The translations under genes and the position numbers were made by a program. From assembly GCA_944324905.1 (NCBI GenBank), contig CALUYB010000009.1, forward strand, positions 1 through 64,000: a stretch of 64,000 nt of DNA. Direction: 5' to 3'. The stretch comes from Candidatus Gastranaerophilales bacterium (lineage in GTDB: Bacteria > Cyanobacteriota > Vampirovibrionia > Gastranaerophilales > Gastranaerophilaceae). The first letter of the stretch is position 1, and the number at the start of each line of letters is the position of its first letter. Positions 1 through 64,000 of the stretch are shown here, piece after piece. The notes under the pieces are model-generated. The model saw nothing but the letters and a program-made list of their open reading frames with translations, searched no databases and was not told the origin of the DNA.

Positions 1-1296
1 AACAAAGGTGTTCAATTGCTTCTTGACTCAGTAGTTGAACTAATGCCTTCACCTGTTGACGTTAAGGCTATTGAAGGCGAACTTGAGGACGGTACAAAGG
101 TTGAGCGCCACTCATCAGATGAAGAACCTTTTGCAGCTCTTGCATTTAAAGTTATGACAGATCCTTACGTTGGTCGTTTAACATTTATGAGAGTCTACTC
201 AGGAAAATTAACTTCAGGTTCTTATGTTCTTAACGCTACAAACGGCAAAAAAGAACGTATTTCAAGACTTGTACAAATGCAAGCTGATCAAAGAAACGAA
301 ATTACTGAAGTATATGCAGGTGATATTTGCGCTGCAGTTGGTTTAAAAGATACAACAACAGGTGATACGCTTTGCGATGAAAAAGCACCTATCATCCTGG
401 AAAGAATGACTTTCCCGACACCTGTTATCTCGGTTGCAATTGAACCCAAAACAAAAGCAGACCAAGACAAAATGGGTATTGCATTACAAAAACTTGCAGA
501 AGAAGACCCATCTTTCCAAGTTAAAACAGATAATGAAACAGGTCAAACAATCATCTCCGGTATGGGCGAACTTCACCTTGACATCATTGTTGACCGTTTA
601 ATGAGAGAATTTAAAGTTGACGCTAACGTTGGTAAACCTCAAGTTGCTTATCGTGAAACAATCAGAGGTACTGCTGATCAAGACTCTAAATTCATCCGTC
701 AATCAGGTGGTCGTGGTCAATACGGACACGTTAAAGTTAAAATCGAACCCGCTGAAGAAAATGCAGGATTTGTATTTGAAAATAAAATCGTCGGTGGTGC
801 TATTCCTAAAGAATACATTGAACCGGCAAGAAAAGGTATGGAAGAAGCTCTTGAAGGCGGTATTATTGCAGGTTTCCCTGTAATCGACGTAAAAGTTACT
901 CTATACGATGGTACATATCACGATGTTGACTCATCAGAAATGGCATTTAAAATCGCAGGTTCTATGGCAATGAAAGACGGTATCAAAAAAGCTCGTCCTT
1001 GTATTCTTGAACCTATGATGAAAGTTGAAATCGAAGTTCCTGAAGAAAATACAGGTGATATAATAGGTGATATTTCATCTCGTAGAGGTCGTGTAGAAGG
1101 TATGGAAATGATTGAAGGAACAGGTATTCAAAAAGTACGTGCAATCGTTCCTCTGGCTGAAATGTTCGGATACGCTACAGACATCCGTTCAAAAACTCAA
1201 GGCCGCGGTACTTTCTCAATGGAATTCTGCAAATACGAACAAGTTCCTGCTAACATTGAAACTGAAATTATTTCTAAATCAGGCGCAAACGCTTAG
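1..1296 (+). CDS. fusA: Elongation factor G, C-terminal part (5' end outside window)
   Basis: This is the C-terminal 431 residues of the ribosomal translocase EF-G, a GTPase that moves tRNA and mRNA through the ribosome after peptide transfer. The reading frame is open from base 1, so the GTPase domain lies upstream. Visible parts are the end of the G-domain region, the beta-barrel domain II ([10 protein letters not shown] follows it), domain III ([14 protein letters not shown]), domain IV ([13 protein letters not shown]) and domain V ([26 protein letters not shown]). All are typical of bacterial EF-G, and the C-terminus has the usual length. Full-length homologues have about 690 residues. 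It is followed at once by a strong terminator, so it is probably the last gene of its operon. Confidence 0.97.
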
Positions 1297-1317
1297 GTTT
1301 TACAAATAATATCTTAA

Positions 1318-1347
1318 TAAATGAGGGTTTAAAAAACCCTCATTTTT
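1318..1347 (+). terminator. Intrinsic terminator of fusA
   Basis: An inverted repeat (ATGAGGGTTT / AAAACCCTCAT) separated by two bases is followed by a run of five T, about 22 bp after the fusA stop codon. Confidence 0.9.
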
Positions 1348-1417
1348 AATAGCAAATTTTTATTTTTTTGGTTGTTATAGAATTATCACCATGACAAAAA
1401 TACGGAAAGGAAACAAA

Positions 1418-1807
1418 ATGAATATTTTCTCAAATCAAAACACTTCATTTGGTGCAACATTTAAACCATATCCTACAGGAGAAAAAGAAACTGTCAGACA
1501 AATGTACGACAGAAATATTGCTAAGTTAGAAAACGCAAAAAAAAGTGCGCTAAAAACTCTTGACTGTATGGCAAAAAGTGAAAAAATTCAAAACCAATTA
1601 GAAAGAATGCCAGAAAGCGACCAATTAATATTATCAATAAACGAGCATGATATAGACATAGACGGCAATATTAAAATACAACAACCAAAAATGTTTTATG
1701 TAAAAGAAGACGGCCAAGACAAAATGTTTGAAATAACTTCTCAAGACCCACAAGAAATTGAAGAAGAAATAAGCACTTGGCTTGATGAAATAGAAAACAA
1801 TCAATAA
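1418..1807 (+). CDS. Small acidic protein of unknown function
   Basis: The 129-residue product is not recognised. The ATG at 1418 is preferred over the in-frame ATG at 1391 because GGAAAGG lies about 7 bp upstream of it. The N-terminus (MNIFSNQNTSFGATFKPYP) is polar, lacks a signal peptide and reads like a disordered tail. The middle is Lys/Glu-rich and probably helical, and the C-terminus is strongly acidic (EIEEEISTWLDEIENNQ). There is no membrane segment and no visible catalytic motif. The gene is monocistronic between two terminators. Confidence 0.75.
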   Translation: MNIFSNQNTSFGATFKPYPTGEKETVRQMYDRNIAKLENAKKSALKTLDCMAKSEKIQNQLERMPESDQLILSINEHDIDIDGNIKIQQPKMFYVKEDGQDKMFEITSQDPQEIEEEISTWLDEIENNQ

Positions 1808-1811
1808 TTTT

Positions 1812-1840
1812 AAAGCGGGGCAAAAACCCCGCTTTTTTTA
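1812..1840 (+). terminator. Intrinsic terminator after the 129-aa gene
   Basis: The stem AGCGGGG / CCCCGCT with a CAAAAA-type loop is followed by seven T. It lies between convergent genes and overlaps the last codon of hydG on the other strand. Confidence 0.88.
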
Positions 1841-3256
1841 AAATTTAAAATCCCTTTGTCCTTGTTCGATTTTCTTAAGATTTTCTTTAACGGTTTGTTT
1901 TATTTTTTCGTTTTCAATAAGCTCAACCTCTTTTAAAATAAGCTTTTCACCGATTGCTTTTGTTTCCTCGGAAGCGTAATCCTCAAGATATTCTTTCAAT
2001 GTCATAATGGCATTTGGCTGACAGAAATTATGTATTTGCTGACTTTTACAAATTTCCATAAACCTGTCCCCTGTTCTGCCTTGCCTGTAGCAAGATGTAC
2101 AAAAGCTCGGCAGATAGCCTAATTCCATCAGCCATTTTATAACTTCATCTAAAGGACGTCTGTCAGAAACATCAAATTGAGCAGAATCCTCACTATCGGG
2201 CATTGGTTTAAAGTAGCCGCCTACACTTGTTTTTGAACCACCCGAGATTTGTGAAACACCAAGACTTAAAAGCCTTTCTCTGCACTCTTTTGATTCCCTT
2301 GTTGAAATAATCATGCCTGTGTATGGCGTTGCGATTCTAATGCAAGCAACGATTTTAGCAAAAACATCATCATCAATACCATTGTCAAAAGCATTCGGAT
2401 CAATGTCATCGGCATGCTTAATTCTTGGAACGCTAATTGCATGAGGCCCTACACCAAATGCAGCTTCAAGGTGTTCTGCATGCATTAAAAGCCCCGCAAA
2501 TTCATAGCGATATAACTCCAAACCAAATAAAACGCCTAAACTTACATCATCAATACCTGCTTCCATTGCTCTGTCCATAGCTTCTGTATGGTAGGCATAA
2601 TTATGCTTTGGACCTGTCGGGTGAAGTTTTTCATAGCTTTCTTTATGGTAAGTTTCTTGAAATAAAATATATGTGCCAATTCCTGCATCATGTAATTTTT
2701 TATAATTTTCAACCGTTGTTGCAGCAATGTTAACATTCACACGACGAATTGAACCGTTTTTGTGTTTAACGTCATAAATTGTTTTAATAGAATCCAAAAT
2801 GTATTCAATTGGATTGTTAACAGGGTCCTCACCTGATTCAATAGCAAGACGCTTATGCCCCATATCCTGTAGTGCTTCAACTTCTTGTCTTATTTCTTCT
2901 TGAGTTAATTTTTTCCTTGGGATGTGCTTATTTTTCAGGTGATAAGGGCAGTAAACACAGCCATTTACACAATAATTAGACAAATACAAGGGCGCAAAAA
3001 GTACAATTCTGTTACCGTAATAATCCTGTTTAATTTCTCGAGCAAGTGCATAAATTTCCTCCACTTTCTCAGGGATGTCGCAATCCAGTAAAACCGCTGC
3101 TTCCCTATGATTTAAACCTTTTTTAAGACGTGCTTTTTCAAGTATTTTATCAACAACTTCAACGTTATTTTTATTTTTTTGTGCATATTCAAGCGTGTCT
3201 AAAATTTCCTGATGAGAAATAAATTCTTCAGCTTTGTGTGATTTTGGATTATACAT
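1838..3256 (-). CDS. hydG: [FeFe]-hydrogenase maturation radical SAM enzyme HydG (tyrosine lyase)
   Basis: HydG cleaves tyrosine to p-cresol and dehydroglycine and makes the CO and CN ligands of the [FeFe]-hydrogenase H-cluster. The 472-residue length matches the family. The radical SAM cluster motif is CX3CX2C at about residues 96-103 (NYCVNGCVYCPY). The second, HydG-type cluster site is in the C-terminal region (CTSCYRQGRTGDRFM, then FCQPNA, a CX2CX22C spacing). That second site distinguishes it from ThiH and HydE, as does the long C-terminal domain. GAGAGG lies just upstream of the ATG. No hydE, hydF or hydrogenase structural gene is in the window, so its partners must be elsewhere. It implies fermentative hydrogen metabolism. 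Confidence 0.94.
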   Translation of the reverse strand: MYNPKSHKAEEFISHQEILDTLEYAQKNKNNVEVVDKILEKARLKKGLNHREAAVLLDCDIPEKVEEIYALAREIKQDYYGNRIVLFAPLYLSNYCVNGCVYCPYHLKNKHIPRKKLTQEEIRQEVEALQDMGHKRLAIESGEDPVNNPIEYILDSIKTIYDVKHKNGSIRRVNVNIAATTVENYKKLHDAGIGTYILFQETYHKESYEKLHPTGPKHNYAYHTEAMDRAMEAGIDDVSLGVLFGLELYRYEFAGLLMHAEHLEAAFGVGPHAISVPRIKHADDIDPNAFDNGIDDDVFAKIVACIRIATPYTGMIISTRESKECRERLLSLGVSQISGGSKTSVGGYFKPMPDSEDSAQFDVSDRRPLDEVIKWLMELGYLPSFCTSCYRQGRTGDRFMEICKSQQIHNFCQPNAIMTLKEYLEDYASEETKAIGEKLILKEVELIENEKIKQTVKENLKKIEQGQRDFKF

Positions 3257-3315
3257 ATTACTACCTCTCTTACAAGCAATATTATATCACTTAAATAATA
3301 AAGGTAGCGTAATAA

Positions 3316-3609
3316 TTATCTGATTCGCCAACTGTAATTTACATAAGCCGGATATGCATAATTGCAGCAAGTTGTCATATGTTTAGGTCCCTTACAATGA
3401 CAGTGTTTTTTATGTGGTGGTTTATGCATTTTTGGTGGAGGCGGAGGGGGACAAGGTCTTGAGATGGCATTTGTGGCAATCGCTCCTATTGCAACGCCTG
3501 CAACAACTCCGCCTATTACGGAGCCGACATTTGAACACCTTGCATAGGTTGGTGTAGAGCAAACAAAAAGAAATCCGAAAATAATAAATAAGACAGCCAT
3601 TTTTTTCAT
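3316..3609 (-). CDS. Small exported glycine-zipper protein
   Basis: The 97-residue product starts with a clear Sec signal peptide (MKKMAVLFIIFGFLFVCSTPTYA, cut after TYA). A glycine-zipper-like segment follows (SVIGGVVAGVAIGAIA, about residues 29-46), then a run of prolines and a His/Lys/Cys-rich tail (HKPPHKKHCHCKG). Glycine zippers are common in small outer-membrane or envelope proteins, and the His/Cys tail could bind metal; both points are inference. AAGGGA precedes the start. It lies upstream of hydG on the same strand but 59 bp away, so co-transcription is possible. Confidence 0.7.
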   Translation of the reverse strand: MKKMAVLFIIFGFLFVCSTPTYARCSNVGSVIGGVVAGVAIGAIATNAISRPCPPPPPPKMHKPPHKKHCHCKGPKHMTTCCNYAYPAYVNYSWRIR

Positions 3610-3663
3610 ATTTTAAATCCCTTAACTCCTACATGAATATAACGATTTAAAAATAAAAAAGTT

Positions 3664-3698
3664 CAAAAAAATAGTGCGCTTTTTTAAAAAGCGCACTA
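3664..3698 (-). terminator. Intrinsic terminator of eno
   Basis: Read on the minus strand, the stem TAGTGCGCTTTTT / AAAAAGCGCACTA is followed by seven T, about 20 bp after the enolase stop. Confidence 0.9.
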
Positions 3699-3718
3699 AA
3701 CTAATATTTTAAGCTTAA

Positions 3719-5083
<1,365 letters not shown>

Positions 5084-5111
5084 TCAAAAAAGGCATGCAA
5101 GCAATGTTAAT

Positions 5112-5135
5112 AATCTTTATATCGATATAAAGATT
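5112..5135. promoter_or_regulatory. Perfect 24-bp palindrome between eno and the 103-aa gene
   Basis: AATCTTTATATC is followed directly by its exact reverse complement GATATAAAGATT, with centre ATCGAT and no spacer. It sits 76 bp upstream of the eno start and 69 bp upstream of the divergent gene. There is no T-run on either side, so it does not look like a terminator. A dimeric repressor or activator site acting on one or both genes is the simplest reading, but the factor is unknown. Confidence 0.55.
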
Positions 5136-5204
5136 GTATAAATAAAAACAGTTTTTATATTTTTTTGGATTATACTTTAAAAGAAATCGATCAGGAGAAT
5201 AAAA

Positions 5205-5516
5205 ATGCAAGCAGTTTTAAATCACAAGACTACAGTTGTTGAAAATAATGAAGCAAAATTAGACACTTTGCTAAAAATGTTAATTGATGCAGATGCTAAA
5301 ACCAAAAGTGATGTCGAAAATCGTATCGTTAATATGGGCGAAGGTATTGCAAATCTGCTTGTAGACAGACTTCAAAAAGTTAAAGGAACTCAAAGAGGTG
5401 TTATTGCAATGAGCCTTATAAGACTTGGCGAATGTTCAATTGCTCCACTTAAAAGATTAGCACTTGAATCAAGAGAGTTTCAATGGATTGCAAATTATTT
5501 AATCTCTGAAATATAG
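5205..5516 (+). CDS. Small HEAT-like helical repeat protein
   Basis: The 103-residue product is not assigned to a named family. It is probably all-helical, and the pattern VENRIVNMGEGIANLLVDRLQK / RGVIAMSLIRLGECSIAPLKRLA resembles two HEAT-type helical pairs, which usually mediate protein-protein contacts. There is no signal peptide or membrane segment. AGGAGA precedes the ATG by 6-7 bp and a TATACT box lies at 5171-5176. It is a single-gene unit ended by the terminator at 5587-5630. Both the repeat assignment and any function are inference. Confidence 0.7.
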   Translation: MQAVLNHKTTVVENNEAKLDTLLKMLIDADAKTKSDVENRIVNMGEGIANLLVDRLQKVKGTQRGVIAMSLIRLGECSIAPLKRLALESREFQWIANYLISEI

Positions 5517-5586
5517 ACTTCAAGCTTAATTGCGATTATTAAATAGTCCTTTTAGATAACCTTTTATGGTAATGAAGATATAGTTT

Positions 5587-5630
5587 AAAAAATGCATAAT
5601 TCAAGAAAAATGAGTTATGCATTTTTTATT
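5587..5630 (+). terminator. Intrinsic terminator after the 103-aa gene
   Basis: The stem AAAAAATGCATAA / TTATGCATTTTTT encloses a 15-base loop and ends in a T-run. It contains the in-frame ATG at 5617, which argues against that ATG as the start of the next gene. Confidence 0.85.
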
Positions 5631-5667
5631 GTCAAAACAACATCGTCTTTCAATAAAAGGAGGAAAA

Positions 5668-7569
5668 ATGACTATTAAAAATTTTGTACTTAGTGCAACA
5701 GTTGCCTCTGTATTTGCTCTAACCGTACCTGTCAGTTTTGCGGCATGCCCGGTTGATAACAACTGTGGTTGCCCCGAACCTTGTATGGAAAAAGTAACAC
5801 CTGAGACTGCTGTTTGTAAAAAGTGTAATCAAACACCTTGCAAATGCAAAAAAGAAAAGAAAAAGAAAAAACACAACTGCGATCCTTGTGAAACAGGTGC
5901 TGCAGCTCCTGCACCTGATTGCGGCTGCGATGTGCCAAAGGACGACTGCGGTTGCAACACAGGTTGTGCAACTCCAGCGTATGAACAAGCACCACAACCA
6001 AAAGCACAGGTTTACGCTTATCCAAACTCAATTTATTCAAACGCTAATGAAGCTGTTGTTGGTGAAAGTTCAAACAATGCAATTATCAACGATAACATGT
6101 TGGAAGCATACAACGGTGTAATGGTGGATGACTCCTGCCCTACAGGTTGTGCTGCGCCTGTAATTCAGGATTTACCCAAAACAGACTGCAACCCTGCGCC
6201 AAACGTATCTTCTCCAACTTCAATGGATGCAAAAAAAATTATTAAAGAAGAAATACCTAACATAACAGGTATGGCAGCAGATATCGGCGAACAAATGTAC
6301 CCTGATGTGCCAAACAGCTACTGGGCAAGTGCCGATATTAACCGTTTAACCGAACAATGTATTGTTGTAGGTTATCCGGACAGATTATTTAAACCTAATA
6401 AAAACGTATCAAGAGCTGAAATGGCAACAATGGTTGTTAAAGGCTACAACCTTGAAGACCAATGCTTGACTGAAGCGGGCAATTTCCCTGATGTACCTAA
6501 ATCACACTGGGCTTATGAAGCTATCAACAAAGGTGTTGGCGCAGATATGATTGAAGGCTACACTAACGGTTTATTTAAACCAAACGGAAATATTACAAGA
6601 ACAGAAGCTCTTGCAATTTTATCTAAAGGCATAAATTGCCCTATGGATAGCTGCAAAGCAGATGAAATTCTATCTAAATATACAGACGGAAATCAAGTTC
6701 CTGCTTGGGCAAGAGAATGTGTAGCAAAGGCTATTGATAACGGCGCATTAAAAGATGAATCAAGCTCAAAAATTCGTCCTAACCAAAAAGCAACTCGTGC
6801 AGAAATCAGCTCAATGCTACAAAGTGTACGTGTAGCAGGCGGTTATGATACTGATGTAAAATCAGCATGTGCACCTTGCGAACAAACTGAAAAAATGTTT
6901 GTTGAAAAAGAAGAATGTGTAAAACTTCCTACACTTGAACTTTCAATGAACGATATTATTAACGCTAAAAACGCTAACGTTGGCGAACAATTTGCAGCAA
7001 CTACATTAAATGAAATTACAATCAACGGAACAACTTTCCCATGCGGTTCAACCGTAAGAGGCAAAATAACCGAAGTTATTCGCCCATCTAAAGGCAATGC
7101 CGGCGCATTAAAATTGTCTTTCAATCAAATTTCTTACGGTAAATGCAAAGAAATGTTACCAAGACAAGTTCATACTGCAATGGTTCAAAAACAAAAAGAT
7201 GTTAACTTTATGGTTCGCGCAATCCAATTCCCATTTACAATGGTAGGTACAGTACTTGGTACTGCAGGTAGAACAGTGGGTGGTGCAGCAATTGGTATTG
7301 CAAACGCAACTGAAGCATTGTTTGATCAAGCAGGTGTTGGTACAGGTGAATTGTTCTCAGGTAAATTCAGAGCAGCGGGCAGAAGCTATCAAGACGGCTT
7401 AAAAACTGCTTTCAAAGCTCCTGTTGACCTAACAAGAACAGCACTGTCAGGTACTTTAGGTACTCTGCAAACATCAGCAGATGAACTTACATACCTTGTA
7501 GATCCAAATGGCATGGCTATTTCTAAGGTTAACCCTAAAGAAAAAGTAACTATTGCTTTTGGTGAATAA
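5668..7569 (+). CDS. Exported Cys-rich protein with three SLH domains
   Basis: The 633-residue product starts at the ATG at 5668, preceded by AAAGGAGG; an in-frame ATG at 5617 falls inside the upstream terminator. Signal peptide: MTIKNFVLSATVASVFALTV, cleaved near SFA-AC. Residues about 20-110 are very Cys-rich (CGCPEPC, CKKCNQTPCKCKK, CDPC, CGCD, CGCNTGC), with a Lys-rich stretch. Three S-layer homology domains follow: FPDVP-type starts at YPDVPNSYWA and FPDVPKSHWA, and a weaker third at PAWARECVAKAID. The C-terminal 200 residues contain a small beta-rich region, then Gly/Ala helices (TVLGTAGRTVGGAAIGIANA). SLH domains bind cell-wall polymers, and in Cyanobacteria-related cells SLH proteins tether the outer membrane. 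The Cys-rich part may be disulfide cross-linked or bind metal. Confidence 0.88.
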   Translation: MTIKNFVLSATVASVFALTVPVSFAACPVDNNCGCPEPCMEKVTPETAVCKKCNQTPCKCKKEKKKKKHNCDPCETGAAAPAPDCGCDVPKDDCGCNTGCATPAYEQAPQPKAQVYAYPNSIYSNANEAVVGESSNNAIINDNMLEAYNGVMVDDSCPTGCAAPVIQDLPKTDCNPAPNVSSPTSMDAKKIIKEEIPNITGMAADIGEQMYPDVPNSYWASADINRLTEQCIVVGYPDRLFKPNKNVSRAEMATMVVKGYNLEDQCLTEAGNFPDVPKSHWAYEAINKGVGADMIEGYTNGLFKPNGNITRTEALAILSKGINCPMDSCKADEILSKYTDGNQVPAWARECVAKAIDNGALKDESSSKIRPNQKATRAEISSMLQSVRVAGGYDTDVKSACAPCEQTEKMFVEKEECVKLPTLELSMNDIINAKNANVGEQFAATTLNEITINGTTFPCGSTVRGKITEVIRPSKGNAGALKLSFNQISYGKCKEMLPRQVHTAMVQKQKDVNFMVRAIQFPFTMVGTVLGTAGRTVGGAAIGIANATEALFDQAGVGTGELFSGKFRAAGRSYQDGLKTAFKAPVDLTRTALSGTLGTLQTSADELTYLVDPNGMAISKVNPKEKVTIAFGE

Positions 7570-7581
7570 GACATAACGTCT

Positions 7582-7620
7582 GGTTTGAGGGCTACTTAAA
7601 AAGCAGCCCTCAAATTTTTA
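7582..7620 (+). terminator. Intrinsic terminator of the SLH gene
   Basis: The stem TTTGAGGGCT / AGCCCTCAAA (imperfect near the loop) is followed by TTTTTA, shortly after the stop codon at 7569. Confidence 0.85.
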
Positions 7621-7629
7621 TATATAGAA

Positions 7630-8091
7630 TTATTTATTCTTTTCGCTAACAAAATAATACTGCAGATAGGGCAAGTTTTTAAAACCTGATTTTTCATAGG
7701 CCTTAATTGCACCCAAATTTTCTTTTTCAACTTCTAACCTAAATATTTTTTCGGGATATTTATTTTTAATATAAGTAATAAAATCAGGTATAATACCCTT
7801 GCCCCTATATTGCTCTTTTAAATATAAATCTTCAAACCACAAACATTCTCGTCCAAATTCTGTTGAATAGCTTTTTGCAAGCATAACATAACCAAGAATA
7901 TTTTCAGAACTTACAATAAGATAACATTCTAAATAAGGATTATCATTAATCGCATTTTCAAAATTTGCATTAAAAATTTCTTCGCTACCATTTGTGTATA
8001 GAGCATCTGAGGAATAGAAAACTCTCATCATCTCAAGAAAGCAATCTTTATCATTTTTATTTAATTTTCTGTATTCAATATTCATAATCAT
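7630..8091 (-). CDS. GNAT-family N-acetyltransferase
   Basis: The 153-residue product fits the GNAT fold. The acetyl-CoA-binding core is visible as LYLKEQYRGKGIIPDFITYIK (motif A, R/Q-x-x-G-x-G/A), followed by FRLEVEKENLGAIKAYEKSGF, the typical C-terminal strand-helix. These enzymes transfer an acetyl group from acetyl-CoA to an amine, but the substrate cannot be read from sequence. Two ATGs six bases apart (8091 and 8085) are possible starts, with no clear ribosome site for either. It is transcribed divergently from the next gene. Confidence 0.85.
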   Translation of the reverse strand: MIMNIEYRKLNKNDKDCFLEMMRVFYSSDALYTNGSEEIFNANFENAINDNPYLECYLIVSSENILGYVMLAKSYSTEFGRECLWFEDLYLKEQYRGKGIIPDFITYIKNKYPEKIFRLEVEKENLGAIKAYEKSGFKNLPYLQYYFVSEKNK

Positions 8092-8132
8092 ATTATAATA
8101 TATAATAATTCAACATAATCAAGGAGGGTTTT

Positions 8133-8546
8133 ATGGATAATAAATTTGTTGAAAATGCAGTTGATAATTTTTTAAATCAAGGTTGCTCATGCTCTGAAAG
8201 TATTGTTACGGCAGCAGTACAGGCAGGCTATGCTCCTGAAGAATTAATTAGTGTTGCAACATCTTTTTCAGGAGGCATGGGTTCAGGCTGCCTATGCGGA
8301 GCAGTAGCCGGTTCGCAAATTGTTATAGGACATTTGCATGGCAAAAACAAGACAAACACAGCGCGCACACTTGCAAAAGAGTTTGTTGAAGAATTTAAAA
8401 AAGCACACAAAGTAACATGTTGCAAGGCATTAACCGCAGGGCTTGATTTCCATTCACCTGAGAGGAAAAAGCACTGTGTAAATATGGTACAAAGCTGCGC
8501 GAAAATATTAAGCGAAATGTTTGAAAAAGAAAAATCTAAAGTCTAA
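8133..8546 (+). CDS. C_GCAxxG_C_C family protein
   Basis: The 137-residue product matches the C_GCAxxG_C_C family, redox-type proteins named after their cysteine spacing and common in anaerobes. Visible elements are CSCSES near residue 20, the central glycine/cysteine loop GGMGSGCLCGAVAGS, then CC (HKVTCCKAL) and a final pair CVNMVQSCAKI. The family is predicted to bind a metal or to do redox work; its biochemistry is not established. AAGGAGGG precedes the ATG. The stop codon overlaps the convergent XRE gene by four bases, with no terminator between them. Confidence 0.85.
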   Translation: MDNKFVENAVDNFLNQGCSCSESIVTAAVQAGYAPEELISVATSFSGGMGSGCLCGAVAGSQIVIGHLHGKNKTNTARTLAKEFVEEFKKAHKVTCCKALTAGLDFHSPERKKHCVNMVQSCAKILSEMFEKEKSKV

Positions 8547-8773
8547 ACAATCTCTCTTAAATTAAGTTTATGTTGAATAGGCTCGTTTTCTAAAAGGTCA
8601 GCAATTGAACAATCAAGAGCCTCACAAAGTCTGTCCATATTCTCATAAGACGGTTGAGTTCTGCCGTTTGCCCAAGAGTAAACTGTCTGCTGTGGCAGAT
8701 TTAGTTCTTTTGCAAGTTTATAAAGGCTGTAGCCTTTTTTTTCTTTTGCCGTTTCTCTGATTTTAATTTTCAT
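8543..8773 (-). CDS. XRE-family helix-turn-helix regulator
   Basis: This is a 76-residue single-domain DNA-binding protein (an ATG four codons further upstream is also possible). The helix-turn-helix is in residues about 15-45: YSLYKLAKELNLPQQTVYSW followed by ANGRTQPS. The end (LCEALDCSIADLLEN) is the normal last helix of the Cro/C1-type domain. It has no sensor or oligomerisation domain. Just upstream, a near-palindromic CATGATATATTATATCCATG sequence at 8807-8826 could be its own operator. Its stop overlaps the stop of the convergent C_GCAxxG_C_C gene. Confidence 0.88.
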   Translation of the reverse strand: MKIKIRETAKEKKGYSLYKLAKELNLPQQTVYSWANGRTQPSYENMDRLCEALDCSIADLLENEPIQHKLNLREIV

Positions 8774-8934
8774 TATCTTTTCCAAAATGGCTAATACATT
8801 AACCTACATGATATATTATATCCATGAGCGGGAATTAAATACAGTAATTTTGCATTTTTTACTCTTTTTGTATGAAAATCATAAAATAAACTAAATATAT
8901 TAATAAAGAAAACGTAAATAATTATATAAAATAC

Positions 8935-8962
8935 TTGTCTTTTGACATCAAAACATTATAAA
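8935..8962 (+). promoter_or_regulatory. Candidate sigma-70 promoter of the TPR-fliW-csrA operon
   Basis: TTGTCT, 16 bp, TATAAA places a start site near 8969 and leaves a short leader containing the GAGGT ribosome site. An overlapping TTGACA (8942-8947) with TATAAA at 8964 is an alternative, but it would start transcription inside the ribosome site. Confidence 0.45.
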
Positions 8963-8989
8963 ATATAAAAAAAGAGGTAGTTTATTATT

Positions 8990-9790
8990 ATGAAAAAAGT
9001 TTTAATATTAGCTTTATGCATTATGTTATCGGGTACTTATTGTTTAGCAAAAACGCAGACAAAATCCGTAAATTCAAAAGTATATTCAGGCATTTCCAAT
9101 TATAAAAAAGCAAATTACACAGGCTGTATTCAAGATATGCAAGAAGCTCTCAAGAAAAACCCTAACGACATTCTTGCAAAATATTATCTTGCCCTTGTTT
9201 ACACTAAAATCGGTCTAAAAGATGAAGCTAAAAAGTATTATCAAGAAGTAATTAATCAAGGAAGTGAAAAACTTTTGGTTGATTACTCTAAAAAAGCCGT
9301 AACTTGTCTTGAAAACCCCGAAGATAAGTTATGCGCAGTTAAAGAAGAAAAAGATGATGAAATGGATGAATTTATTGAGTCAAAACAATTTTTGCACCCT
9401 GATTTGGTTAAAAGCATGCAAAAACGCGAGCTTAAAGACTTAAAAGAAAACTTTAATGCCGATAAACTGCCAAACATGGAAGATTACAGATTTATCAACG
9501 ATGCAAAAGATGAAGTACCGACTGACGCACAAATTGCAGCAGCAGTAAAAGTTCTTGCAAAAGTTGGCTATAATCCTGCAGCACAAATATACAACAACTC
9601 ATATATTAGTCCGCAAATGGCTCAAATAAGTGCATTTACAGGTAATCAAAACACAAATAATAATTTTGTAAATATGTTACCTTATTTAATGGCTCAAAAA
9701 GGAAGCAATTCAAGTATAAGTCCTGAGTTAATTCAAACCATGCTTTTAAATCAAAGTATGACAAATCTTGACTTTGGAATGAACAACTAG
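8990..9790 (+). CDS. Exported TPR-repeat protein upstream of fliW
   Basis: The 266-residue product has a signal peptide (MKKVLILALCIMLSGTYCLA) that could also be a lipoprotein-like signal, although no clean lipobox is seen. Residues about 35-105 form at least two TPR-type helical pairs (YKKANYTGCIQDMQEALKKNP, ILAKYYLALVYTKIGLKDEA). The middle is highly charged (KEEKDDEMDEFIESKQF), and the C-terminus is Asn/Gln-rich and probably disordered. It is the first gene of a compact unit with fliW (8-bp gap), csrA and another TPR-like gene. This suggests an envelope or flagellum-assembly role, but no specific function can be assigned. Confidence 0.78.
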   Translation: MKKVLILALCIMLSGTYCLAKTQTKSVNSKVYSGISNYKKANYTGCIQDMQEALKKNPNDILAKYYLALVYTKIGLKDEAKKYYQEVINQGSEKLLVDYSKKAVTCLENPEDKLCAVKEEKDDEMDEFIESKQFLHPDLVKSMQKRELKDLKENFNADKLPNMEDYRFINDAKDEVPTDAQIAAAVKVLAKVGYNPAAQIYNNSYISPQMAQISAFTGNQNTNNNFVNMLPYLMAQKGSNSSISPELIQTMLLNQSMTNLDFGMNN

Positions 9791-9798
9791 AGAAGACT

Positions 9799-10263
9799 AT
9801 GGAAAAAATTAACACCACACGTTTTGGAGAAATTGAAGTAGATAACAGTTTATTGTTCAATTTTGTATCGCCAATTATAGGTTACAACGATAAAAAGCGA
9901 TTTGCGCTTGTTGATTACAGACCTGATTCACCGTTTAAATGGCTACAGTCTATGGAGGATATGGATTTAGCATTTCCTGTAACACTTTGCAGCTATTTTA
10001 ATATTGATTATCAGTTTGAACTAAGTGATGAGGACGCGCAGAAATTAGACATTAAGGAAGCAAGTGAAATCCTTGCGCTAAATATTGTAACAATTCCGCA
10101 AATAAATCCTCAAGGTGCTACGATAAACCTTCTTGCGCCTATCATTGTTAACACAACAAACAACAATGCTATGCAAGTTATTTTAAAAGATACAAAATTT
10201 CCTGTTAGACATCCTCTTTTTGATAAAAAAGAGGAAAAAAAGCCTGATGAGGGTGCAAAATAA
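9799..10263 (+). CDS. fliW: Flagellar assembly factor FliW (CsrA antagonist)
   Basis: FliW binds cytoplasmic flagellin and, when flagellin has been exported, binds CsrA instead and relieves translational repression of flagellin. The 154-residue length and the family motifs fit: TTRFGEIEVD at the start, LFNFVSPIIGYNDKKRFALVDY, PFKWLQSMEDMDLAFPV, and NLLAPIIVNTTNNNAMQV. The C-terminus is a charged tail (FDKKEEKKPDEGAK). The stop overlaps csrA by one base (TAATG), the usual fliW-csrA coupling. The two flagellin genes are less than 1 kb downstream on the opposite strand. Confidence 0.95.
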   Translation: MEKINTTRFGEIEVDNSLLFNFVSPIIGYNDKKRFALVDYRPDSPFKWLQSMEDMDLAFPVTLCSYFNIDYQFELSDEDAQKLDIKEASEILALNIVTIPQINPQGATINLLAPIIVNTTNNNAMQVILKDTKFPVRHPLFDKKEEKKPDEGAK

Positions 10264-10526
10264 TGCTTATATTAACAAGAAAACTAAATCAAAAGCTAAT
10301 TATAAATGACAATATTGAAGTAATCATTCTTGAAACTTATAAAAACGCTGTTAAAATAGGTATAAAAGCGCCAAATAATGTACAAGTATTTCGTGAAGAA
10401 ATTTATCGCGAAATCAAAAAAGCAAATGAAATGTCAAAAGTTGCTGACATTAAAGCACTTGATAGTATTAATGCGCCAAAGGCACAAGGTTTTAACCTTG
10501 CAGACAAACTAAAACACAAAAACTAA
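10263..10526 (+). CDS. csrA: Translational regulator CsrA
   Basis: CsrA is a dimeric RNA-binding protein that represses translation by covering GGA motifs in mRNA leaders. The 87-residue product starts with the canonical MLILTRKLNQKLIINDNIEV and continues VKIGIKAPNNVQVFREEIYREI, which carries the conserved RNA-contact residues (Leu4/Arg6 region, and the VxVxREEIY strand). Its roughly 25-residue C-terminal extension after the core is longer than the short forms of enteric bacteria. It is translationally coupled to fliW. Both flagellin leaders in this window contain two GGA motifs, so flagellin is the likely target. Confidence 0.95.
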   Translation: MLILTRKLNQKLIINDNIEVIILETYKNAVKIGIKAPNNVQVFREEIYREIKKANEMSKVADIKALDSINAPKAQGFNLADKLKHKN

Positions 10527-10527
10527 A

Positions 10528-11133
10528 ATGCAGCAAAAGGCAAAAGAGTTATTTTATAATGGGGATTACAATCAGGCACTAAAGATTTTTAGTGCTGAAA
10601 ATTTTAATTACGAAGCAGGTTTATGCGCACTTTTATTGGGTGATGAAAAAAGCGCAAAAGACTTTTGGACAAAAGACAAAGACCCTGACATTGCAACAAA
10701 ATGGGGACTTATTATTTTAAATGTTATTCATCTTAAAATAAAAGAGCGTCCTACTTTTTTCCAAGTGAGAGCTTTTCTTGAGGTTTATTTAAGCCTTTTT
10801 ATTCAAACTAAACATCTAAATTGGGCAGAAAATGTCATAAGTGCTTGCGATATTTTTGCAAGGGCAAATCCTGAAACATACAAATTTATAGCACGAGCTT
10901 TATTTGCAAACGGGTATATGGAACTTTCCCACAAATTTTTAAATGAATCAAAAAAATTATTCTACGCCGACCCTGAAGCTCACTTTATCGATTCTCAAGC
11001 ATATTTTATTGAGGGTAAATACAAAGAATCACTTGATAGTATAAATGAAACCCTAAAAAGCGCAGGCGAGTATTACCCTGCTATTGAATTCAAGAAAATA
11101 ATAGAACAAAAAATAAACCCCCAAGCAAAATAG
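10528..11133 (+). CDS. TPR-like protein, last gene of the fliW-csrA unit
   Basis: This 201-residue cytoplasmic protein is not assigned to a named family. It is helical, with TPR-like pairs (AKELFYNGDYNQALKIF at the N-terminus; FIARALFANGYMELSHKFLNES and AYFIEGKYKESLDSINETL near the C-terminus). There is no signal peptide. It begins one base after the csrA stop codon, without a visible ribosome site, so its translation probably depends on csrA. The context suggests a flagellar chaperone-like or adaptor role, but that is inference only. Its 3' end overlaps the hairpin that ends the convergent flagellin gene. Confidence 0.75.
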   Translation: MQQKAKELFYNGDYNQALKIFSAENFNYEAGLCALLLGDEKSAKDFWTKDKDPDIATKWGLIILNVIHLKIKERPTFFQVRAFLEVYLSLFIQTKHLNWAENVISACDIFARANPETYKFIARALFANGYMELSHKFLNESKKLFYADPEAHFIDSQAYFIEGKYKESLDSINETLKSAGEYYPAIEFKKIIEQKINPQAK

Positions 11134-11142
11134 CAAGGGGGT
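11105..11142 (-). terminator. Terminator of the downstream flagellin gene
   Basis: On the minus strand the stem ACCCCC...GGGGGT (with an inner GC pair) is followed by TTTATTTTTT, 25 bp after the flagellin stop. It overlaps the end of the convergent TPR-like gene. Confidence 0.65.
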
Positions 11143-11167
11143 AGAAAATATTTTACAATTGTCTTTA

Positions 11168-12028
11168 TTATATTAATGACAATGCAATGTTTGGTTGTTG
11201 GTTTGCTTGAACCAATAGAGAAGCTGATGCTTGTTGCAGAATTTGGTTTTGAATGTAGTTAGATGATTCTGTAGCAATGTCAGCATCCGTAATACGTGAA
11301 TTAGCAGCTGATAAGTTTTCATACTGAGTATCTAGCTGTTCAATTGCTGAATTTAACCTGTTAGAAACAGAACCAATTGTACCACGTCTTGTTGAAATTT
11401 CCGTAATAGCTTCATCTAATTGATCTAATTGGTCTTGCATAGCAGACAAGTCAGTACCAACAAAAGCTGAAGTAAATGCAGCTTGACCTGTTAAAGTTGA
11501 TACATGGGCATCGTTAAATACATTTGAAATTTCAATTGTATTTGTAGAACCTTCTGAACCGGTACCTATTTGCAGAGTAACCTTTTCGTCAGCACTATCG
11601 TGAGTTTCGCCACCAAACAAGTCAAATGTGTTGTACTTAGCACCTGTTGCAATTCTGTCAATTTCAGCTAAACGTGCTTGTGCTTCTTCTTGCATAGCTT
11701 GTAACTGTTCGTCTGTTTGACCACCGTTCATAGCTTGCAAAGTTAAGTCACGAATACGCATAAAGTTGTCTTGCATAACTGCAAGGTTACCTTCTGCTGT
11801 TTGCAACAAGTTAATACCCGATTGAGCATTGTCTTTTGCAACCGATGTACCACGGGTTTGAACTTCAATACCTTTTGAAATTACAAGACCTGCAGCGTCA
11901 TCTGCAGCAGAGTTAATTTTTGAACCCGTTGTCATTCTCTCCATAGCGGTGTTCATTGCATCAGTAACCCTATTCAAGTTGTTTTGTACTTGAATTGATT
12001 GAACGTTTGTGTTAACCACAATAGCCAT
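11168..12028 (-). CDS. Flagellin (second copy of the tandem pair)
   Basis: This is the filament subunit of the bacterial flagellum. At 286 residues it is a short flagellin: the conserved D0/D1 helices at both ends (MAIVVNTNVQSIQVQNNLNR, MTTGSKINSAADDAAGLVIS; C-terminal ESSNYIQNQILQQASASLLV, ending QQPNIALSLI) flank a short variable centre at about residues 130-190. AAAGGAGAT precedes the ATG. The first 95 or so codons are identical at DNA level to the neighbouring flagellin, as are the last 35 or so. A terminator separates the two genes, so this copy needs its own promoter; no convincing sigma-28 site was found. The leader has two GGA motifs. Confidence 0.96.
   Translation of the reverse strand: MAIVVNTNVQSIQVQNNLNRVTDAMNTAMERMTTGSKINSAADDAAGLVISKGIEVQTRGTSVAKDNAQSGINLLQTAEGNLAVMQDNFMRIRDLTLQAMNGGQTDEQLQAMQEEAQARLAEIDRIATGAKYNTFDLFGGETHDSADEKVTLQIGTGSEGSTNTIEISNVFNDAHVSTLTGQAAFTSAFVGTDLSAMQDQLDQLDEAITEISTRRGTIGSVSNRLNSAIEQLDTQYENLSAANSRITDADIATESSNYIQNQILQQASASLLVQANQQPNIALSLI
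11727..12013 (-). repeat. 287-bp block identical to the other flagellin gene (copy A)
   Basis: This block is base-for-base identical to 12807-13093, including all synonymous sites. It covers codons from about 6 to 101 of the flagellin. A second identical block of about 110 bp lies at the 3' ends (11178-11287 against 12237-12346). The centres differ. Confidence 0.92.
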
Positions 12029-12035
12029 AATCTGA

Positions 12036-12066
12036 ATCTCCTTTCGATTGACTAAATACTTCCTTG
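12036..12066 (-). promoter_or_regulatory. Flagellin leader with two GGA motifs (candidate CsrA sites)
   Basis: On the mRNA, CAAGGAAG is followed 22 nt later by the ribosome site AAAGGAGAT. Two GGA motifs, one of them overlapping the ribosome site, is the arrangement at CsrA-repressed flagellin leaders. The same pair occurs before the other flagellin gene. Confidence 0.55.
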
Positions 12067-12150
12067 TGTATACTTTAGTTATTCACGCTAAGCGCAAATT
12101 ACTAACAAGATTTGCCGTTTTTTTTACAAAACTTAAAGTTTTTTGAGATA

Positions 12151-12187
12151 CAAAAAGCCCTTAAACCGGCGTGGTAAAGGGCTTTTG
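12151..12187 (-). terminator. Terminator of the upstream flagellin gene
   Basis: On the minus strand the stem AAAAGCCCTT / AAGGGCTTTTT encloses a 14-base loop and ends in a T-run, about 40 bp after the stop codon at 12227. It separates the two flagellin transcription units. Confidence 0.87.
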
Positions 12188-12226
12188 CTTGATGTGTATA
12201 ATTAACAATTATTAATAATATGTTAA

Positions 12227-13108
12227 TTATATGAGAGACAATGCAATGTTTGGTTGTTGGTTTGCTTGAACCAATAGAGAAGCTGATGCTTGTTGCAGAA
12301 TTTGGTTTTGAATGTAGTTAGATGATTCTGTAGCAATGTCAGCATCTTTAATACGTGAATTAGAAGCTGATAAGTTTTCATACTGAGTATCAAGCTGATC
12401 CATTGCAGATTCTAACCTGTTTGTTGTAGAACCAATTGTACCACGTCTTGTTGAAATTTCTGTAATAGCTTCATCCAGCGCATCTAATTGATCTTGCATA
12501 GCAGTTAAACCATCAGCAGCAGTTGCGTATCCTGCAAATTTAGATGTAAATGCACCTGTGCCTGTTAGGGTTGAAACATGAGCATCATCAAATACATCCG
12601 AAATTGTAATAGTATCTACATCAGAGTTTGAGCCAGTACCAATTTGAAGTGTAACTTGAGTGTCAGCACCTGATTTAGTACGGTCTGAACCGCCAAACAA
12701 ATCAAATGTATTGAATTTTGCGCCTGTTGCAATTCTATCAATTTCAGCCAAACGTGCTTGTGCTTCTTCTTGCATAGCTAAAAGTTGATCATCAGTTTGA
12801 CCGCCATTCATAGCTTGCAAAGTTAAGTCACGAATACGCATAAAGTTGTCTTGCATAACTGCAAGGTTACCTTCTGCTGTTTGCAACAAGTTAATACCCG
12901 ATTGAGCATTGTCTTTTGCAACCGATGTACCACGGGTTTGAACTTCAATACCTTTTGAAATTACAAGACCTGCAGCGTCATCTGCAGCAGAGTTAATTTT
13001 TGAACCCGTTGTCATTCTCTCCATAGCGGTGTTCATTGCATCAGTAACCCTATTCAAGTTGTTTTGTACTTGAATTGATTGAACGTTTGTGTTTACTACG
13101 ATTGCCAT
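12227..13108 (-). CDS. Flagellin (first copy of the tandem pair)
   Basis: This 293-residue flagellin has the same N- and C-terminal D0/D1 helices as its neighbour and a different centre (TKSGADTQVTLQIGTGSNSD, TGAFTSKFAGYATAADGL), seven residues longer. AAGGAG lies 10 bp upstream of the ATG. The leader has two GGA motifs, CAAGGAAG and the ribosome site, 19 nt apart. About 300 bp of non-coding DNA upstream holds a perfect 8-bp hairpin and three CCTTTGaCA-like boxes. Two near-identical flagellins with separate terminators suggest either a mixed filament or independent expression. Confidence 0.96.
   Translation of the reverse strand: MAIVVNTNVQSIQVQNNLNRVTDAMNTAMERMTTGSKINSAADDAAGLVISKGIEVQTRGTSVAKDNAQSGINLLQTAEGNLAVMQDNFMRIRDLTLQAMNGGQTDDQLLAMQEEAQARLAEIDRIATGAKFNTFDLFGGSDRTKSGADTQVTLQIGTGSNSDVDTITISDVFDDAHVSTLTGTGAFTSKFAGYATAADGLTAMQDQLDALDEAITEISTRRGTIGSTTNRLESAMDQLDTQYENLSASNSRIKDADIATESSNYIQNQILQQASASLLVQANQQPNIALSLI
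12807..13093 (-). repeat. 287-bp block identical to the other flagellin gene (copy B)
   Basis: Partner of the block at 11727-12013. The offset between the copies is exactly 1080 bp over this block. Confidence 0.92.
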
Positions 13109-13117
13109 AGTTGTAAA

Positions 13118-13145
13118 TCTCCTTATTTTATGTTTACTTCCTTGT
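13118..13145 (-). promoter_or_regulatory. Flagellin leader with two GGA motifs (candidate CsrA sites)
   Basis: On the mRNA, AACAAGGAAG is followed by AAGGAGAT, the ribosome site, with the two GGA motifs 19 nt apart. The arrangement matches the other flagellin leader, and csrA and fliW are 3 kb away. Confidence 0.55.
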
Positions 13146-13216
13146 TTTTGGCATTAAAACCTTTGTCAGAACCGCATTTAAAATGAAGTTTTAACAAAAC
13201 TGATAACTATTCCTAT

Positions 13217-13237
13217 TCAAAGGTTTTTTACCTTTGA
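13217..13237. promoter_or_regulatory. Inverted repeat upstream of the flagellin gene
   Basis: TCAAAGGT and ACCTTTGA form a perfect 8-bp inverted repeat around five T, about 110 bp upstream of the flagellin start. Related half-sites occur nearby (CCTTTGACA at 13335-13343, CCTTTGTCA at 13171-13179). It could be an operator, or a leader hairpin if transcription starts upstream. The rest of the 296-bp gap is AT-rich without an evident gene. Confidence 0.4.
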
Positions 13238-13404
13238 CAGCACGATACTTAATCGCAATAACACCTAAAATGGAGATAATGCGGGGAAATATTTACTGTC
13301 ATCATTGTCAATATTTAAGAAATTGTCTTCCTTGCCTTTGACATTACCATATTAAAACTTTTAACAGTTAATTTTAACTATAGTTGTGTTGGATATTTCT
13401 CATA

Positions 13405-14520
13405 CTAAAGTTTAAATGTTCTTTTTACAAACTCAACCTCATCCTCAAAGCTAACTATATCAGTGTTTTTGGCAAGTTTAGCCTCTAAAACCTTATCTAA
13501 AATATCCCCTATTATTTTTCCCTGTTTATAGCCTAAATTCAATAAATCTGAGCCTTTTAGGTACACTTTCACATTTTTCAATTCATTGTGATAAATAAGC
13601 GTATTTTTATCGTTTGTTTTTAAATAATAAACACACAAATCAACATCGCTAAAATCTTTAAAATGCTTATAAATTTCAAGTCTGCTTTTAGATTTTATCT
13701 CAACAGGTGGGGCTTCTAGAATATATTTTAAACAAACCTTGCCAATATCTTTAATATCAAAGAGTTTTATGGCATTTTCAAATTTTTCTCTGTCAAATAA
13801 AAACTCATCAAAAAGAATTTTATAATAACCGCAACGCGAAAAATCCTCCATTGCAGCAAGTGCGCGCTCATTTGAGCTAAAGAGTTTATTAAGTGTTAAA
13901 ACAACCCTATCCTTGCTCAAACCTTCTCTGTCTGGATTTTTCAGGTAACTTTGTATTAATTTTTCATCCTCAGGCGAAAAAATAAAATTAAATCTTAATT
14001 TAAAATCCAATCCCCTCAAAATCCTTGTGGGGTCATCAATATAGCTGTTTTTATGCAAGACTTTCAAAACACCTTTTAAAATGTCATCACAACCGTTAAA
14101 AATATCGATTATTTCATAGTCTAAAGATGGCAAAATACGCGCAGCAATTGCATTTATAGTAAAATCTCTGCGTATTAAATCATCTTTTATATCACATCCT
14201 ATTTTTGCAACATGCGGCAAACAACCTGACTTTGGATACTCCTCAATTCGAGTTGACGCAAAATCAATATCAATACCTGAAATTTCAGTTTTAACCGTTC
14301 CAAAGTCTTTATGGATTGACTTAATTCCAACAAAATCTATAGATTTCACAAAATCAATTGCATTTCCTTCAACTAAAATATCAATGTCTAAAGGCGCTTT
14401 GCCCATTAAAACATCACGCACAAGACCGCCGACAAAATAAATTTTAACCCCGAAACGCTTGGCTTCAAGGGCTAAATTTTTTATAATTTGATTTGTTTTA
14501 TCATTAAACTTTATCTGCAT
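13405..14520 (-). CDS. cca: CCA-adding tRNA nucleotidyltransferase / poly(A) polymerase family
   Basis: This class II nucleotidyltransferase adds or repairs the 3' CCA of tRNA. In its 371 residues the catalytic head shows [11 protein letters not shown] and DIDILVEG (the DxD metal site), then [25 protein letters not shown] and the RNA-binding helical body. Family members also include poly(A) polymerases; CCA addition is the default because no second copy is in view. The start overlaps the end of accC by 17 bp, so it is translated as part of the acc unit on the minus strand. Confidence 0.9.
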
Positions 14521-15871
14521 TTTTCTTAAAGCTTTTTTCTAAAAAGCTTGTATTAAAGTTACCACTTATAAATACATCATCATTTAAAATCTCACGATGA
14601 AAAGGAATTGTCGTTTTAATACCTGTTATAACATATTCATTTAGCGCCCTTAACATTCTATGGCGCGCTTCTTCGCGGTCTTTTCCCCAACAAATGAGTT
14701 TGCCCACCATTGAATCATAATATGGCGGAATTTTATAACCGGTGTAGACATGAGAATCAACTCTCACACCAAAACCACCAGGAGCAATGTAACCTTCAAT
14801 TTTACCTGCAAAAGGCATAAAATCTCTGTCGGGATCTTCAGCGTTAATTCTACACTCAATAGCATGACCCTTTAGGCAAATATCCTCTTGCTTAACGCTA
14901 AGCCTTTGACCTGCTGCAACTCTTACCTGTTCTTTTACAATGTCGACACCTGAAATCATCTCTGACACACAGTGTTCAACCTGAACCCTTGTGTTCATTT
15001 CCATAAAATACCATTTTTTATTTTTAGGGTCAGTTTCATCAAGCAAAAACTCAATTGTGCCTGCGCCTTCGTAATTAATTGCTTTTGCAGCATTAACAGC
15101 AGCCTGCCCCATTGCTTTCCTTATATCTTCACTGATTGCAGGGGATGGCGCTTCTTCAAGCAACTTTTGATGACGTCTTTGAATTGAACAATCCCTCTCG
15201 CCCAAATGTACAACGTTGCCAAAAGAATCAGCAAGGATTTGAACTTCAATGTGACGTGGATTTTCAAGATATTTTTCGCAATAAACTTCAGGGTTTCCAA
15301 AAGCATTTTTTGCTTCGTTTCTGCACAAGTTAAAGGCATCTTCAAGTTCATATTCTTCTCGAACAATTCTCATACCTTTACCGCCGCCACCTGCAGTTGC
15401 CTTAATAATTATAGGAAAGCCCACTTTTTTTGCAAACTCGCGAACTTCATCAACAGATTCAACAAGTCCTGTTCCAGGGGTAACTGGTACGCCCGATGCT
15501 ATCATGGTTGCGCGGGCTGAAGCTTTATCACCCATCGCCCTCATTGCTTTTGAACTTGGGCCAATGAATTTTATATGGTGCTCATCACAAATATCTACAA
15601 AGTCAGCGCGCTCTGCCATAAAACCATAGCCCGGGTGAATAGCGTCCGCCCCAGAAGTTAGTGCAACTGAAATTATTGCAGGAATATGCAAATAACTCTT
15701 AGCACTTTGCGCAGGCCCAATGCAATAAGCCTCATCAGCCAATGAAACATGCAAGCTTTCAGAATCCGCCTGAGAATATATTGCAACAGTTGCAATTCCC
15801 AATTCTCTGCACGCTCTTATAATCCTTAGGGCAATTTCCCCCCTGTTTGCTATTAATACTTTCTTAAACAT
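14504..15871 (-). CDS. accC: Biotin carboxylase subunit of acetyl-CoA carboxylase
   Basis: AccC carboxylates biotin on AccB using ATP and bicarbonate, the first half-reaction of malonyl-CoA synthesis. The 455 residues match the family. Visible are the N-terminal [30 protein letters not shown], the ATP-grasp loop [26 protein letters not shown] and the active-site [11 protein letters not shown]. It lies 42 bp downstream of accB, and its end overlaps cca. accD and accA are about 5 kb away on the other strand, so all four subunits are in this window. Confidence 0.97.
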
Positions 15872-15913
15872 AACTTCTTACAACCTTAAACATAGGTGAC
15901 AACATTAAAATGC

Positions 15914-16372
15914 TTATTCTATATACATTAGAACCTGACCGTATTCAACGCTTTGACCGTCTTCTACGCAAATTTGCGTAACCTTACCGGATACTTCAGA
16001 TTCAATTTCGTTCATAAGTTTCATAGCTTCAACTATGCAAACTACTTGACCTGCGCTAATTACATCACCAACTTTAACAAATGGTTTTGCCCCAGGGCTT
16101 GGTGCAGCATAAAACGCTCCAACCATAGGGGATGTGATTGGTTTGCCTTTTGGCGCAGTTGTGCTTTCTGCACTTGCAGCAGCAGGAGCGGCTTGAGCAG
16201 GTGCCGCGGCTGGCGCTTGCACAACAGGTGCAAGTGGTGTTTGGACAACTGTTTGATTATATTCTCTTTTAATGGTAATGGCTTGCTCGCCATCTTCTAA
16301 AATAATTTCGCTTAGAGATTTTTCATCAATTAATTTTGCGAGCTTTTCGATATATTCTACTTCAAAATTCAT
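15914..16372 (-). CDS. accB: Biotin carboxyl carrier protein of acetyl-CoA carboxylase
   Basis: AccB carries biotin between the carboxylase and transferase subunits. The 152 residues comprise an N-terminal helical part, an Ala/Pro-rich flexible linker (about residues 45-75) and a C-terminal biotinyl domain with the biotinylation site EAMKLMNEI. The thumb region ([17 protein letters not shown]) typical of AccB is present. It lies between efp and accC with short gaps; the efp-accB-accC order is widespread in bacteria. Confidence 0.96.
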
Positions 16373-16383
16373 ATTCTAAATTC

Positions 16384-16941
16384 CTATACTCTGTCTAAAT
16401 ATTCATTTGTTCTTGTATCTATTCTTAGTTTATCGCCGACATTGATAAAGAAAGGAACGTTAACAACCGCACCACCTTCAAGAGTCGCAGGTTTTGTGCC
16501 ACCTTGAGCAGTGTTTCCCTTTTCAGCCGGAGGTGTTTCAACAACTTCAAGTTCAACAAAGTTTGGTAAATCAACACCAATTATTTTGCCGTCATGCAGC
16601 AAAATTTGAACATTCATGTTTTCTTTTAAATATTTTTTACCGTCACCAATTTGAGATTCAGGAACAGGCAACTGTTCATATGTTTCAAGATCCATCATAA
16701 CGTAATCTTTGCCTTCAAGATACAAATATTGCATTTCGCGTCTGTCAAGCATAGCTTTTGCAACTTTTTCACCTGCTCTAAATGTTCTTTCTACAACTTG
16801 CCCTGTTTCAACGTTTTTTAGCTTTGTTCTAACAAAAGCCGCGCCCTTACCGGGTTTTACGTGCAAGAACTCTACAACAGACCAAAGTCCGTTATCAAGC
16901 TGGAGTGTTAAACCTGTTTTTAAATCGTTTACTGAAATCAT
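16384..16941 (-). CDS. efp: Elongation factor P
   Basis: EF-P rescues ribosomes stalled on polyproline stretches. The product is 185 residues, the normal size, with the KOW-like N-terminal domain and two OB-like domains. The loop that reaches the peptidyl-transferase centre reads [17 protein letters not shown], with a Lys at the tip where many bacteria modify the protein. The C-terminus [17 protein letters not shown] is the family signature. Its ATG overlaps the stop of the upstream HEAT-like gene (ATGA), so the two are translationally coupled. Confidence 0.96.
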
Positions 16942-17672
16942 AAAGTATCCCTATAATTACTGTCTTTACAAATTTTATCATAAACCAGATTTTTTACATA
17001 AAAATTTTTATCATTTTTCAATTTCTGTAACAATTCTTTTGGAGGATTTTCCATTTTTGTCAGTATTTTTGCGGTTTTTTCCCTTATTGTATAATCAAGA
17101 AAATCAACTGTTACAATACAAATTTTAACAATATCAAAAAATTTATCCTCGCTATAAATTTCACTAATTGCCTCAAGACACCAATATAAATTAAAAAGTT
17201 TTTTATTTTTGGCATGGTTTTTGCGATTTCGCATTTTATTATCTTTAAAAGCGCCAAATTCTTTCTCATAAATTTTAAAGTCATCAAGAATTTTTTCAAC
17301 TCTTTCAATAATAAAAGGTAGAGTTTTTGACGCAAGAGGAGGATTTTTAACTAAAAATTCAATTATAGCTCGACACACATTTGGGTTTATATCGCAAATT
17401 GAATCAGTAAAAATTTCAACATAATCTGAAAAAAATTCACTGCCGCCAATATCTGCAAGCACAAGCGCACACGCCTCACGTGTTGGATTAGGATGGTTTG
17501 TAAGGTGGTAAGCAATTAAATTTGCCTCATCTTTAGATTTTATCTCATCTATGTTTATAAAAGCATATGGCTTTAAAATTTCATTATCGCCCAAAAGCAC
17601 TTTAAATGCCTCATAACGGGTCATGTTAATAGCATTTTGGACTATTAAAAAATTTTCATTAGACTTATTCAT
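16938..17672 (-). CDS. HEAT-like helical protein coupled to efp
   Basis: This 244-residue cytoplasmic protein is not assigned to a named family. Its repeated helix pairs, such as [52 protein letters not shown] and [22 protein letters not shown], resemble HEAT repeats. There is no signal peptide or membrane segment. Its stop overlaps the efp start by four bases, making a strong operon link to translation and fatty-acid synthesis genes, but no direct evidence of function. It is the first gene of the efp-accB-accC-cca unit. Confidence 0.75.
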
Positions 17673-17769
17673 AAGATAAAATATAACACAAGCGGCAATT
17701 AAAAAGTGTGTACTTTAAATTAATATATTTATAAATTAAAACAGACGAGCATTTTTTTAATTTTAAGTG

Positions 17770-17775
17770 TATAAT
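17770..17775 (+). promoter_or_regulatory. Candidate -10 box of the 55-codon gene
   Basis: An exact TATAAT lies 35 bp upstream of the ATG at 17810. No good -35 box is seen at the normal distance. Confidence 0.45.
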
Positions 17776-17809
17776 TACAGTTAGCAAAAACAGTTAGACA
17801 GGTGAAAAT

Positions 17810-17977
17810 ATGAATTTTTTTAAAAAATTACTAGGTTTAGACTCTCAAGATGAAGGCTACATTGGGCTTTCAAGCTTTACAAATAATACTCATTGCCTTG
17901 AAGACAAAAAAGAAGAACCCAAAAAAAATATTAAAAGAGAACCTACTTTAACAGAGCTTTTAAAAAGAGCCAACTAA
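17810..17977 (+). CDS. Small 55-residue protein of unknown function
   Basis: The open frame MNFFKKLLGLDSQDEGYIG...LLKRAN has 55 codons. It begins with a short amphipathic, basic segment (FFKKLLGL) that could touch a membrane; the centre is polar, and the end is Lys-rich. AGGTG lies 5 bp upstream of the ATG, and a TATAAT box lies further upstream. The last 18 bp overlap the end of the convergent DUF212 gene. It has no recognised homologue; the promoter box and ribosome site make it likely to be real. Confidence 0.6.
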   Translation: MNFFKKLLGLDSQDEGYIGLSSFTNNTHCLEDKKEEPKKNIKREPTLTELLKRAN

Positions 17978-18469
17978 TGAATTAATCATGTTTTGAACTG
18001 CTGCTACTTTTGAGAGTGCATGTACACTGAAGGCTACAACAACACCCAATGCAGCACCACAGAAAACTTCAAAAGGAGTATGTCCCAAAAGCTCTTTTAA
18101 AACCTCATACGGTTTTGTTTCATGGTGTTCGACAAATTCTTGCACAACGCGGTTTAGTGTTGCTGCCGTTTTACCTGCAGCACGCCTTAGGCCTGCAGCA
18201 TCCTGCATTATAATAAGTGAAAAACCTAAAGACATTGCAAATTCTACAGACGTTATTCCTTCAATTATCCCAACACTTGTTGCAAGGGCAATTACACCGG
18301 CACTATGAGATGATGGCATGCCGCCAGTTGTAGTAAAAATTTTAAAATTAATTTTTTTATTTTTAATATAGTGAAAAATTACTTTTAAAGTTTGAGCTAT
18401 ACCTGCAGCCAAAAGCCCTGAGCCAAGTACTTCTAAGCCGGTATTAAAAAACTGCACACTTTGTGTCAT
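17960..18469 (-). CDS. Divergent PAP2-family (DUF212, YuiD-like) membrane protein
   Basis: The 169-residue integral membrane protein matches the DUF212 family, distantly related to PAP2 phosphatases. The signature GGMPSSHSAGVIALATSVG (about residues 48-66) holds the SxxH element of the phosphatase core, and MQDAAGLRRAAGKTAATLN is the second conserved block. Hydrophobic segments lie at the N-terminus, the centre and the C-terminus. It overlaps the prenyl synthase stop by one base (TAATG). A role on polyprenyl or lipid phosphates would fit the neighbour, but this is inference. Confidence 0.88.
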   Translation of the reverse strand: MTQSVQFFNTGLEVLGSGLLAAGIAQTLKVIFHYIKNKKINFKIFTTTGGMPSSHSAGVIALATSVGIIEGITSVEFAMSLGFSLIIMQDAAGLRRAAGKTAATLNRVVQEFVEHHETKPYEVLKELLGHTPFEVFCGAALGVVVAFSVHALSKVAAVQNMINSLVGSF

Positions 18470-19359
18470 TACTTAACCCTTTCACACATCTCATCTATAA
18501 TTTGCAGAAATATTTTAGAATCCACCCCTGCCCTCTTGAGTATATCATGACAATTTAAAATTAGCTCGCTAAATTTTTCTTTAGCGTAATCAAGTCCAAA
18601 AAGTGTAACAAAAGTCGCTTTATTTTCTTTTTCATCCTTTCCTGCGGTTTTGCCCAATTCTGCAGTATTGGATATAACATCTAAAATATCGTCATACGCC
18701 TGAAAAGCAAGTCCAAAGTTATAAGAAAATTCTTTCATTAAATCAAGCTGCATTTTGTTTGCTCCACCAAGCATAGCACCGCTTAGTATCGCACATTCAA
18801 ATAATGCTGCGGTTTTATAAGTGTGAATATACTCTAAATGCTCGTAATCAACTTTCTCAATATTTTTTTCAGCCTCAATATCGGCACACTGACCGGCAAC
18901 AATCCCAAAAGCACCTGCAGACTTTAAGTAAAGATTAACAACCTCTAAAAGCACCTTTGTATCAACAAAAGCAGGTGTTTTTTCTATTATTGTCTGCGCC
19001 CCAAAAGATATTAAAGCATCCCCTGCCAAAACTGCCATAGCCTCGCCAAATACCTTATGGTTGGAAGGTTTTCCGCGCCTTAAATCATCGTTATCCATAC
19101 ATGGCAAATCATCATGTATCAAACTTTGCGCATGGAGCATTTCAATAGCACAAGCGCAAGGCAGGGCTTGCTCGTAAGAGCCACTAAACACTCTGCAAGC
19201 TTCAAGACAAAACATTGCTCTTAGCCTTTTGCCGCCAAGCAAAGTAGTATATTGCATAGCTTCCCAAATTGTTTTATCGTAGTTTGCTTTTTCAATTTCA
19301 ACAGTAAAATACCCTTCAAGTGTAGAGTGTACAAGCTCTTTATAATCTTTAATATCCAT
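18469..19359 (-). CDS. ispA: Polyprenyl synthetase (farnesyl/geranylgeranyl diphosphate synthase)
   Basis: This short-chain trans-prenyltransferase condenses isopentenyl diphosphate with allylic diphosphates to make farnesyl or geranylgeranyl diphosphate. The first aspartate-rich motif is HDDLPCMDNDDLRRG and the second is AYDDILDV; GGKRLRAMFC precedes them. At about 296 residues it has ispA size. The start is set at the ATG at 19359 (MDIKDYKEL), which has GAGG six bases upstream, rather than the TTG at 19371. It overlaps the end of rsgA. The MEP gene ispF in this window supplies the precursor pathway. Confidence 0.93.
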   Translation of the reverse strand: MDIKDYKELVHSTLEGYFTVEIEKANYDKTIWEAMQYTTLLGGKRLRAMFCLEACRVFSGSYEQALPCACAIEMLHAQSLIHDDLPCMDNDDLRRGKPSNHKVFGEAMAVLAGDALISFGAQTIIEKTPAFVDTKVLLEVVNLYLKSAGAFGIVAGQCADIEAEKNIEKVDYEHLEYIHTYKTAALFECAILSGAMLGGANKMQLDLMKEFSYNFGLAFQAYDDILDVISNTAELGKTAGKDEKENKATFVTLFGLDYAKEKFSELILNCHDILKRAGVDSKIFLQIIDEMCERVK

Positions 19360-20380
19360 TTTCATCCTCAATTATTTCATGTAAATTTTTCATTATTTGC
19401 CTTTGTGTATTTCTTGCGCTGCGTCTTTTTACTCGACTGATTTTTGCCTTATTTTCCCCATGGGTGTGCTTTTTTGTTTCTTCTTCTTTTTGAGAACCGT
19501 ATGTTACTTTTTGCTTGTAATCACGCGCTTCTTTTAAAAATTCCAAATAACTTTTATACCTTTGGGAATCAATTTTATCGAGATTTTTCAGCACCTCACA
19601 GTCTTTTGAATGCTCATCACCTTCAATATGCAAACAATCTGAAAATTTGCATTTTTGCGCAAATTTATATATGTCTTCAAAAAGTGTATCCAAATCTTTT
19701 GGTAAAATAAAGTCAAATTTTAAATTTGAAAACCCGGGGGTGTCAATTATTCTAAAATCTCCAAAATCTAAAATCTCGCAATGCCTTGTGGTGTGGCATC
19801 CTCTGCCTGTTTGCGCGCTTACATTTGATGTTCTTAAATTAAAATCAGGATTAAGCGCATTTATGACAGAACTTTTGCCTACTCCTGACAATCCACAAAG
19901 TACAATGGTTTTTCCTTTTATTTCATTTTTTAAATCATCTAACCCATATTTTTCTTTTGCAGATGTAAAAACAATTTTATAGCCCAAAGGCTCATAAATA
20001 TTTAAAATTTCTTTTGCTTGATTTTTAAACACATCTTCATCGAGCAAGTCTTCTTTGTTAAAACAAAGCATTGTATTGATTTTATGGTATTTTAGAAAAA
20101 TTAAATACCTATTTAGCTGGACAAAATCCAGTTTTGGCTCAAGCAATGAAGAAACAACAACAGCTAAGTCTATATTTGCGACACTTGGGCGCAAAAGCTC
20201 ATTTTTGCGGGGCAAAACCGAACATATTGCATTTTGATTTTCAATTTCAACAAAGTCACCTGTTAAAATTTTTTGCTTTTGTTTTTTTAAAACTTCACGA
20301 AGTTTACATTCAAAAACCTCATTGTCTTTGGATTTTACATAGTAAAAATCGGAATGTATTTTAAAAACCTGCCCTTGCAT
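19349..20380 (-). CDS. rsgA: Ribosome small-subunit GTPase RsgA
   Basis: RsgA is a late 30S assembly factor. The 343-residue product has an N-terminal OB-like domain, a circularly permuted GTPase domain in the order G4 (FNKEDLL), G1 (GLSGVGKSSV) and G3 (DTPGF), and a C-terminal zinc-binding region (CKFSDCLHIEGDEHSKDC). These are the family hallmarks. The last 40 residues are basic and extended. It is the first gene of the rsgA-ispA-DUF212 unit on the minus strand and is divergent from accD. Confidence 0.95.
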   Translation of the reverse strand: MQGQVFKIHSDFYYVKSKDNEVFECKLREVLKKQKQKILTGDFVEIENQNAICSVLPRKNELLRPSVANIDLAVVVSSLLEPKLDFVQLNRYLIFLKYHKINTMLCFNKEDLLDEDVFKNQAKEILNIYEPLGYKIVFTSAKEKYGLDDLKNEIKGKTIVLCGLSGVGKSSVINALNPDFNLRTSNVSAQTGRGCHTTRHCEILDFGDFRIIDTPGFSNLKFDFILPKDLDTLFEDIYKFAQKCKFSDCLHIEGDEHSKDCEVLKNLDKIDSQRYKSYLEFLKEARDYKQKVTYGSQKEEETKKHTHGENKAKISRVKRRSARNTQRQIMKNLHEIIEDENGY

Positions 20381-20483
20381 ATATTAATAATAGTTAAAAA
20401 ATTAAGGATATTCAATTTATTTTTGCACACATTAAAGTATTTATATTATAATATAGCTAAAGATTTTGGTTGAGGATTTTAAG

Positions 20484-21350
20484 ATGACACTAACCGATTG
20501 GTTTAATAAAAGAAAAATGCAGCAAATTGCAGCTCGTGATAACGATGTAAAAATTGACGATTCAATTTCAAAACTCTGGATGTTATGTTACAACTGCAAT
20601 TCGCAATTACCAAAAAAAGATTTGGAACATAACAACATGGTTTGCCCCAATTGCGACTATCACTTTAGAATTGGCGCAAGAGACAGAATTAAATTAATTT
20701 TTGACGAAGGCACTTTTGTTGAAATGTTTCAAAATATTCAAGGCAAAGACCCCCTTGAATTTGTAGATACGCAACCATATACTCAAAGACAAAAATCGGC
20801 TAAAGAAAAATCCAATCTGGATGAGGCGGTTATTTGCGGAGTAGGCGAAATTAACGGGCAAAAAGTTGCAACTGCGGTTATGGATTTTGACTATATGGGC
20901 GGCTCTATGGGTTCTGTAGTAGGTGAAAAAGTAACCCTTGTTATGGAACATGCCCTAAAAGAAAAATTGCCCGTAATAGTCTTTACATCCTCCGGCGGCG
21001 CAAGAATGCAAGAAAGCGCGCTAAGTCTTATGCAAATGGCAAAAACAAGCTGTGCCGTTGCAAAATTAAACGAAGCTAAACTTTTATACATAACCGTTTT
21101 AACAGAGCCTACTTTTGGCGGAGTAACGGCAAGTTTTGGAACAATAGGGGATATTATAATTGCTGAAAAAGGCGCAAGGATTGGTTTTGCAGGAAGAAGG
21201 GTAATTGAGCAAACAATTAAACAAAAACTCCCTGCAGATTTCCAAACTGCTGAATATCTTTTAAAATACGGTCAAATAGACTTTATCGTCACAAGAAAAG
21301 AAATGAAAGAAAAACTTTCAAAACTCATTGAACTACATTCAAAAAAATAA
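20484..21350 (+). CDS. accD: Acetyl-CoA carboxylase carboxyltransferase beta subunit
   Basis: AccD, with AccA, transfers the carboxyl group from biotin to acetyl-CoA. The 288-residue product starts at the ATG at 20484, with GAGG eight bases upstream. A four-Cys zinc ribbon is at residues about 30-55 (LCYNCNSQ and VCPNCDYHF). The crotonase-type core has AVMDFDYMGGSMGSVVGEK, FTSSGGARMQES, PTFGGVTASF and GRRVIEQTI. accA follows 18 bp later, and then the flagellar genes. Confidence 0.96.
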   Translation: MTLTDWFNKRKMQQIAARDNDVKIDDSISKLWMLCYNCNSQLPKKDLEHNNMVCPNCDYHFRIGARDRIKLIFDEGTFVEMFQNIQGKDPLEFVDTQPYTQRQKSAKEKSNLDEAVICGVGEINGQKVATAVMDFDYMGGSMGSVVGEKVTLVMEHALKEKLPVIVFTSSGGARMQESALSLMQMAKTSCAVAKLNEAKLLYITVLTEPTFGGVTASFGTIGDIIIAEKGARIGFAGRRVIEQTIKQKLPADFQTAEYLLKYGQIDFIVTRKEMKEKLSKLIELHSKK

Positions 21351-21368
21351 AACTAAAAGGACAAAACA

Positions 21369-22319
21369 ATGCAAATACTGGAATTTGAAAAACCTATTTA
21401 TAAAATGCAGGAAAAAATAGAAGAATTAAAAAAACTGAGCGTGGATACAAATATGGACTACAACGACGAAATTAAAAAACTTGAAAACCAAACCGAAGAA
21501 TATAAAAAAGAACTCTACGACAGTTTAGAACCATATCAAAAACTGCAAATCGCACGTCATCCGCAAAGACCTAATTTCTTTGATTACGTTCATTTTATGT
21601 GCGAAGATTTTATTGAACTGCACGGAGATAGAGCAGGATGCGATGATAGGGCAATAATCGGCGGCGTAGCTGAAATTGACGGTAGAGCAGTTATGCTGAT
21701 TGGCACACAAAAAGGCAAAACTACAAAAGAAAACCTTGAGTATAATTTCGGTATGCCACAACCTCAAGGCTACAGAAAGGCTTTAAGGCTTTTTGAACAT
21801 GCCTCAAAATTTAATTTACCTATAATCACCCTTGTTGACACTATGGGCGCATACCCTGGGATGCAAGCAGAACAAACAGGGCAAGGCATTGCAATTGCTG
21901 AAAATTTAAAAGAAATGGCAAAACTTGAAGTACCTGTTATAGCGGTAATTACGGGGGAAGGCTGCTCCGGCGGAGCTTTAGGACTTGCCGTTGCAAATAA
22001 AGTTATGATACTTGAACATGCTTACTATACTGTAATTTCACCTGAGGGCTGCGCTTCAATTCTTTGGAGAGATGCAAATATGGCACGTGAAGCTGCTAAC
22101 GCTCTTAAAATTACAGGAAAAGACCTTTTAAAATACGGCATAGTGGATGAAGTTATAAAAGAACCCACAGGCGGCGCGCACTATGACCCTGAGGCAATGG
22201 CTAATGAACTTAAAAAATCATTATTAAATGCGCTTGATGAGTACAAAAATATGACTCCGCAAGAACTTAAGGACGACAGATACAATAAATTCAGACGTAT
22301 GGGAGTTTTTGCACAATAA
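21369..22319 (+). CDS. accA: Acetyl-CoA carboxylase carboxyltransferase alpha subunit
   Basis: This is the partner of AccD in the carboxyltransferase. The 316 residues match the family. Motifs are the helical N-terminus (FEKPIYKMQEKIEEL), IELHGDRAGCDDRAIIGG, NFGMPQPQGYRKALRL, DTMGAYPGMQAEQTGQG and GEGCSGGALGLAVAN. AAAAGGAC lies before the ATG. The stop codon is only 15 bp from fliP, so accD-accA probably share a transcript with the flagellar export genes. Confidence 0.97.
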   Translation: MQILEFEKPIYKMQEKIEELKKLSVDTNMDYNDEIKKLENQTEEYKKELYDSLEPYQKLQIARHPQRPNFFDYVHFMCEDFIELHGDRAGCDDRAIIGGVAEIDGRAVMLIGTQKGKTTKENLEYNFGMPQPQGYRKALRLFEHASKFNLPIITLVDTMGAYPGMQAEQTGQGIAIAENLKEMAKLEVPVIAVITGEGCSGGALGLAVANKVMILEHAYYTVISPEGCASILWRDANMAREAANALKITGKDLLKYGIVDEVIKEPTGGAHYDPEAMANELKKSLLNALDEYKNMTPQELKDDRYNKFRRMGVFAQ

Positions 22320-22334
22320 AAAAGAAAGAAGTTT

Positions 22335-23099
22335 ATGGGGAGAGGTTTTAAAAATTTCATAAGATTATTAGGGGCTTTTTGTCTTTTTGTAATGACAAAC
22401 ACGCAAAGTTTTGCTGCAATTGCATTTCCAAATATTAATATTGGTATGCAAGGGGCGAACACTCCGCAAGAATTCACTCAAGGTGTTCAGGTTTTAATAC
22501 TTTTAACCATTTTAACGCTTGCGCCCAGTATAATTATTATGACAACAGCTTTTGTAAGGATTGTAATAGTCCTGACACTTGCGCGACAAGCAATAGGCAC
22601 AACAAGCTTACCTCCTTCACAAGTTATCATAGGGCTTGCGTTGATTTTAACATTTTTTGTAATGTCGCCGACTTTGTCTAAAATCAATGAAACGGCTTAC
22701 CAACCTTACATAAAAAACCAAATAACTCAACAAGCGGCTCTTGATAATGCCATTAAACCGCTTAGAGTTTTTATGTTTAAACAAACTCATGACAAGGAGC
22801 TTGAACTGTTCAGGAATCTTGCAAAATTACCAAAATTTAAAAATCCTGATTCTGTTCCGACTTATGTTTTAATTCCCGCTTTTGTTCTTTCAGAATTAAA
22901 AACAGCATTTAAAATAGGTTTTATAATATTTTTACCATTCCTTGTAATAGATATAGTTGTGGCAAGTATTCTTGTTTCAATGGGTATGTTATTTTTACCA
23001 CCAACAACAATCGCTATGCCATTCAAGCTTATTATGTTTGTTATGGTGGATGGCTGGTATTTAATTACAAAATCACTCATTGAAGGCTTTGTAACATAA
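22335..23099 (+). CDS. fliP: Flagellar export apparatus protein FliP
   Basis: FliP forms the core of the flagellar type III export gate with FliQ and FliR. The 254-residue product has an N-terminal signal peptide (about residues 1-28), as most FliP proteins do. The signatures are VRIVIVLTLARQAIGT, PPSQVIIGLALILTFFVM, PTYVLIPAFVLSELKTAFKIGF and LFLPPTTIAMPFKLIMFVMVDGW. fliQ follows after 10 bp. Confidence 0.96.
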   Translation: MGRGFKNFIRLLGAFCLFVMTNTQSFAAIAFPNINIGMQGANTPQEFTQGVQVLILLTILTLAPSIIIMTTAFVRIVIVLTLARQAIGTTSLPPSQVIIGLALILTFFVMSPTLSKINETAYQPYIKNQITQQAALDNAIKPLRVFMFKQTHDKELELFRNLAKLPKFKNPDSVPTYVLIPAFVLSELKTAFKIGFIIFLPFLVIDIVVASILVSMGMLFLPPTTIAMPFKLIMFVMVDGWYLITKSLIEGFVT

Positions 23100-23109
23100 G
23101 GGGGAGAAA

Positions 23110-23379
23110 ATGGAAGAAGAAGTATTTTTAACTATTTTTCAAAAAGTCCTTGTGCTTACAATGGAAATGTGCGCGCCGGTTTTGATAACATCAATTGTAG
23201 TCGGGCTTTTAATAAGCATTGTGCAGTCAGTAACTCAAATTCAAGAGTCTACGCTTACTTTTGTACCTAAAATTTTCGCTTGTATTTTAGCTCTTATTGT
23301 CTGCATGCCTTGGATGTTAAACGTATTTGTGTCAAGGACAAACGAGCTTTTTGATTACATAAGAACTTTTATCGGGTGA
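23110..23379 (+). CDS. fliQ: Flagellar export apparatus protein FliQ
   Basis: This 89-residue protein has two hydrophobic hairpin segments, as in the FliQ/SctS family. Motifs are MCAPVLITSIVVGLLISIVQSVTQIQESTLTFVPKI and the second segment IFACILALIVCMPWML. It packs around FliP/FliR in the export gate. AGGGGGAG precedes the ATG, and fliR starts 8 bp after the stop. Confidence 0.95.
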   Translation: MEEEVFLTIFQKVLVLTMEMCAPVLITSIVVGLLISIVQSVTQIQESTLTFVPKIFACILALIVCMPWMLNVFVSRTNELFDYIRTFIG

Positions 23380-23387
23380 GGTAAAAA

Positions 23388-24179
23388 ATGCCTGATGCAC
23401 CGAGCCTTTTAACACTTTTTTCACCAAAAAATATTGTAGTATATATGCTTGTATTTACAAGGATGTCCGGGCTTTTTGCAACGGCACCGTTTTTTTCAAC
23501 TTTTCAAATGCCTGAGCAAGTTAAAATATGGTTTTGCGCTTTAATTTCTTTTATTTTATATCCCATTTTAAGCGCAAAAGCTCATTTTATCATGCCACAT
23601 TCCATGCCCGAATTTGCAGTTTTAATAGCAATTGAATTTTGCATTGGTTTTGCAATAGGCTTTATTGCAAACCTTTTATTTGCAGGCGTTTCAATGGTTG
23701 GCGAGCTTATAAGTATTCAAATGGGTTTATCTATGGCAAATGTGCTTGACCCTGTTTCAGGGGAGAGTTCAACAATTATGTCAAGCCTGTACACTTACCT
23801 TGCTACCCTTGTTTTTATTGGAATAGGGGCTTATGAATATCTTTTTGCCGCAATTTATAAAAGCTTTTTTGCAATGCCTGTTGGTTTTGAGGGTGTATTT
23901 AACGCAGGTGTAATCGAGGGTACAATGACACTTGCGGGGCAAATGTTTCAAATAGCTTTTGGGCTTGCAATGCCTATTTTTTCAGTGCTTTTGGTGTGCG
24001 ATATTTTACTTGGCATGATGAATAAAGTTATGCCGCAAATGAATATTTTTATGGTGTCACTACCTTTTAAAGTATTTTTAGGACTAATTTTAATACTTGT
24101 ATTTTTAAGAGGCTCAATTACATATTTAATAGATGTAATGGCGCAATATTTACAGGGAATTTTGCATTTGTTTACATAG
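23388..24179 (+). CDS. fliR: Flagellar export apparatus protein FliR
   Basis: The 263-residue product has six or so membrane segments and completes the FliPQR gate. The family motifs FTRMSGLFATAPFFSTFQMP, GFIANLLFAGVSMVGELISIQMGLSMANVLDPVSG, and the late DILLGMMNKVMPQMNIFMVSLPFKVFLGL are present. The spacing to fliQ is 8 bp and to flhB 24 bp. Confidence 0.95.
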   Translation: MPDAPSLLTLFSPKNIVVYMLVFTRMSGLFATAPFFSTFQMPEQVKIWFCALISFILYPILSAKAHFIMPHSMPEFAVLIAIEFCIGFAIGFIANLLFAGVSMVGELISIQMGLSMANVLDPVSGESSTIMSSLYTYLATLVFIGIGAYEYLFAAIYKSFFAMPVGFEGVFNAGVIEGTMTLAGQMFQIAFGLAMPIFSVLLVCDILLGMMNKVMPQMNIFMVSLPFKVFLGLILILVFLRGSITYLIDVMAQYLQGILHLFT

Positions 24180-24203
24180 AAAGAAAAGTTTATAATATAA
24201 AGT

Positions 24204-25274
24204 ATGGCTAACGAAGAAAGAACAGAAAGCGCCACCCCCAAGCGGCGGGAGAAGGAAAGAGAAAAGGGCAATATTGCAAAAAGTCAGGATTTCACATCCT
24301 CTCTTATGCTGGCTTTAGGTGTTGGGCTTATGTATATGCTATCTTCATCAATGCTACAAAAAATTCAAAATATTTTATATCAAACTTTTACTCATTTAAA
24401 TCCTAACGATATTAACGAAAATAACCCTATTGGGATTTTTGTACCGTATGCAAAGGCAACAGGAGAAATTCTTGTGCCGTTTCTTTTCCTTTTGTCTATT
24501 GGCGCGGCGCTAATTTTAAGGTTACAAACAGGCGCACTGTTTGCAAAAGAGGCGCTAAAACCTAATTTTGATAAACTTATGCCGGGGAATATGGTAAAAA
24601 TGCTCCTGAAAAAGTTTAATTTTTTTGAACCAAAAACTATGATGGAGCTTGTAAAATCACTCGCAAAACTAACTGCAGTAGGACTTGTAGGGTTTAATGT
24701 AATAAACAAAAGAAAAGGCGACCTTTTTGCAACAATCGGTATGGACGTAAATACAAGCTTTGCAATTGTGGGTTCTGTTATTATGGAACTTATTGTTAAT
24801 ATTTGTATAATCCTTTTGGTTGTAGGCATTATTGACAAAAAATTTCAGGATTACCAGTATGAAAAATCCATTAAGATGACAAAACAAGAAGTAAAAGATG
24901 AATGGAAAAACTTAGAAGGAGATCCTAAAATTAAAAGCAAAGTTCGCGCTTTTCAAATGCAAATTATGCAACAAAAGATGATGTCATCGGTAAAACAAGC
25001 AGATGTTGTTGTTGTAAACCCAACGCACTATGCGGTTGCAATTAAATACGACCCCCAAAGTACACCTGTACCACAGGTTTTAGCAAAGGGTGTTGATTTT
25101 CTTGCTTTTAAAATAAGAGAAATTGCAAAAAATAATAATATTCCAATAGTAGAAAACAGACCACTTGCACAAAGTTTATACAAATTAGTACCAATTGGTG
25201 GTATAATACCACAAGAACTGTATGTGGCTGTAGCTGAGGTTCTAAGATTTGTCTACTCGGCAAAAGGAAAGTAA
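24204..25274 (+). CDS. flhB: Flagellar export switch protein FlhB
   Basis: FlhB sets substrate specificity of the export apparatus from rod/hook to filament proteins through self-cleavage. The 356-residue product has the basic N-terminus (ERTESATPKRREKEREKGNIAKS), four membrane segments, and the cytoplasmic domain with the autocleavage site NPTH (VVVNPTHYAVAIKYDP). The C-terminus (IVENRPLAQSLYKLVPIGGIIPQELYVAVAEVL) is intact. No strong ribosome site precedes the ATG. Confidence 0.96.
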   Translation: MANEERTESATPKRREKEREKGNIAKSQDFTSSLMLALGVGLMYMLSSSMLQKIQNILYQTFTHLNPNDINENNPIGIFVPYAKATGEILVPFLFLLSIGAALILRLQTGALFAKEALKPNFDKLMPGNMVKMLLKKFNFFEPKTMMELVKSLAKLTAVGLVGFNVINKRKGDLFATIGMDVNTSFAIVGSVIMELIVNICIILLVVGIIDKKFQDYQYEKSIKMTKQEVKDEWKNLEGDPKIKSKVRAFQMQIMQQKMMSSVKQADVVVVNPTHYAVAIKYDPQSTPVPQVLAKGVDFLAFKIREIAKNNNIPIVENRPLAQSLYKLVPIGGIIPQELYVAVAEVLRFVYSAKGK

Positions 25275-25298
25275 AAAAGCGGGGAGAAAATATAACAG

Positions 25299-27401
25299 TT
25301 GAATAAACTGGCACTGTTACTTAAAAATAACGATATAGTTTTTGCAATTGGTTTAGTCGTCATAGTTCTTATGATGGTTATACCAATACCGCCGCAATTG
25401 CTTGACCTTTTACTTACAATAAATATCTCTCTTTCCGTTTTAATACTTCTTGTATGTTTATATACAAAAGAACCGCTTGATTATTCATCTTTCCCAACTA
25501 TATTGCTTGTTGCAACACTGTTTAGGCTGGGCTTAAACGTAACCTCTACCCGATTAATTTTACTTGAGGCTAACGCAGGTAGCGTTATTGAATCTTTCGG
25601 ACAATTTGTAATAGGCGGCAATTACGTTGTCGGTTTTGTAATATTTGTCATCCTTGTAATTATCAACTTTATGGTAATTACAGGCGGTGCCGGCAGGGTT
25701 GCTGAAGTATCCGCAAGGTTTACTTTGGATTCAATGCCCGGTAAACAGCTCTCAATTGATGCTGATTTGAACTCAGGCTTAATTGATGAGAAAGAGGCAA
25801 AACTAAGGCGTAAAAAACTTGAGCGAGAAGCAGATTTTTACGGTACTATGGATGGTGCTTCAAAATTTGTTAAGGGGGACGCTACAGCCGGTATTATAAT
25901 TACGGTTATAAATATAGTAGGCGGCTTAATTATTGGTATATTGCAACTTAAAATGGCACCTGCAACTGCGCTTTCAACATATACCATTTTAACAGTAGGT
26001 GATGGTCTTGTTTCTCAAATTCCGGCTCTTATTATCTCAACTGCAACAGGTTTAATTATAAGCCGTGCATCAGGTTCAGACCGCTCATTAAGCGAAGATA
26101 TCGGACTTGAAATGTTTTCAAACCCAAAAGTTCTTTTTATTGTATCAGGACTTTTGTTTTTTATGGGTATTGTCCCCGGTATGCCAACAATTCCGTTTCT
26201 TTTAGTTTCGGCAGCTTCAGGCTGGTATGGCTGGAATAAACACAAAGAAATTCAGAAAAAAGAAATTGAGGACTTAAAGGCTCAAGAGGATGCCAAAAAA
26301 GCTCAAAAACTCGGCAAAAAACGCAAAAAAGCAACTCGTGAAAGTGTACTTGAACTCTTGAACGTTGAAACACTTGAAATTGAAATAGGCTACAGACTTG
26401 TAAGTCTGCTAGATCCCGAAAAAGGCGGGGATTTATTGGACAGAATAGCTCAAATCAGACGTCAAAGTGCGCTTGACCTTGGTATTGTATTGCCCTCAAT
26501 TCGTGTTCGGGACAATTTACAACTACCGCCAAACACTTATCAGGTAAAGCTAAAAGGCGTTTCAATAGAATCAGGTGAAGTTTATCCTGAACGCTCCCTT
26601 GCAATGAACTCTATGGGTGGAGCGGAAGACCCTAATATTAAAGGTATCAACACAATTGAGCCCGCTTTTAAACTTCCTGCTATTTGGATTGAAGAAAAGG
26701 ATAAAGAATACGCTGAAACTGTAGGATACACTGTTGTAAGCCCATCTGCGGTTATTTCAACTCACTTGACGGAAATTATAAGAAAAAATGCAAGCGAAAT
26801 TATTACTCGTGCTGATGTTCAACAACTTATCGATAACCTTAAAAAAGAGGTTTCTGACGAGTACGTTAATGACCTGATGAAAGAAATTTCAACGGCTGAT
26901 GTTCAGCAGGTTATTCAAAATTTACTAAAAGAGTGTGTTTCAATAAGAGATTTAAAAACAATTCTTGAAACAATGAGCCTGCAAGCAAGGACAAATAAAA
27001 ATCATAATGCGCTAACGGAATTTTGCCGTCAGGCATTAGCCAGAAACATTTGTAAACAAAATCTGGCAGACACAGGTGAATTACTTGCAATTACGCTCTC
27101 TCAAGACGTCGAGCAACAAATAGCACAAGGTGTAAACCCTGATGGAGAAAGTTTAACACTAAATCCTGATTTTGTTAAAAAGCTTATGGACAGCTTAAAT
27201 CTTGAATTTACAAAAGCAGTTCAACAAACGGGCAACCGCCCTGTCATTTTATGTTCATCGCCCATAAGGTTGATTTTTAGAAGATTAATTGAGCGAACTT
27301 ACCCACAAATTGTTATAATGTCATATAATGAAGTAACAAACAACACAAAAGCTAAATCCATTGGAACAATAAGAACGGATTTAAAAATATCGGCCGTATG
27401 A
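25299..27401 (+). CDS. flhA: Flagellar export gate protein FlhA
   Basis: FlhA is the large export-gate subunit that docks chaperone-substrate complexes. The 700-residue product has about eight N-terminal membrane segments and a cytoplasmic loop with the FHIPEP-type sequence (FPTILLVATLFRLGLNVTSTRLIL, AEVSARFTLDSMPGKQLSIDADLNSGLI). The large C-terminal domain ends in RTDLKISAV. The start is a TTG at 25299, with GGGGAG about 12 bases upstream, a slightly long spacing; no in-frame ATG sits nearby. Confidence 0.95.
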   Translation: MNKLALLLKNNDIVFAIGLVVIVLMMVIPIPPQLLDLLLTINISLSVLILLVCLYTKEPLDYSSFPTILLVATLFRLGLNVTSTRLILLEANAGSVIESFGQFVIGGNYVVGFVIFVILVIINFMVITGGAGRVAEVSARFTLDSMPGKQLSIDADLNSGLIDEKEAKLRRKKLEREADFYGTMDGASKFVKGDATAGIIITVINIVGGLIIGILQLKMAPATALSTYTILTVGDGLVSQIPALIISTATGLIISRASGSDRSLSEDIGLEMFSNPKVLFIVSGLLFFMGIVPGMPTIPFLLVSAASGWYGWNKHKEIQKKEIEDLKAQEDAKKAQKLGKKRKKATRESVLELLNVETLEIEIGYRLVSLLDPEKGGDLLDRIAQIRRQSALDLGIVLPSIRVRDNLQLPPNTYQVKLKGVSIESGEVYPERSLAMNSMGGAEDPNIKGINTIEPAFKLPAIWIEEKDKEYAETVGYTVVSPSAVISTHLTEIIRKNASEIITRADVQQLIDNLKKEVSDEYVNDLMKEISTADVQQVIQNLLKECVSIRDLKTILETMSLQARTNKNHNALTEFCRQALARNICKQNLADTGELLAITLSQDVEQQIAQGVNPDGESLTLNPDFVKKLMDSLNLEFTKAVQQTGNRPVILCSSPIRLIFRRLIERTYPQIVIMSYNEVTNNTKAKSIGTIRTDLKISAV

Positions 27402-27417
27402 AAATAAGGAAAAAATT

Positions 27418-28038
27418 ATGCGTGAAATTATAAAAAAGGGTCATGACTACAGGATAATACCCCAAAATTTTGAAAGCGCCACTATTTTTGAAGTTAAAAA
27501 CATAAATGAAAATGATTTTGAAATAGTGCTTACAAAAGTTACACCCGAGGAGTTAAAAGACTACCAAAAAAATTCAACTGTTGAGATTTTCGGTTCAGGT
27601 GATGACGGTTTAATATTTTTTGAAACAAAAATACTGGAAAACGACAACGAGAATTTAAAAATTGCCATCCCTAACAACTACAACAATATTCAACGCAGAG
27701 AATATTCACGTGTAAAATTTATGGGAACAATAGATATAGAGGGTGAAAACGACAATATCATATCTGTTGAAGACATCTCAGCAGGCGGCATAAAACTCAT
27801 CACTAAAAAGCCTCTTGAGGCAACAAAAGACTACAGCGCAAAAATAAATTTAATTAATAATTTAACAATCAATTGCACAATACATCCTATAAGAATTGAA
27901 GAACAAGGACATAACGGTCAAACAAAATACGCAATTTCAGGTTGTTACAAAGAAATTTCAAACATAGACAGAATTGCACTTGTCCAATATTCATTTAAAG
28001 TGTTAATGGAAACAGAAAACAGAGAAAATGGAAGATAA
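27418..28038 (+). CDS. PilZ-domain cyclic-di-GMP receptor (YcgR-like)
   Basis: In this 206-residue protein an N-terminal YcgR-type beta domain (about residues 5-88) is followed by a PilZ domain. Both parts of the ligand site are there: QRREYSR at about residues 92-98 (RxxxR) and DISAGGIK at 119-126 (D/NxSxxG). Such proteins bind cyclic-di-GMP and usually brake the flagellar motor or change its export. AAGGA is upstream of the ATG. It sits 16 bp after flhA and overlaps the next gene by 11 bp. Confidence 0.9.
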   Translation: MREIIKKGHDYRIIPQNFESATIFEVKNINENDFEIVLTKVTPEELKDYQKNSTVEIFGSGDDGLIFFETKILENDNENLKIAIPNNYNNIQRREYSRVKFMGTIDIEGENDNIISVEDISAGGIKLITKKPLEATKDYSAKINLINNLTINCTIHPIRIEEQGHNGQTKYAISGCYKEISNIDRIALVQYSFKVLMETENRENGR

Positions 28039-28402
28039 AGCAGAAGAAAAAATTTCCTATCAAAAAAATTTAAGTGCGCTTTTTGCATCATCTTCTCTAC
28101 TTGCATTTGGCGCGTTAAGTTTACTAAATCATTTTTCTCTGGATTATTACAGCATTCTTTTTATGCTCTCTATTGTAATACCTGCGTCACTTTCCATGGG
28201 TTTTATAGGTTTTGTAATAGGCAAGATTTTTGATGAAGGCGAAAATTTTCATCCATTTCAAAAGAAAAAGAAATCAAACAGACCAACTATAGATAATCCA
28301 TATAAAATTCAAAGCATGTTTGTTTCAGATACAACTGATGATGGAATGCAAAGTATGTTTGAAAACAGTGGCGAAGCAGAAGAAAGTGAGCAAAATGAAT
28401 AA
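28028..28402 (+). CDS. Small membrane protein of the flagellar/signalling operon
   Basis: This 124-residue protein has two predicted membrane helices (about residues 12-32 and 38-65) and a polar tail (EGENFHPFQKKKKSNRP and then an acidic end). No family is recognised. It overlaps the PilZ gene by 11 bp and the kinase gene by 8 bp, so it is made together with both. A membrane partner of the kinase or of the motor-brake protein is possible but unsupported beyond context. Confidence 0.75.
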   Translation: MEDKAEEKISYQKNLSALFASSSLLAFGALSLLNHFSLDYYSILFMLSIVIPASLSMGFIGFVIGKIFDEGENFHPFQKKKKSNRPTIDNPYKIQSMFVSDTTDDGMQSMFENSGEAEESEQNE

Positions 28403-30017
28403 AATTTTTGAAAAATTAAAAAAAATAAAACCAGAAGGTAAAAGACGTCTTGGGTCGTATCTTGCCCTTATGACAGGCTTTTTAATAGCAGGCATTATAA
28501 TTGTAACAATGGCTTACGTTTTTAACCATATAAAATCTCTTGCAATAGAATACAATACAAAACTAAACACATTTAACTACTCGCTTTCTTCACTATTGAG
28601 GGAAAGTTTTGATAATGCCTATAAATCAAATGATGTAGAAAAAATATCAGGAATAATACAAAGTCTAAAAGACAGAGACATGATAACCTACATTTACGCT
28701 GTTGATACCAAAACAGATAAAGTATTTTTCTCAAGCTCTCCTCAAATTATGAACAAAAGTTATCAAGAGGCTAAAAAAGATTTATTTTTAAAATACCAAA
28801 ATCAAGATACCACAGAAACCAGCTCCAGCACTCGCGATTACACACTATATATGGGCATGCCTGTGCAAAAAATTGTTTCAACCTACCTAAACTCGCTACT
28901 TGAAAACATTAAAATATTTCTTGCATTTTTCTTATTGATAGGTATCTTTGCAAGCGCGGTCATGTCAAGAATTATTTTAACTCCGCTAACAGAACTTACA
29001 AAAGGGGTTAAAGAATTTGCAAAAGGCAACTTTGATTTTAGATTAAAAGAATCAAATTTCACTGAAATTAATGAACTTGTTGAAGCCTATAACTATATGG
29101 CTTTTCAGTTGCATGACTTATATGACTCACTTGAATTAAAGGTGCAAGAGCGAACTTTAGCTCTTGAGAGAGCAAATCAGGAAATTAAAGAAACTCAAGC
29201 AATGATGGTGCATTCCGAAAAAATGCGCTCTTTAGGTGAACTTGTAGCGGGAATTGCTCATGAAATAAATAACCCTGTTAACTTCATCCATGGGAACATA
29301 ATGATTTTAGATAAATATGTTAAAGACATGTTTTCATTAATTGACCTTTATATTGCAAATGAAAACTCAATTCCTGAGGATGAAATGAAAAAAATCAGCA
29401 AGAAAAAAGCTGATATTGATATAGATTTTATAAGAGATGATGTAAAAGACTTGATAAAAAGCTGTGTTGAAGGTACAGAACGCACTAAAAACATTGTTCT
29501 TGACCTTAAAAACTTCTCAAGAATGGAGGAGATGGTACTTACCCAATTTAATATACCAAAAGAAATAGACACTACTTTGAATATCTTAAATAATAAATAC
29601 AAAAACAGAATAACCGTTGTAAAAGACTATGAGCAAAATGTACCAAAAATCGAAGCTTTTGGCGGACAGTTAAATCAAGTATTTATGAATATTTTAGACA
29701 ACGCACAATACGCAATAAAAGGCGAAGGCACAGTCACCATAAGCGTTAAACAAGAAGGCGAAAATGTTGTAATTAAGTTCTCTGACACAGGCGAAGGTAT
29801 TAAAAAAGAAGACATAAAAAAAGTCTTTGAACCTTTCTACACTACAAAACCGGTGGGACAAGGCACAGGACTTGGCATGTCAATTACTTATCGTGTTATA
29901 AAAAATCATAACGGCGAAATTTTGGTTGATTCAGAAGTTGGCAAAGGCACAACATTTACCATAAAATTACCCATAAACTACAAAAATGAAAATCAAGAAA
30001 ATACTGAAAATGTTTAG
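28395..30017 (+). CDS. Membrane sensor histidine kinase
   Basis: The 540-residue product starts at the ATG at 28395 (MNKIFEKLKK). Membrane helices at about 20-45 and 175-195 flank an extracytoplasmic sensor region of about 130 residues, which may be Cache-like. HAMP (IILTPLTELTKGVKEFA), a coiled coil, the dimerisation helix with the phospho-His (SLGELVAGIAHEINNP) and the ATPase follow: N box NQVFMNILDNAQYAI, G1 DTGEGIKK, G2 GQGTGLGMSITY. An insertion of about 60 residues separates the His helix from the second helix. The REC/HD-GYP gene follows 12 bp later and is the obvious partner. Confidence 0.94.
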   Translation: MNKIFEKLKKIKPEGKRRLGSYLALMTGFLIAGIIIVTMAYVFNHIKSLAIEYNTKLNTFNYSLSSLLRESFDNAYKSNDVEKISGIIQSLKDRDMITYIYAVDTKTDKVFFSSSPQIMNKSYQEAKKDLFLKYQNQDTTETSSSTRDYTLYMGMPVQKIVSTYLNSLLENIKIFLAFFLLIGIFASAVMSRIILTPLTELTKGVKEFAKGNFDFRLKESNFTEINELVEAYNYMAFQLHDLYDSLELKVQERTLALERANQEIKETQAMMVHSEKMRSLGELVAGIAHEINNPVNFIHGNIMILDKYVKDMFSLIDLYIANENSIPEDEMKKISKKKADIDIDFIRDDVKDLIKSCVEGTERTKNIVLDLKNFSRMEEMVLTQFNIPKEIDTTLNILNNKYKNRITVVKDYEQNVPKIEAFGGQLNQVFMNILDNAQYAIKGEGTVTISVKQEGENVVIKFSDTGEGIKKEDIKKVFEPFYTTKPVGQGTGLGMSITYRVIKNHNGEILVDSEVGKGTTFTIKLPINYKNENQENTENV

Positions 30018-30029
30018 GAGTGTTGATAA

Positions 30030-31088
30030 ATGGAAGAAGAAAAAAAATATAAAATATTAATTGTTGATGACGAACCTGATAATTTGGCACTTTTATACAG
30101 AACACTAAGGGGTAAATACGACATAACAAAAGCCTCTAGCGCTGTTGAAGCCCTTGAAATACTTAAAAATCAAGAGTTCAACTGCATTTTATCAGACCAT
30201 AAAATGCCTCAAATGGATGGGGTTGAATTTTTAAGAAGGACTTATGAAGTATGTCCTAACACAACAAGACTGCTTGTTACAGCTTATTCTGACGTTAAGA
30301 TATTAATTGATGCGATTAACTATGCTAAAATTTATCGCTACATAAAAAAACCATTTAACCCTGATGAGCTTATACACATAGTTGAAGCAGGGCTAGAGTA
30401 TCACCAATTAAAAGTTGACAATGAAAATCTTATAAAAGATTTAAAAGAGCTTTTCTCAGGCACAATTAAAGCAATCATTGAAGCACTTGATGCAAAAGAC
30501 TCTTTTACATTAGGCAGAAGCAGGCGTGTAACTTTTTACTCGCTTAAAATGGCTGAAAGACTGCACATAAGCAGCGCTGAAAAGAGCAGAATTGAACTTG
30601 CAGGGCTATTGCACGACATTGGCATGATTGGCGTTGCAGAGGATATTTTAAACAAATCTCAAAAACTTACTCAGGAAGAATTTGAAGAAATTAAAAAACA
30701 CGTACACCACTCGGTTAAAATCCTTGAAGATATTAAACAACTCTATGATGTTATTGAAATAATCAAATACCACCATGAATATTATGACGGAAACGGATAT
30801 CCTTACGGACTTAAGGGCGATGAAATTCCGCTTGGCTCAAGAGTTATAGCAGTAGCTGATGCTTACGATTCTATGGTATCAGATAGAGCATACAGGGCAG
30901 GTTTAAGTTCAGATGAAGCAGTAAAAATAATAGAAGAAAAAGCGGGAACACAATTTGACCCTGCACTTGTTAAACTCTTTAAAGAAGTGCTGCCTGATGC
31001 GCTAAAAGAAGTTAAAGAGTACGAAGAAAAAATGAAATTTAAAGAAAATTTTCAAACAAATGTAAATGTGAACACAGAGGAAAAATGA
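30030..31088 (+). CDS. Response regulator with HD-GYP cyclic-di-GMP phosphodiesterase domain
   Basis: This RpfG-like protein has 352 residues. The receiver domain (1-125) has the acidic pair DDE near residue 13, the phosphoacceptor Asp in ILSDHKMPQMDG (about residue 56) and the Lys in YIKKPFNP. The HD-GYP domain (about 145-330) has HDIGMIG, the later HH pair KYHHEYYDGNGYPYGLKGDEIP (which contains the GYP element), and VADAYDSMVSDRAYR. HD-GYP enzymes hydrolyse cyclic-di-GMP. With the upstream kinase and PilZ receptor it forms a complete signal-to-motor chain. Confidence 0.95.
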   Translation: MEEEKKYKILIVDDEPDNLALLYRTLRGKYDITKASSAVEALEILKNQEFNCILSDHKMPQMDGVEFLRRTYEVCPNTTRLLVTAYSDVKILIDAINYAKIYRYIKKPFNPDELIHIVEAGLEYHQLKVDNENLIKDLKELFSGTIKAIIEALDAKDSFTLGRSRRVTFYSLKMAERLHISSAEKSRIELAGLLHDIGMIGVAEDILNKSQKLTQEEFEEIKKHVHHSVKILEDIKQLYDVIEIIKYHHEYYDGNGYPYGLKGDEIPLGSRVIAVADAYDSMVSDRAYRAGLSSDEAVKIIEEKAGTQFDPALVKLFKEVLPDALKEVKEYEEKMKFKENFQTNVNVNTEEK

Positions 31089-31765
31089 CAAGAACAGTTG
31101 AAGTATATACAGGCGCATACGCCTCAGGAAAAAGCGAAACATCTATAAATAGGGCATTACAATATGTAAAAGAAAATAAAGAAATAACCCTTGTTGACTT
31201 AGATACAGTAGAACCTGCGTATTGTATGCGCCCTATTATTGGCGAACTTGAAGAACGTGGCATAAAAGTAATTGCACAAAGTGACTACTTTGGACTGGGT
31301 GAAGCCGGAAGTTATGTAACAGGTGAGCAAATTAACTGCCTCAATACAAAAGGCGACATTATAATTGATGTAGGTTATGGTGCTACAGGCTTAGATACAC
31401 TTGATATTTTAAACGGCATTGAACAAGAGGAAAATCTTAAAATCTATCTTGTTGTAAATACATCAAAATTTGAAACATTCGACAAAGCAAGTATTCTTGA
31501 ATATATAGATTTTTCTTCAGGGCTTAACAAAACCCCCTGGAAAAAGTTTTCAGGTTTTATTTCAAACACTCACTTGTCAAACGAAACAACAGTTTCAGAT
31601 ATCATAAGAGGATATGAAATATTAAAAGAAGTATCAAAAGAAACAAATATCCCTATTATTGCAATAGGGGCTGATGAAAAATTTAAATACGACTTTAAAG
31701 GCGGCAGCTACGATGATGCGCCTGTTTGGTTTTATGAAAGATTAATGCCAAAAGCCTTGTGGTAA
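31085..31765 (+). CDS. P-loop ATPase-like protein of unknown function
   Basis: The 226-residue product has a Walker A motif near the N-terminus (GAYASGKSET, residues 10-19), then VDLDTVEPAY and a Walker-B-like strand (GDIIIDVGYGATGLDTLDIL). The overall layout resembles the MinD/ParA/CobQ type of nucleotide-binding fold (SIMIBI). It overlaps the HD-GYP gene by four bases (ATGA) and ends the operon. It lacks the FlhF or FlhG signatures that would be expected of a flagellar placement factor. Function is unknown; a link to cell polarity, motility or redox enzyme maturation cannot be told from sequence. Confidence 0.75.
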   Translation: MTRTVEVYTGAYASGKSETSINRALQYVKENKEITLVDLDTVEPAYCMRPIIGELEERGIKVIAQSDYFGLGEAGSYVTGEQINCLNTKGDIIIDVGYGATGLDTLDILNGIEQEENLKIYLVVNTSKFETFDKASILEYIDFSSGLNKTPWKKFSGFISNTHLSNETTVSDIIRGYEILKEVSKETNIPIIAIGADEKFKYDFKGGSYDDAPVWFYERLMPKALW

Positions 31766-32179
31766 CTACTCATAACCTTTGATTTTAAAAATTGTTATCC
31801 TCTCATCAGCGAGTTGAATTCTTTTTATATATTTTTCATCCTCGGGACACTTCATAATAATTGCAACAGCAGGCTTTTTACCTGTCATACGCGCGTAATA
31901 CAAAGACTGCCCAATACTTTCCGCCCACTTGTGCGCCCAATCGTATTCAATTGCATATTCATCAGTTAAGCAATCTATTCTTGTTTTATCGCTCAAAACG
32001 TACTCTATTGTGCCCTTGCAGTATTTTTGCACATAGTCTTTTTCTTTCATTTCCTTCTTGCAAACATTTGAAACAGGTTTGAAATTATCACTAAATTCAT
32101 CCCCGTTTGTGAAAAAATAACCCAGAACAAGGACTAATAAAGCAAGAAAAATTTTAATATCACTTTTTTTAATTTTCAT
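31766..32179 (-). CDS. Membrane-anchored or exported small protein, possible nuclease-like fold
   Basis: A 137-residue protein with an N-terminal hydrophobic segment (IKIFLALLVLVLGYFFT, residues 8-24) acting as an uncleaved anchor or signal. The core reads RIDCLTDEYAIEYDWAHKWAESIGQSLYYARMTGKKPAVAIIM. The D...E.D pattern and the helix that follows resemble PD-(D/E)XK-type folds seen in small secreted proteins of other bacteria, but the usual catalytic Lys is not clear. Three other Cys may form disulfides. It is convergent with, and directly abuts, the P-loop gene. Confidence 0.65.
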   Translation of the reverse strand: MKIKKSDIKIFLALLVLVLGYFFTNGDEFSDNFKPVSNVCKKEMKEKDYVQKYCKGTIEYVLSDKTRIDCLTDEYAIEYDWAHKWAESIGQSLYYARMTGKKPAVAIIMKCPEDEKYIKRIQLADERITIFKIKGYE

Positions 32180-32652
32180 TACACTTTCTCAATCAAGCAA
32201 ACACACTGTGCCGCAATTGCCTCGCCTAAGCCTGTTGCATCCACTCCCTCGTTAGTTTTTGCTTTTATCGAAAGGGCTGACTCATCAATATTTAAAAGAG
32301 GCGCAAGCTTTTCTTTCATTTTATCAATATAGGGCATTAACTTTGGCTTTTGGCAAATTATATTTGAATCGACATTTACAATTTTATAGCCGTTATTTTG
32401 CATTATCTGCATTGTTTTTTGAAGCAAAAGAGCACTGCTTATATTTTTAAAACTTTCATCAGTATCAGGAAAATGTGTACCAATGTCTTTTTCACCCATT
32501 GCGCCTAAAAGTGAATCAATTATTGCATGAATAAGTACATCAGCATCCGAATGACCCAAAAGTCCTTTTTCATAAGGAATTTTTACCCCGCCTAAAATTA
32601 ATGCTCTGCCCTCAACTAATTTATGCAAATCATACCCTGTACCTATTCTCAT
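32179..32652 (-). CDS. ispF: 2-C-methyl-D-erythritol 2,4-cyclodiphosphate synthase
   Basis: IspF makes the cyclic diphosphate intermediate of the MEP isoprenoid pathway. The 157-residue length is typical. Zinc and substrate motifs are visible: GTGYDLHKL (Asp/His), GLLGHSDADVLIHAIIDSLLGAMGEKDIGTHFPD, and the late TNEGVDATGLGEAIAAQ. It overlaps the upstream HAD gene by four bases and abuts the downstream small gene. The presence of ispF means isoprenoids are made by the MEP route, matching the prenyl synthase at 18469-19359. Confidence 0.96.
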   Translation of the reverse strand: MRIGTGYDLHKLVEGRALILGGVKIPYEKGLLGHSDADVLIHAIIDSLLGAMGEKDIGTHFPDTDESFKNISSALLLQKTMQIMQNNGYKIVNVDSNIICQKPKLMPYIDKMKEKLAPLLNIDESALSIKAKTNEGVDATGLGEAIAAQCVCLIEKV

Positions 32653-33446
32653 AAAATATACCTCTCAACTGCCTTGCAAACACCGTCCTCTTTTACGTTA
32701 GGGCAAATATAGTCTGCTATTTCTTTTAATTTTGGTGAAGCATTTTCCATTGCGACCTTAATGCCTGCATTTTTTAACATTTCATAATCATTATCTTGAT
32801 CACCCGTTGCCAAAACTTCACCTTGCGCTATACCCCAGTAATCCTTCAAAAAGTTCAACGCAGCCCCTTTTGTGGCATTAGGGTCTGTTATTTCCATATA
32901 ATATTTGTGCGAGCGAACAATGCATAAAATACCTCTGTAGCGCTCTGACATAAATTTTATAAGTTCTTGCATTTGTTTTTCGTCATAAACTATTGCAAGC
33001 AGCTTATAAACATTTTTTAACTCGACATTATCAAAGCTACTAACCGCGCGATAAGTGGTAAAACGCCCCTGACAGTAGTCGTTCATGATTTTTTTGTTGT
33101 CATCTTCAACAATTAACTCATCGTTATTATACAAATTTGTATGAATATTTTTTTTCCTTAAAACCTCAATTACATCACGTGCAAGCTCCTCTTTCACAGG
33201 TGCCTGATGAAGTATTTTATCCCCCAGCCTTACCATTGCACCCTGATAACACACAACAGGAGTGTCAAGCCCTAAAAAATCCGCAACCCCTTTTGCTCCG
33301 TCAAACATCCTGCCTGTTGCAACAACCATTTTAGTGTCAGATTTCTTAACTTTTTCTATGGTGTTTAGAACTTTTGAGGAAAAAACATTCGTTTCATCCA
33401 GAATTGTTCCGTCAATATCAGTTATCCAAAGTTTTATTGCGCCCAA
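32649..33446 (-). CDS. Cof-type HAD-superfamily phosphatase
   Basis: This 265-residue HAD hydrolase has motif I DIDGTILDE at residue 10, motif II VVATGRMF, motif III around KGAALNFLKDYWGI, and motif IV GDQDNDYEMLKNAG. The large C2-type cap (about residues 85-190) places it in the Cof/YbiV group, which acts on sugar phosphates or nucleotide cofactors; the substrate is unknown. The start is a TTG at 33446 (MGAIKLWITD) with GAGG five bases upstream. It is coupled to ispF and divergent from the oxidoreductase gene. Confidence 0.88.
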   Translation of the reverse strand: MGAIKLWITDIDGTILDETNVFSSKVLNTIEKVKKSDTKMVVATGRMFDGAKGVADFLGLDTPVVCYQGAMVRLGDKILHQAPVKEELARDVIEVLRKKNIHTNLYNNDELIVEDDNKKIMNDYCQGRFTTYRAVSSFDNVELKNVYKLLAIVYDEKQMQELIKFMSERYRGILCIVRSHKYYMEITDPNATKGAALNFLKDYWGIAQGEVLATGDQDNDYEMLKNAGIKVAMENASPKLKEIADYICPNVKEDGVCKAVERYIL

Positions 33447-33521
33447 AAAAACCTCTTTTCACTTTTTGCTGTTTTTATTATACAATAAAATCATAAGTAA
33501 GTATGGAGAGAAGTTTTAAAT

Positions 33522-34904
33522 ATGAGCAAAGTAGAACGCCAAAGACCCTTTGAACAAGATGAAGTTAAAAGAAGGTCTAATTTTAACCCTGTAGAAGAAA
33601 ATTTTACACCCGAGCAAGCAGCACTTGAGGCTTCAAGATGTTTAAACTGCAAAAATCCGCTATGCAGAAAAGGCTGCCCCGTTAGTGTAAATATACCCTC
33701 TTTCATCCAAAAAGTTAAAGAAGGCGACATTCAAGGCGCAGGCGAAATAATAAGAGAATCAAATATGCTACCCTCTGTTTGCGGCAGAGTTTGCCCTCAG
33801 GAAAGACAGTGCGAAAGCAAGTGTGTACTTGGTATAAAAGGTGATTCGGTTGCAATTGGCGCACTTGAAAGATACGTTGGCGATAACAGCGCACCTGTTA
33901 AAACTCAAATTAAAGAAAACGGCAAAAAAGTTGCAATTGTAGGCTCAGGTTGCGCAGGTATGTCAGCTGCAGCTGATCTTAGAAATGCAGGTTTTGAAGT
34001 AAGTGTATTTGAAGCGCTCCATGAGCTTGGCGGCGTTTTAAGATACGGTATTCCGCCTTTCAGATTACCAAGAACAGTTTTAGATAGAGAAATTGAAAGC
34101 TTAAAAGAAATTGGCGTAAAATTCTATAAAAACGTAATTGTAGGTAAATCAATTACACTAAATCAACTTAAAGAAGAAGGCTATGACGCAATTTTCATTT
34201 GCTCAGGCGCAGGGCTGCCCAAAATGCTGGGTGTAGCTGGTGAAAACTTAAATGGCGTTTACAGTGCAAATGAATTTTTAACTCGTGTAAACTTGATGCA
34301 CGCAAACGAACCTGACACACCAACACCCCTTAAAGTCGGCAACAGGGCAGCTATTATAGGCGGCGGTAACGTTGCAATGGATGCTGCAAGAACAGCGGTA
34401 AGGGTCGGTTATAAAGAAGTTTACATTGTTTATAGAAGAACAGAAGAAGAACTTCCTGCAAGAAAAGAAGAAATTCGCCATGCTAAAGAAGAAGGTATTA
34501 TTTTTAAACTTCTTCACTCACCTGTTGAAATTTTAGGTGAAAACGGTTTTGTAAACGGCATTAAGCTTGAAGTTATGGAACTTGGCGAACCTGATGAGTC
34601 AGGCAGAAGACGTCCAGTCCCCACCGGCAAATTTGACACAATGGAAGTTGACGCTGTAATTGTTTCACTTGGTACAGGTCCAAACCCGATTATTCAACAA
34701 AGTGCAACAAAAGAAAATATCGACATTGAAACAGATAAAAAAGGCTACATTATAATCAATGAAAACGGCGAAACATCTGTTAAAGATATTTATGCAGGTG
34801 GAGACGTTGCGCCGAGAGGCGAATCTACTGCAATTAACGCTATGGGTGCAGGTAAAACCGCTGCTAAAGCAATTATTGAAGCACTTTGCACAGCTAAAGT
34901 ATAG
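33522..34904 (+). CDS. gltD: NADPH-dependent glutamate synthase-type oxidoreductase, small subunit
   Basis: This 460-residue flavoprotein has an N-terminal Fe-S region with Cys motifs (CLNCKNPLCRKGCP and CGRVCPQERQCESKC) followed by two dinucleotide-binding folds: GSGCAGMSAAADLRNAG for FAD and GGGNVAMDAARTAVR for NAD(P)H. The end AGGDVAPRGESTAINAMGAGKTAA is the FAD-contact region. This architecture fits the homotetrameric GltA/GltD group, which passes electrons from NADPH; relatives include NfnB and sulfide dehydrogenase. No large GltB or NfnA partner is adjacent, so the exact acceptor is uncertain. It is a single-gene unit with GGAGAG upstream of the ATG. Confidence 0.87.
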   Translation: MSKVERQRPFEQDEVKRRSNFNPVEENFTPEQAALEASRCLNCKNPLCRKGCPVSVNIPSFIQKVKEGDIQGAGEIIRESNMLPSVCGRVCPQERQCESKCVLGIKGDSVAIGALERYVGDNSAPVKTQIKENGKKVAIVGSGCAGMSAAADLRNAGFEVSVFEALHELGGVLRYGIPPFRLPRTVLDREIESLKEIGVKFYKNVIVGKSITLNQLKEEGYDAIFICSGAGLPKMLGVAGENLNGVYSANEFLTRVNLMHANEPDTPTPLKVGNRAAIIGGGNVAMDAARTAVRVGYKEVYIVYRRTEEELPARKEEIRHAKEEGIIFKLLHSPVEILGENGFVNGIKLEVMELGEPDESGRRRPVPTGKFDTMEVDAVIVSLGTGPNPIIQQSATKENIDIETDKKGYIIINENGETSVKDIYAGGDVAPRGESTAINAMGAGKTAAKAIIEALCTAKV

Positions 34905-34915
34905 TTAAACTTTTT

Positions 34916-35995
34916 TTAAATTGCGGGTCGGGTTTTTAAATTCTGCCCGCAATTTTTTATGTCAAAAATTATTTTCAGCTTTTTATATTTAACAATCCAA
35001 TCTGCACCGCAAAGTTCATTTTCATTTATTTTTTTGTACTCCCAGTTTTTTATAAGCCCTATTTTTACCATTTCATCAAAAGCATTTTCTATTCTTTCAC
35101 GAGCGCAAAAAGGCTTCAAATACTTAACATTTTTATATAAAAAATCAACAGGGTCTTTTAGTTTTATAACGGTTTTTGAATGCTGAATTTGAAAACAAAT
35201 AAGATGTGCTAAATATTTTTCAAAATATTTTGTCCTTGGATTTAAACAAAAAACTTCCCTTGGCGCAAAATAATAATCAAAACAGAAGTTCTTTGGAATA
35301 AAAATTTTCCATTCATATTTTTTAATTTGTCTTGCTCTTATTAAATTAAGTGCGCAAAGTTCTGAAATGGCTGCGCCTATGCGCTTTTTATCTTCAATTT
35401 TATAGTGTGCAGCGATTTTTTTTATACCTCTTAAAAACAAAATATCATCAGCACAAACTTTTACAAAAGCAGCAGGATTTTTCCTTTTAATAAAAACATT
35501 ATATAAAATGCAAAATACATCATTGGCAAGAAACCTAGGTGTCAAAAAAGAATTTGCAGGTTTTAAATCCGCCAAAACATTAGGAACAATAAAATAATTA
35601 AAATCAAAAGGCTTAACTTCCTCAAATTCAACTATCGCCTCTAAAAGCCCCCAAACAAGTTCATGCAAAAAACTTGCAAGGAGGCGCAAAGAGGCTTTTT
35701 CTAGCGCTTCCAGCAATTCTAAAAAACTCTTTGGTGATTTTAACTTAAATGCAACACTTAACCTTTTTGACCTTTCTTCATACTTAATATCACAATAAAT
35801 TTTCTCGCTTATTTTTCTTATGCCTAAATTAAAATTACACAAAACAGTTGCGCTGAAAGACTTTTGCCCCACCCCCTTTAGCTTATATGTAAACTTTTTC
35901 TCACAAATTCCTTGTTCAAGCAGCAATTTTATAAAACTTAAATAAGCAGCAAAAATCCCGCTATAAAAGCATCTTTGGGGAAATATCTTTTTCAT
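34916..35995 (-). CDS. Protein of unknown function, 359 residues
   Basis: No family is recognised. The product is basic, rich in Phe, Leu and Cys, and probably mostly helical, without a signal peptide or clear membrane helix. Two stretches look like winged-helix units: DDILFLRGIKKIAAHYKIEDKKRIGAAISELCALNLI and CARERIENAFDEMVKIGLIKNWEY. Tandem winged helices occur in plasmid-type replication initiators, but other parts do not obviously fit, so this remains speculation. There is no ribosome site at the ATG. It is a single gene in its neighbourhood, and its 3' end contains the terminator of the opposite gene. Confidence 0.65.
   Translation of the reverse strand: MKKIFPQRCFYSGIFAAYLSFIKLLLEQGICEKKFTYKLKGVGQKSFSATVLCNFNLGIRKISEKIYCDIKYEERSKRLSVAFKLKSPKSFLELLEALEKASLRLLASFLHELVWGLLEAIVEFEEVKPFDFNYFIVPNVLADLKPANSFLTPRFLANDVFCILYNVFIKRKNPAAFVKVCADDILFLRGIKKIAAHYKIEDKKRIGAAISELCALNLIRARQIKKYEWKIFIPKNFCFDYYFAPREVFCLNPRTKYFEKYLAHLICFQIQHSKTVIKLKDPVDFLYKNVKYLKPFCARERIENAFDEMVKIGLIKNWEYKKINENELCGADWIVKYKKLKIIFDIKNCGQNLKTRPAI
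34919..34958 (+). terminator. Terminator of the glutamate synthase-type gene
   Basis: The stem ATTGCGGG / CCCGCAAT with an 18-base loop is followed by six T. The hairpin lies within the last codons of the convergent 359-residue gene. Confidence 0.85.
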
Positions 35996-36052
35996 TTGAA
36001 AATTTTAACGTATTTTAAAATAAATTACACTTACCCAAAATACTCAATTTTT

Positions 36053-36613
36053 CTATATTTTGACACTGCCTTGCCTTAAAATTTCAATTTCATCATCTAC
36101 GCATAAAACAACTGTAGAAGCCAGATTTTGAATGTTTTCCCTATATTTTGGCTCAATAATTTTTACTCTATCACTAAATTTTTCGCAAGCTTCCTTATAA
36201 TCCTTGCAAGGTGGCTCATTTGAGATATTAAGAGATGTTGTAGCTAAAACACAGCCTTCTACTTGAGTAGTTATTTCTCTAAAATTTTTATTGTTTGGAA
36301 CTCTTATTCCAACAGTGTCAAAACCTGCGCAAATAAAAGACGGGCAGAGTTCAGAGCGTTTAAAAATTAAAGTAAGCGCCCCGGGGAAAAATTTATCCAT
36401 GAGTAATTTTGCTTGAGCAGAAATGCCTAAGACATATTTTTCAAGATATTTTACGTCATGACTCATTAAAATAAGCGGTTTTGAGCGATCACGATTTTTT
36501 ATCTCATAGATTTTCTCAACTGCTTCAAAATCATCGGGTAAACACCCTAAACCCCAGACAGTGTCTGTTTGAAAACCCAAAACTTCGCCTTTTTTTATTA
36601 TGCTTTTTTCCAT
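36053..36613 (-). CDS. tsaC: Threonylcarbamoyl-AMP synthase (Sua5/YciO/YrdC family)
   Basis: TsaC makes threonylcarbamoyl-AMP for the t6A37 modification of ANN-decoding tRNAs. The 186-residue product has KKGEVLGFQTDTVWGLGCLPDD at the start, KNRDRSKPLILM (nucleotide/carbamoyl site), FPGALTLIFK, VGIRVPN and TSLNISNEPPCKDY. It is the short, single-domain form without the Sua5 C-terminal domain. It overlaps the end of murJ by 16 bp. The methylthiotransferase MtaB elsewhere in the window acts on the same tRNA position. Confidence 0.92.
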   Translation of the reverse strand: MEKSIIKKGEVLGFQTDTVWGLGCLPDDFEAVEKIYEIKNRDRSKPLILMSHDVKYLEKYVLGISAQAKLLMDKFFPGALTLIFKRSELCPSFICAGFDTVGIRVPNNKNFREITTQVEGCVLATTSLNISNEPPCKDYKEACEKFSDRVKIIEPKYRENIQNLASTVVLCVDDEIEILRQGSVKI

Positions 36614-38196
36614 TTTGCCTCAATCCTGTCTTTTAGGTCTTTTAAGTATTCGATTCTCAACACAAAAGAGGCGATTAAATAAATGGTTAGAGTTAAAATC
36701 ATAACAATAAAGATTTTTATAATGCCTAAAACAAGCGAATAGCCGACAATTTTATCCCATAAAACACTAAATGCGTCCCCTATAACAAAAGCTATTGCCG
36801 AGGCTGTTAAAATCTTCAGTACGGTTTTAAAAAGTTTTCTATAACCGATTGAAATTTTCTTTCTCAATAAAAGTGCAAGTGTAATACCGTTAAATGCGGT
36901 TATAAGTGTAGTTGAAAGAGCTATACCGTTTATTCCAAAAGGTTTTACTAAGAGTGAATTTAAAACAACTTTTAACAAGATACACGCAATTGCAACATAA
37001 AACGGTGTTTTAGAATCGTTAAACGAGTAAAAAAGCCTTGTTGCGCTGTCGCGAAAAACGTAAGGAATAATTGATAAAGAAATAAAGAAAAGTATTTCAG
37101 AAACCATAAGTGTTGCTTCAGAGTTAAAAGCACCACGCTCAAGCGCAATTCTTATAGCATCTGTCCTTATTATAAAAATTAAAATCATTAAATAGCTGCC
37201 GACAAAAATAAGCGAACCCACCCCTTTTGTAAAATAGTGCCTTACACCATCAAAGTCTTTTTGCGCCACAAGCCTTGAAAACAAAGGAAATAAAGGAACT
37301 AAAATTGCACTTAACAAAAGTCCTACGGGAAATTGGAAAATTCTGTTTGCAAAACCAAAAGCAGTCCAGGCGCCCTCTTTTAAACCGGATGAAAAGAACA
37401 TATCAACATAAACACCCAGCTGTCCTATGGTTGAACTTAAAAATGCAGGGAATAAAAGTTCTAAAAGTTCATTAAAATTTTTATTTTTTAAAAAGTCAAA
37501 AGAAGGTTTAAACCCGTATCCTAAATGCCTTACCGCCGGAGATTGCACAATTAACTGCATAAAACAGCCTATTGTTGTACCAAGCGCAAGATAAAACCCG
37601 TTATGATCTCCTTTTGCAATTAAAAGGACAATAATTATTCCAAAAGAAACCATTGAGGGCGAAATATTGGGCAGCAAAAAATGCTTATATGTAACCAAAA
37701 TGCCGTAATAAAGACCCAAAACAGAGCCCATAACAAGCATTGGCGACATAATCTTTAAATGATAAGCCGCAAGGTTTAAAAGCTCAGGAGTTTCAGGGTT
37801 GTTTATTATTATACTCATTATCTGGCGCGGGAAAAAGAAACACAAAAGCGAAAGTATTAAAAATATAAGTATTGAAAATGTCTCAAAAGTATTGAAAAGT
37901 TTTTTAATCTCTGGCTCTGGTTTTTTTGAAAAATCTTTCACAAGTTTTGAAAAAACAGCAACAGTTGCAGAGTGGAAAGGCCCACCGACTCCGCCTAAAA
38001 TAACAATTACAAGCGCAGGGATTTGATATGCAAAAAAGTAAGCATCAGACACAATGCTTGCGCCATAGAAATTTGCAACAACAATATCTCTTAAAAATCC
38101 TGCTACCTTTGATAAAAATATAATTACTGCAATCCACCAAGCGGCTCTCAATAAACCTTCGCCTTTTTTTGGCGCATTTTCACACTCACTTGCCAA
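36598..38196 (-). CDS. murJ: Lipid II flippase MurJ
   Basis: MurJ moves the peptidoglycan precursor lipid II across the inner membrane. The 532-residue protein has about 14 membrane segments. The MVIN signature region is seen in LSKVAGFLRDIVVANFYGAS (N-terminus), AYFFAYQIPALVIVILGG, and WTAFGFANRIFQFPVGLL. Its start overlaps the end of the SpoIID gene by 11 bp, an arrangement that ties it to cell-wall processing. Confidence 0.94.
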   Translation of the reverse strand: MASECENAPKKGEGLLRAAWWIAVIIFLSKVAGFLRDIVVANFYGASIVSDAYFFAYQIPALVIVILGGVGGPFHSATVAVFSKLVKDFSKKPEPEIKKLFNTFETFSILIFLILSLLCFFFPRQIMSIIINNPETPELLNLAAYHLKIMSPMLVMGSVLGLYYGILVTYKHFLLPNISPSMVSFGIIIVLLIAKGDHNGFYLALGTTIGCFMQLIVQSPAVRHLGYGFKPSFDFLKNKNFNELLELLFPAFLSSTIGQLGVYVDMFFSSGLKEGAWTAFGFANRIFQFPVGLLLSAILVPLFPLFSRLVAQKDFDGVRHYFTKGVGSLIFVGSYLMILIFIIRTDAIRIALERGAFNSEATLMVSEILFFISLSIIPYVFRDSATRLFYSFNDSKTPFYVAIACILLKVVLNSLLVKPFGINGIALSTTLITAFNGITLALLLRKKISIGYRKLFKTVLKILTASAIAFVIGDAFSVLWDKIVGYSLVLGIIKIFIVMILTLTIYLIASFVLRIEYLKDLKDRIEAKWKKA

Positions 38197-39895
38197 TTTT
38201 CACCCCAACCTCTATTTGAAAAGTTATTGATTTTGCCTTGTCTTTTTCACTCAGCGGTGAAAATACAATTTTATTTACACCGTTAACAAGGTATTTTGTA
38301 ATGTCCATGCCTAAAGTCTTTGCGCTGTATCCTGTCATATCAGGATTAAAACTATGTTCATTAATTTTAAAATTCAAACTTGACACTCTTTTAGGGTTAA
38401 CTACTTTTAATACAACATTTTGCCCTAATGCTTTTTGATAATAAAATTCTGTTTTATACTCAAGGTTATAAGGGTTGTATAAAACTTCTTTTTGCATTGT
38501 ACCAAGGGTAATCCCGCTGTAGTAATGTTTTAAAATATCATCGTATTTTTTACCCATTTGCGCCATATAACCTGCGCCGTACTGGCTCATCCCGACACCA
38601 TGACCAAAACCACCGCCTGTTAAAACAAATTTTTCTACTTTATTTTCATCAGGATGAATAAATTTTTCAAAACTAAAAACAGCTTTGCTTTCTTCTTGTT
38701 CAGGCTTTTGCTCTTTTTTAACTTCTGTTTTATCTACAAAAAAGTTTCCGCTTGCAAGCATTGCATTATTTTTCTTTAAAACCCTTCTTATGCCAAGTTC
38801 TCTCATTACTTTAAAAGTACCGTTTTTAAAGACAATTTCAATTTCCAATGCTTTTCCTGAGTTGCCCCTTTTTAAAACTTTAATATCCTTAAGCCCCTCC
38901 AAAGTGTAGCTGCCATCAAACTTAGGTTCAACAAGACCTGCGCGCGATTGTTCTACAAGAGTTTTATTTAAAACAGCCTCCAGCTCAGGTGTTTCCCACT
39001 CAACCACCCATCTGTAACGAGGTGATTTTATATCATAGGAAAGAGTTTTATTTGAATAAAAATCTCTTACTTCTTTTTCGGTTGTTAAAAATTTTTGATT
39101 AGCATCATCACAAACAGAAACTAAATAAGGCTTAGATGGAGTGTTTGGCTGATTGGGTGCATAAACATTTTTCCAATCTTCGCTAATTCCGCCTGCAGTA
39201 GATGAATACAGCGCAAGAATAGGCTCGTCTTTATAAAGAGCATAAATTCCTTTTGTTTCATCAACCGCTTTGTCTGAAATTTCTTTTTGAGAGTTCATAC
39301 CATAATACACCTGACATGCGGTAGAATCGCAAACATCGTAATTTTTATATGCATTTTGCGGACGATTTGCATAATTTCTTGCCGCAACCGCCTGCGCTTT
39401 AAGAGCCTCTAAACCAAACGATACAGGCATTTCATTTGGCACAACACCTTTTAGATAAGTTTGCAAGTCAAGAACATTTATAATATTAAACTTGTCATTT
39501 TTTGTCGCCACAAGCTCAATAAGCCCCGAATAATATGCAGGAGTACCTTTTCTGTTGAGTTCAACTATACCTATTTTTTCCTTAGGAGTTAGAACAATTG
39601 GTCCTTTTGCGTCTTTAGAGAGAACTTCGCCATCTGCTAAAATTTTAAAAACTCCATCAGCCATTTTTATTGATACAAGCTGATTTTCCTTAACTTTAAA
39701 TTGGCTGTTTTGAGCCATATCAACTATTAACGTTTCATCAGGCGAAGAAAATTTTACACTGTTATGCTCAAAAGTTGAAAAACCTTGATTTGAAATACCT
39801 ACTCTTATTGTTGTTTTTTCATCCTGTGCAAAAACAGGAAGAAAGAACGCTAAAAAAGCTATTAAAAATAAAAAAACTCTACTCAAAAACTTCAT
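38186..39895 (-). CDS. Exported SpoIID/LytB-domain protein
   Basis: The 569-residue product has a signal peptide (MKFLSRVFLFLIAFLAFFLP, cleaved after VFAQ). The SpoIID domain covers about residues 95-480: YLKGVVPNEMPVSFGLEALKAQAVAARNYA, YSSTAGGIS, and the late GGGFGHGVGMSQYGAGYMAQMG. SpoIID-type enzymes are lytic transglycosylases that act on denuded glycan; relatives in Cyanobacteria-like bacteria and spore-formers vary in role. The C-terminal 90 residues are beta-rich. It is the first gene of the SpoIID-murJ-tsaC unit. Confidence 0.92.
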   Translation of the reverse strand: MKFLSRVFLFLIAFLAFFLPVFAQDEKTTIRVGISNQGFSTFEHNSVKFSSPDETLIVDMAQNSQFKVKENQLVSIKMADGVFKILADGEVLSKDAKGPIVLTPKEKIGIVELNRKGTPAYYSGLIELVATKNDKFNIINVLDLQTYLKGVVPNEMPVSFGLEALKAQAVAARNYANRPQNAYKNYDVCDSTACQVYYGMNSQKEISDKAVDETKGIYALYKDEPILALYSSTAGGISEDWKNVYAPNQPNTPSKPYLVSVCDDANQKFLTTEKEVRDFYSNKTLSYDIKSPRYRWVVEWETPELEAVLNKTLVEQSRAGLVEPKFDGSYTLEGLKDIKVLKRGNSGKALEIEIVFKNGTFKVMRELGIRRVLKKNNAMLASGNFFVDKTEVKKEQKPEQEESKAVFSFEKFIHPDENKVEKFVLTGGGFGHGVGMSQYGAGYMAQMGKKYDDILKHYYSGITLGTMQKEVLYNPYNLEYKTEFYYQKALGQNVVLKVVNPKRVSSLNFKINEHSFNPDMTGYSAKTLGMDITKYLVNGVNKIVFSPLSEKDKAKSITFQIEVGVKIGK

Positions 39896-39968
39896 GATTA
39901 AATTTTACAATTAACATAATCTAATGTAAAATAAATATACTTATCGCGTATTAAGGAGATTTTTATTA

Positions 39969-41339
39969 ATGGAAGTAGAAAATTTAAAGAAATTCAGCAC
40001 ATCTCAACTGTTGAATTTCTGTATAGGCTTTTTTGGTCTGCAATTCGCTTGGCAAATGAGAATTATTTTATCCGGCCCCTTAACAGAGTCTTTTGGCGCA
40101 AGTCCTTTGCTTTTTGGGCTTATCTGGCTTGCAGGGCCATTTACAGGAATTGTTGTACAGCCTATAATAGGAGCATTAAGCGACAACACTGAAACTCCAT
40201 TTGGCAGACGCTTGCCATATCTTATGGGTGGTGCAATTCTTGGTGCAATTGGACTTTTCTTGCTTCCAAATTCACAAAATATTGCTTCACTTTTTGGAGA
40301 AAATGCCCCATGGTGGAGCGCGCTTTTTATTGCAGCAATTATGATATGGGTGATTGATGCTTGTGTTAATGCTGCTCAAGGCCCATACAGAGCGTTGATT
40401 CCGGATAATATCCCGCGCGAGCAGCACGCAGTTGCAAATTCATACCTTAGCTTTGCAATAGGCTTAGGCTCAGTTATTGCAGCAGCTACAGCTCCTGTTT
40501 TAAAATATGTATTTAATTATCAAATGTCAACATCAGCCCAGTTTTACATGGCAGCAATTGCGTTTTTGCTTGGTATGAGCTGGACTTGCCTTACAATTAA
40601 AGAAAGAAAGCTCTCAAAAACAGAATTAAAAATTGAAGAACAAAACGCAAAAGAAGAAATTAAAAAATCATTTTTTGAAAATTTAAAAGATTTCTTTTTA
40701 CTCTCACCTGAAGTAGGTAAAATCTGCACAGTACAGTTCTTCTCATGGATTGGGGTTATGAGTTTAAATATATTCTTTACTCAATATGTAATTCATGTAC
40801 TTTATCAAGTGCCAGATTTAACTCAAATACCTCAAGAGTTTCAAGGAGCTTATAACACACTTGTAATGAGCGGACAAAACTTTTCGTCCATTTGTTTTGC
40901 AGCATTTAACCTGATTTGCTTTATTATAGCAATACCTATAGGCAAGTTTGCAGAGCGCTATGGTAATAAAAAAGTACATTTTGTATGTCTTTTACTTATG
41001 GCATTAGCGTACATTTTACTTACATTCTTACCAAATACAATTTCAACCGTTGCAGCTATGGGACTTGCAGGTATTGGCTGGGCAAGCATTTTGGCACTAC
41101 CATTTGCAATGCTTTCAAAATACATAAAAGAAGGCACAGAAGGTGCCGTTATGGGTATTTTTAATATCTTTATTGCGGCTCCGCAAATTCTTGTCTGCAC
41201 AGTTTTAGCATGGTTTATAAATATTTCAACAACTACAATTAATAATATGCCAAACAATCACTATGAATACGCTTTCTTAGTCGGCGCACTCATGTTGATT
41301 TTAGCTTGCGCTTCAACTTTAACAATTAAGGAAGACTAA
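39969..41339 (+). CDS. MFS sugar transporter, SLC45/GPH-like
   Basis: This 456-residue protein has about 12 membrane segments. The region LTESFGASPLLFGLIWLAGP and the loop SDNTETPFGRRLPY (the MFS GxxxDxxGRR-type element) are close to the SLC45 sugar:proton symporter group. The hydrophilic middle loop is at about residues 215-240 (ERKLSKTELKIEEQNAKEE). Sugar transport is likely, but the substrate cannot be read. AAGGAG lies before the ATG. It is a single-gene unit, divergent from the SpoIID gene and ended by its own terminator. Confidence 0.88.
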   Translation: MEVENLKKFSTSQLLNFCIGFFGLQFAWQMRIILSGPLTESFGASPLLFGLIWLAGPFTGIVVQPIIGALSDNTETPFGRRLPYLMGGAILGAIGLFLLPNSQNIASLFGENAPWWSALFIAAIMIWVIDACVNAAQGPYRALIPDNIPREQHAVANSYLSFAIGLGSVIAAATAPVLKYVFNYQMSTSAQFYMAAIAFLLGMSWTCLTIKERKLSKTELKIEEQNAKEEIKKSFFENLKDFFLLSPEVGKICTVQFFSWIGVMSLNIFFTQYVIHVLYQVPDLTQIPQEFQGAYNTLVMSGQNFSSICFAAFNLICFIIAIPIGKFAERYGNKKVHFVCLLLMALAYILLTFLPNTISTVAAMGLAGIGWASILALPFAMLSKYIKEGTEGAVMGIFNIFIAAPQILVCTVLAWFINISTTTINNMPNNHYEYAFLVGALMLILACASTLTIKED

Positions 41340-41352
41340 AAAATAATAAATT

Positions 41353-41385
41353 AAAATGCCTCCTAAACTTAGGAGGCATTTTTTA
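41353..41385. terminator. Bidirectional terminator between convergent genes
   Basis: A perfect 10-bp stem AATGCCTCCT / AGGAGGCATT with a 6-base loop has T-rich ends on both strands. It ends the MFS gene and probably also the O-acyltransferase unit. Confidence 0.92.
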
Positions 41386-41387
41386 AA

Positions 41388-42794
41388 CTAAAATCTGAAA
41401 TATATAAACGGGTTATAAGTTGACGCTGCAAGACAAGACCAGCACCATAAGAACAAGACTAAAAGATAAACATTAACAACAGATTTTCTTATATTGTTAA
41501 CCTCACCAAATTCTATTACATTTTTCATTACACCGGTTGAACCTATAATACCCAAAATAATCATAAGAATTTTATAGTTATCAAGATATTCGCCAAGTTC
41601 TGAAAAAGATGAAATAAGAGTTGAAAAATCAAACATTGATGAAATATACCCTAGAGCATAACTTAAAGATTCAGAGCGGAAAAATACCCAACCTATAATC
41701 ACAACAAACAAGGTGTAAATGTGCGCTAAAACAGATTGAGCGCGTGTAAGTTCTTTTTTAGCAAGGCCTGTAATTTTTTCGATGACCAAAAATACGCCAT
41801 ACCACATACCCCATAAAATAAACACCCAAGCTGCGCCATGCCAGAAACCTGTTGCAAAAAATACTACTAAAATATTAAAACAATTCCTTGCTAAAGAACA
41901 TCTGTTGCCACCCAAGGGAATGTATAAATAAAGCTTAAACCAAGTAGAGAGTGATATGTGCCACCTTCTCCAAAATTCAGTAATTGTTTTTGAAATGTAT
42001 GGAAAATTAAAGTTTTCAAGTATTTTAAAACCAAACATCCTGCCAAGACCTATTGCCATATCGGAATAACCCGAAAAATCAAAATAAATTTGCAGCGTAT
42101 AGGCAATAATTCCAAGCCAGGCAACAAGCATGCCATGCTCACTTATTCCTGTTAAAAATATTGAATCAGCAATTTCTGCTACTGTATTTGCTATAATTAT
42201 TTTCTTTGCAAGCCCAATTATAAAACGTTTTAGACCCAGTATAAAATCTTTAATTGTTTCTTTTCTGTTTTCTATTTGAGCGCAAATATCATGATACTTT
42301 ACAATAGGCCCTGCGATTAATTGAGGGAAAAATGTAATAAACAGCGCAAGTTTTTCTATGTTTCTTTGCGCCTTAACCTCGCCCCTAAAAACATCTATTA
42401 CATAAGATATTGCCTGAAAAGTATAAAAAGAAATACCAATTGGCATAATTACATAGATAAAATCAATATTTCCATGCAAGTATTTATTTATATTTTGCGC
42501 AAAAAAGTTAAAGTATTTAAAATAAAAAAGTATGGATAAATCAGTCAAAATTGTAAGCGTTAAAGCAAGCCTTTTGTAGGACATTATTTTTATTTTATCT
42601 ACAATTATTGCACCTATGTAGTTTATTAAAATTGTACCCAGCATAATAAACACATAAACAGGTTCACCCCATGCGTAGAAAATAATGCTTGATATAAGCA
42701 AAATTAAATTTTTAAACCTGCGCGGCGAAATGTAATAAAGTGCCACAACAATAGGCAAAAATACAAATATAAATACCATTGAGCTAAATAACAT
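41388..42794 (-). CDS. MBOAT-family membrane O-acyltransferase (AlgI-like)
   Basis: AlgI/DltB-type enzymes pass acetyl or alanyl groups across the membrane for modification of surface polymers. The 468-residue product has about 10-12 membrane segments. It contains GEPVYVFIMLGTILINYIGAIIVD, the conserved FDFSGYSDMAIGLGRMFGF, the TEFWRRWHISLSTWFKLYLYIPLGGNR loop, and the catalytic-His region LVVFFATGFWHGAAWVFILWG. AAGGA precedes the start; the gap to the upstream gene is 2 bp. With that neighbour it forms a surface-polysaccharide O-acetylation pair. Confidence 0.93.
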   Translation of the reverse strand: MLFSSMVFIFVFLPIVVALYYISPRRFKNLILLISSIIFYAWGEPVYVFIMLGTILINYIGAIIVDKIKIMSYKRLALTLTILTDLSILFYFKYFNFFAQNINKYLHGNIDFIYVIMPIGISFYTFQAISYVIDVFRGEVKAQRNIEKLALFITFFPQLIAGPIVKYHDICAQIENRKETIKDFILGLKRFIIGLAKKIIIANTVAEIADSIFLTGISEHGMLVAWLGIIAYTLQIYFDFSGYSDMAIGLGRMFGFKILENFNFPYISKTITEFWRRWHISLSTWFKLYLYIPLGGNRCSLARNCFNILVVFFATGFWHGAAWVFILWGMWYGVFLVIEKITGLAKKELTRAQSVLAHIYTLFVVIIGWVFFRSESLSYALGYISSMFDFSTLISSFSELGEYLDNYKILMIILGIIGSTGVMKNVIEFGEVNNIRKSVVNVYLLVLFLWCWSCLAASTYNPFIYFRF

Positions 42795-42796
42795 AA

Positions 42797-43939
42797 CTAA
42801 TCCTTATATAAATCTAATAATTTGTAAGCATATCTTTCTAAAAATTCGACAACCAAAACATCTGGCTTATAGCTTAATATCTTGTCTTCCCACATTTTCA
42901 TTGAGAAATCGTCAAACAGCTCTATTTTTTCGTTATACCAATAATGTTGGGTATTAAAACTTCTATTTAGCCAACCTGAAAGTTCATTTGAAAAAGAATC
43001 ACCAATAATACCGATTTTTAAATTGTATCTTTTAAGGTTATAGCCGTTTGTCGGGTTATCATAGAACAAATAAGCAAAATCAGAATCTTTTGTTTTTAAA
43101 TTAATTGCACCATCACCAAAACGACCAAATTTCTCTTTAAATGTCATCCTTTTTACATGTAACTTGTTATAATCGACTTGTTGAACATAAGGATACTTTT
43201 GCTTAATTTGTTTAAAAATTTCGTTATAAGCAATGTAGGAACCTGATGGAGTCCAGTGAGTATCAGTATAATAATACAGTGGTTCATTATCCATTTTTTT
43301 GCGTTTATACATTTGCTCAACAGGGTAAATAATTTCAATGTCAGAATTTTCATCTAAATATTCTTTTAAAAGCTCCGCCCTGCTTTTTGGGTTCACTTTT
43401 TTAATATTTTTAGGATAATACTCGCCATAAATCCTATTTTTATCGGGAGGAATAATAACTATTAATTTTATCTTGTTTTTATTGCACCAACTGTTTAAAA
43501 TTTCAAGATTATGTTTTATCTTTAGCAACTCGACATCGGAAAACAAAGTTTTATTTTGATAATTGGCAACAGAATTATCACCTTTGTAAAATATCCAATT
43601 ATCTAAACCTTCCATCTCAATGGAATTTTCCTTTCTGCCGTTAATAAATCCTCTGATAGCCAAGTTTCTATCAATACAAACACTTCTTTTCCTGAATCTG
43701 TCATTGTAAAAACTTTCAAACTGCTTGCCAAATTCCTTATTAACTTGCCCATTATTAAATAATTTAGGCAACGTTGCAAGCGGTCTTTTTTCAACGTAAT
43801 CATACTCGCTTTTATCAAATTTTGTATTTGGCATGACCATTAAAATAAAAATCACAACAACAAAAATAATATCGGGTATGCTGATATTTTTTATAAACTC
43901 CCAAATATTCCCTAAAATCTTCCCCAGTTTCTCTTTCAC
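42797..43939 (-). CDS. AlgJ/AlgX-type SGNH-like acetyltransferase
   Basis: The 380-residue protein has one N-terminal membrane anchor (about residues 20-40) and an extracytoplasmic SGNH-hydrolase-like domain. The serine block is IGDSFSNELSGWL, and the Asp-His pair is in YTDTHWTPSGSYIAY, as in AlgJ/AlgX and the DHHW family. RPLATLPK near the N-terminus also fits the family. These enzymes put the acetyl group delivered by AlgI onto exported polysaccharide. It is directly followed by the MBOAT gene. The polymer is unknown. Confidence 0.87.
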   Translation of the reverse strand: MKEKLGKILGNIWEFIKNISIPDIIFVVVIFILMVMPNTKFDKSEYDYVEKRPLATLPKLFNNGQVNKEFGKQFESFYNDRFRKRSVCIDRNLAIRGFINGRKENSIEMEGLDNWIFYKGDNSVANYQNKTLFSDVELLKIKHNLEILNSWCNKNKIKLIVIIPPDKNRIYGEYYPKNIKKVNPKSRAELLKEYLDENSDIEIIYPVEQMYKRKKMDNEPLYYYTDTHWTPSGSYIAYNEIFKQIKQKYPYVQQVDYNKLHVKRMTFKEKFGRFGDGAINLKTKDSDFAYLFYDNPTNGYNLKRYNLKIGIIGDSFSNELSGWLNRSFNTQHYWYNEKIELFDDFSMKMWEDKILSYKPDVLVVEFLERYAYKLLDLYKD

Positions 43940-43984
43940 TTTTCCCCATCCGTTTATTTACATGCTTATACTAGCACAAACCAG

Positions 43985-44013
43985 TTGCACATGTTTTATG
44001 TTTGTTACATAAT
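43985..44013 (+). promoter_or_regulatory. Candidate sigma-70 promoter of gap
   Basis: TTGCAC, 17 bp, CATAAT lies about 44 bp upstream of the ATG. GAAGGAGAG is the ribosome site. Confidence 0.5.
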
Positions 44014-44023
44014 TTAACCGTAG

Positions 44024-45061
<1,038 letters not shown>

Positions 45062-45078
45062 TAAGTCTGCATAAAATA

Positions 45079-45116
45079 TAAAACCCGCAAGAGGAAACTC
45101 CTGCGGGTTTTTTAAT
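45079..45116. terminator. Bidirectional terminator after gap
   Basis: The stem AAACCCGCA...TGCGGGTTT around AGAGGAAACTCC has T-runs on both sides, serving gap and the convergent glycosyltransferase. Confidence 0.9.
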
Positions 45117-45121
45117 TAAAA

Positions 45122-46054
45122 TTATTTTTTCTCTCTTAAATTAAACTGAACATCTTCAAGCAATTTTCGATTTATTGCAAGTAAATCAGAAATAACAGCT
45201 AAAAGTCCGCAATGGAAAGCAAGTATAAGTAAAATTGCACACAATATTAAGGATTGAATATGCCCTTGTCCATCGCCCGTTAAATAAAAATACAAAAATC
45301 TAAAACCTAGAAAAGCTCCTAAAAAGAGCATTAGCGCGCCAATAAAAGCAAAAAATCTAAAAGGGCGATATATTATAAAAATTCTAAGCATTGTAAGAAT
45401 CGAGCGCATAATGTAGCTCAAATTATTTTTCACAAGGCGAGATGGGCGCAAATCTTCATTAACTCTAATTGGCACACAAACAATATTTAAACCTTTTCTT
45501 TGAGCTTGAATTATTGTTTCCAGGGTGTATGTGTAATTATCAAATACATTAATTCTTTTTGCAGCATAAGACGAAAACGCCCTAAAGCCGCTTGGCGCAT
45601 CGTCAACATTTGCACCTGAAACTTTTTTCATAACAAAAGAACCGAGCTTTTGAAGCATTTTCTTTGTTGGCGAAAAGTGCCTTATGCTATCAATTGGACG
45701 CGTGCCAATAGTAATATCTGCCTTCTTATTTAAAATCGGTTCAATTAATTTTTCAACATCATCCGCACAATACTGATTATCCGCATCTAAATTAACAATG
45801 ATATCAGCTTTCATATCAAGCGCTGTATTTAAACCAGAACAAAATGCACGCGCTAAACCCAAATTTCTTTTATGGGAAATTACCTTTTTAACACCCCAAC
45901 CTGTTGCAATTTCAACTGTTTTATCACTTGAACCATCATCAATAATCAAAACCTCAATTTTATCAATCCCTAAAATCTTTTTAGGCAGAGCGTTCAATGT
46001 TGTTAAAATTGTATCTTGCTCATTAAAACAAGGTATTTGAATAACAAGTTTCAT
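45122..46054 (-). CDS. Family 2 glycosyltransferase, polyprenol-phosphate type
   Basis: This 310-residue protein has a GT2 catalytic domain (about 1-220) with IPCFNEQDTI, IIDDGSSDKT, HKRNLGLARAF, NLDADNQYCADD (the DxD metal site) and DAPSGFRAFS. Two membrane helices follow near the C-terminus (FFAFIGALMLFLGAFLGF, LILCAILLILAFHCGLL). This is the DPM1/GtrB layout, so it probably charges undecaprenyl or dolichyl phosphate with a sugar; the sugar is unknown. Single gene; the ATG abuts the 348-bp gap that holds the sigma-28 signal. Confidence 0.9.
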   Translation of the reverse strand: MKLVIQIPCFNEQDTILTTLNALPKKILGIDKIEVLIIDDGSSDKTVEIATGWGVKKVISHKRNLGLARAFCSGLNTALDMKADIIVNLDADNQYCADDVEKLIEPILNKKADITIGTRPIDSIRHFSPTKKMLQKLGSFVMKKVSGANVDDAPSGFRAFSSYAAKRINVFDNYTYTLETIIQAQRKGLNIVCVPIRVNEDLRPSRLVKNNLSYIMRSILTMLRIFIIYRPFRFFAFIGALMLFLGAFLGFRFLYFYLTGDGQGHIQSLILCAILLILAFHCGLLAVISDLLAINRKLLEDVQFNLREKK

Positions 46055-46097
46055 AAAATTATTCTACATCAAATAGAGGATTTTTGATACAAAAAAA

Positions 46098-46124
46098 TAA
46101 AGCGTGGAAATCACTTGCCGATAA
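46098..46124 (+). promoter_or_regulatory. Perfect sigma-28 (FliA) promoter consensus
   Basis: TAAA, 15 bp, GCCGATAA matches the flagellar sigma-28 promoter consensus at every position, including spacing. The predicted start site is about 46131. There is no gene before the terminator at 46189-46222, so the transcript would be short and non-coding. Confidence 0.75.
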
Positions 46125-46130
46125 ACAAAA

Positions 46131-46222
46131 TGTAAGAGAGAAAAACATACTAAATACACCATATATTAACTTTATTGTCATCCTTGTTAAGCCATTGTTT
46201 TTATAAACTTGGCTTTTTTTTA
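46131..46222 (+). ncRNA. Putative sigma-28-dependent small RNA, about 90 nt
   Basis: Between the sigma-28 promoter and the terminator hairpin there is no usable reading frame: the only ATG, at 46130, is followed at once by TAA. The first 55 or so bases look unstructured and A-rich. ATCCTTGTTAAG, just before the terminator stem, has 8 nt complementary to the leader of the flagellin gene at 12227-13108. No known RNA family is recognised. The rest of the 348-bp gap (46223-46402) is AT-rich and holds only the promoter of the next gene. Confidence 0.5.
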
Positions 46223-46223
46223 T
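46189..46223 (+). terminator. Intrinsic terminator with no upstream gene
   Basis: The outer stem AAGCCA / TGGCTT and inner stem GTTT / AAAC around TTAT are followed by six or seven further T. The nearest gene on this strand upstream is gap, which has its own terminator more than 1 kb away. Confidence 0.75.
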
Positions 46224-46360
46224 TAAGAAATATTAAGACAAAATATATATCCATAAGACTATTGATTTTATTGTGTTTTAGGTGTATTTAAAATATAAAA
46301 TAATAAAAAAGTATATAAAATTTAAATATCACTAGCAAAAAATATTTTTTTCATGTTTTA

Positions 46361-46366
46361 TATAAT
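46361..46366 (+). promoter_or_regulatory. Candidate -10 box of the 122-residue gene
   Basis: TATAAT lies 36 bp upstream of the ATG at 46403, without a clear -35 box. AAGGAG is the ribosome site. Confidence 0.4.
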
Positions 46367-46402
46367 AGAATCCAAAAACACGAATTATCTTAAGGAGAAT
46401 AA

Positions 46403-46771
46403 ATGAATAATAATATAGGCAACAACTTAAACCCAAACCCCTTAGGGTTTAACACTCAAGGTCATAAGTCTAACTCAGCTGATGAGTATTGTGAAGCAAA
46501 AGAAGGTTGCGAAGAAATTATAGAAGATAAAGACCCTCTAAAATATGTCCCAGGGGATAGTTATGGCAGAGCTATGGTCAATAAAATTCAGCATGGTAAT
46601 AATCAACAAACAGACCCTGCTGATATTGAGGATGACCTTTTTACTTTTGAACTTATTTCAGGCTTTGCCAAAGACTTAGCTCAAGGCTATATCGAAAAAG
46701 GTGTAGACCCTCAAAAAGCTTACAAAATGGCAGCAATAACAACAGACGTTCTTTTAAATATGGAACAATAA
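46403..46771 (+). CDS. Small acidic protein of unknown function, 122 residues
   Basis: No family is recognised. The N-terminal third is Asn-rich and polar (MNNNIGNNLNPNPLGFNTQ) and probably disordered. A Lys/Glu-rich centre and a helical C-terminus (ELISGFAKDLAQGYIEKGVDPQKAYKMAAITTDVLL) follow. There is no signal peptide or membrane segment. Its disordered Asn-rich start resembles that of the 129-residue protein at 1418-1807. Position downstream of the sigma-28 signal may matter if termination at 46189-46222 is incomplete. Confidence 0.72.
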   Translation: MNNNIGNNLNPNPLGFNTQGHKSNSADEYCEAKEGCEEIIEDKDPLKYVPGDSYGRAMVNKIQHGNNQQTDPADIEDDLFTFELISGFAKDLAQGYIEKGVDPQKAYKMAAITTDVLLNMEQ

Positions 46772-46872
46772 CGCAAAACGCCTTTTGCAATAATGCATTA
46801 ACAACATTACTATCTCTTGATTTAAAAACTTTTAGTGCAATAATTTTTATATAAAAGTTTTTGAGGTTTTTA

Positions 46873-47502
46873 GTGTCAAACTTAGTATATTTTTTAGGGC
46901 AAAAGGCATATATAAATATAACAAACGCTTGCACAAACGCATGCAAATTTTGCGTGCGCGACATAAAAGATGATGTCAAAGGTGCAAATTTGTGGCTTGA
47001 TGTCCAAAACGTTAAAGCAGACTATGTTATAGAACAAATTAAAAACTCCGCCCAGAAAGTACTTGAAGGCGGAGAAATTGTATTTTGCGGCTATGGCGAA
47101 CCGCTTATTAAATTTGAAGAAGTAAAAAAAATCTGCCAATATGTTAGAAAAGAAATGCCCGAGTTGAAAATCAGAATTAACACAAACGGTCATGGAAATT
47201 TTGTTAATAAAAAAAATATAGTGCCCGAACTAAAGGGGCTTATAGATAGCATTTCAATAAGTTTAAATGCTCAAGATGAAGAACTTTACAACAAAATTTC
47301 TCAACCAAAATTTGAAGGAGCATATGAAGCTATGCTTGACTTTGCACGTGAGTGTGTAAAATGCGGCATCGACACAACAATGAGCGTTGTTTCAAAATTT
47401 AGAGAAGATGAATACAAATTAGACATCGAAAAATGCGAACAAATAGCGCATGATATAGGTGCAAAATTTAGAAACAGAGAATGGATAAAAGAAGGATATT
47501 AA
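46873..47502 (+). CDS. Radical SAM protein of the TatD-nuclease-associated type
   Basis: The 209-residue product is a compact radical SAM enzyme. The start is taken as the GTG at 46873, with GAGG six bases upstream, although a TTG at 46861 is also in frame. The cluster motif is CTNACKFC (CX3CX2C, residues 20-27), and GYGEPLIKFEEV is the SAM-binding strand region. Size and the opening YINITNACTNACKFCVRD fit the TatD-associated radical SAM group (TIGR04038-like). The reaction is not known. No tatD is adjacent here; the acyl-CoA synthetase follows 21 bp later and may share the transcript. Confidence 0.85.
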   Translation: MSNLVYFLGQKAYINITNACTNACKFCVRDIKDDVKGANLWLDVQNVKADYVIEQIKNSAQKVLEGGEIVFCGYGEPLIKFEEVKKICQYVRKEMPELKIRINTNGHGNFVNKKNIVPELKGLIDSISISLNAQDEELYNKISQPKFEGAYEAMLDFARECVKCGIDTTMSVVSKFREDEYKLDIEKCEQIAHDIGAKFRNREWIKEGY

Positions 47503-47523
47503 TACAAAAAGAAAGGTCGAAAA

Positions 47524-49680
47524 ATGAACGTACTTGACAAAATTATGAAACCAAAATCGATTGCAGTAATCGGAGCCTCAACAAAGCCCAAAACAATAGG
47601 CTCTGAAATAATGCAAAGACTTAGAGATTATAAATTTAACGGAAATATATACCCCGTTAACCCAAAAGGCGGCATGATTGAAGGTTTTCAAGCATACACT
47701 TCAATTAATGAAGTCCCCGGGGAAGTTGATTTAGCAGTAATTGTAGTAAATGCAAAATTCGTACTTGATACAATTGACCAGTGCCATAAAAAAGGTATTA
47801 AGGGACTTTGCATTATTACTGCAGGTTTCAAAGAAACAGGCAGAGAAGGGGCAGAGCTTGAAAAGCAACTTCTTCAAAAAGTACGTGATTATGGCATGAG
47901 ATGTGTTGGCCCTAACTGCTTAGGTGTCCTAAATACAAATGACAATGTTAAAATGGATGCAACTTTTGCTGAATCTTTGCCCGTTAAAGGCGACATCGGC
48001 TTTGTTTCTCAATCAGGCGCGCTTGGCGGCGGTATCTTAAATATTTTAAAAGACTTAAATTTAGGTTTTGCCCAATTTGTTTCAATAGGAAACCAAGCAG
48101 ATATTAACGCTGAAACAATGCTTGAATACTGGGAAAATGACGACGATGTAAAACAAATTCTTCTTTATATGGAATCAATTCAAAACCCGCAAAACTTTAG
48201 AAAACTTGCTTCAAGAATTACAAAGAAAAAACCAATCTTAGCGCTAAAAGCAGGTCGTTCTGCAGCCGGTGCTTCCGCTGCAAGCTCACACACAGGCTCA
48301 TTAGCAGGTGCAGATAAAGCAGCTGCTGCACTTTTAAAACAATCAGGCGTTATAAGAGAATTCTCACTTAAAAACCTTTTTGCAAACGCAAAAGCATTTT
48401 CTAACTGCCCTATTCCAAAAGGCAACAGAGTGGCAATTATCACAAACTCAGGCGGCCCCGGAATTATGGCAACTGACGCCGTTTGTGAATCAGGTATGCA
48501 AATGGCAAAAATTACAGATGAAACAAAAGAAAAATTAAGAAGTTTCTTGCCATCTGCTGCATCTGTTAAAAACCCTATCGATATGATAGCATCAGCTCCT
48601 ATTGAGCACTATAAACAAACTCTTGAAACAGTTCTTCAAGATGAAAATGTTGATATGATAGCTGTTATTTACTTGCCATTCTTGGGCTTAAAAGATATTG
48701 ATGTTGCTCAAGCGTTAATGGAAATTAAAGCTAAAAATCCTCAAAAACCAATCATTGGCGTATTTATGACAACATCTGACTTCTTTGTAAAAATCTCAAA
48801 CATGGAAGTTAACATGCCATTTTACATGTACGCCGAAGAAGCAGCGGAAGCTATGACAAGGCTTGATCAGCAACGTCAATGGATGGAAAAACCGCAAGGT
48901 TCAATCCCTACTTACAATGTAGATAAAGCAAAAGTTGAAACAATTATCAAAAACTCCCTAAAAGAAGGCAGAGCTCAACTTACAACACTTGAATCAATTG
49001 ATGTGCTTGAAGCTTATGGCATTAGGGCTTGTAAATATGGTCTTGCAACTAATGAAGAAGAAGTTGCAAAACTGGGTAATGAAATCGGCTACCCTGTAGT
49101 TATGAAAATGACATCTAAAACAACATCACACAAAACAGACGTTGGCGGTGTAGTTGTAAATATCAAAGACGAAGCACAATTGAGAAGTGAATATAAAGCA
49201 CTTCTTCAAAGGTTAGATGCAAAAGGGCTTTTAGATGGTCTTGAAGGTGTTATTATTCAAGAAATGGTTAAGGGCTCTCGTGAAATGGTTTGCGGTATTG
49301 CAACAGACCCGCAATACGGTCCTATGATGATGTTTGGCTTGGGCGGCGTATTTGTTGAAGTTATGAAAGATGTAACATTTAGAATTGCGCCATTAACTGA
49401 TGATGATGCTATGGATATGATTAAATCAGTTAAAGCATATAAACTTCTTGAAGGTGCAAGAGGCACAACACCTGCGCAAATCGGTCAAATTCAAGAAACA
49501 CTTTTGAGATTATCTCAACTTGTTAATGACTTCAAATTTATTGATGAGTTAGACATTAATCCATTGTTAATTTCAGAAAAAACAGGCGAAGGCATTGCAG
49601 TTGACGGTCGTATCAAAGTCAGAATCGACGAAGCAGCAAAAGCTCTTGGTTGCGACTGCTCTTGTGCTTGTGCAAAATAA
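47524..49680 (+). CDS. ADP-forming acetate/acyl-CoA synthetase with Cys-rich tail
   Basis: This NDP-forming enzyme converts acyl-CoA, ADP and phosphate to acid, CoA and ATP, giving ATP in fermentation. At 718 residues the alpha and beta parts are fused: a CoA-binding fold (VIGASTKPKTIGSEIM), a succinyl-CoA-ligase-like fold with the region SHTGSLAGAD, and a C-terminal ATP-grasp domain (YPVVMKMTSKTTSHKTDVGGV). The last residues are ALGCDCSCACAK, four Cys in seven positions, beyond the normal fold. Enolase in this window has a similar tail. AAAGG precedes the ATG. Confidence 0.93.
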   Translation: MNVLDKIMKPKSIAVIGASTKPKTIGSEIMQRLRDYKFNGNIYPVNPKGGMIEGFQAYTSINEVPGEVDLAVIVVNAKFVLDTIDQCHKKGIKGLCIITAGFKETGREGAELEKQLLQKVRDYGMRCVGPNCLGVLNTNDNVKMDATFAESLPVKGDIGFVSQSGALGGGILNILKDLNLGFAQFVSIGNQADINAETMLEYWENDDDVKQILLYMESIQNPQNFRKLASRITKKKPILALKAGRSAAGASAASSHTGSLAGADKAAAALLKQSGVIREFSLKNLFANAKAFSNCPIPKGNRVAIITNSGGPGIMATDAVCESGMQMAKITDETKEKLRSFLPSAASVKNPIDMIASAPIEHYKQTLETVLQDENVDMIAVIYLPFLGLKDIDVAQALMEIKAKNPQKPIIGVFMTTSDFFVKISNMEVNMPFYMYAEEAAEAMTRLDQQRQWMEKPQGSIPTYNVDKAKVETIIKNSLKEGRAQLTTLESIDVLEAYGIRACKYGLATNEEEVAKLGNEIGYPVVMKMTSKTTSHKTDVGGVVVNIKDEAQLRSEYKALLQRLDAKGLLDGLEGVIIQEMVKGSREMVCGIATDPQYGPMMMFGLGGVFVEVMKDVTFRIAPLTDDDAMDMIKSVKAYKLLEGARGTTPAQIGQIQETLLRLSQLVNDFKFIDELDINPLLISEKTGEGIAVDGRIKVRIDEAAKALGCDCSCACAK

Positions 49681-49702
49681 GAAATTAATTTACTAAATAA
49701 TT

Positions 49703-49736
49703 AAAATCCCTCTAAGTTTTTAGAGGGATTTTTTAC
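49703..49736 (+). terminator. Terminator of the acyl-CoA synthetase gene
   Basis: The stem AAATCCCTCTAA / TTAGAGGGATTT around GTTT is followed by a T-run. Confidence 0.9.
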
Positions 49737-49787
49737 AAAAATTTATATTAGTTACATTGCCCTAATAGCTAATGTTTTGGACTAATT

Positions 49788-49829
49788 AATAACCCATGTG
49801 GCTAATTCTTATGGGTTATATTTTTTTTA
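49788..49829 (+). terminator. Second hairpin with T-run before the GH57 gene
   Basis: The 9-bp stem ATAACCCAT / ATGGGTTAT with a 13-base loop is followed by ATTTTTTTT, about 50 bp after the previous terminator and 49 bp before the next gene. It is either a back-up terminator or a leader attenuator of the GH57 gene. Confidence 0.65.
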
Positions 49830-49877
49830 ATTTTATGATATAAAAGTTATATTAGAAAGAATCGGAGGCAATAAAAT

Positions 49878-51611
49878 ATGGCTAAAGAAAAAGTGGGGCA
49901 ATTTGTATTTATGTTGCACTCGCACCTCCCCTACTACAGAATGGCAGGTATGTGGCCATTTGGGGAAGAAAATTTGTATGAATGTATGGCAGAAACATAC
50001 GTTCCTCTTTTGCAAATAATTTCCGAGTTGTATGACGAAGGAATTAAGGCAAAATTAACAGTTGGTATTACACCGATTTTAGCAGAACAACTTAACGATG
50101 AACACCTAAAAGAAGGCTTTATTAAATACCTTGACTCACGAATTGAAGCTGTATCAGAGGATTTAGAACGTTATCCCGATCCTAAAGTTGCACACTCTCA
50201 ACACTTAAAATACTTGGCAAAATACTATTTTGACTGGTTTAACCACATTAAAGATTTATTCATAAATAAATTTAATAAAGATTTAGTTGGCGGCTTTAAA
50301 AAATATCAAGACTTAGGTTGCATTGAAATTACTACATCAGGCGCAACACACGGTTTTTCACCGCTTTTAGCAACTGATACAAACTTAAATGCACAATTTA
50401 AAGTAGGTTCAGACACTACAAAAAGACTTTTTGGCAAAAAGGCAAAAGGGTGCTGGCTGCCTGAATGTGCTTACAGACAAGGTTACGAGTTTACAGGCAA
50501 AGACGGTAAGAAAAAATGGCGTCCTGCTATTGAAGTTACACTGCAAAACAACGGTATAGAATATTTCTTTACAGAATCTCACGTTATTGAAGGTGGTAAC
50601 TCAATCGGTAACAGAAGAACAATCGGAGTTTACGGAAATATTGAATACATTCCTCTGCCTCAGAGGGAAAAAACGGGCTACGACACATATAGCGCATATT
50701 GGTTACCTGATGCGCAAGTAGCCGTGATGGGTAGAAACGATAGAGCAGGGTTCCAGGTATGGTCAGCAGCTGATGGTTACCCGGGAGACGGCTGCTACAG
50801 AGAATTCCATAGAAAAGACCCAAATTCCGGTATGCATTACTGGAGAATAACATCTTCTACAACAGATTTAGGCGACAAGATGTTGTATGACCCGGTATTA
50901 GCTATGAATCAGGTTAATTCAAATTCAGACCACTACACAACTTTAATTTACCATTTATTAAACGATTACAAAATGGCTCACAATGGTAAAGAAGGTCTTG
51001 TAATGGTATCGTTTGATACAGAATTATACGGACACTGGTGGTTTGAAGGGGTAGAATTTATTAAACAGGTTATTAAAAAATTCTCTCAATACCTTCCAGA
51101 AGTTGAAAGAATGACAGCAGGAGAATATTTGCAAGCACATCCTCCGACCGAAGCTATTCAAATTCCCGAATCAAGCTGGGGTCAAGGCGGACATTTCTGG
51201 GTATGGCAAAACCACCTGACAGAGTGGATGTGGCCAATTATCCATGCCTGCGAAAAACGTATAATTGATATTGTATCAAAATACGAAAAACAACCTGAAG
51301 ATAAGCTTTTATTAAGAGCATTAAATCAATTGGCAAGAGAAAATCTGCTTTTGCAAAGTTCAGATTGGCCATTCTTAATTACAACATGGCAAGCAAAAGA
51401 CTATGCAACAGATAGATTTAGAGAACACGTTGAAAGATTTGAAAAAATCGCCGATATGATTGAAAATAATTCAATTAACAACGATGAACTTGTTAAAATC
51501 GAATCAATCGACAACTGTTTCCCTGAAATCGACTACAGGGTATATCTACCAATAGAAGAAGGTGTTATACCTCAGCAAGAAAAGAAACTTGCACCGTTGT
51601 ATGTTGATTAA
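49878..51611 (+). CDS. GH57-family 1,4-alpha-glucan branching enzyme
   Basis: The 577-residue product belongs to glycoside hydrolase family 57. Its N-terminal motif FMLHSHLPYY, TTSGATHGFSPLL, the nucleophile motif GCWLPECAY (Glu near residue 196), and the acid motif SFDTELYGHWWFEG match the branching-enzyme subgroup (as in TTHA1902 and TK1436). The C-terminal DUF1957-like helices carry SSWGQGGHFWVWQN and LLLQSSDWPFLI. It makes alpha-1,6 branches in glycogen. CGGAGG precedes the ATG. The previous 49 bp contain a hairpin with a T-run that may regulate it. Confidence 0.92.
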   Translation: MAKEKVGQFVFMLHSHLPYYRMAGMWPFGEENLYECMAETYVPLLQIISELYDEGIKAKLTVGITPILAEQLNDEHLKEGFIKYLDSRIEAVSEDLERYPDPKVAHSQHLKYLAKYYFDWFNHIKDLFINKFNKDLVGGFKKYQDLGCIEITTSGATHGFSPLLATDTNLNAQFKVGSDTTKRLFGKKAKGCWLPECAYRQGYEFTGKDGKKKWRPAIEVTLQNNGIEYFFTESHVIEGGNSIGNRRTIGVYGNIEYIPLPQREKTGYDTYSAYWLPDAQVAVMGRNDRAGFQVWSAADGYPGDGCYREFHRKDPNSGMHYWRITSSTTDLGDKMLYDPVLAMNQVNSNSDHYTTLIYHLLNDYKMAHNGKEGLVMVSFDTELYGHWWFEGVEFIKQVIKKFSQYLPEVERMTAGEYLQAHPPTEAIQIPESSWGQGGHFWVWQNHLTEWMWPIIHACEKRIIDIVSKYEKQPEDKLLLRALNQLARENLLLQSSDWPFLITTWQAKDYATDRFREHVERFEKIADMIENNSINNDELVKIESIDNCFPEIDYRVYLPIEEGVIPQQEKKLAPLYVD

Positions 51612-51626
51612 TAAAAAATAATCATA

Positions 51627-51665
51627 AAAACCCTGGAAACTTTTTTGGTTTTCAGGGTTTTTTAA
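51627..51665 (+). terminator. Terminator of the GH57 gene
   Basis: The 13-bp stem AAACCCTGGAAAC / GTTTTCAGGGTTT (one G-U pair) is followed by six T. Confidence 0.92.
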
Positions 51666-51704
51666 TGTAGAATAATAATTAAGGAATGGCAAAAGGAAAA
51701 AGTA

Positions 51705-52367
51705 ATGAAAACTAAAAATAGCAATATTTGTGTAATAGAACACCCCGTTGTAAAGCATAATCTGTCAGTTCTAAGAGATGAAAAAACAGATGGCGAAAAA
51801 TTTCGCTGCGCACTTAGAAGAATATCTTATGCTGTTTTTTTGGAAGCAACAAAAAATTTGCAAACTCAAAAAAAGACTATTAAAACACCGATTTGCGAAT
51901 GTGAGTGCGAAAAAATTAAAGAAGATTTAAACTTGATTATTGCACCAATTTTGCGTGCAGGAATGATGTTTTGCGAAGTAGCACAGGAAATGATGCCGCA
52001 AGCACACATTCACCACCTTGGAATGTATCGTGATGAGAGAACACTACAGCCTGTTTGGTACTACAACAAAATAAGCGAAGCACCAAAAGACCCACAAAAT
52101 ACTTTTGTTTTTGTTCTTGATCCTATGCTTGCAACAGGAAACTCGGCAGTTGATGGCGTTGGCAACTTTGTTAAAAAAGGAATACCTCAAGAAAACATTA
52201 CTTTTGTATGTCTTTTAGCTGCGCCGCAAGGGATAGAACGCTTAAGCACAACATTTGAAAATGTAAGAATTATAACTTGCGCCATAGATAAAGAATTAAA
52301 TGCAAAAGGCTACATTGTCCCAGGACTAGGTGACGCAGGGGATAGAATTTTTAACACTACAAGATGA
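51705..52367 (+). CDS. upp: Uracil phosphoribosyltransferase
   Basis: Upp salvages uracil to UMP with PRPP. The 220-residue product has the PRPP loop VLDPMLATGNSAVDGV, the flexible region LIIAPILRAGMMFCEVA, HLGMYRDERTLQPVWYY, and the uracil-binding C-terminus YIVPGLGDAGDRIF. All are signature motifs of bacterial UPRTases. AAAGG precedes the ATG. Its stop overlaps the start of the following glycosyltransferase gene (ATGA). Confidence 0.95.
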   Translation: MKTKNSNICVIEHPVVKHNLSVLRDEKTDGEKFRCALRRISYAVFLEATKNLQTQKKTIKTPICECECEKIKEDLNLIIAPILRAGMMFCEVAQEMMPQAHIHHLGMYRDERTLQPVWYYNKISEAPKDPQNTFVFVLDPMLATGNSAVDGVGNFVKKGIPQENITFVCLLAAPQGIERLSTTFENVRIITCAIDKELNAKGYIVPGLGDAGDRIFNTTR

Positions 52368-53149
52368 TAAGCATTATCACAATAGCTAAAAACGAAGAAA
52401 AATCAATCGAGCGCACAATTTTAAGTGTTATAAATCAAAGTGCAATAAATGAAATTGAATACATTGTAATTGACGGCAAATCAAGCGATTACACACTTGA
52501 AATTATAAAAAAATACAAAGATAAAATTTCAAAAATAATTTCAGAACCTGATTTTGGCATATATAATGCCATGAACAAAGGTATAAAAGCTGCAAATGGT
52601 GATTATATCTTGTTTTTAAATGCAGGAGATGAACTTTTTTGCAACAAAACTATAGAAGAAATTTTGCCAAAGTTAAACTGCGACCTTGTTTTTGGCGACA
52701 TTTTAATAAGAGATAAAAACGGAAAAAATAGTACTATTGAATACGATTTTATTGACGATTTTGAACTTTTTTATAAATCCCTGCCTCACCCCTGCACTTT
52801 TATTAAAAAAGAATGTTTTTTAAAACTTGACCTTTACGATGAAACAAAAAAAATAATGTCAGACTGGCAATGGTTTTTAAAATATTTTAAATCAGGGGGA
52901 AAATATTCTTATATAAAAACACCTGTGGCGATTTTTTATCTTGGCGGCATTAGCAACTCAAAAAAATTTAAAAAACTGCAAAAACAAGAAAGAAATGAAA
53001 TTCTAAACGAGTTTTATTCTAAGAAAAAACAATTCTTGTACAAATTAATTTTAAAAATTACAAAAAAGAATTCAGTTCTAAAACAAATAAAAAAATTGCT
53101 TACAAAAATCGGCATACTTGAAATATATGAAAATTACTATAACAACTAA
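52364..53149 (+). CDS. Family 2 glycosyltransferase
   Basis: This 261-residue soluble or membrane-associated GT2 enzyme resembles colanic-acid and other surface-polysaccharide transferases: SIITIAKNEEKSIERTI, VIDGKSSDYTLEI, DFGIYNAMNKGIKAANGDYILFLNAGDELF (donor site and DxD equivalent), and a C-terminal Lys-rich helical region. The acceptor and sugar are unknown. It starts inside the upp stop codon, an unlikely pair by function, so the two may share a transcript without sharing a pathway. Confidence 0.9.
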   Translation: MISIITIAKNEEKSIERTILSVINQSAINEIEYIVIDGKSSDYTLEIIKKYKDKISKIISEPDFGIYNAMNKGIKAANGDYILFLNAGDELFCNKTIEEILPKLNCDLVFGDILIRDKNGKNSTIEYDFIDDFELFYKSLPHPCTFIKKECFLKLDLYDETKKIMSDWQWFLKYFKSGGKYSYIKTPVAIFYLGGISNSKKFKKLQKQERNEILNEFYSKKKQFLYKLILKITKKNSVLKQIKKLLTKIGILEIYENYYNN

Positions 53150-53216
53150 CATAATTAAACATTTTGTTGTATAATTTCTTTATAATCAGTTAGAGGATTT
53201 TTAAGGAAAAAGATTA

Positions 53217-53858
53217 GTGTTTGATTTTAACTGCGATTGCGCACAAGAGTATGGGGTATATAAAAACGAAAAGGAGCTTGAGGTTGCAGAATACGTAAGC
53301 TCTATAAATATTGCTGCAGGTTTTCATGCGGGCGATCCCTTAAGCATAAAAAGAGCAATGGAATTTGCGCAAAACAACGACGTTGCAATAGGTGCACACA
53401 TTGGCTATCAAGATATTCAAGGTTTTGGTTCAAGAAAAGTTGAGCTAAATGATGAAGAAATTGAAACAACAGTTATTTATCAAATAGGCGCAATTGCTTC
53501 ATTTGCGCAGGCTTTTAACCTTGAAATAGAACATGTAAGACTCCATGGCGCAATGAAAGAGGAGCTAAATACTAATCTTGAATTTGCAAAAAAAGTAGCT
53601 CTTGCAATTAAAAAATATAATCCTTGGCTGAATTTATATATAAATAATCCTGAATTTAAGGAAATTCTAGAAAAAGAAACAGGCATAAAATGCGCTCTTG
53701 AGGTTAATTTCAATGACTTTGGTACAATAAGGCAAATAAGAGAGCTTGAAATTAAACCTGATACAATTCATTTTTGCGATGTTGAAAGCGCAATAAAAGC
53801 ACGCGAAGTTCTAAAACCAACGCCAGTAAACTACAATCGCGTCGGAGGTCAAATATAA
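53217..53858 (+). CDS. pxpA: 5-oxoprolinase subunit A (LamB/YcsF family), short form
   Basis: PxpA works with PxpB and PxpC to hydrolyse 5-oxoproline to glutamate. The N-terminus FDFNCDCAQEYGVY and VSSINIAAGFHAGDP, then IGAHIGYQD and HVRLHGAMKEEL, are the family motifs. The 213 residues are short compared with the usual 245-255; residues near the C-terminus and the middle appear trimmed, and the Gly in the usual DLNCDLGE is a Cys. The start is a GTG at 53217 with AAGGA nine bases upstream. No pxpB or pxpC is adjacent, so its activity here is uncertain. Confidence 0.82.
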   Translation: MFDFNCDCAQEYGVYKNEKELEVAEYVSSINIAAGFHAGDPLSIKRAMEFAQNNDVAIGAHIGYQDIQGFGSRKVELNDEEIETTVIYQIGAIASFAQAFNLEIEHVRLHGAMKEELNTNLEFAKKVALAIKKYNPWLNLYINNPEFKEILEKETGIKCALEVNFNDFGTIRQIRELEIKPDTIHFCDVESAIKAREVLKPTPVNYNRVGGQI

Positions 53859-53862
53859 TCTT

Positions 53863-55203
53863 ATGAAATTTTTAAGAAAAAAAGTTAAAATGCCAAAAGA
53901 TGCTATCTGGCTTGTTCCGGGGCTAAAGGTTAAAAGGTGGTTTGCGCTAATTATCATAGGTTCTGTGCTTGCCGCTCTTGGTCTAACTTTTTTATTTAAA
54001 CTTGAACCAATTTATTTTATAGTAGAAACTGCAAAAAAAATTGTACACTTTATGCCGCCTGAGCCTGTAGGCTTAGCCTTTATTCTGCTTGGTGCAATAA
54101 TTTTTATTCAAGCATGGAAAAAAACAAACTTTACAACACTTGATATTCAAGAAGAAAGAAAACAAAAATCTTTAGGTGAGCTTGTATATCGCAAAATGAA
54201 GCTTGACCATGGGCCAAAAATTGTTGCCGTAGGCGGCGGTACAGGCTTATCTACAATGCTTAAAGGCCTTAAGAAAATTACAAACAATATAACAGCAATT
54301 GTAACAGTTGGTGATGATGGCGGTTCATCAGGCAGATTGCGCGAAGAAATGGGTGTTTTACCCCCGGGAGATATAAGAAACTGCATTGCAGCATTAGCTG
54401 ATGATGAGGATATTGTTACAAAATTGTTCCAATACAGATTTAAAACAGGTGAAGGCCTTGAAGGTCACAGCTTTGGAAACTTATTTTTAACAGCTATGAC
54501 AAATATTTGCGGCGATATGGTAAGCGCAATTAAAGAATCCTCAAAGGTTTTATTAATAAGGGGTCGAGTATTGCCCGCAACAACAGATGATATGCGCCTT
54601 GTAGCAAAAATGGAAGACGGCTCAATTGTAAAAGGTGAAAGTCATATACCTGAAGTTGGCAAAAAAATTGTAGAACTTTCCTGTGAACCTAAAAACTGTA
54701 AACCATCTGAAGATGTAATTGAAGCAATAAATAATGCGGATTTAATTGTACTGGGCCCGGGAAGCCTCTACACTTCAATTACTCCGAACTTATTGGTAAG
54801 AGAAATTTCAGCAGCAATTTTAAATTCAAAAGCTAAGAAAATATATGTATGTAACGTTATGACGCAACCCGGGGAAACTGATAACTATTCAGCAGCAGAC
54901 CACGCGGAAGTTTTATTTAAACATGCAAAACTTGCAACAGGAATTTGCAACAAAAAATTATTCGATGCAATTTTAATAAATAATTTTATGCCGCAAAACC
55001 TTGCTAAAAAGTACGAAGAAGCGGATTCTTTGCCTGTTGAAATAGACACATCAAGAATCAAAAAAATGGGTCTTGAAATTGTCATGAATAAATTAATTGA
55101 AGACAACAAAGAAGGACTTGTAAGGCACTCACCCTCAAGACTTGCCAAATCTATTTACTGGTGGTACAAAAAAAGCTCAAAAAAACAAATTAACTCTAAA
55201 TAA
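53863..55203 (+). CDS. yvcK: YvcK-type UDP-sugar-binding protein with membrane anchor
   Basis: This CofD-like, UDP-GlcNAc-binding factor is needed for growth on gluconeogenic substrates and cell shape in Bacillus. The 446-residue product has two N-terminal membrane helices (about residues 26-46 and 68-87) that the Bacillus form lacks, then the nucleotide-sugar fold: VGGGTGLSTMLKGLKK, TVGDDGGSSGRLREEMG, PPGDIRNCIAALA, LEGHSFGNLFLTAM and VLGPGSLYTSI. Four bases separate it from pxpA and 10 from panB. The anchor would place it at the membrane near cell-wall enzymes. Confidence 0.92.
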   Translation: MKFLRKKVKMPKDAIWLVPGLKVKRWFALIIIGSVLAALGLTFLFKLEPIYFIVETAKKIVHFMPPEPVGLAFILLGAIIFIQAWKKTNFTTLDIQEERKQKSLGELVYRKMKLDHGPKIVAVGGGTGLSTMLKGLKKITNNITAIVTVGDDGGSSGRLREEMGVLPPGDIRNCIAALADDEDIVTKLFQYRFKTGEGLEGHSFGNLFLTAMTNICGDMVSAIKESSKVLLIRGRVLPATTDDMRLVAKMEDGSIVKGESHIPEVGKKIVELSCEPKNCKPSEDVIEAINNADLIVLGPGSLYTSITPNLLVREISAAILNSKAKKIYVCNVMTQPGETDNYSAADHAEVLFKHAKLATGICNKKLFDAILINNFMPQNLAKKYEEADSLPVEIDTSRIKKMGLEIVMNKLIEDNKEGLVRHSPSRLAKSIYWWYKKSSKKQINSK

Positions 55204-55212
55204 CGGAAGTTT

Positions 55213-56049
55213 ATGAAAAAAACCGCAAAAAAAATTATTGAATTTAAAAAACAAGGTAAAAAAATTACAGCCCTTACAGCATATGACTATTCAAGCGCAA
55301 AATACTTTGATAAAGCAGGGGTTGATATAATTCTTGTAGGCGATTCACTGGCTCAAGTTGCCCTCGGCTACGGCTCAACTACAGAAGTGACGTTAGAAGA
55401 AATGCTTGTATTTACAAAAGCTGTTTCAAGAGGAGTTCAGAATGCTCTTGTTGTAGCGGACATGCCTTTTATGTCTTATCAAATCTCAATTGAAGATGCT
55501 GTTAAAAATGCAGGAAAATTCATTCAAGCAGGCGCGCAGGCTGTTAAAATTGAGGGCGCAAGCCCCTATATTATAGAAACAATAACAAGAATAACTCAAA
55601 GCGGAATTCCTGTTATGGGGCATTTAGGTTTTACTCCGCAGTATATAAACACAATTGGCGGACATTATGTATCGGGCAAAAATATAGAAACTACAATAGA
55701 ATTAACCGCGCTGGCAAGAAATCTTGAAAAAGCAGGTGCTTTTTCGGTTGTTCTTGAAATGGTGCCGCAAGAAAGCTCAAATTTTATAACAAAAAAATTA
55801 ACCATACCGACAATCGGCATTGGTGGCGGCAGATTTTGCGATGGTCAAATTCTTGTCAGTGACGATATTTTAGGCAAATACGATAATTTTTGTCCAAAAT
55901 TTGCCCGCCAATACTCAAGCTTAAAAGATATTATTTTTAACGTTGCAAAGGCTTACTGCAACGATGTTGAAAAAGGCAACTTTCCATCTGTTGCGGAAAG
56001 TTTTACACTAGATAACGATGAGGCACAAAAACTTGAAAATTATTCATAA
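55213..56049 (+). CDS. panB: 3-methyl-2-oxobutanoate hydroxymethyltransferase
   Basis: PanB makes ketopantoate, the first committed step of pantothenate and coenzyme A synthesis. The 278 residues fit the family, with ITALTAYDYSSAKYFDKAGVDIILVGDSLAQVALGY, the metal site around VVADMPFMSYQ, KIEGA, GHLGFTPQYIN, and the late PTIGIGGGRFCDGQILVSDD. It overlaps panC, so the two steps are made together. Confidence 0.96.
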   Translation: MKKTAKKIIEFKKQGKKITALTAYDYSSAKYFDKAGVDIILVGDSLAQVALGYGSTTEVTLEEMLVFTKAVSRGVQNALVVADMPFMSYQISIEDAVKNAGKFIQAGAQAVKIEGASPYIIETITRITQSGIPVMGHLGFTPQYINTIGGHYVSGKNIETTIELTALARNLEKAGAFSVVLEMVPQESSNFITKKLTIPTIGIGGGRFCDGQILVSDDILGKYDNFCPKFARQYSSLKDIIFNVAKAYCNDVEKGNFPSVAESFTLDNDEAQKLENYS

Positions 56050-56866
56050 AATCGGCGAACTAAAAAGCATAGTCAAAAGTTTAAACAAAACAATAGGGCT
56101 GGTTCCCACAATGGGTGCGCTGCACTTGGGTCATGCGAGCTTAATTAAAAAAAGTGTAGAAGAAAACGACTTTACAATAGTAAGTGTTTTTGTAAACCCT
56201 GTGCAATTTGGTATAAATGAGGACTTTGACAAATACCCCAGAACTCTTGAAAAAGACGCAAAATTATGCGAAGAACTGGGAGCAGATATTGTTTTTGCAC
56301 CATCAGCAGATGAAATGTATCAAGATACCAAAGAATTAACTCTTGTTTGCCCACCTTATTCAGCAATTAACAAACTTTGCGGAAAAAGTCGCCCCGGGCA
56401 TTTTGACGGTGTTGCAACAGTTGTTTCAAAACTTTTTAACATAAGCAAATGCGAAAGAGCATATTTTGGTCAAAAAGATGCTCAACAGCTTTTTATAATC
56501 AAAAAAATGGTTAAAGATTTAAATTTTGATGTAGAAATTGTACCCTGTCCAATTGTAAGAGAGTCTGACGGTTTGGCACTTTCAAGCAGAAACTCTTACC
56601 TTGATGAAAAAGCAAGACAAGAAGGCTTAAAACTAAGCAAAGCGCTGAACTATGCAAAAGAACTATGGCAAAAAGGCATAAAAGACAGGCAGGTTCTCTG
56701 CGACAGTGCGCTTAAAATTATGGAGGGTTTAGATGTTGATTATGTTGAAATAGTAAACCCTGAAACATTTGAAGACTGGGTGGAAACAGATAAAAACGCC
56801 CTAATGCTTGTTGCGGCAAAAATTCCTCCCACAAATACAAGACTTATAGATAATTTGGAATTATAA
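56033..56866 (+). CDS. panC: Pantothenate synthetase
   Basis: PanC joins pantoate and beta-alanine with ATP to make pantothenate. The product has about 277 residues with LVPTMGALHLGHASLI (HIGH-type ATP site), VFVNPVQFGINEDFDKYPRT, FGQKDAQQLFIIKKM and the loop SSRNSYLD. The start is read as the TTG at 56033, because GAGG lies nine bases upstream and the resulting MKIIHKIGELK fits the family N-terminus; the ATG at 56018 lacks a ribosome site. It overlaps panB by 17 bp and touches the next gene by one base. Confidence 0.94.
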   Translation: MKIIHKIGELKSIVKSLNKTIGLVPTMGALHLGHASLIKKSVEENDFTIVSVFVNPVQFGINEDFDKYPRTLEKDAKLCEELGADIVFAPSADEMYQDTKELTLVCPPYSAINKLCGKSRPGHFDGVATVVSKLFNISKCERAYFGQKDAQQLFIIKKMVKDLNFDVEIVPCPIVRESDGLALSSRNSYLDEKARQEGLKLSKALNYAKELWQKGIKDRQVLCDSALKIMEGLDVDYVEIVNPETFEDWVETDKNALMLVAAKIPPTNTRLIDNLEL

Positions 56867-57774
56867 TGAGAAAATTTTACTTTATAACTTATAATTTTTT
56901 CGTGCTTTTAAAAATACTCTGCCCTATAATTTCCTTTTTATACACTTTTTTGTGGCTTGTATGCTTTTTAAAAGCGCCTTTTTACCATACTTTAGCTATA
57001 CCGTTTGAACCTTTTGCACAATTTGTAAACTTAATACACCCAATAAATATTAACTACGAGGGCAGATTAATAAATATGTCCTACATAGTTTGCTCGGGGC
57101 TTTTTATAATATTTCACTATATATTTGATTTTTTTGCACACAGAATTGTTGATTTATACAACCTTGAAGAAGACAGACTGGAGAGAAAAAGAAATAAAGA
57201 AGTAAGAAAGATTAACATTGGCTTGCAAAAAGAACTGAATAAAGAAATAAAAAAGCATACAAATTTCACCATGCTATTTAATTTAACTTTAAAATCAGGC
57301 TACAACTTAGCATCAGACAGAAGCGATGAGTTTAATTTTTTAAAAAAAGAATTTTATACACATATAATTAAAAATGTTAATTTAAAATACAAAGAGTCAA
57401 AGTGCATAATAACAGACAAACTTTTTATTTCTTGCGAAGATTTTGACAGTTTTGACGAATTTATGACAGATTTTATTAATGATGTAAGAGCATTTAACAA
57501 AACAGCACAACAAAAGGACATTGAGGCGGAATTTTCAATTTCACTTGATGCCATAAAATCAAGCAAAAATATGTTTAACACCATTGAACTACTTGAAAAA
57601 ATTGACTCTTTTAATTATAAAAATAAAGTTGTTACAACATCAGCTTTTAAGTTAAGATACGAGCAAATAAAAAATTCAAAATACAAAATAGTTCCATTGG
57701 GCATTTCAAGGTTTTTTAAAGATGTTGACGATTATATTGACTTTGATTTATACAATCTAAAATCTAAGAATTAG
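56866..57774 (+). CDS. Membrane protein of unknown function, 302 residues
   Basis: No family is recognised. Two hydrophobic segments near the N-terminus (about residues 10-38 and 65-90) are followed by a long basic helix (EEDRLERKRNKEVRKINIGLQKELNKEIKK) and a soluble C-terminal domain of about 170 residues with alternating strands and helices. That part has an overall layout reminiscent of small nucleotide-cyclase-like or ferredoxin-like folds, but no catalytic motif was found. It starts within the panC stop codon (TAATG). Its 3' end overlaps the convergent gene by 11 bp. Confidence 0.7.
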   Translation: MRKFYFITYNFFVLLKILCPIISFLYTFLWLVCFLKAPFYHTLAIPFEPFAQFVNLIHPININYEGRLINMSYIVCSGLFIIFHYIFDFFAHRIVDLYNLEEDRLERKRNKEVRKINIGLQKELNKEIKKHTNFTMLFNLTLKSGYNLASDRSDEFNFLKKEFYTHIIKNVNLKYKESKCIITDKLFISCEDFDSFDEFMTDFINDVRAFNKTAQQKDIEAEFSISLDAIKSSKNMFNTIELLEKIDSFNYKNKVVTTSAFKLRYEQIKNSKYKIVPLGISRFFKDVDDYIDFDLYNLKSKN

Positions 57775-58768
57775 TATTTGTTTTAAAAGCAGGTGTAATA
57801 TCGTTAAAAATGATTTTTGCGTTATTTAAAAGGCTGCTTTCTTTTATTTCTTTTAAATAATCTTTTGTCAGGATACTGCTTGTCTTTACAAGCTCGTAGC
57901 CTTTTTGCTCGCAAAATTCTTTAAAAAATTTATAATTTGAAAAATAAGTTTTTACTTTTACATATAAATTCCAGTTTTTAACCCTTTTATTCAGACAATT
58001 GCAAATGTAGCACAGGGCATCTTCAAAATACACCTCAAATGCACTATCTAAAACAAAATCAAGCATATAATCAATGTTATTGTAAGTCGTGATATTAAAA
58101 TAACCGTAAACCTTGCCTTTTTGCTCATCTTCAAGGATGTATGAAAAAAAAGTCCTATCGCTTATACCTGCAGCAAAATAAGGTTCAAACTGCTCCTTTG
58201 TTTTTGCAAAGCTGTGTCTTTGGTAAGAGTTTATATTTGAATTATACAGTCTGCAAACATCGGCACTTTTTACATTTTTATAAAATCTAAAGCCCTCTAA
58301 AGAAATATCTTCATCATATTTTAAATCTTCATTTTTTATCTTGTATATAAACTCCTGCGCGTTATTTCTAAAATTGCAACCATCCACAAATAAAGAAAGC
58401 ATATCTTGCCTTGAATTTTCCACCACAACACGATAAGAAACTGCGCCCATCGCACAATATCGCGAAATTAAATACTGCACAAGCAACTTGCCGATATCAA
58501 AAGAATTTTGCTCAAGAAAAACTTTTGTTATTTTTAGCCTTTTTCTGCTTCTTTCATCTTTTTCAACAGTAACAAAACCTTGAATTTTATCTTTTTCAAA
58601 AGCAAGATAAGACTCACTTTGAAATTTAAGGCGCAATGGTAAAAAATAGTGAAAAAAAGACACCAAAAAGCCTGCAAAACTAAGTTTTTCAACATCAAAA
58701 CCACTGTTTACAAAAGCACTTTTTAATTTATTATAATCATAAAAAACACTGCTTTTAATTTGCGTCAT
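57764..58768 (-). CDS. Acyltransferase-like protein of unknown function, 334 residues
   Basis: The product is cytoplasmic and mixed alpha/beta. Two halves show a weak resemblance to GNAT folds: ESYLAFEKDKIQGFVTVEKD with the helix DIGKLLVQYLISRY, and KVYGYFNITTYNNIDYMLDFVLD with the following helix. The acetyl-CoA loop (R/Q-x-x-G-x-G) is not convincing in either half, so catalysis is uncertain. It is a single gene convergent with the membrane protein gene. Confidence 0.65.
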   Translation of the reverse strand: MTQIKSSVFYDYNKLKSAFVNSGFDVEKLSFAGFLVSFFHYFLPLRLKFQSESYLAFEKDKIQGFVTVEKDERSRKRLKITKVFLEQNSFDIGKLLVQYLISRYCAMGAVSYRVVVENSRQDMLSLFVDGCNFRNNAQEFIYKIKNEDLKYDEDISLEGFRFYKNVKSADVCRLYNSNINSYQRHSFAKTKEQFEPYFAAGISDRTFFSYILEDEQKGKVYGYFNITTYNNIDYMLDFVLDSAFEVYFEDALCYICNCLNKRVKNWNLYVKVKTYFSNYKFFKEFCEQKGYELVKTSSILTKDYLKEIKESSLLNNAKIIFNDITPAFKTNTNS

Positions 58769-58789
58769 AAATATATAATATCATATTTA

Positions 58790-59341
58790 TCACAAAGTTT
58801 TAGTAAAATTAGTGTAGTCTATATCTACTTTTTTTGAAAGTTCTTTTACAAACTCGCTAACTTCATTTACACCTTTTAATATTGATTTTACAAATACTTT
58901 TGGAACTTCTTTTAATTTAATATGTTCTTCTGCCGTCTTTTGATTATATGAAAAGAAATTTTTTCTAAAAAGCTCTTTTAAATTTTTAAACTTTTCAACA
59001 GTGTAATTAACCACCATATCACGTTTAACTTCAAATTGATCAGCAAAGCTGATAAAGCTTTTCTTAGCTTTTTCAGAGTTATTTTTTACATCAATTAAAT
59101 TTGGGTTAACTTGCGGAAATTTTTTATGACGCGCAAAAGGTATTAAAAAAGACGCTAAACCAACTAATGCAGCTGCGCCTAAAATTATTTTTAAAAATGT
59201 ATGTTTTTTTTGCTTTTTAGCTTCAGTTTTTGGGGCGTTTTGAGTTACAGGGGGTGCTTGATTTACTAAGGCCTTATTATTTGTATAACTTTGACCTATG
59301 GAAAATTTATTAAAAACCGGAGGTAAGTTTGAAATTTCCAT
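58790..59341 (-). CDS. Single-pass membrane protein of unknown function
   Basis: The product has 183 residues from the ATG at 59341; a TTG five codons upstream is less likely. The first 50 residues are polar and disordered (VFNKFSIGQSYTNNKALVN, then Gln/Pro-rich). One membrane helix (LKIILGAAALVGLASFLIPFA) follows a Lys-rich stretch, and the C-terminal 110 residues are helical and basic. No family is recognised. The positive side is N-terminal to the helix, so the C-terminal part probably faces outside. Confidence 0.68.
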   Translation of the reverse strand: MEISNLPPVFNKFSIGQSYTNNKALVNQAPPVTQNAPKTEAKKQKKHTFLKIILGAAALVGLASFLIPFARHKKFPQVNPNLIDVKNNSEKAKKSFISFADQFEVKRDMVVNYTVEKFKNLKELFRKNFFSYNQKTAEEHIKLKEVPKVFVKSILKGVNEVSEFVKELSKKVDIDYTNFTKTL

Positions 59342-59430
59342 TTTTATCCCAAGCAAATAATACTTATAAAAACAAAAACCATAAATAAAAATTTTTGCGC
59401 GAATATATCTAATATTAAGTTATGTTAAAA

Positions 59431-60171
59431 TTATTCAGCTTTTTTCTTATACTCCTCAGGTGCGTCTTCTCTTTCCTGATTCCAACGCTCAAGACCCATT
59501 TGCTTCCTTACAAGCCCAATTCCAACATGCACTCTCCATTCATCCATTTTAAGCTGTGCAGCAAGAATTTTATGACAACCAATAGGGGGCAGTGGTAAAA
59601 GCGGTTCGTAAAGATTTTTAATAGCCATCATCTGATCAGGTGTAATCGCCAATTTTCTCTTTGGATACGGTATTTTTGGCAACATCATTTTTTGTCTTAT
59701 TAAATTAATACCAAAGAAAACTTTTTTAGGCTCTAAACCAATTTTTTCACCTATAACCTCATGAGCGTCAGGATTTGGCAATGGCAACATCTTTTTATAT
59801 AATTCTTCAATTTGCAGTAATTGCTCTTTATTAACAAGAAGGGGTTTTGGCTTACCCTGCGGCCTTTGCGGACGTTTATTAAATCCGCCTTGACGCTGTG
59901 GACGCTTATTATGTCCATTATCACGTTTTTGAAAATTAGGGCGATTGCCTCTTTGATTTTGATCTTTATTAAATCTTTTATAATTACCTTCATTACCTGT
60001 GCCTGCACTGTAACTTCTTGGATATTGAGTCGCATTTTGCACTTGAGTGCTGGCATTTGGATCTTGCAAAATTGGCGTTCTATCAGGGTATAAACACTCC
60101 GGGCAAATTACTCTTTTTGGGTTTTTTGTCTCAAACTCTTTTCCACATTTAGTGCATTTGTTAGTATACAT
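59431..60171 (-). CDS. Zinc-ribbon protein with basic disordered linker and duplicated C-terminal module
   Basis: The 246-residue product is not assigned to a family. It begins with a four-Cys zinc ribbon (CTKCGKEF, then CPECLYPD, residues 6-29). A long Gly/Arg/Asn/Gln-rich linker of about 80 residues follows, which looks like an RNA-binding RGG-type disordered region. The C-terminal part has two copies of a unit of about 48 residues: IEELYKKMLPLP...GINLIRQKMMLP and IKNLYEPLLPLP...GIGLVRKQMGLE. Each holds an LPLP loop between helices and may be helix-turn-helix-like. Nucleic-acid binding is likely but unproven. It is divergent from another zinc-ribbon gene. Confidence 0.78.
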   Translation of the reverse strand: MYTNKCTKCGKEFETKNPKRVICPECLYPDRTPILQDPNASTQVQNATQYPRSYSAGTGNEGNYKRFNKDQNQRGNRPNFQKRDNGHNKRPQRQGGFNKRPQRPQGKPKPLLVNKEQLLQIEELYKKMLPLPNPDAHEVIGEKIGLEPKKVFFGINLIRQKMMLPKIPYPKRKLAITPDQMMAIKNLYEPLLPLPPIGCHKILAAQLKMDEWRVHVGIGLVRKQMGLERWNQEREDAPEEYKKKAE

Positions 60172-60292
60172 AAAAGGTATCCTTCTTGGCTTTATAGTAT
60201 GTTTCCATCAAAAAAATCAACAATTATATAAAATTCTCCCTAATCGAAAGACGAATCTGGCATATGATAATTTATTTTATAATTAAAATTCA

Positions 60293-60310
60293 ATTAATAC
60301 AAGTATTAAT
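60293..60310. promoter_or_regulatory. AT-only inverted repeat in the divergent promoter region
   Basis: ATTAATAC and GTATTAAT form a perfect inverted repeat around AA, 30 bp upstream of the plus-strand zinc-ribbon gene. The sequence is nearly all A and T, so it may be chance. Confidence 0.25.
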
Positions 60311-60339
60311 TTATTTTTAATATGTGTTAGTATATTAAT

Positions 60340-60813
60340 ATGGGACAACAAGGCGGATTAATTAATTGTAAAAAGTGCGGGTCTTTATTCATAAGAGGCT
60401 CAAGAGATATATGTGACAACTGTTTCAAGGCAGAACTTGAGCTTGTTGAAAAAATTAAAGCTTTTGTTATTAAAAATCCTAATCCAAAAACCACATTAGA
60501 AGAAATAACAAATGAAATTGGCATAAATAAAAATGAGTTAGAAGAATTAATTGAAAAAGGTAGGCTTTTTTCCATTATGCCTAAACTCCTTATTAAATGT
60601 CGCTTTTGCGGTATTGAAATAGAAGACGATCAAAAGACCAGTTTTGTATGTACAAAATGTTTAAACAAATTCAGCCCAAAAGGCGATTTAGCTAAAATCA
60701 ATGCCCTAAAAGAAGAACAGCAGCAAAATGAATTTTTTGAAAGAAAAATCAGAAGAACTTCAACCGAAGGTCAAAAAAGCCGTTGCGGTTTCATTCAAAA
60801 TTACGATTTCTAA
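60340..60813 (+). CDS. Zinc-ribbon protein resembling the flagellar-operon protein YvyF
   Basis: The 157-residue product has an N-terminal zinc ribbon (CKKCGSLFIRGSRDICDNC, residues 10-28), then a small helical domain IKAFVIKNPNPKTTLEEITNEIGINKNELEELIEKGRL that reads as a helix-turn-helix, and a second zinc ribbon (CRFCGIEI, FVCTKCLNKF). The order ribbon, helix-turn-helix, ribbon is that of YvyF (TIGR03826-like), a protein of flagellar operons in Firmicutes. A regulatory role is suspected but not established. Its stop overlaps the convergent 67-residue gene by four bases. Confidence 0.8.
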   Translation: MGQQGGLINCKKCGSLFIRGSRDICDNCFKAELELVEKIKAFVIKNPNPKTTLEEITNEIGINKNELEELIEKGRLFSIMPKLLIKCRFCGIEIEDDQKTSFVCTKCLNKFSPKGDLAKINALKEEQQQNEFFERKIRRTSTEGQKSRCGFIQNYDF

Positions 60814-61013
60814 GCTATAAAGTTATTTCCATATTTTAGGGAACCTATAAAATAACATTCTTTTAAAAGCTTTTCCATGCTCCTGTAAACTCTTTTTTTA
60901 GGAGGTTTTATAGCATCTGTTATTGCAATCTTTGTTTGTTTATACTCGTTTACTGCAGAATTTACTATAAAGAAATTTTCAATATTTTCATTAATTTGAG
61001 CTTGGGTTAACAT
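60810..61013 (-). CDS. Small protein of unknown function, 67 residues
   Basis: The frame MLTQAQINENIENFFIVNS...GNNFIA is preceded by GAGGAAAAAGAGAAG, a good ribosome site, which supports a real gene. The product is basic and helical, without a signal peptide or membrane segment (IKPPKKRVYRSMEKLL in the centre). No family is recognised. It is convergent with the YvyF-like gene and could act with it, but only position supports this. Confidence 0.6.
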   Translation of the reverse strand: MLTQAQINENIENFFIVNSAVNEYKQTKIAITDAIKPPKKRVYRSMEKLLKECYFIGSLKYGNNFIA

Positions 61014-61118
61014 CTTCTCTTTTTCCTCTTTGAATTCATCTCTTATATTTTAATAAAAAACTCGACATCAAATTTATTGACTTTTTAAATAAAAAATATA
61101 TATTTTTTGTAATATTTC

Positions 61119-62402
61119 TTAATATAATTTCTCAAACTCGCTCAAATTAACTGTTTTTAGGGTATTTCTCAAATCATCTCTGTCATCTTTAATATAAACT
61201 TTAATATAATTTCTTGTTATTGCACTATAAGCACCTGTTTTAGAGGATTTTCTCTCAAATAATAATTCGTGTATTTTGTTTTTATTCCTTTTTAAAAATT
61301 CAAAATGCTTAGCAGCACAAAGTTCGTTTAACATCTGCACTCTCTTTGTTTTTAGGGTATCTTGAACTTGATTTTTCATCTTTGCAGCAGGAGTATTTTC
61401 CCTAATTGAATAAGGAAAAGCGTGAATATAACTTAAGGGCAGTGCCACTAAATTTTCATAAGTAACATTAAAATCTTCATTGCTTTCATCAGGAAATCCT
61501 GCTATTATATCGCACCCTAAAAATGGCTCATTAAAAGTATTGTAGAGCATTTTTACAATCTCAAGCACATCAGAAGATGAGTATTTTCTATTCATATTTT
61601 TTAAAGTCTTATCACACAATGACTGCAAAGACAGGTGAAAATGCGGACAGAATTTTTCCGATTTCTTTAAAAACTCAAGCATTCTATCATCAATTTCATT
61701 AACATACAAAGACCCTAAACGAAAACGCGAAATATTTGTTTTTTCAATTTCATACAATAAATCGACAAGCTCTAAACCCCATTCTAAGCCCCATTGCCCT
61801 ATGTGAATCCCTGTTAACACAATTTCTTTTGTGCCATTTTTTGCCAAAAGTTCAATTTGCGAAATAATATTTTCTACACTATTTGAGCGCGAATTGCCCC
61901 TAGCGTATGGAATTATGCAGTATGAGCACCTGTTATTGCAACCTTCTTGAATTTTTATGCTTGGACGAGTTTGATAAGGGTTTTCAACTATTTTATGATT
62001 GAATTCTTTTATTTTAAATATATCCCCAACAAGCTTGTTTTTACGTCCTTTAAAAAGCTCATCAATATATTTTCTAAGCTCAAGCTTTTCATTGTTCCCT
62101 AAAATTAAATCAATATTTGTTGTATCAAAATTCTTATGCAGGTCAATTGTCTGCGCCACACAACCTGTTAAAATATTTTTTATAAAAGGATTTTCACGCT
62201 TTGCACGATTTAAAAGATAAGAACTTTGCGAATCACTATGCGATGTTACAGAACATGAATTTAAAATAAAAATATCAGCGTCTTTGCAATCTTGAACTTG
62301 CAAAAAACCCATTTTCTCAAGCTCGTCAATAATTATCTGCCCCTCAATGGCATTTGTTTTGCAACCCAAAGTTTTTATAACAAATTTTTTACTCACGCTC
62401 AA
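61119..62402 (-). CDS. mtaB: tRNA t6A37 methylthiotransferase MtaB
   Basis: MtaB adds a methylthio group to t6A at tRNA position 37. The 427-residue product has the UPF0004 N-terminal domain with cluster Cys (LGCKTNAIEG, NSCSVT, GCVAQ), the radical SAM motif QEGCNNRCSYCIIPYARG (CX3CX2C), and the TGIHIGQWG block typical of MtaB rather than MiaB or RimO. The TRAM domain at the C-terminus is shorter than usual. It overlaps the end of rlmD by 14 bp. TsaC elsewhere in the window makes the substrate modification. Confidence 0.93.
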   Translation of the reverse strand: MSVSKKFVIKTLGCKTNAIEGQIIIDELEKMGFLQVQDCKDADIFILNSCSVTSHSDSQSSYLLNRAKRENPFIKNILTGCVAQTIDLHKNFDTTNIDLILGNNEKLELRKYIDELFKGRKNKLVGDIFKIKEFNHKIVENPYQTRPSIKIQEGCNNRCSYCIIPYARGNSRSNSVENIISQIELLAKNGTKEIVLTGIHIGQWGLEWGLELVDLLYEIEKTNISRFRLGSLYVNEIDDRMLEFLKKSEKFCPHFHLSLQSLCDKTLKNMNRKYSSSDVLEIVKMLYNTFNEPFLGCDIIAGFPDESNEDFNVTYENLVALPLSYIHAFPYSIRENTPAAKMKNQVQDTLKTKRVQMLNELCAAKHFEFLKRNKNKIHELLFERKSSKTGAYSAITRNYIKVYIKDDRDDLRNTLKTVNLSEFEKLY

Positions 62403-63774
62403 TCACCGTAACCGATTCAATGTGATAAGAATAAGGAAACATATCAAAAGCGCGCGCTGTTTTTGCCTTAAAACCATACTCCTGCAATATTTTTATATCT
62501 CTTACAAGTGTTTGCGGGTTGCAACTAACATAAATTATAGAATTTGTAAGTTTTGAGATAATCTCTAAAGCCTCGCTATCAGAGCCTTTTCTTGGCGGAT
62601 CTAAAATTACATGAGAAAATTTTTTCTTTTCTTTTAAAAATTTTCTAAACTGCTCTTTGGCATCTCCTAAAAAAACCTCATAACTCTTGCAATTATTGAG
62701 TTTAAAGTTTTCTTTAGCATCTATTACCGCTTGAGCATTTTCCTCAACCAAATAAATTTTTCTTGCCTTATCACTTGCCCAAATGCCTATTGCGCCTACA
62801 CCGCCGTATGCATCCAACACAGTTGAATTTTCCTTAATATTTTTTTTAACCTCGTTAAAAATTTCAACCGCACATTTTGGATTTACCTGGAAAAAACTTG
62901 CCGGCGAAATCTTATAAACCTTCTTAAAATCAGCACTTTCAAGAGTTTCATATATAAAATCTTCACCCCATGCGCAAGTAAATTCATCCCCCAATATTTT
63001 ATTTGTCTTATCAGGGTTAAAATTAACACTTACCCCTTTAATTTGAGGAAATTTTTGTCCCAACTGCTTAAAAAATTCACCAAAATCGCTCTCATAGCGC
63101 GAAAATTCATCTTTTTTTAAATTAATCACAAAAGTTATTAGTGCATTTTTTAAATCGCTTGAAAACCTTAAAATTAAACTCCTTAAAAGCCCTTTGTGAG
63201 TTTTTTCAACATACCCTCCAAAAGTCCAATTTTCCCTGATATATTGCGCAATTTCATCTGCTAAATGCGGCTGAATAGGGCAAAATTTTATATTCACAAT
63301 ATCATGACTTTTTTCTTTAAAATAGCCTATTAAAAGCCTTTTTGAATTTTTTGTTTGCGAAACTCTATACTGAATTTTATGTCTAAATTCTTTGCCTTGC
63401 GGACTTTTTACAGGCTCTAAAAACTCTGGCTGCTCATCCAGCTTTAAAAAAGCCTCTTTTAACATATTATTTTTTTGCTCAAGCAAATAATCATAATTTA
63501 AATATTGATAGCAACACCCCCCGCAAGCATTAAACAAAGGGCAAAAAGGCTTTATTCGCTCTTTTGAGGGCTCAATAACCTCTAAAATTTCGCCTGTTGC
63601 ATAGCTCTTATTAACCTTTGTAATTTTAACTTTAACTAAATCGCAAGGTGCTGCATTTTTTACAAAAACAACAAAACCATCAGGACTTTTTTCACTGTAA
63701 TAACGCCCAAGAGCCGACCCTTGGTAAGTTAATTTTTCTATTCTTAGTTCAATCTCGTCGTTTTGTTTTATCAA
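62389..63774 (-). CDS. rlmD: 23S rRNA (uracil-5-)-methyltransferase RlmD/RumA family
   Basis: This RNA m5U methyltransferase has an N-terminal TRAM domain (DEIELRIEKLTYQGSALGRY), a four-Cys iron-sulfur site (FCPLFNACGGCCYQYL and a later Cys in KFCPIQP), and a C-terminal SAM-dependent domain with VLDAYGGVGAIGIWA, ILDPPRKG and VSCNPQTLVRDI, which carries the catalytic Cys. The 461 residues are normal. RumA-, RlmCD- and TrmA-like enzymes are hard to tell apart; RlmD or RlmCD is most likely. It overlaps the next upstream gene by four bases (ATGA). Confidence 0.93.
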   Translation of the reverse strand: MIKQNDEIELRIEKLTYQGSALGRYYSEKSPDGFVVFVKNAAPCDLVKVKITKVNKSYATGEILEVIEPSKERIKPFCPLFNACGGCCYQYLNYDYLLEQKNNMLKEAFLKLDEQPEFLEPVKSPQGKEFRHKIQYRVSQTKNSKRLLIGYFKEKSHDIVNIKFCPIQPHLADEIAQYIRENWTFGGYVEKTHKGLLRSLILRFSSDLKNALITFVINLKKDEFSRYESDFGEFFKQLGQKFPQIKGVSVNFNPDKTNKILGDEFTCAWGEDFIYETLESADFKKVYKISPASFFQVNPKCAVEIFNEVKKNIKENSTVLDAYGGVGAIGIWASDKARKIYLVEENAQAVIDAKENFKLNNCKSYEVFLGDAKEQFRKFLKEKKKFSHVILDPPRKGSDSEALEIISKLTNSIIYVSCNPQTLVRDIKILQEYGFKAKTARAFDMFPYSYHIESVTVIERE

Positions 63775-64000
63775 TATTGAAAATACCTGTCAAAATCCAC
63801 ATCATCAAACGAACACAAAAGTTGATACACAGGGTCATCCTCGTCCATTCTTTGAAAACTGTACTCATCAAACTTCCACAACTTTGGATTAATCCCAATT
63901 GCACGAACAATATTGTGATCGTATAAAATTTTTAACTTCTTTTTCACAACATCAAGACTAATATTTAAGACTTTAGACAGCTCAACAGCAGTGATACCAT
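63771..64000 (-). CDS. C-terminal part of a winged-helix-like protein (start outside window)
   Basis: Seventy-five residues are visible up to the stop at 63771. They begin with a helix-turn-helix-like stretch (ITAVELSKVLNISLDVVKKKLKILYDHNIVR) and end in an acidic tail (MDEDDPVYQLLCSFDDVDFDRYF). The first part resembles the winged-helix of transcription regulators. It overlaps rlmD by four bases, so it lies in the same operon. Confidence 0.7.
   Translation of the reverse strand, partial: GITAVELSKVLNISLDVVKKKLKILYDHNIVRAIGINPKLWKFDEYSFQRMDEDDPVYQLLCSFDDVDFDRYFQY

Follow-up and report, generated by a model that had tools for sequence, protein, structure and literature searches.

The 64,000-nt stretch of the Candidatus Gastranaerophilales genome analysed here (the window) comes from a non-photosynthetic cyanobacterial relative living in the gut and contains a 348-bp gap between two genes, and the question is whether this gap encodes an RNA and, if so, what controls it. 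A first-pass annotation had read into it an exact FliA (sigma-28) promoter driving a putative non-coding small RNA of about 90 nt, and we find the gap and both flanking reading frames as it described them. The gap holds a conserved, RNA-like body that ends in a covarying terminator and lies behind a promoter pattern common to flagellin genes, a fliJ-like gene and a second small RNA, in a genome that encodes FliA. We consider it likely that this element, here called type B, is a FliA-dependent, trans-acting non-coding small RNA that pairs near ribosome-binding sites.

The promoter is present letter for letter, with TAAA (46098-46101) and GCCGATAA (46117-46124) separated by 15 bp. Besides this exact form (46098-46124) the window has no other TAAA-N14-16-GCCGATAA, against an expectation of 0.04 in shuffled sequence. 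Across the 1.66-Mb genome the related pattern TAAA-N14-16-GCCGATAW occurs five times, versus three for the reversed control, and at that scale the motif taken by itself is weak evidence. The RNA start was placed about 7 nt after the -10 element. The hairpin with a long T-run that had been reported downstream is AAGCCA...TGGCTT followed by eight T's (-8.9 kcal/mol, z -3.7); it is the only clear structure, the RNA as a whole folding no better than shuffles (z -0.5). As had been claimed, no notable reading frame opens beyond the predicted RNA start (Table 1).

Table 1. Features of the type B locus, its candidate targets and the companion RNA (window positions unless a contig or locus is named)
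Feature	Position	Strand	Remark
Intergenic gap	46055-46402		348 bp; site of predicted type B small RNA
Family-2 glycosyltransferase gene, divergent	45122..46054	-	PF00535, 2e-25; syntenic neighbour of type B RNA
Upstream box ATCAAATAGAGGAT, dyad-like	46068..46081	+	Candidate activator site common to type A
-35 element TAAAG	46098..46102	+	Sigma-28-like promoter
-10 element GCCGATAA	46117..46124	+	Sigma-28-like promoter
Predicted small RNA (type B), ~91 nt	46131..46221	+	Conserved body; covariance-model homologs in other genera
Conserved core (ACACCATATATTAACTTTATTGTCATCCTTGTT)	46157..46188	+	Nearly invariant in genus; presumed base-pairing region
Anti-Shine-Dalgarno-like seed UCAUCCUUGUU	46178..46188	+	Invariant in genus; complement AACAAGGAUGA
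Intrinsic terminator	46189..46221	+	Stem 46189-46194 / 46210-46215; T-run 46214-46221
122-aa ORF, family unassigned	46403..46771	+	3' of type B RNA and separate from it; own conserved AT-rich upstream region
fliW	9799..10263	+	PF02623, 2.1e-36
csrA	10263..10526	+	PF02599, 4.3e-21
ACAAGGA in leader of next flagellin (start 12028)	12061..12067	-	In nearly all leaders of that flagellin fetched
AACAAGGA in flagellin leader (start 13108)	13139..13146	-	Candidate type B target and CsrA-like site
Type A RNA in the window's own genome	G000:C1:213799-213822	-	Also L136, ~1264-1385 (-)

Rfam 15 covariance models gave no match in the window at gathering score, and with a relaxed threshold the gap yielded two matches only, with E of 1 and 2.1. 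A CsrA sponge of the CsrB/RsmY type, with multiple GGA in hairpin loops, was considered and rejected, there being no GGA in 46131-46221. The 122-aa ORF downstream had no match in a Pfam search. Before it, the AT-rich stretch ACTAGCAAAAAATATTTTTTTCATGTTTTATATAAT (30-40 bp, at 46330-46370) has short matches at many places in genomes of the order, and is perhaps a common form of housekeeping promoter.

The genus, going by related records, is Candidatus Galligastranaerophilus, and exact 23-mers of the type B RNA were found in GTDB genomes only under the names Candidatus Gastranaerophilales, Candidatus Galligastranaerophilus intestinavium and uncultured bacterium. The region is present in 13 of the 14 other genus genomes, with one copy split across two contigs; the exception (G001) is 83% complete. 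Expressed as mean pairwise identity over 13 genomes, conservation reaches 0.967 in the RNA body (46143-46189, 43 of 47 columns invariant) and 0.976 in the terminator, against 0.771 in adjacent coding sequence and 0.765 in downstream DNA. The -35 element (0.929) and the upstream box region (0.854) follow, and the -10 element (0.705), the +1 region (0.641) and the promoter spacer (0.623) vary more. Given that the nearly invariant body and terminator (~46143-46225) lie between variable flanks, the conserved block has the limits of a transcript, starting shortly past the predicted RNA start and ending at the T-run. The first-pass annotation had staked its reading on conservation in close relatives, and the reading passed that test: 13/14 genus genomes have body and terminator almost unchanged, and most relatives have TAAAG and YCGA at fixed spacing. 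Its description of an exact consensus holds for the window species; in the relatives the YCGA core alone is kept. Thirteen genus orthologs have TAAA (11/13) or TCAA (2/13) at -35 and CGA throughout at -10, the exact 8-mer GCCGATAA being confined to the window species, and the -10 core of the genus is YCGA/T, unlike the textbook octamer.

A covariance model built from the type B RNA detected a further ten loci in the family, spread over genera g44, g51 and g48 (E 5e-6 to 7e-3 per genome). Type B occurs, by this criterion, in at least two further genera and probably in three. The same glycosyltransferase gene adjoins it in nine of the ten loci, and four other genera examined carry that gene without the element. 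The unpaired core CUUUAUUGUCAUCCUURUUA is retained across genera, and the terminator stem is altered by compensatory pairs. CTTTATTGTCATCCTTRTTA is likewise retained in these loci, except in L272 (g48), the weakest match to the model, which has no recognisable promoter and a poor core upstream of TTTATTGTCATCCTTG. Within the core there is a short deletion in ATATATTAAC, of 3 nt in most. In g44 the core has G>A (CCTTG>CCTTA), the stem is rewritten (e.g., GCCTATTGTATA...TATACAATAGC), and the promoters have ACGA or ACGT at the expected CCGAT position. A covarying stem, which the first-pass annotation had proposed to seek in related genomes, is thus found in the terminator in other genera. In the model-fitted alignment, which leans to structure, 97% of terminator-pair cells are paired, seven of nine pairs are changed on both sides, and both-side changed cells number 27 versus 8.6 in shuffles (0/500 shuffles as high; slid controls near zero).

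The gap also gave weak matches in other families of the order, and these proved to be a different RNA on the same plan, here called type A. Its layout comprises the box, a promoter TTAAAGTTTT-N-GCCGATA, a 5' hairpin, unpaired ACCUCCUCCCCAAGUCURGUA and a terminator. The ultraconserved stretch is ACCUCCUCCCCAAGUCURGUAGCCG (motif ACCUCCUCCCCAAGUC). Of 386 genomes sampled from the phylum, 135 contain the exact 24-mer, each in a single copy; all 135 belong to this order, and the sampled genomes outside it lack the 24-mer. Type A is present in 14/15 genus genomes, with further loci at L095, L094, L105, L106-L135 and L169-L213; most genomes have one copy, and families f2 and f3 have tandem pairs. Folding of the 40 nt that precede the seed gives a mean z of -4.0, and the 5' hairpin was judged by this energy z-score, since a plain hairpin count is uninformative (73% of shuffles fold one). 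Among 60 sequences there are 28 different stem pairs in that hairpin. RNAalifold on an automatic alignment missed it, an alignment effect, and single-sequence folds show it. Rfam gave no match at the three type A loci scanned. At least two small RNAs of this kind are therefore predicted in the group, with unrelated cores, type A order-wide and type B in a few genera.

Both RNAs are preceded by a dyad-like element close to ATCAAAYRGAKGAT in sequence. In the window it stands 22 bp from the -35 element of type B (GAGGAT to TAAAG), and it is conserved in the genus alignment, as it is at most of the g44 and g51 type B loci. Of 60 regions upstream of type A, 40 contain NGA[GTC]GA, versus 4.2 in shuffled sequence. 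The distance from GAnGA to TAAAG in type A is 11 (19 cases), 21 (7), 22 (12) or 26 (1), and that from box to TAAAG in type B is 22 in 12/13 genus sequences, under a selection rule that favoured 11 and 22; this distance is also visible in the sequences themselves. Given that such spacings equal one or two helical turns, they fit an activator bound to a single face of the DNA; a helically phased box common to both RNAs points to a further regulator. No such box was seen upstream of the fliJ-like or flagellin promoters.

A two-box matrix trained on 57 type A promoters from other genera, with the window and genus sequences left out, ranked the site at 46098 first of ~128,000 window positions. Nine of the 13 other genus orthologs match the level of the window's top ten; the weak-box orthologs rank 56-90 (G003, G009, G014) and 615 (G007). 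In this genus the same matrix, without training on them, also recovers the promoters of flagellin and of the fliJ-like gene. The flagellin promoter reads TAAAG-N14-TTCGNNNA, ~30 bp before ATG. One of the five genome-wide TAAA-N14-16-GCCGATAW sites lies 31 bp upstream of the start codon of a gene that we take, from our reading of its protein, to be FliJ-like, and this promoter is kept in the genus. In both, the -10 varies as it does in type B, away from exact GCCGATAA. The promoter pattern supports sigma-28 as the probable factor, short of proof. The window's genome encodes five flagellin-type proteins and a FliA of 243 bits (cut-off 189.6), and a FliA-type sigma factor exceeds the curated cut-off in 188/192 genomes of the order (182/182 good ones). 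Because FliA is universal in the order, its presence or absence is uninformative on dependence. The reading of type B as a sigma-28 RNA is strengthened by a second small RNA that agrees with it in layout, upstream box and kind of promoter, and weakened by the weak boxes in G003, G009, G014 and G007, the -10 drift in g44 and the promoterless L272.

From these patterns we infer that type B is transcribed and FliA-dependent, that a regulator acts at the box, and that the RNA works by pairing with targets. FliA RNA polymerase would start type B from TAAAG-N14-GCCGATAA, probably aided by the regulator at the ATCAAAYRGAKGAT box. Transcription would end at the RNA's own intrinsic terminator, giving a stand-alone product of ~90 nt (46131-46221 +). 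Its unpaired UUUAUUGUCAUCCUUGUUA core may then pair in trans with ribosome-binding-site regions of mRNAs, which would make type B a post-transcriptional arm of the motility programme. In single-sequence folds the mean unpaired probability of the core is 0.64-0.74, and that of the seed UCAUCCUUGUU is 0.32-0.78 in orthologs. The core contains CAUCCUUGUU, complementary to the Shine-Dalgarno-like AACAAGGAUG, and we suspect on this ground that type B pairs near ribosome-binding sites.

Flagellin leaders are candidate targets, as a lead only. The window carries fliW, csrA and then two tandem flagellin genes (9799-13146), with no clear sigma-28 promoter seen upstream of these two. Pairing of 7-9 bp between type B and flagellin leaders is possible; AACAAGGA at 13139..13146 offers 8 bp of complementarity to the seed, and genus leaders of the same flagellin have ACAAGGAAGT at this place. 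Both window leaders carry ACAAGGAAGU ~30 nt ahead of the start codon, with hardly any change across the genus. The motif resembles a CsrA site, and CsrA by itself may account for its conservation. Near ATG, AACAAGGA showed no clear enrichment in three genomes (43, 49 and 42 matches versus 38, 25 and 37 in controls), and RNAduplex of type B against flagellin leaders gave long duplexes of low specificity. With the CCUUA seed of g44, direct pairing would call for a matching AAUAAGGA or some other restored pairing in flagellin leaders, and the stretches around its type B RNA hold no flagellin gene. A more ambitious proposal, that types A and B together make up an RNA regulon dependent on FliA and governed by a shared activator on one helical face, and that type B pairs with the CsrA-type ACAAGGAAGU, competing with or replacing CsrA-FliW control of flagellin, seems to us doubtful.

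Type B could also be a real RNA transcribed by another sigma factor, housekeeping or of a divergent group, with the box as the true control and the sigma-28 look partly coincidental. The -10 is degenerate in several relatives and in g44, the exact consensus is near chance level genome-wide, and the box is conserved at least as well as the -10. However, TAAAG and YCGA recur at fixed spacing at flagellin, fliJ-like and type A promoters, the type B site ranks first in the window by the matrix, and no conserved TATAAT-like box was seen at the right place, so that we think this explanation unlikely. The lucky coincidence of a promoter match and a hairpin in an AT-rich spacer is scarcely credible: the consensus is not rare genome-wide, but conservation and covariation in several genera contradict chance.

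The remaining alternatives concern the minus strand and coding. The glycosyltransferase gene is syntenic at nearly every locus of the other genera, and a TTAACA-N16-TAATAT match lies on the minus strand (46190-46163); these could indicate a promoter or leader of that divergent gene, or an RNA acting only in cis on it. This is quite improbable, as the terminator with its T-run, the covariation and the promoter are all plus-strand and directed away from the gene, an invariant spacer is unexpected for a promoter, and four other genera have the same gene without the element. A short peptide, from the minus-strand 40-codon ORF (46059-46181) or a short plus-strand ORF, is very improbable. That minus-strand frame is open in the window species but truncated or frameshifted in most relatives, which contradicts a peptide gene, conservation extends to all codon positions, and neither strand of the type B RNA shows reading-frame conservation among relatives.

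The FliA-dependent small RNA that we favour would belong to a known class: Campylobacter has stand-alone representatives (PMC4626219, PMC11187230), and those of E. coli derive from UTRs (PMC10578931). In Campylobacter, CjNC1 / CjNC4 (CJnc10 / CJnc170, FlmR) are a pair of stand-alone RNAs per genome, made from sigma-28 promoters and each with a terminator; the 5' UTRs of flagellar mRNAs are their predicted pairing partners (PMC4626219, PMC11187230). Types A and B are similarly predicted to be stand-alone and two per genome, with a sigma-28-like promoter and own terminator, but the Campylobacter paralogs are identical in 37/44 nt, whereas types A and B differ in core and share the upstream box; the comparison, with an unrelated phylum, is by description. 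UhpU, MotR, FliX and FlgO of E. coli show FliA-controlled expression (PMC10578931) and are UTR-derived, some processed, and Hfq-bound, unlike the intergenic type B with its own promoter and terminator. CJnc230 (FlmE) of Campylobacter carries an anti-Shine-Dalgarno CCUU in a single-stranded stretch (PMC11187230), comparable to CAUCCUUGUU of type B, but is RpoN-dependent and linked to flgE. In cyanobacterial Yfr1, two stem-loops flank an unpaired, ultraconserved CUCC-rich stretch (PMC2190773). Type A, from a related lineage, has a similar layout; Yfr1 is 54-69 nt with ACUCCUCACAC, whereas type A carries ACCUCCUCCCCAAGUC behind a sigma-28-like promoter. The arrangement of ACUCCUCACAC between two stem-loops is absent from the type B RNA and the type A consensus, and type B has neither that motif nor a clear 5' hairpin.

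Within the searches made, the type A and type B families and their shared box seem undescribed. A literature search for Gastranaerophilales small RNAs and regulatory RNAs of gut Melainabacteria found no paper, and the earlier statement that none is known in this group stands within that search and the Rfam scans. To our knowledge, nearly all that is known of gut Melainabacteria comes from metagenomes, and types A and B offer concrete probes for metatranscriptomes. If they are FliA-driven, stand-alone sigma-28 small RNAs extend to a phylum far from Campylobacter and E. coli, and two RNA families with flagellar-type promoters would suggest repeated origin of such wiring.

Two further sites were met along the way. 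An exact TAAA-N15-GCCGATAA in the window's genome (G000:C14:28791-28817; L013 near 1500) lies just upstream of an uncharacterised gene (MSTDGIGKSYDEFLQ...), which is likely a further member of the sigma-28 regulon, judging by its promoter. At ~1011-1180 of L154 (G176, C16), TTAAAGTTTT-N-GCCGATA precedes a CCTCCTTTTCCCC stretch, and the terminator there is GGAACC..GGTTCC; this is an apparent further sigma-28-driven RNA, neither type A nor type B.
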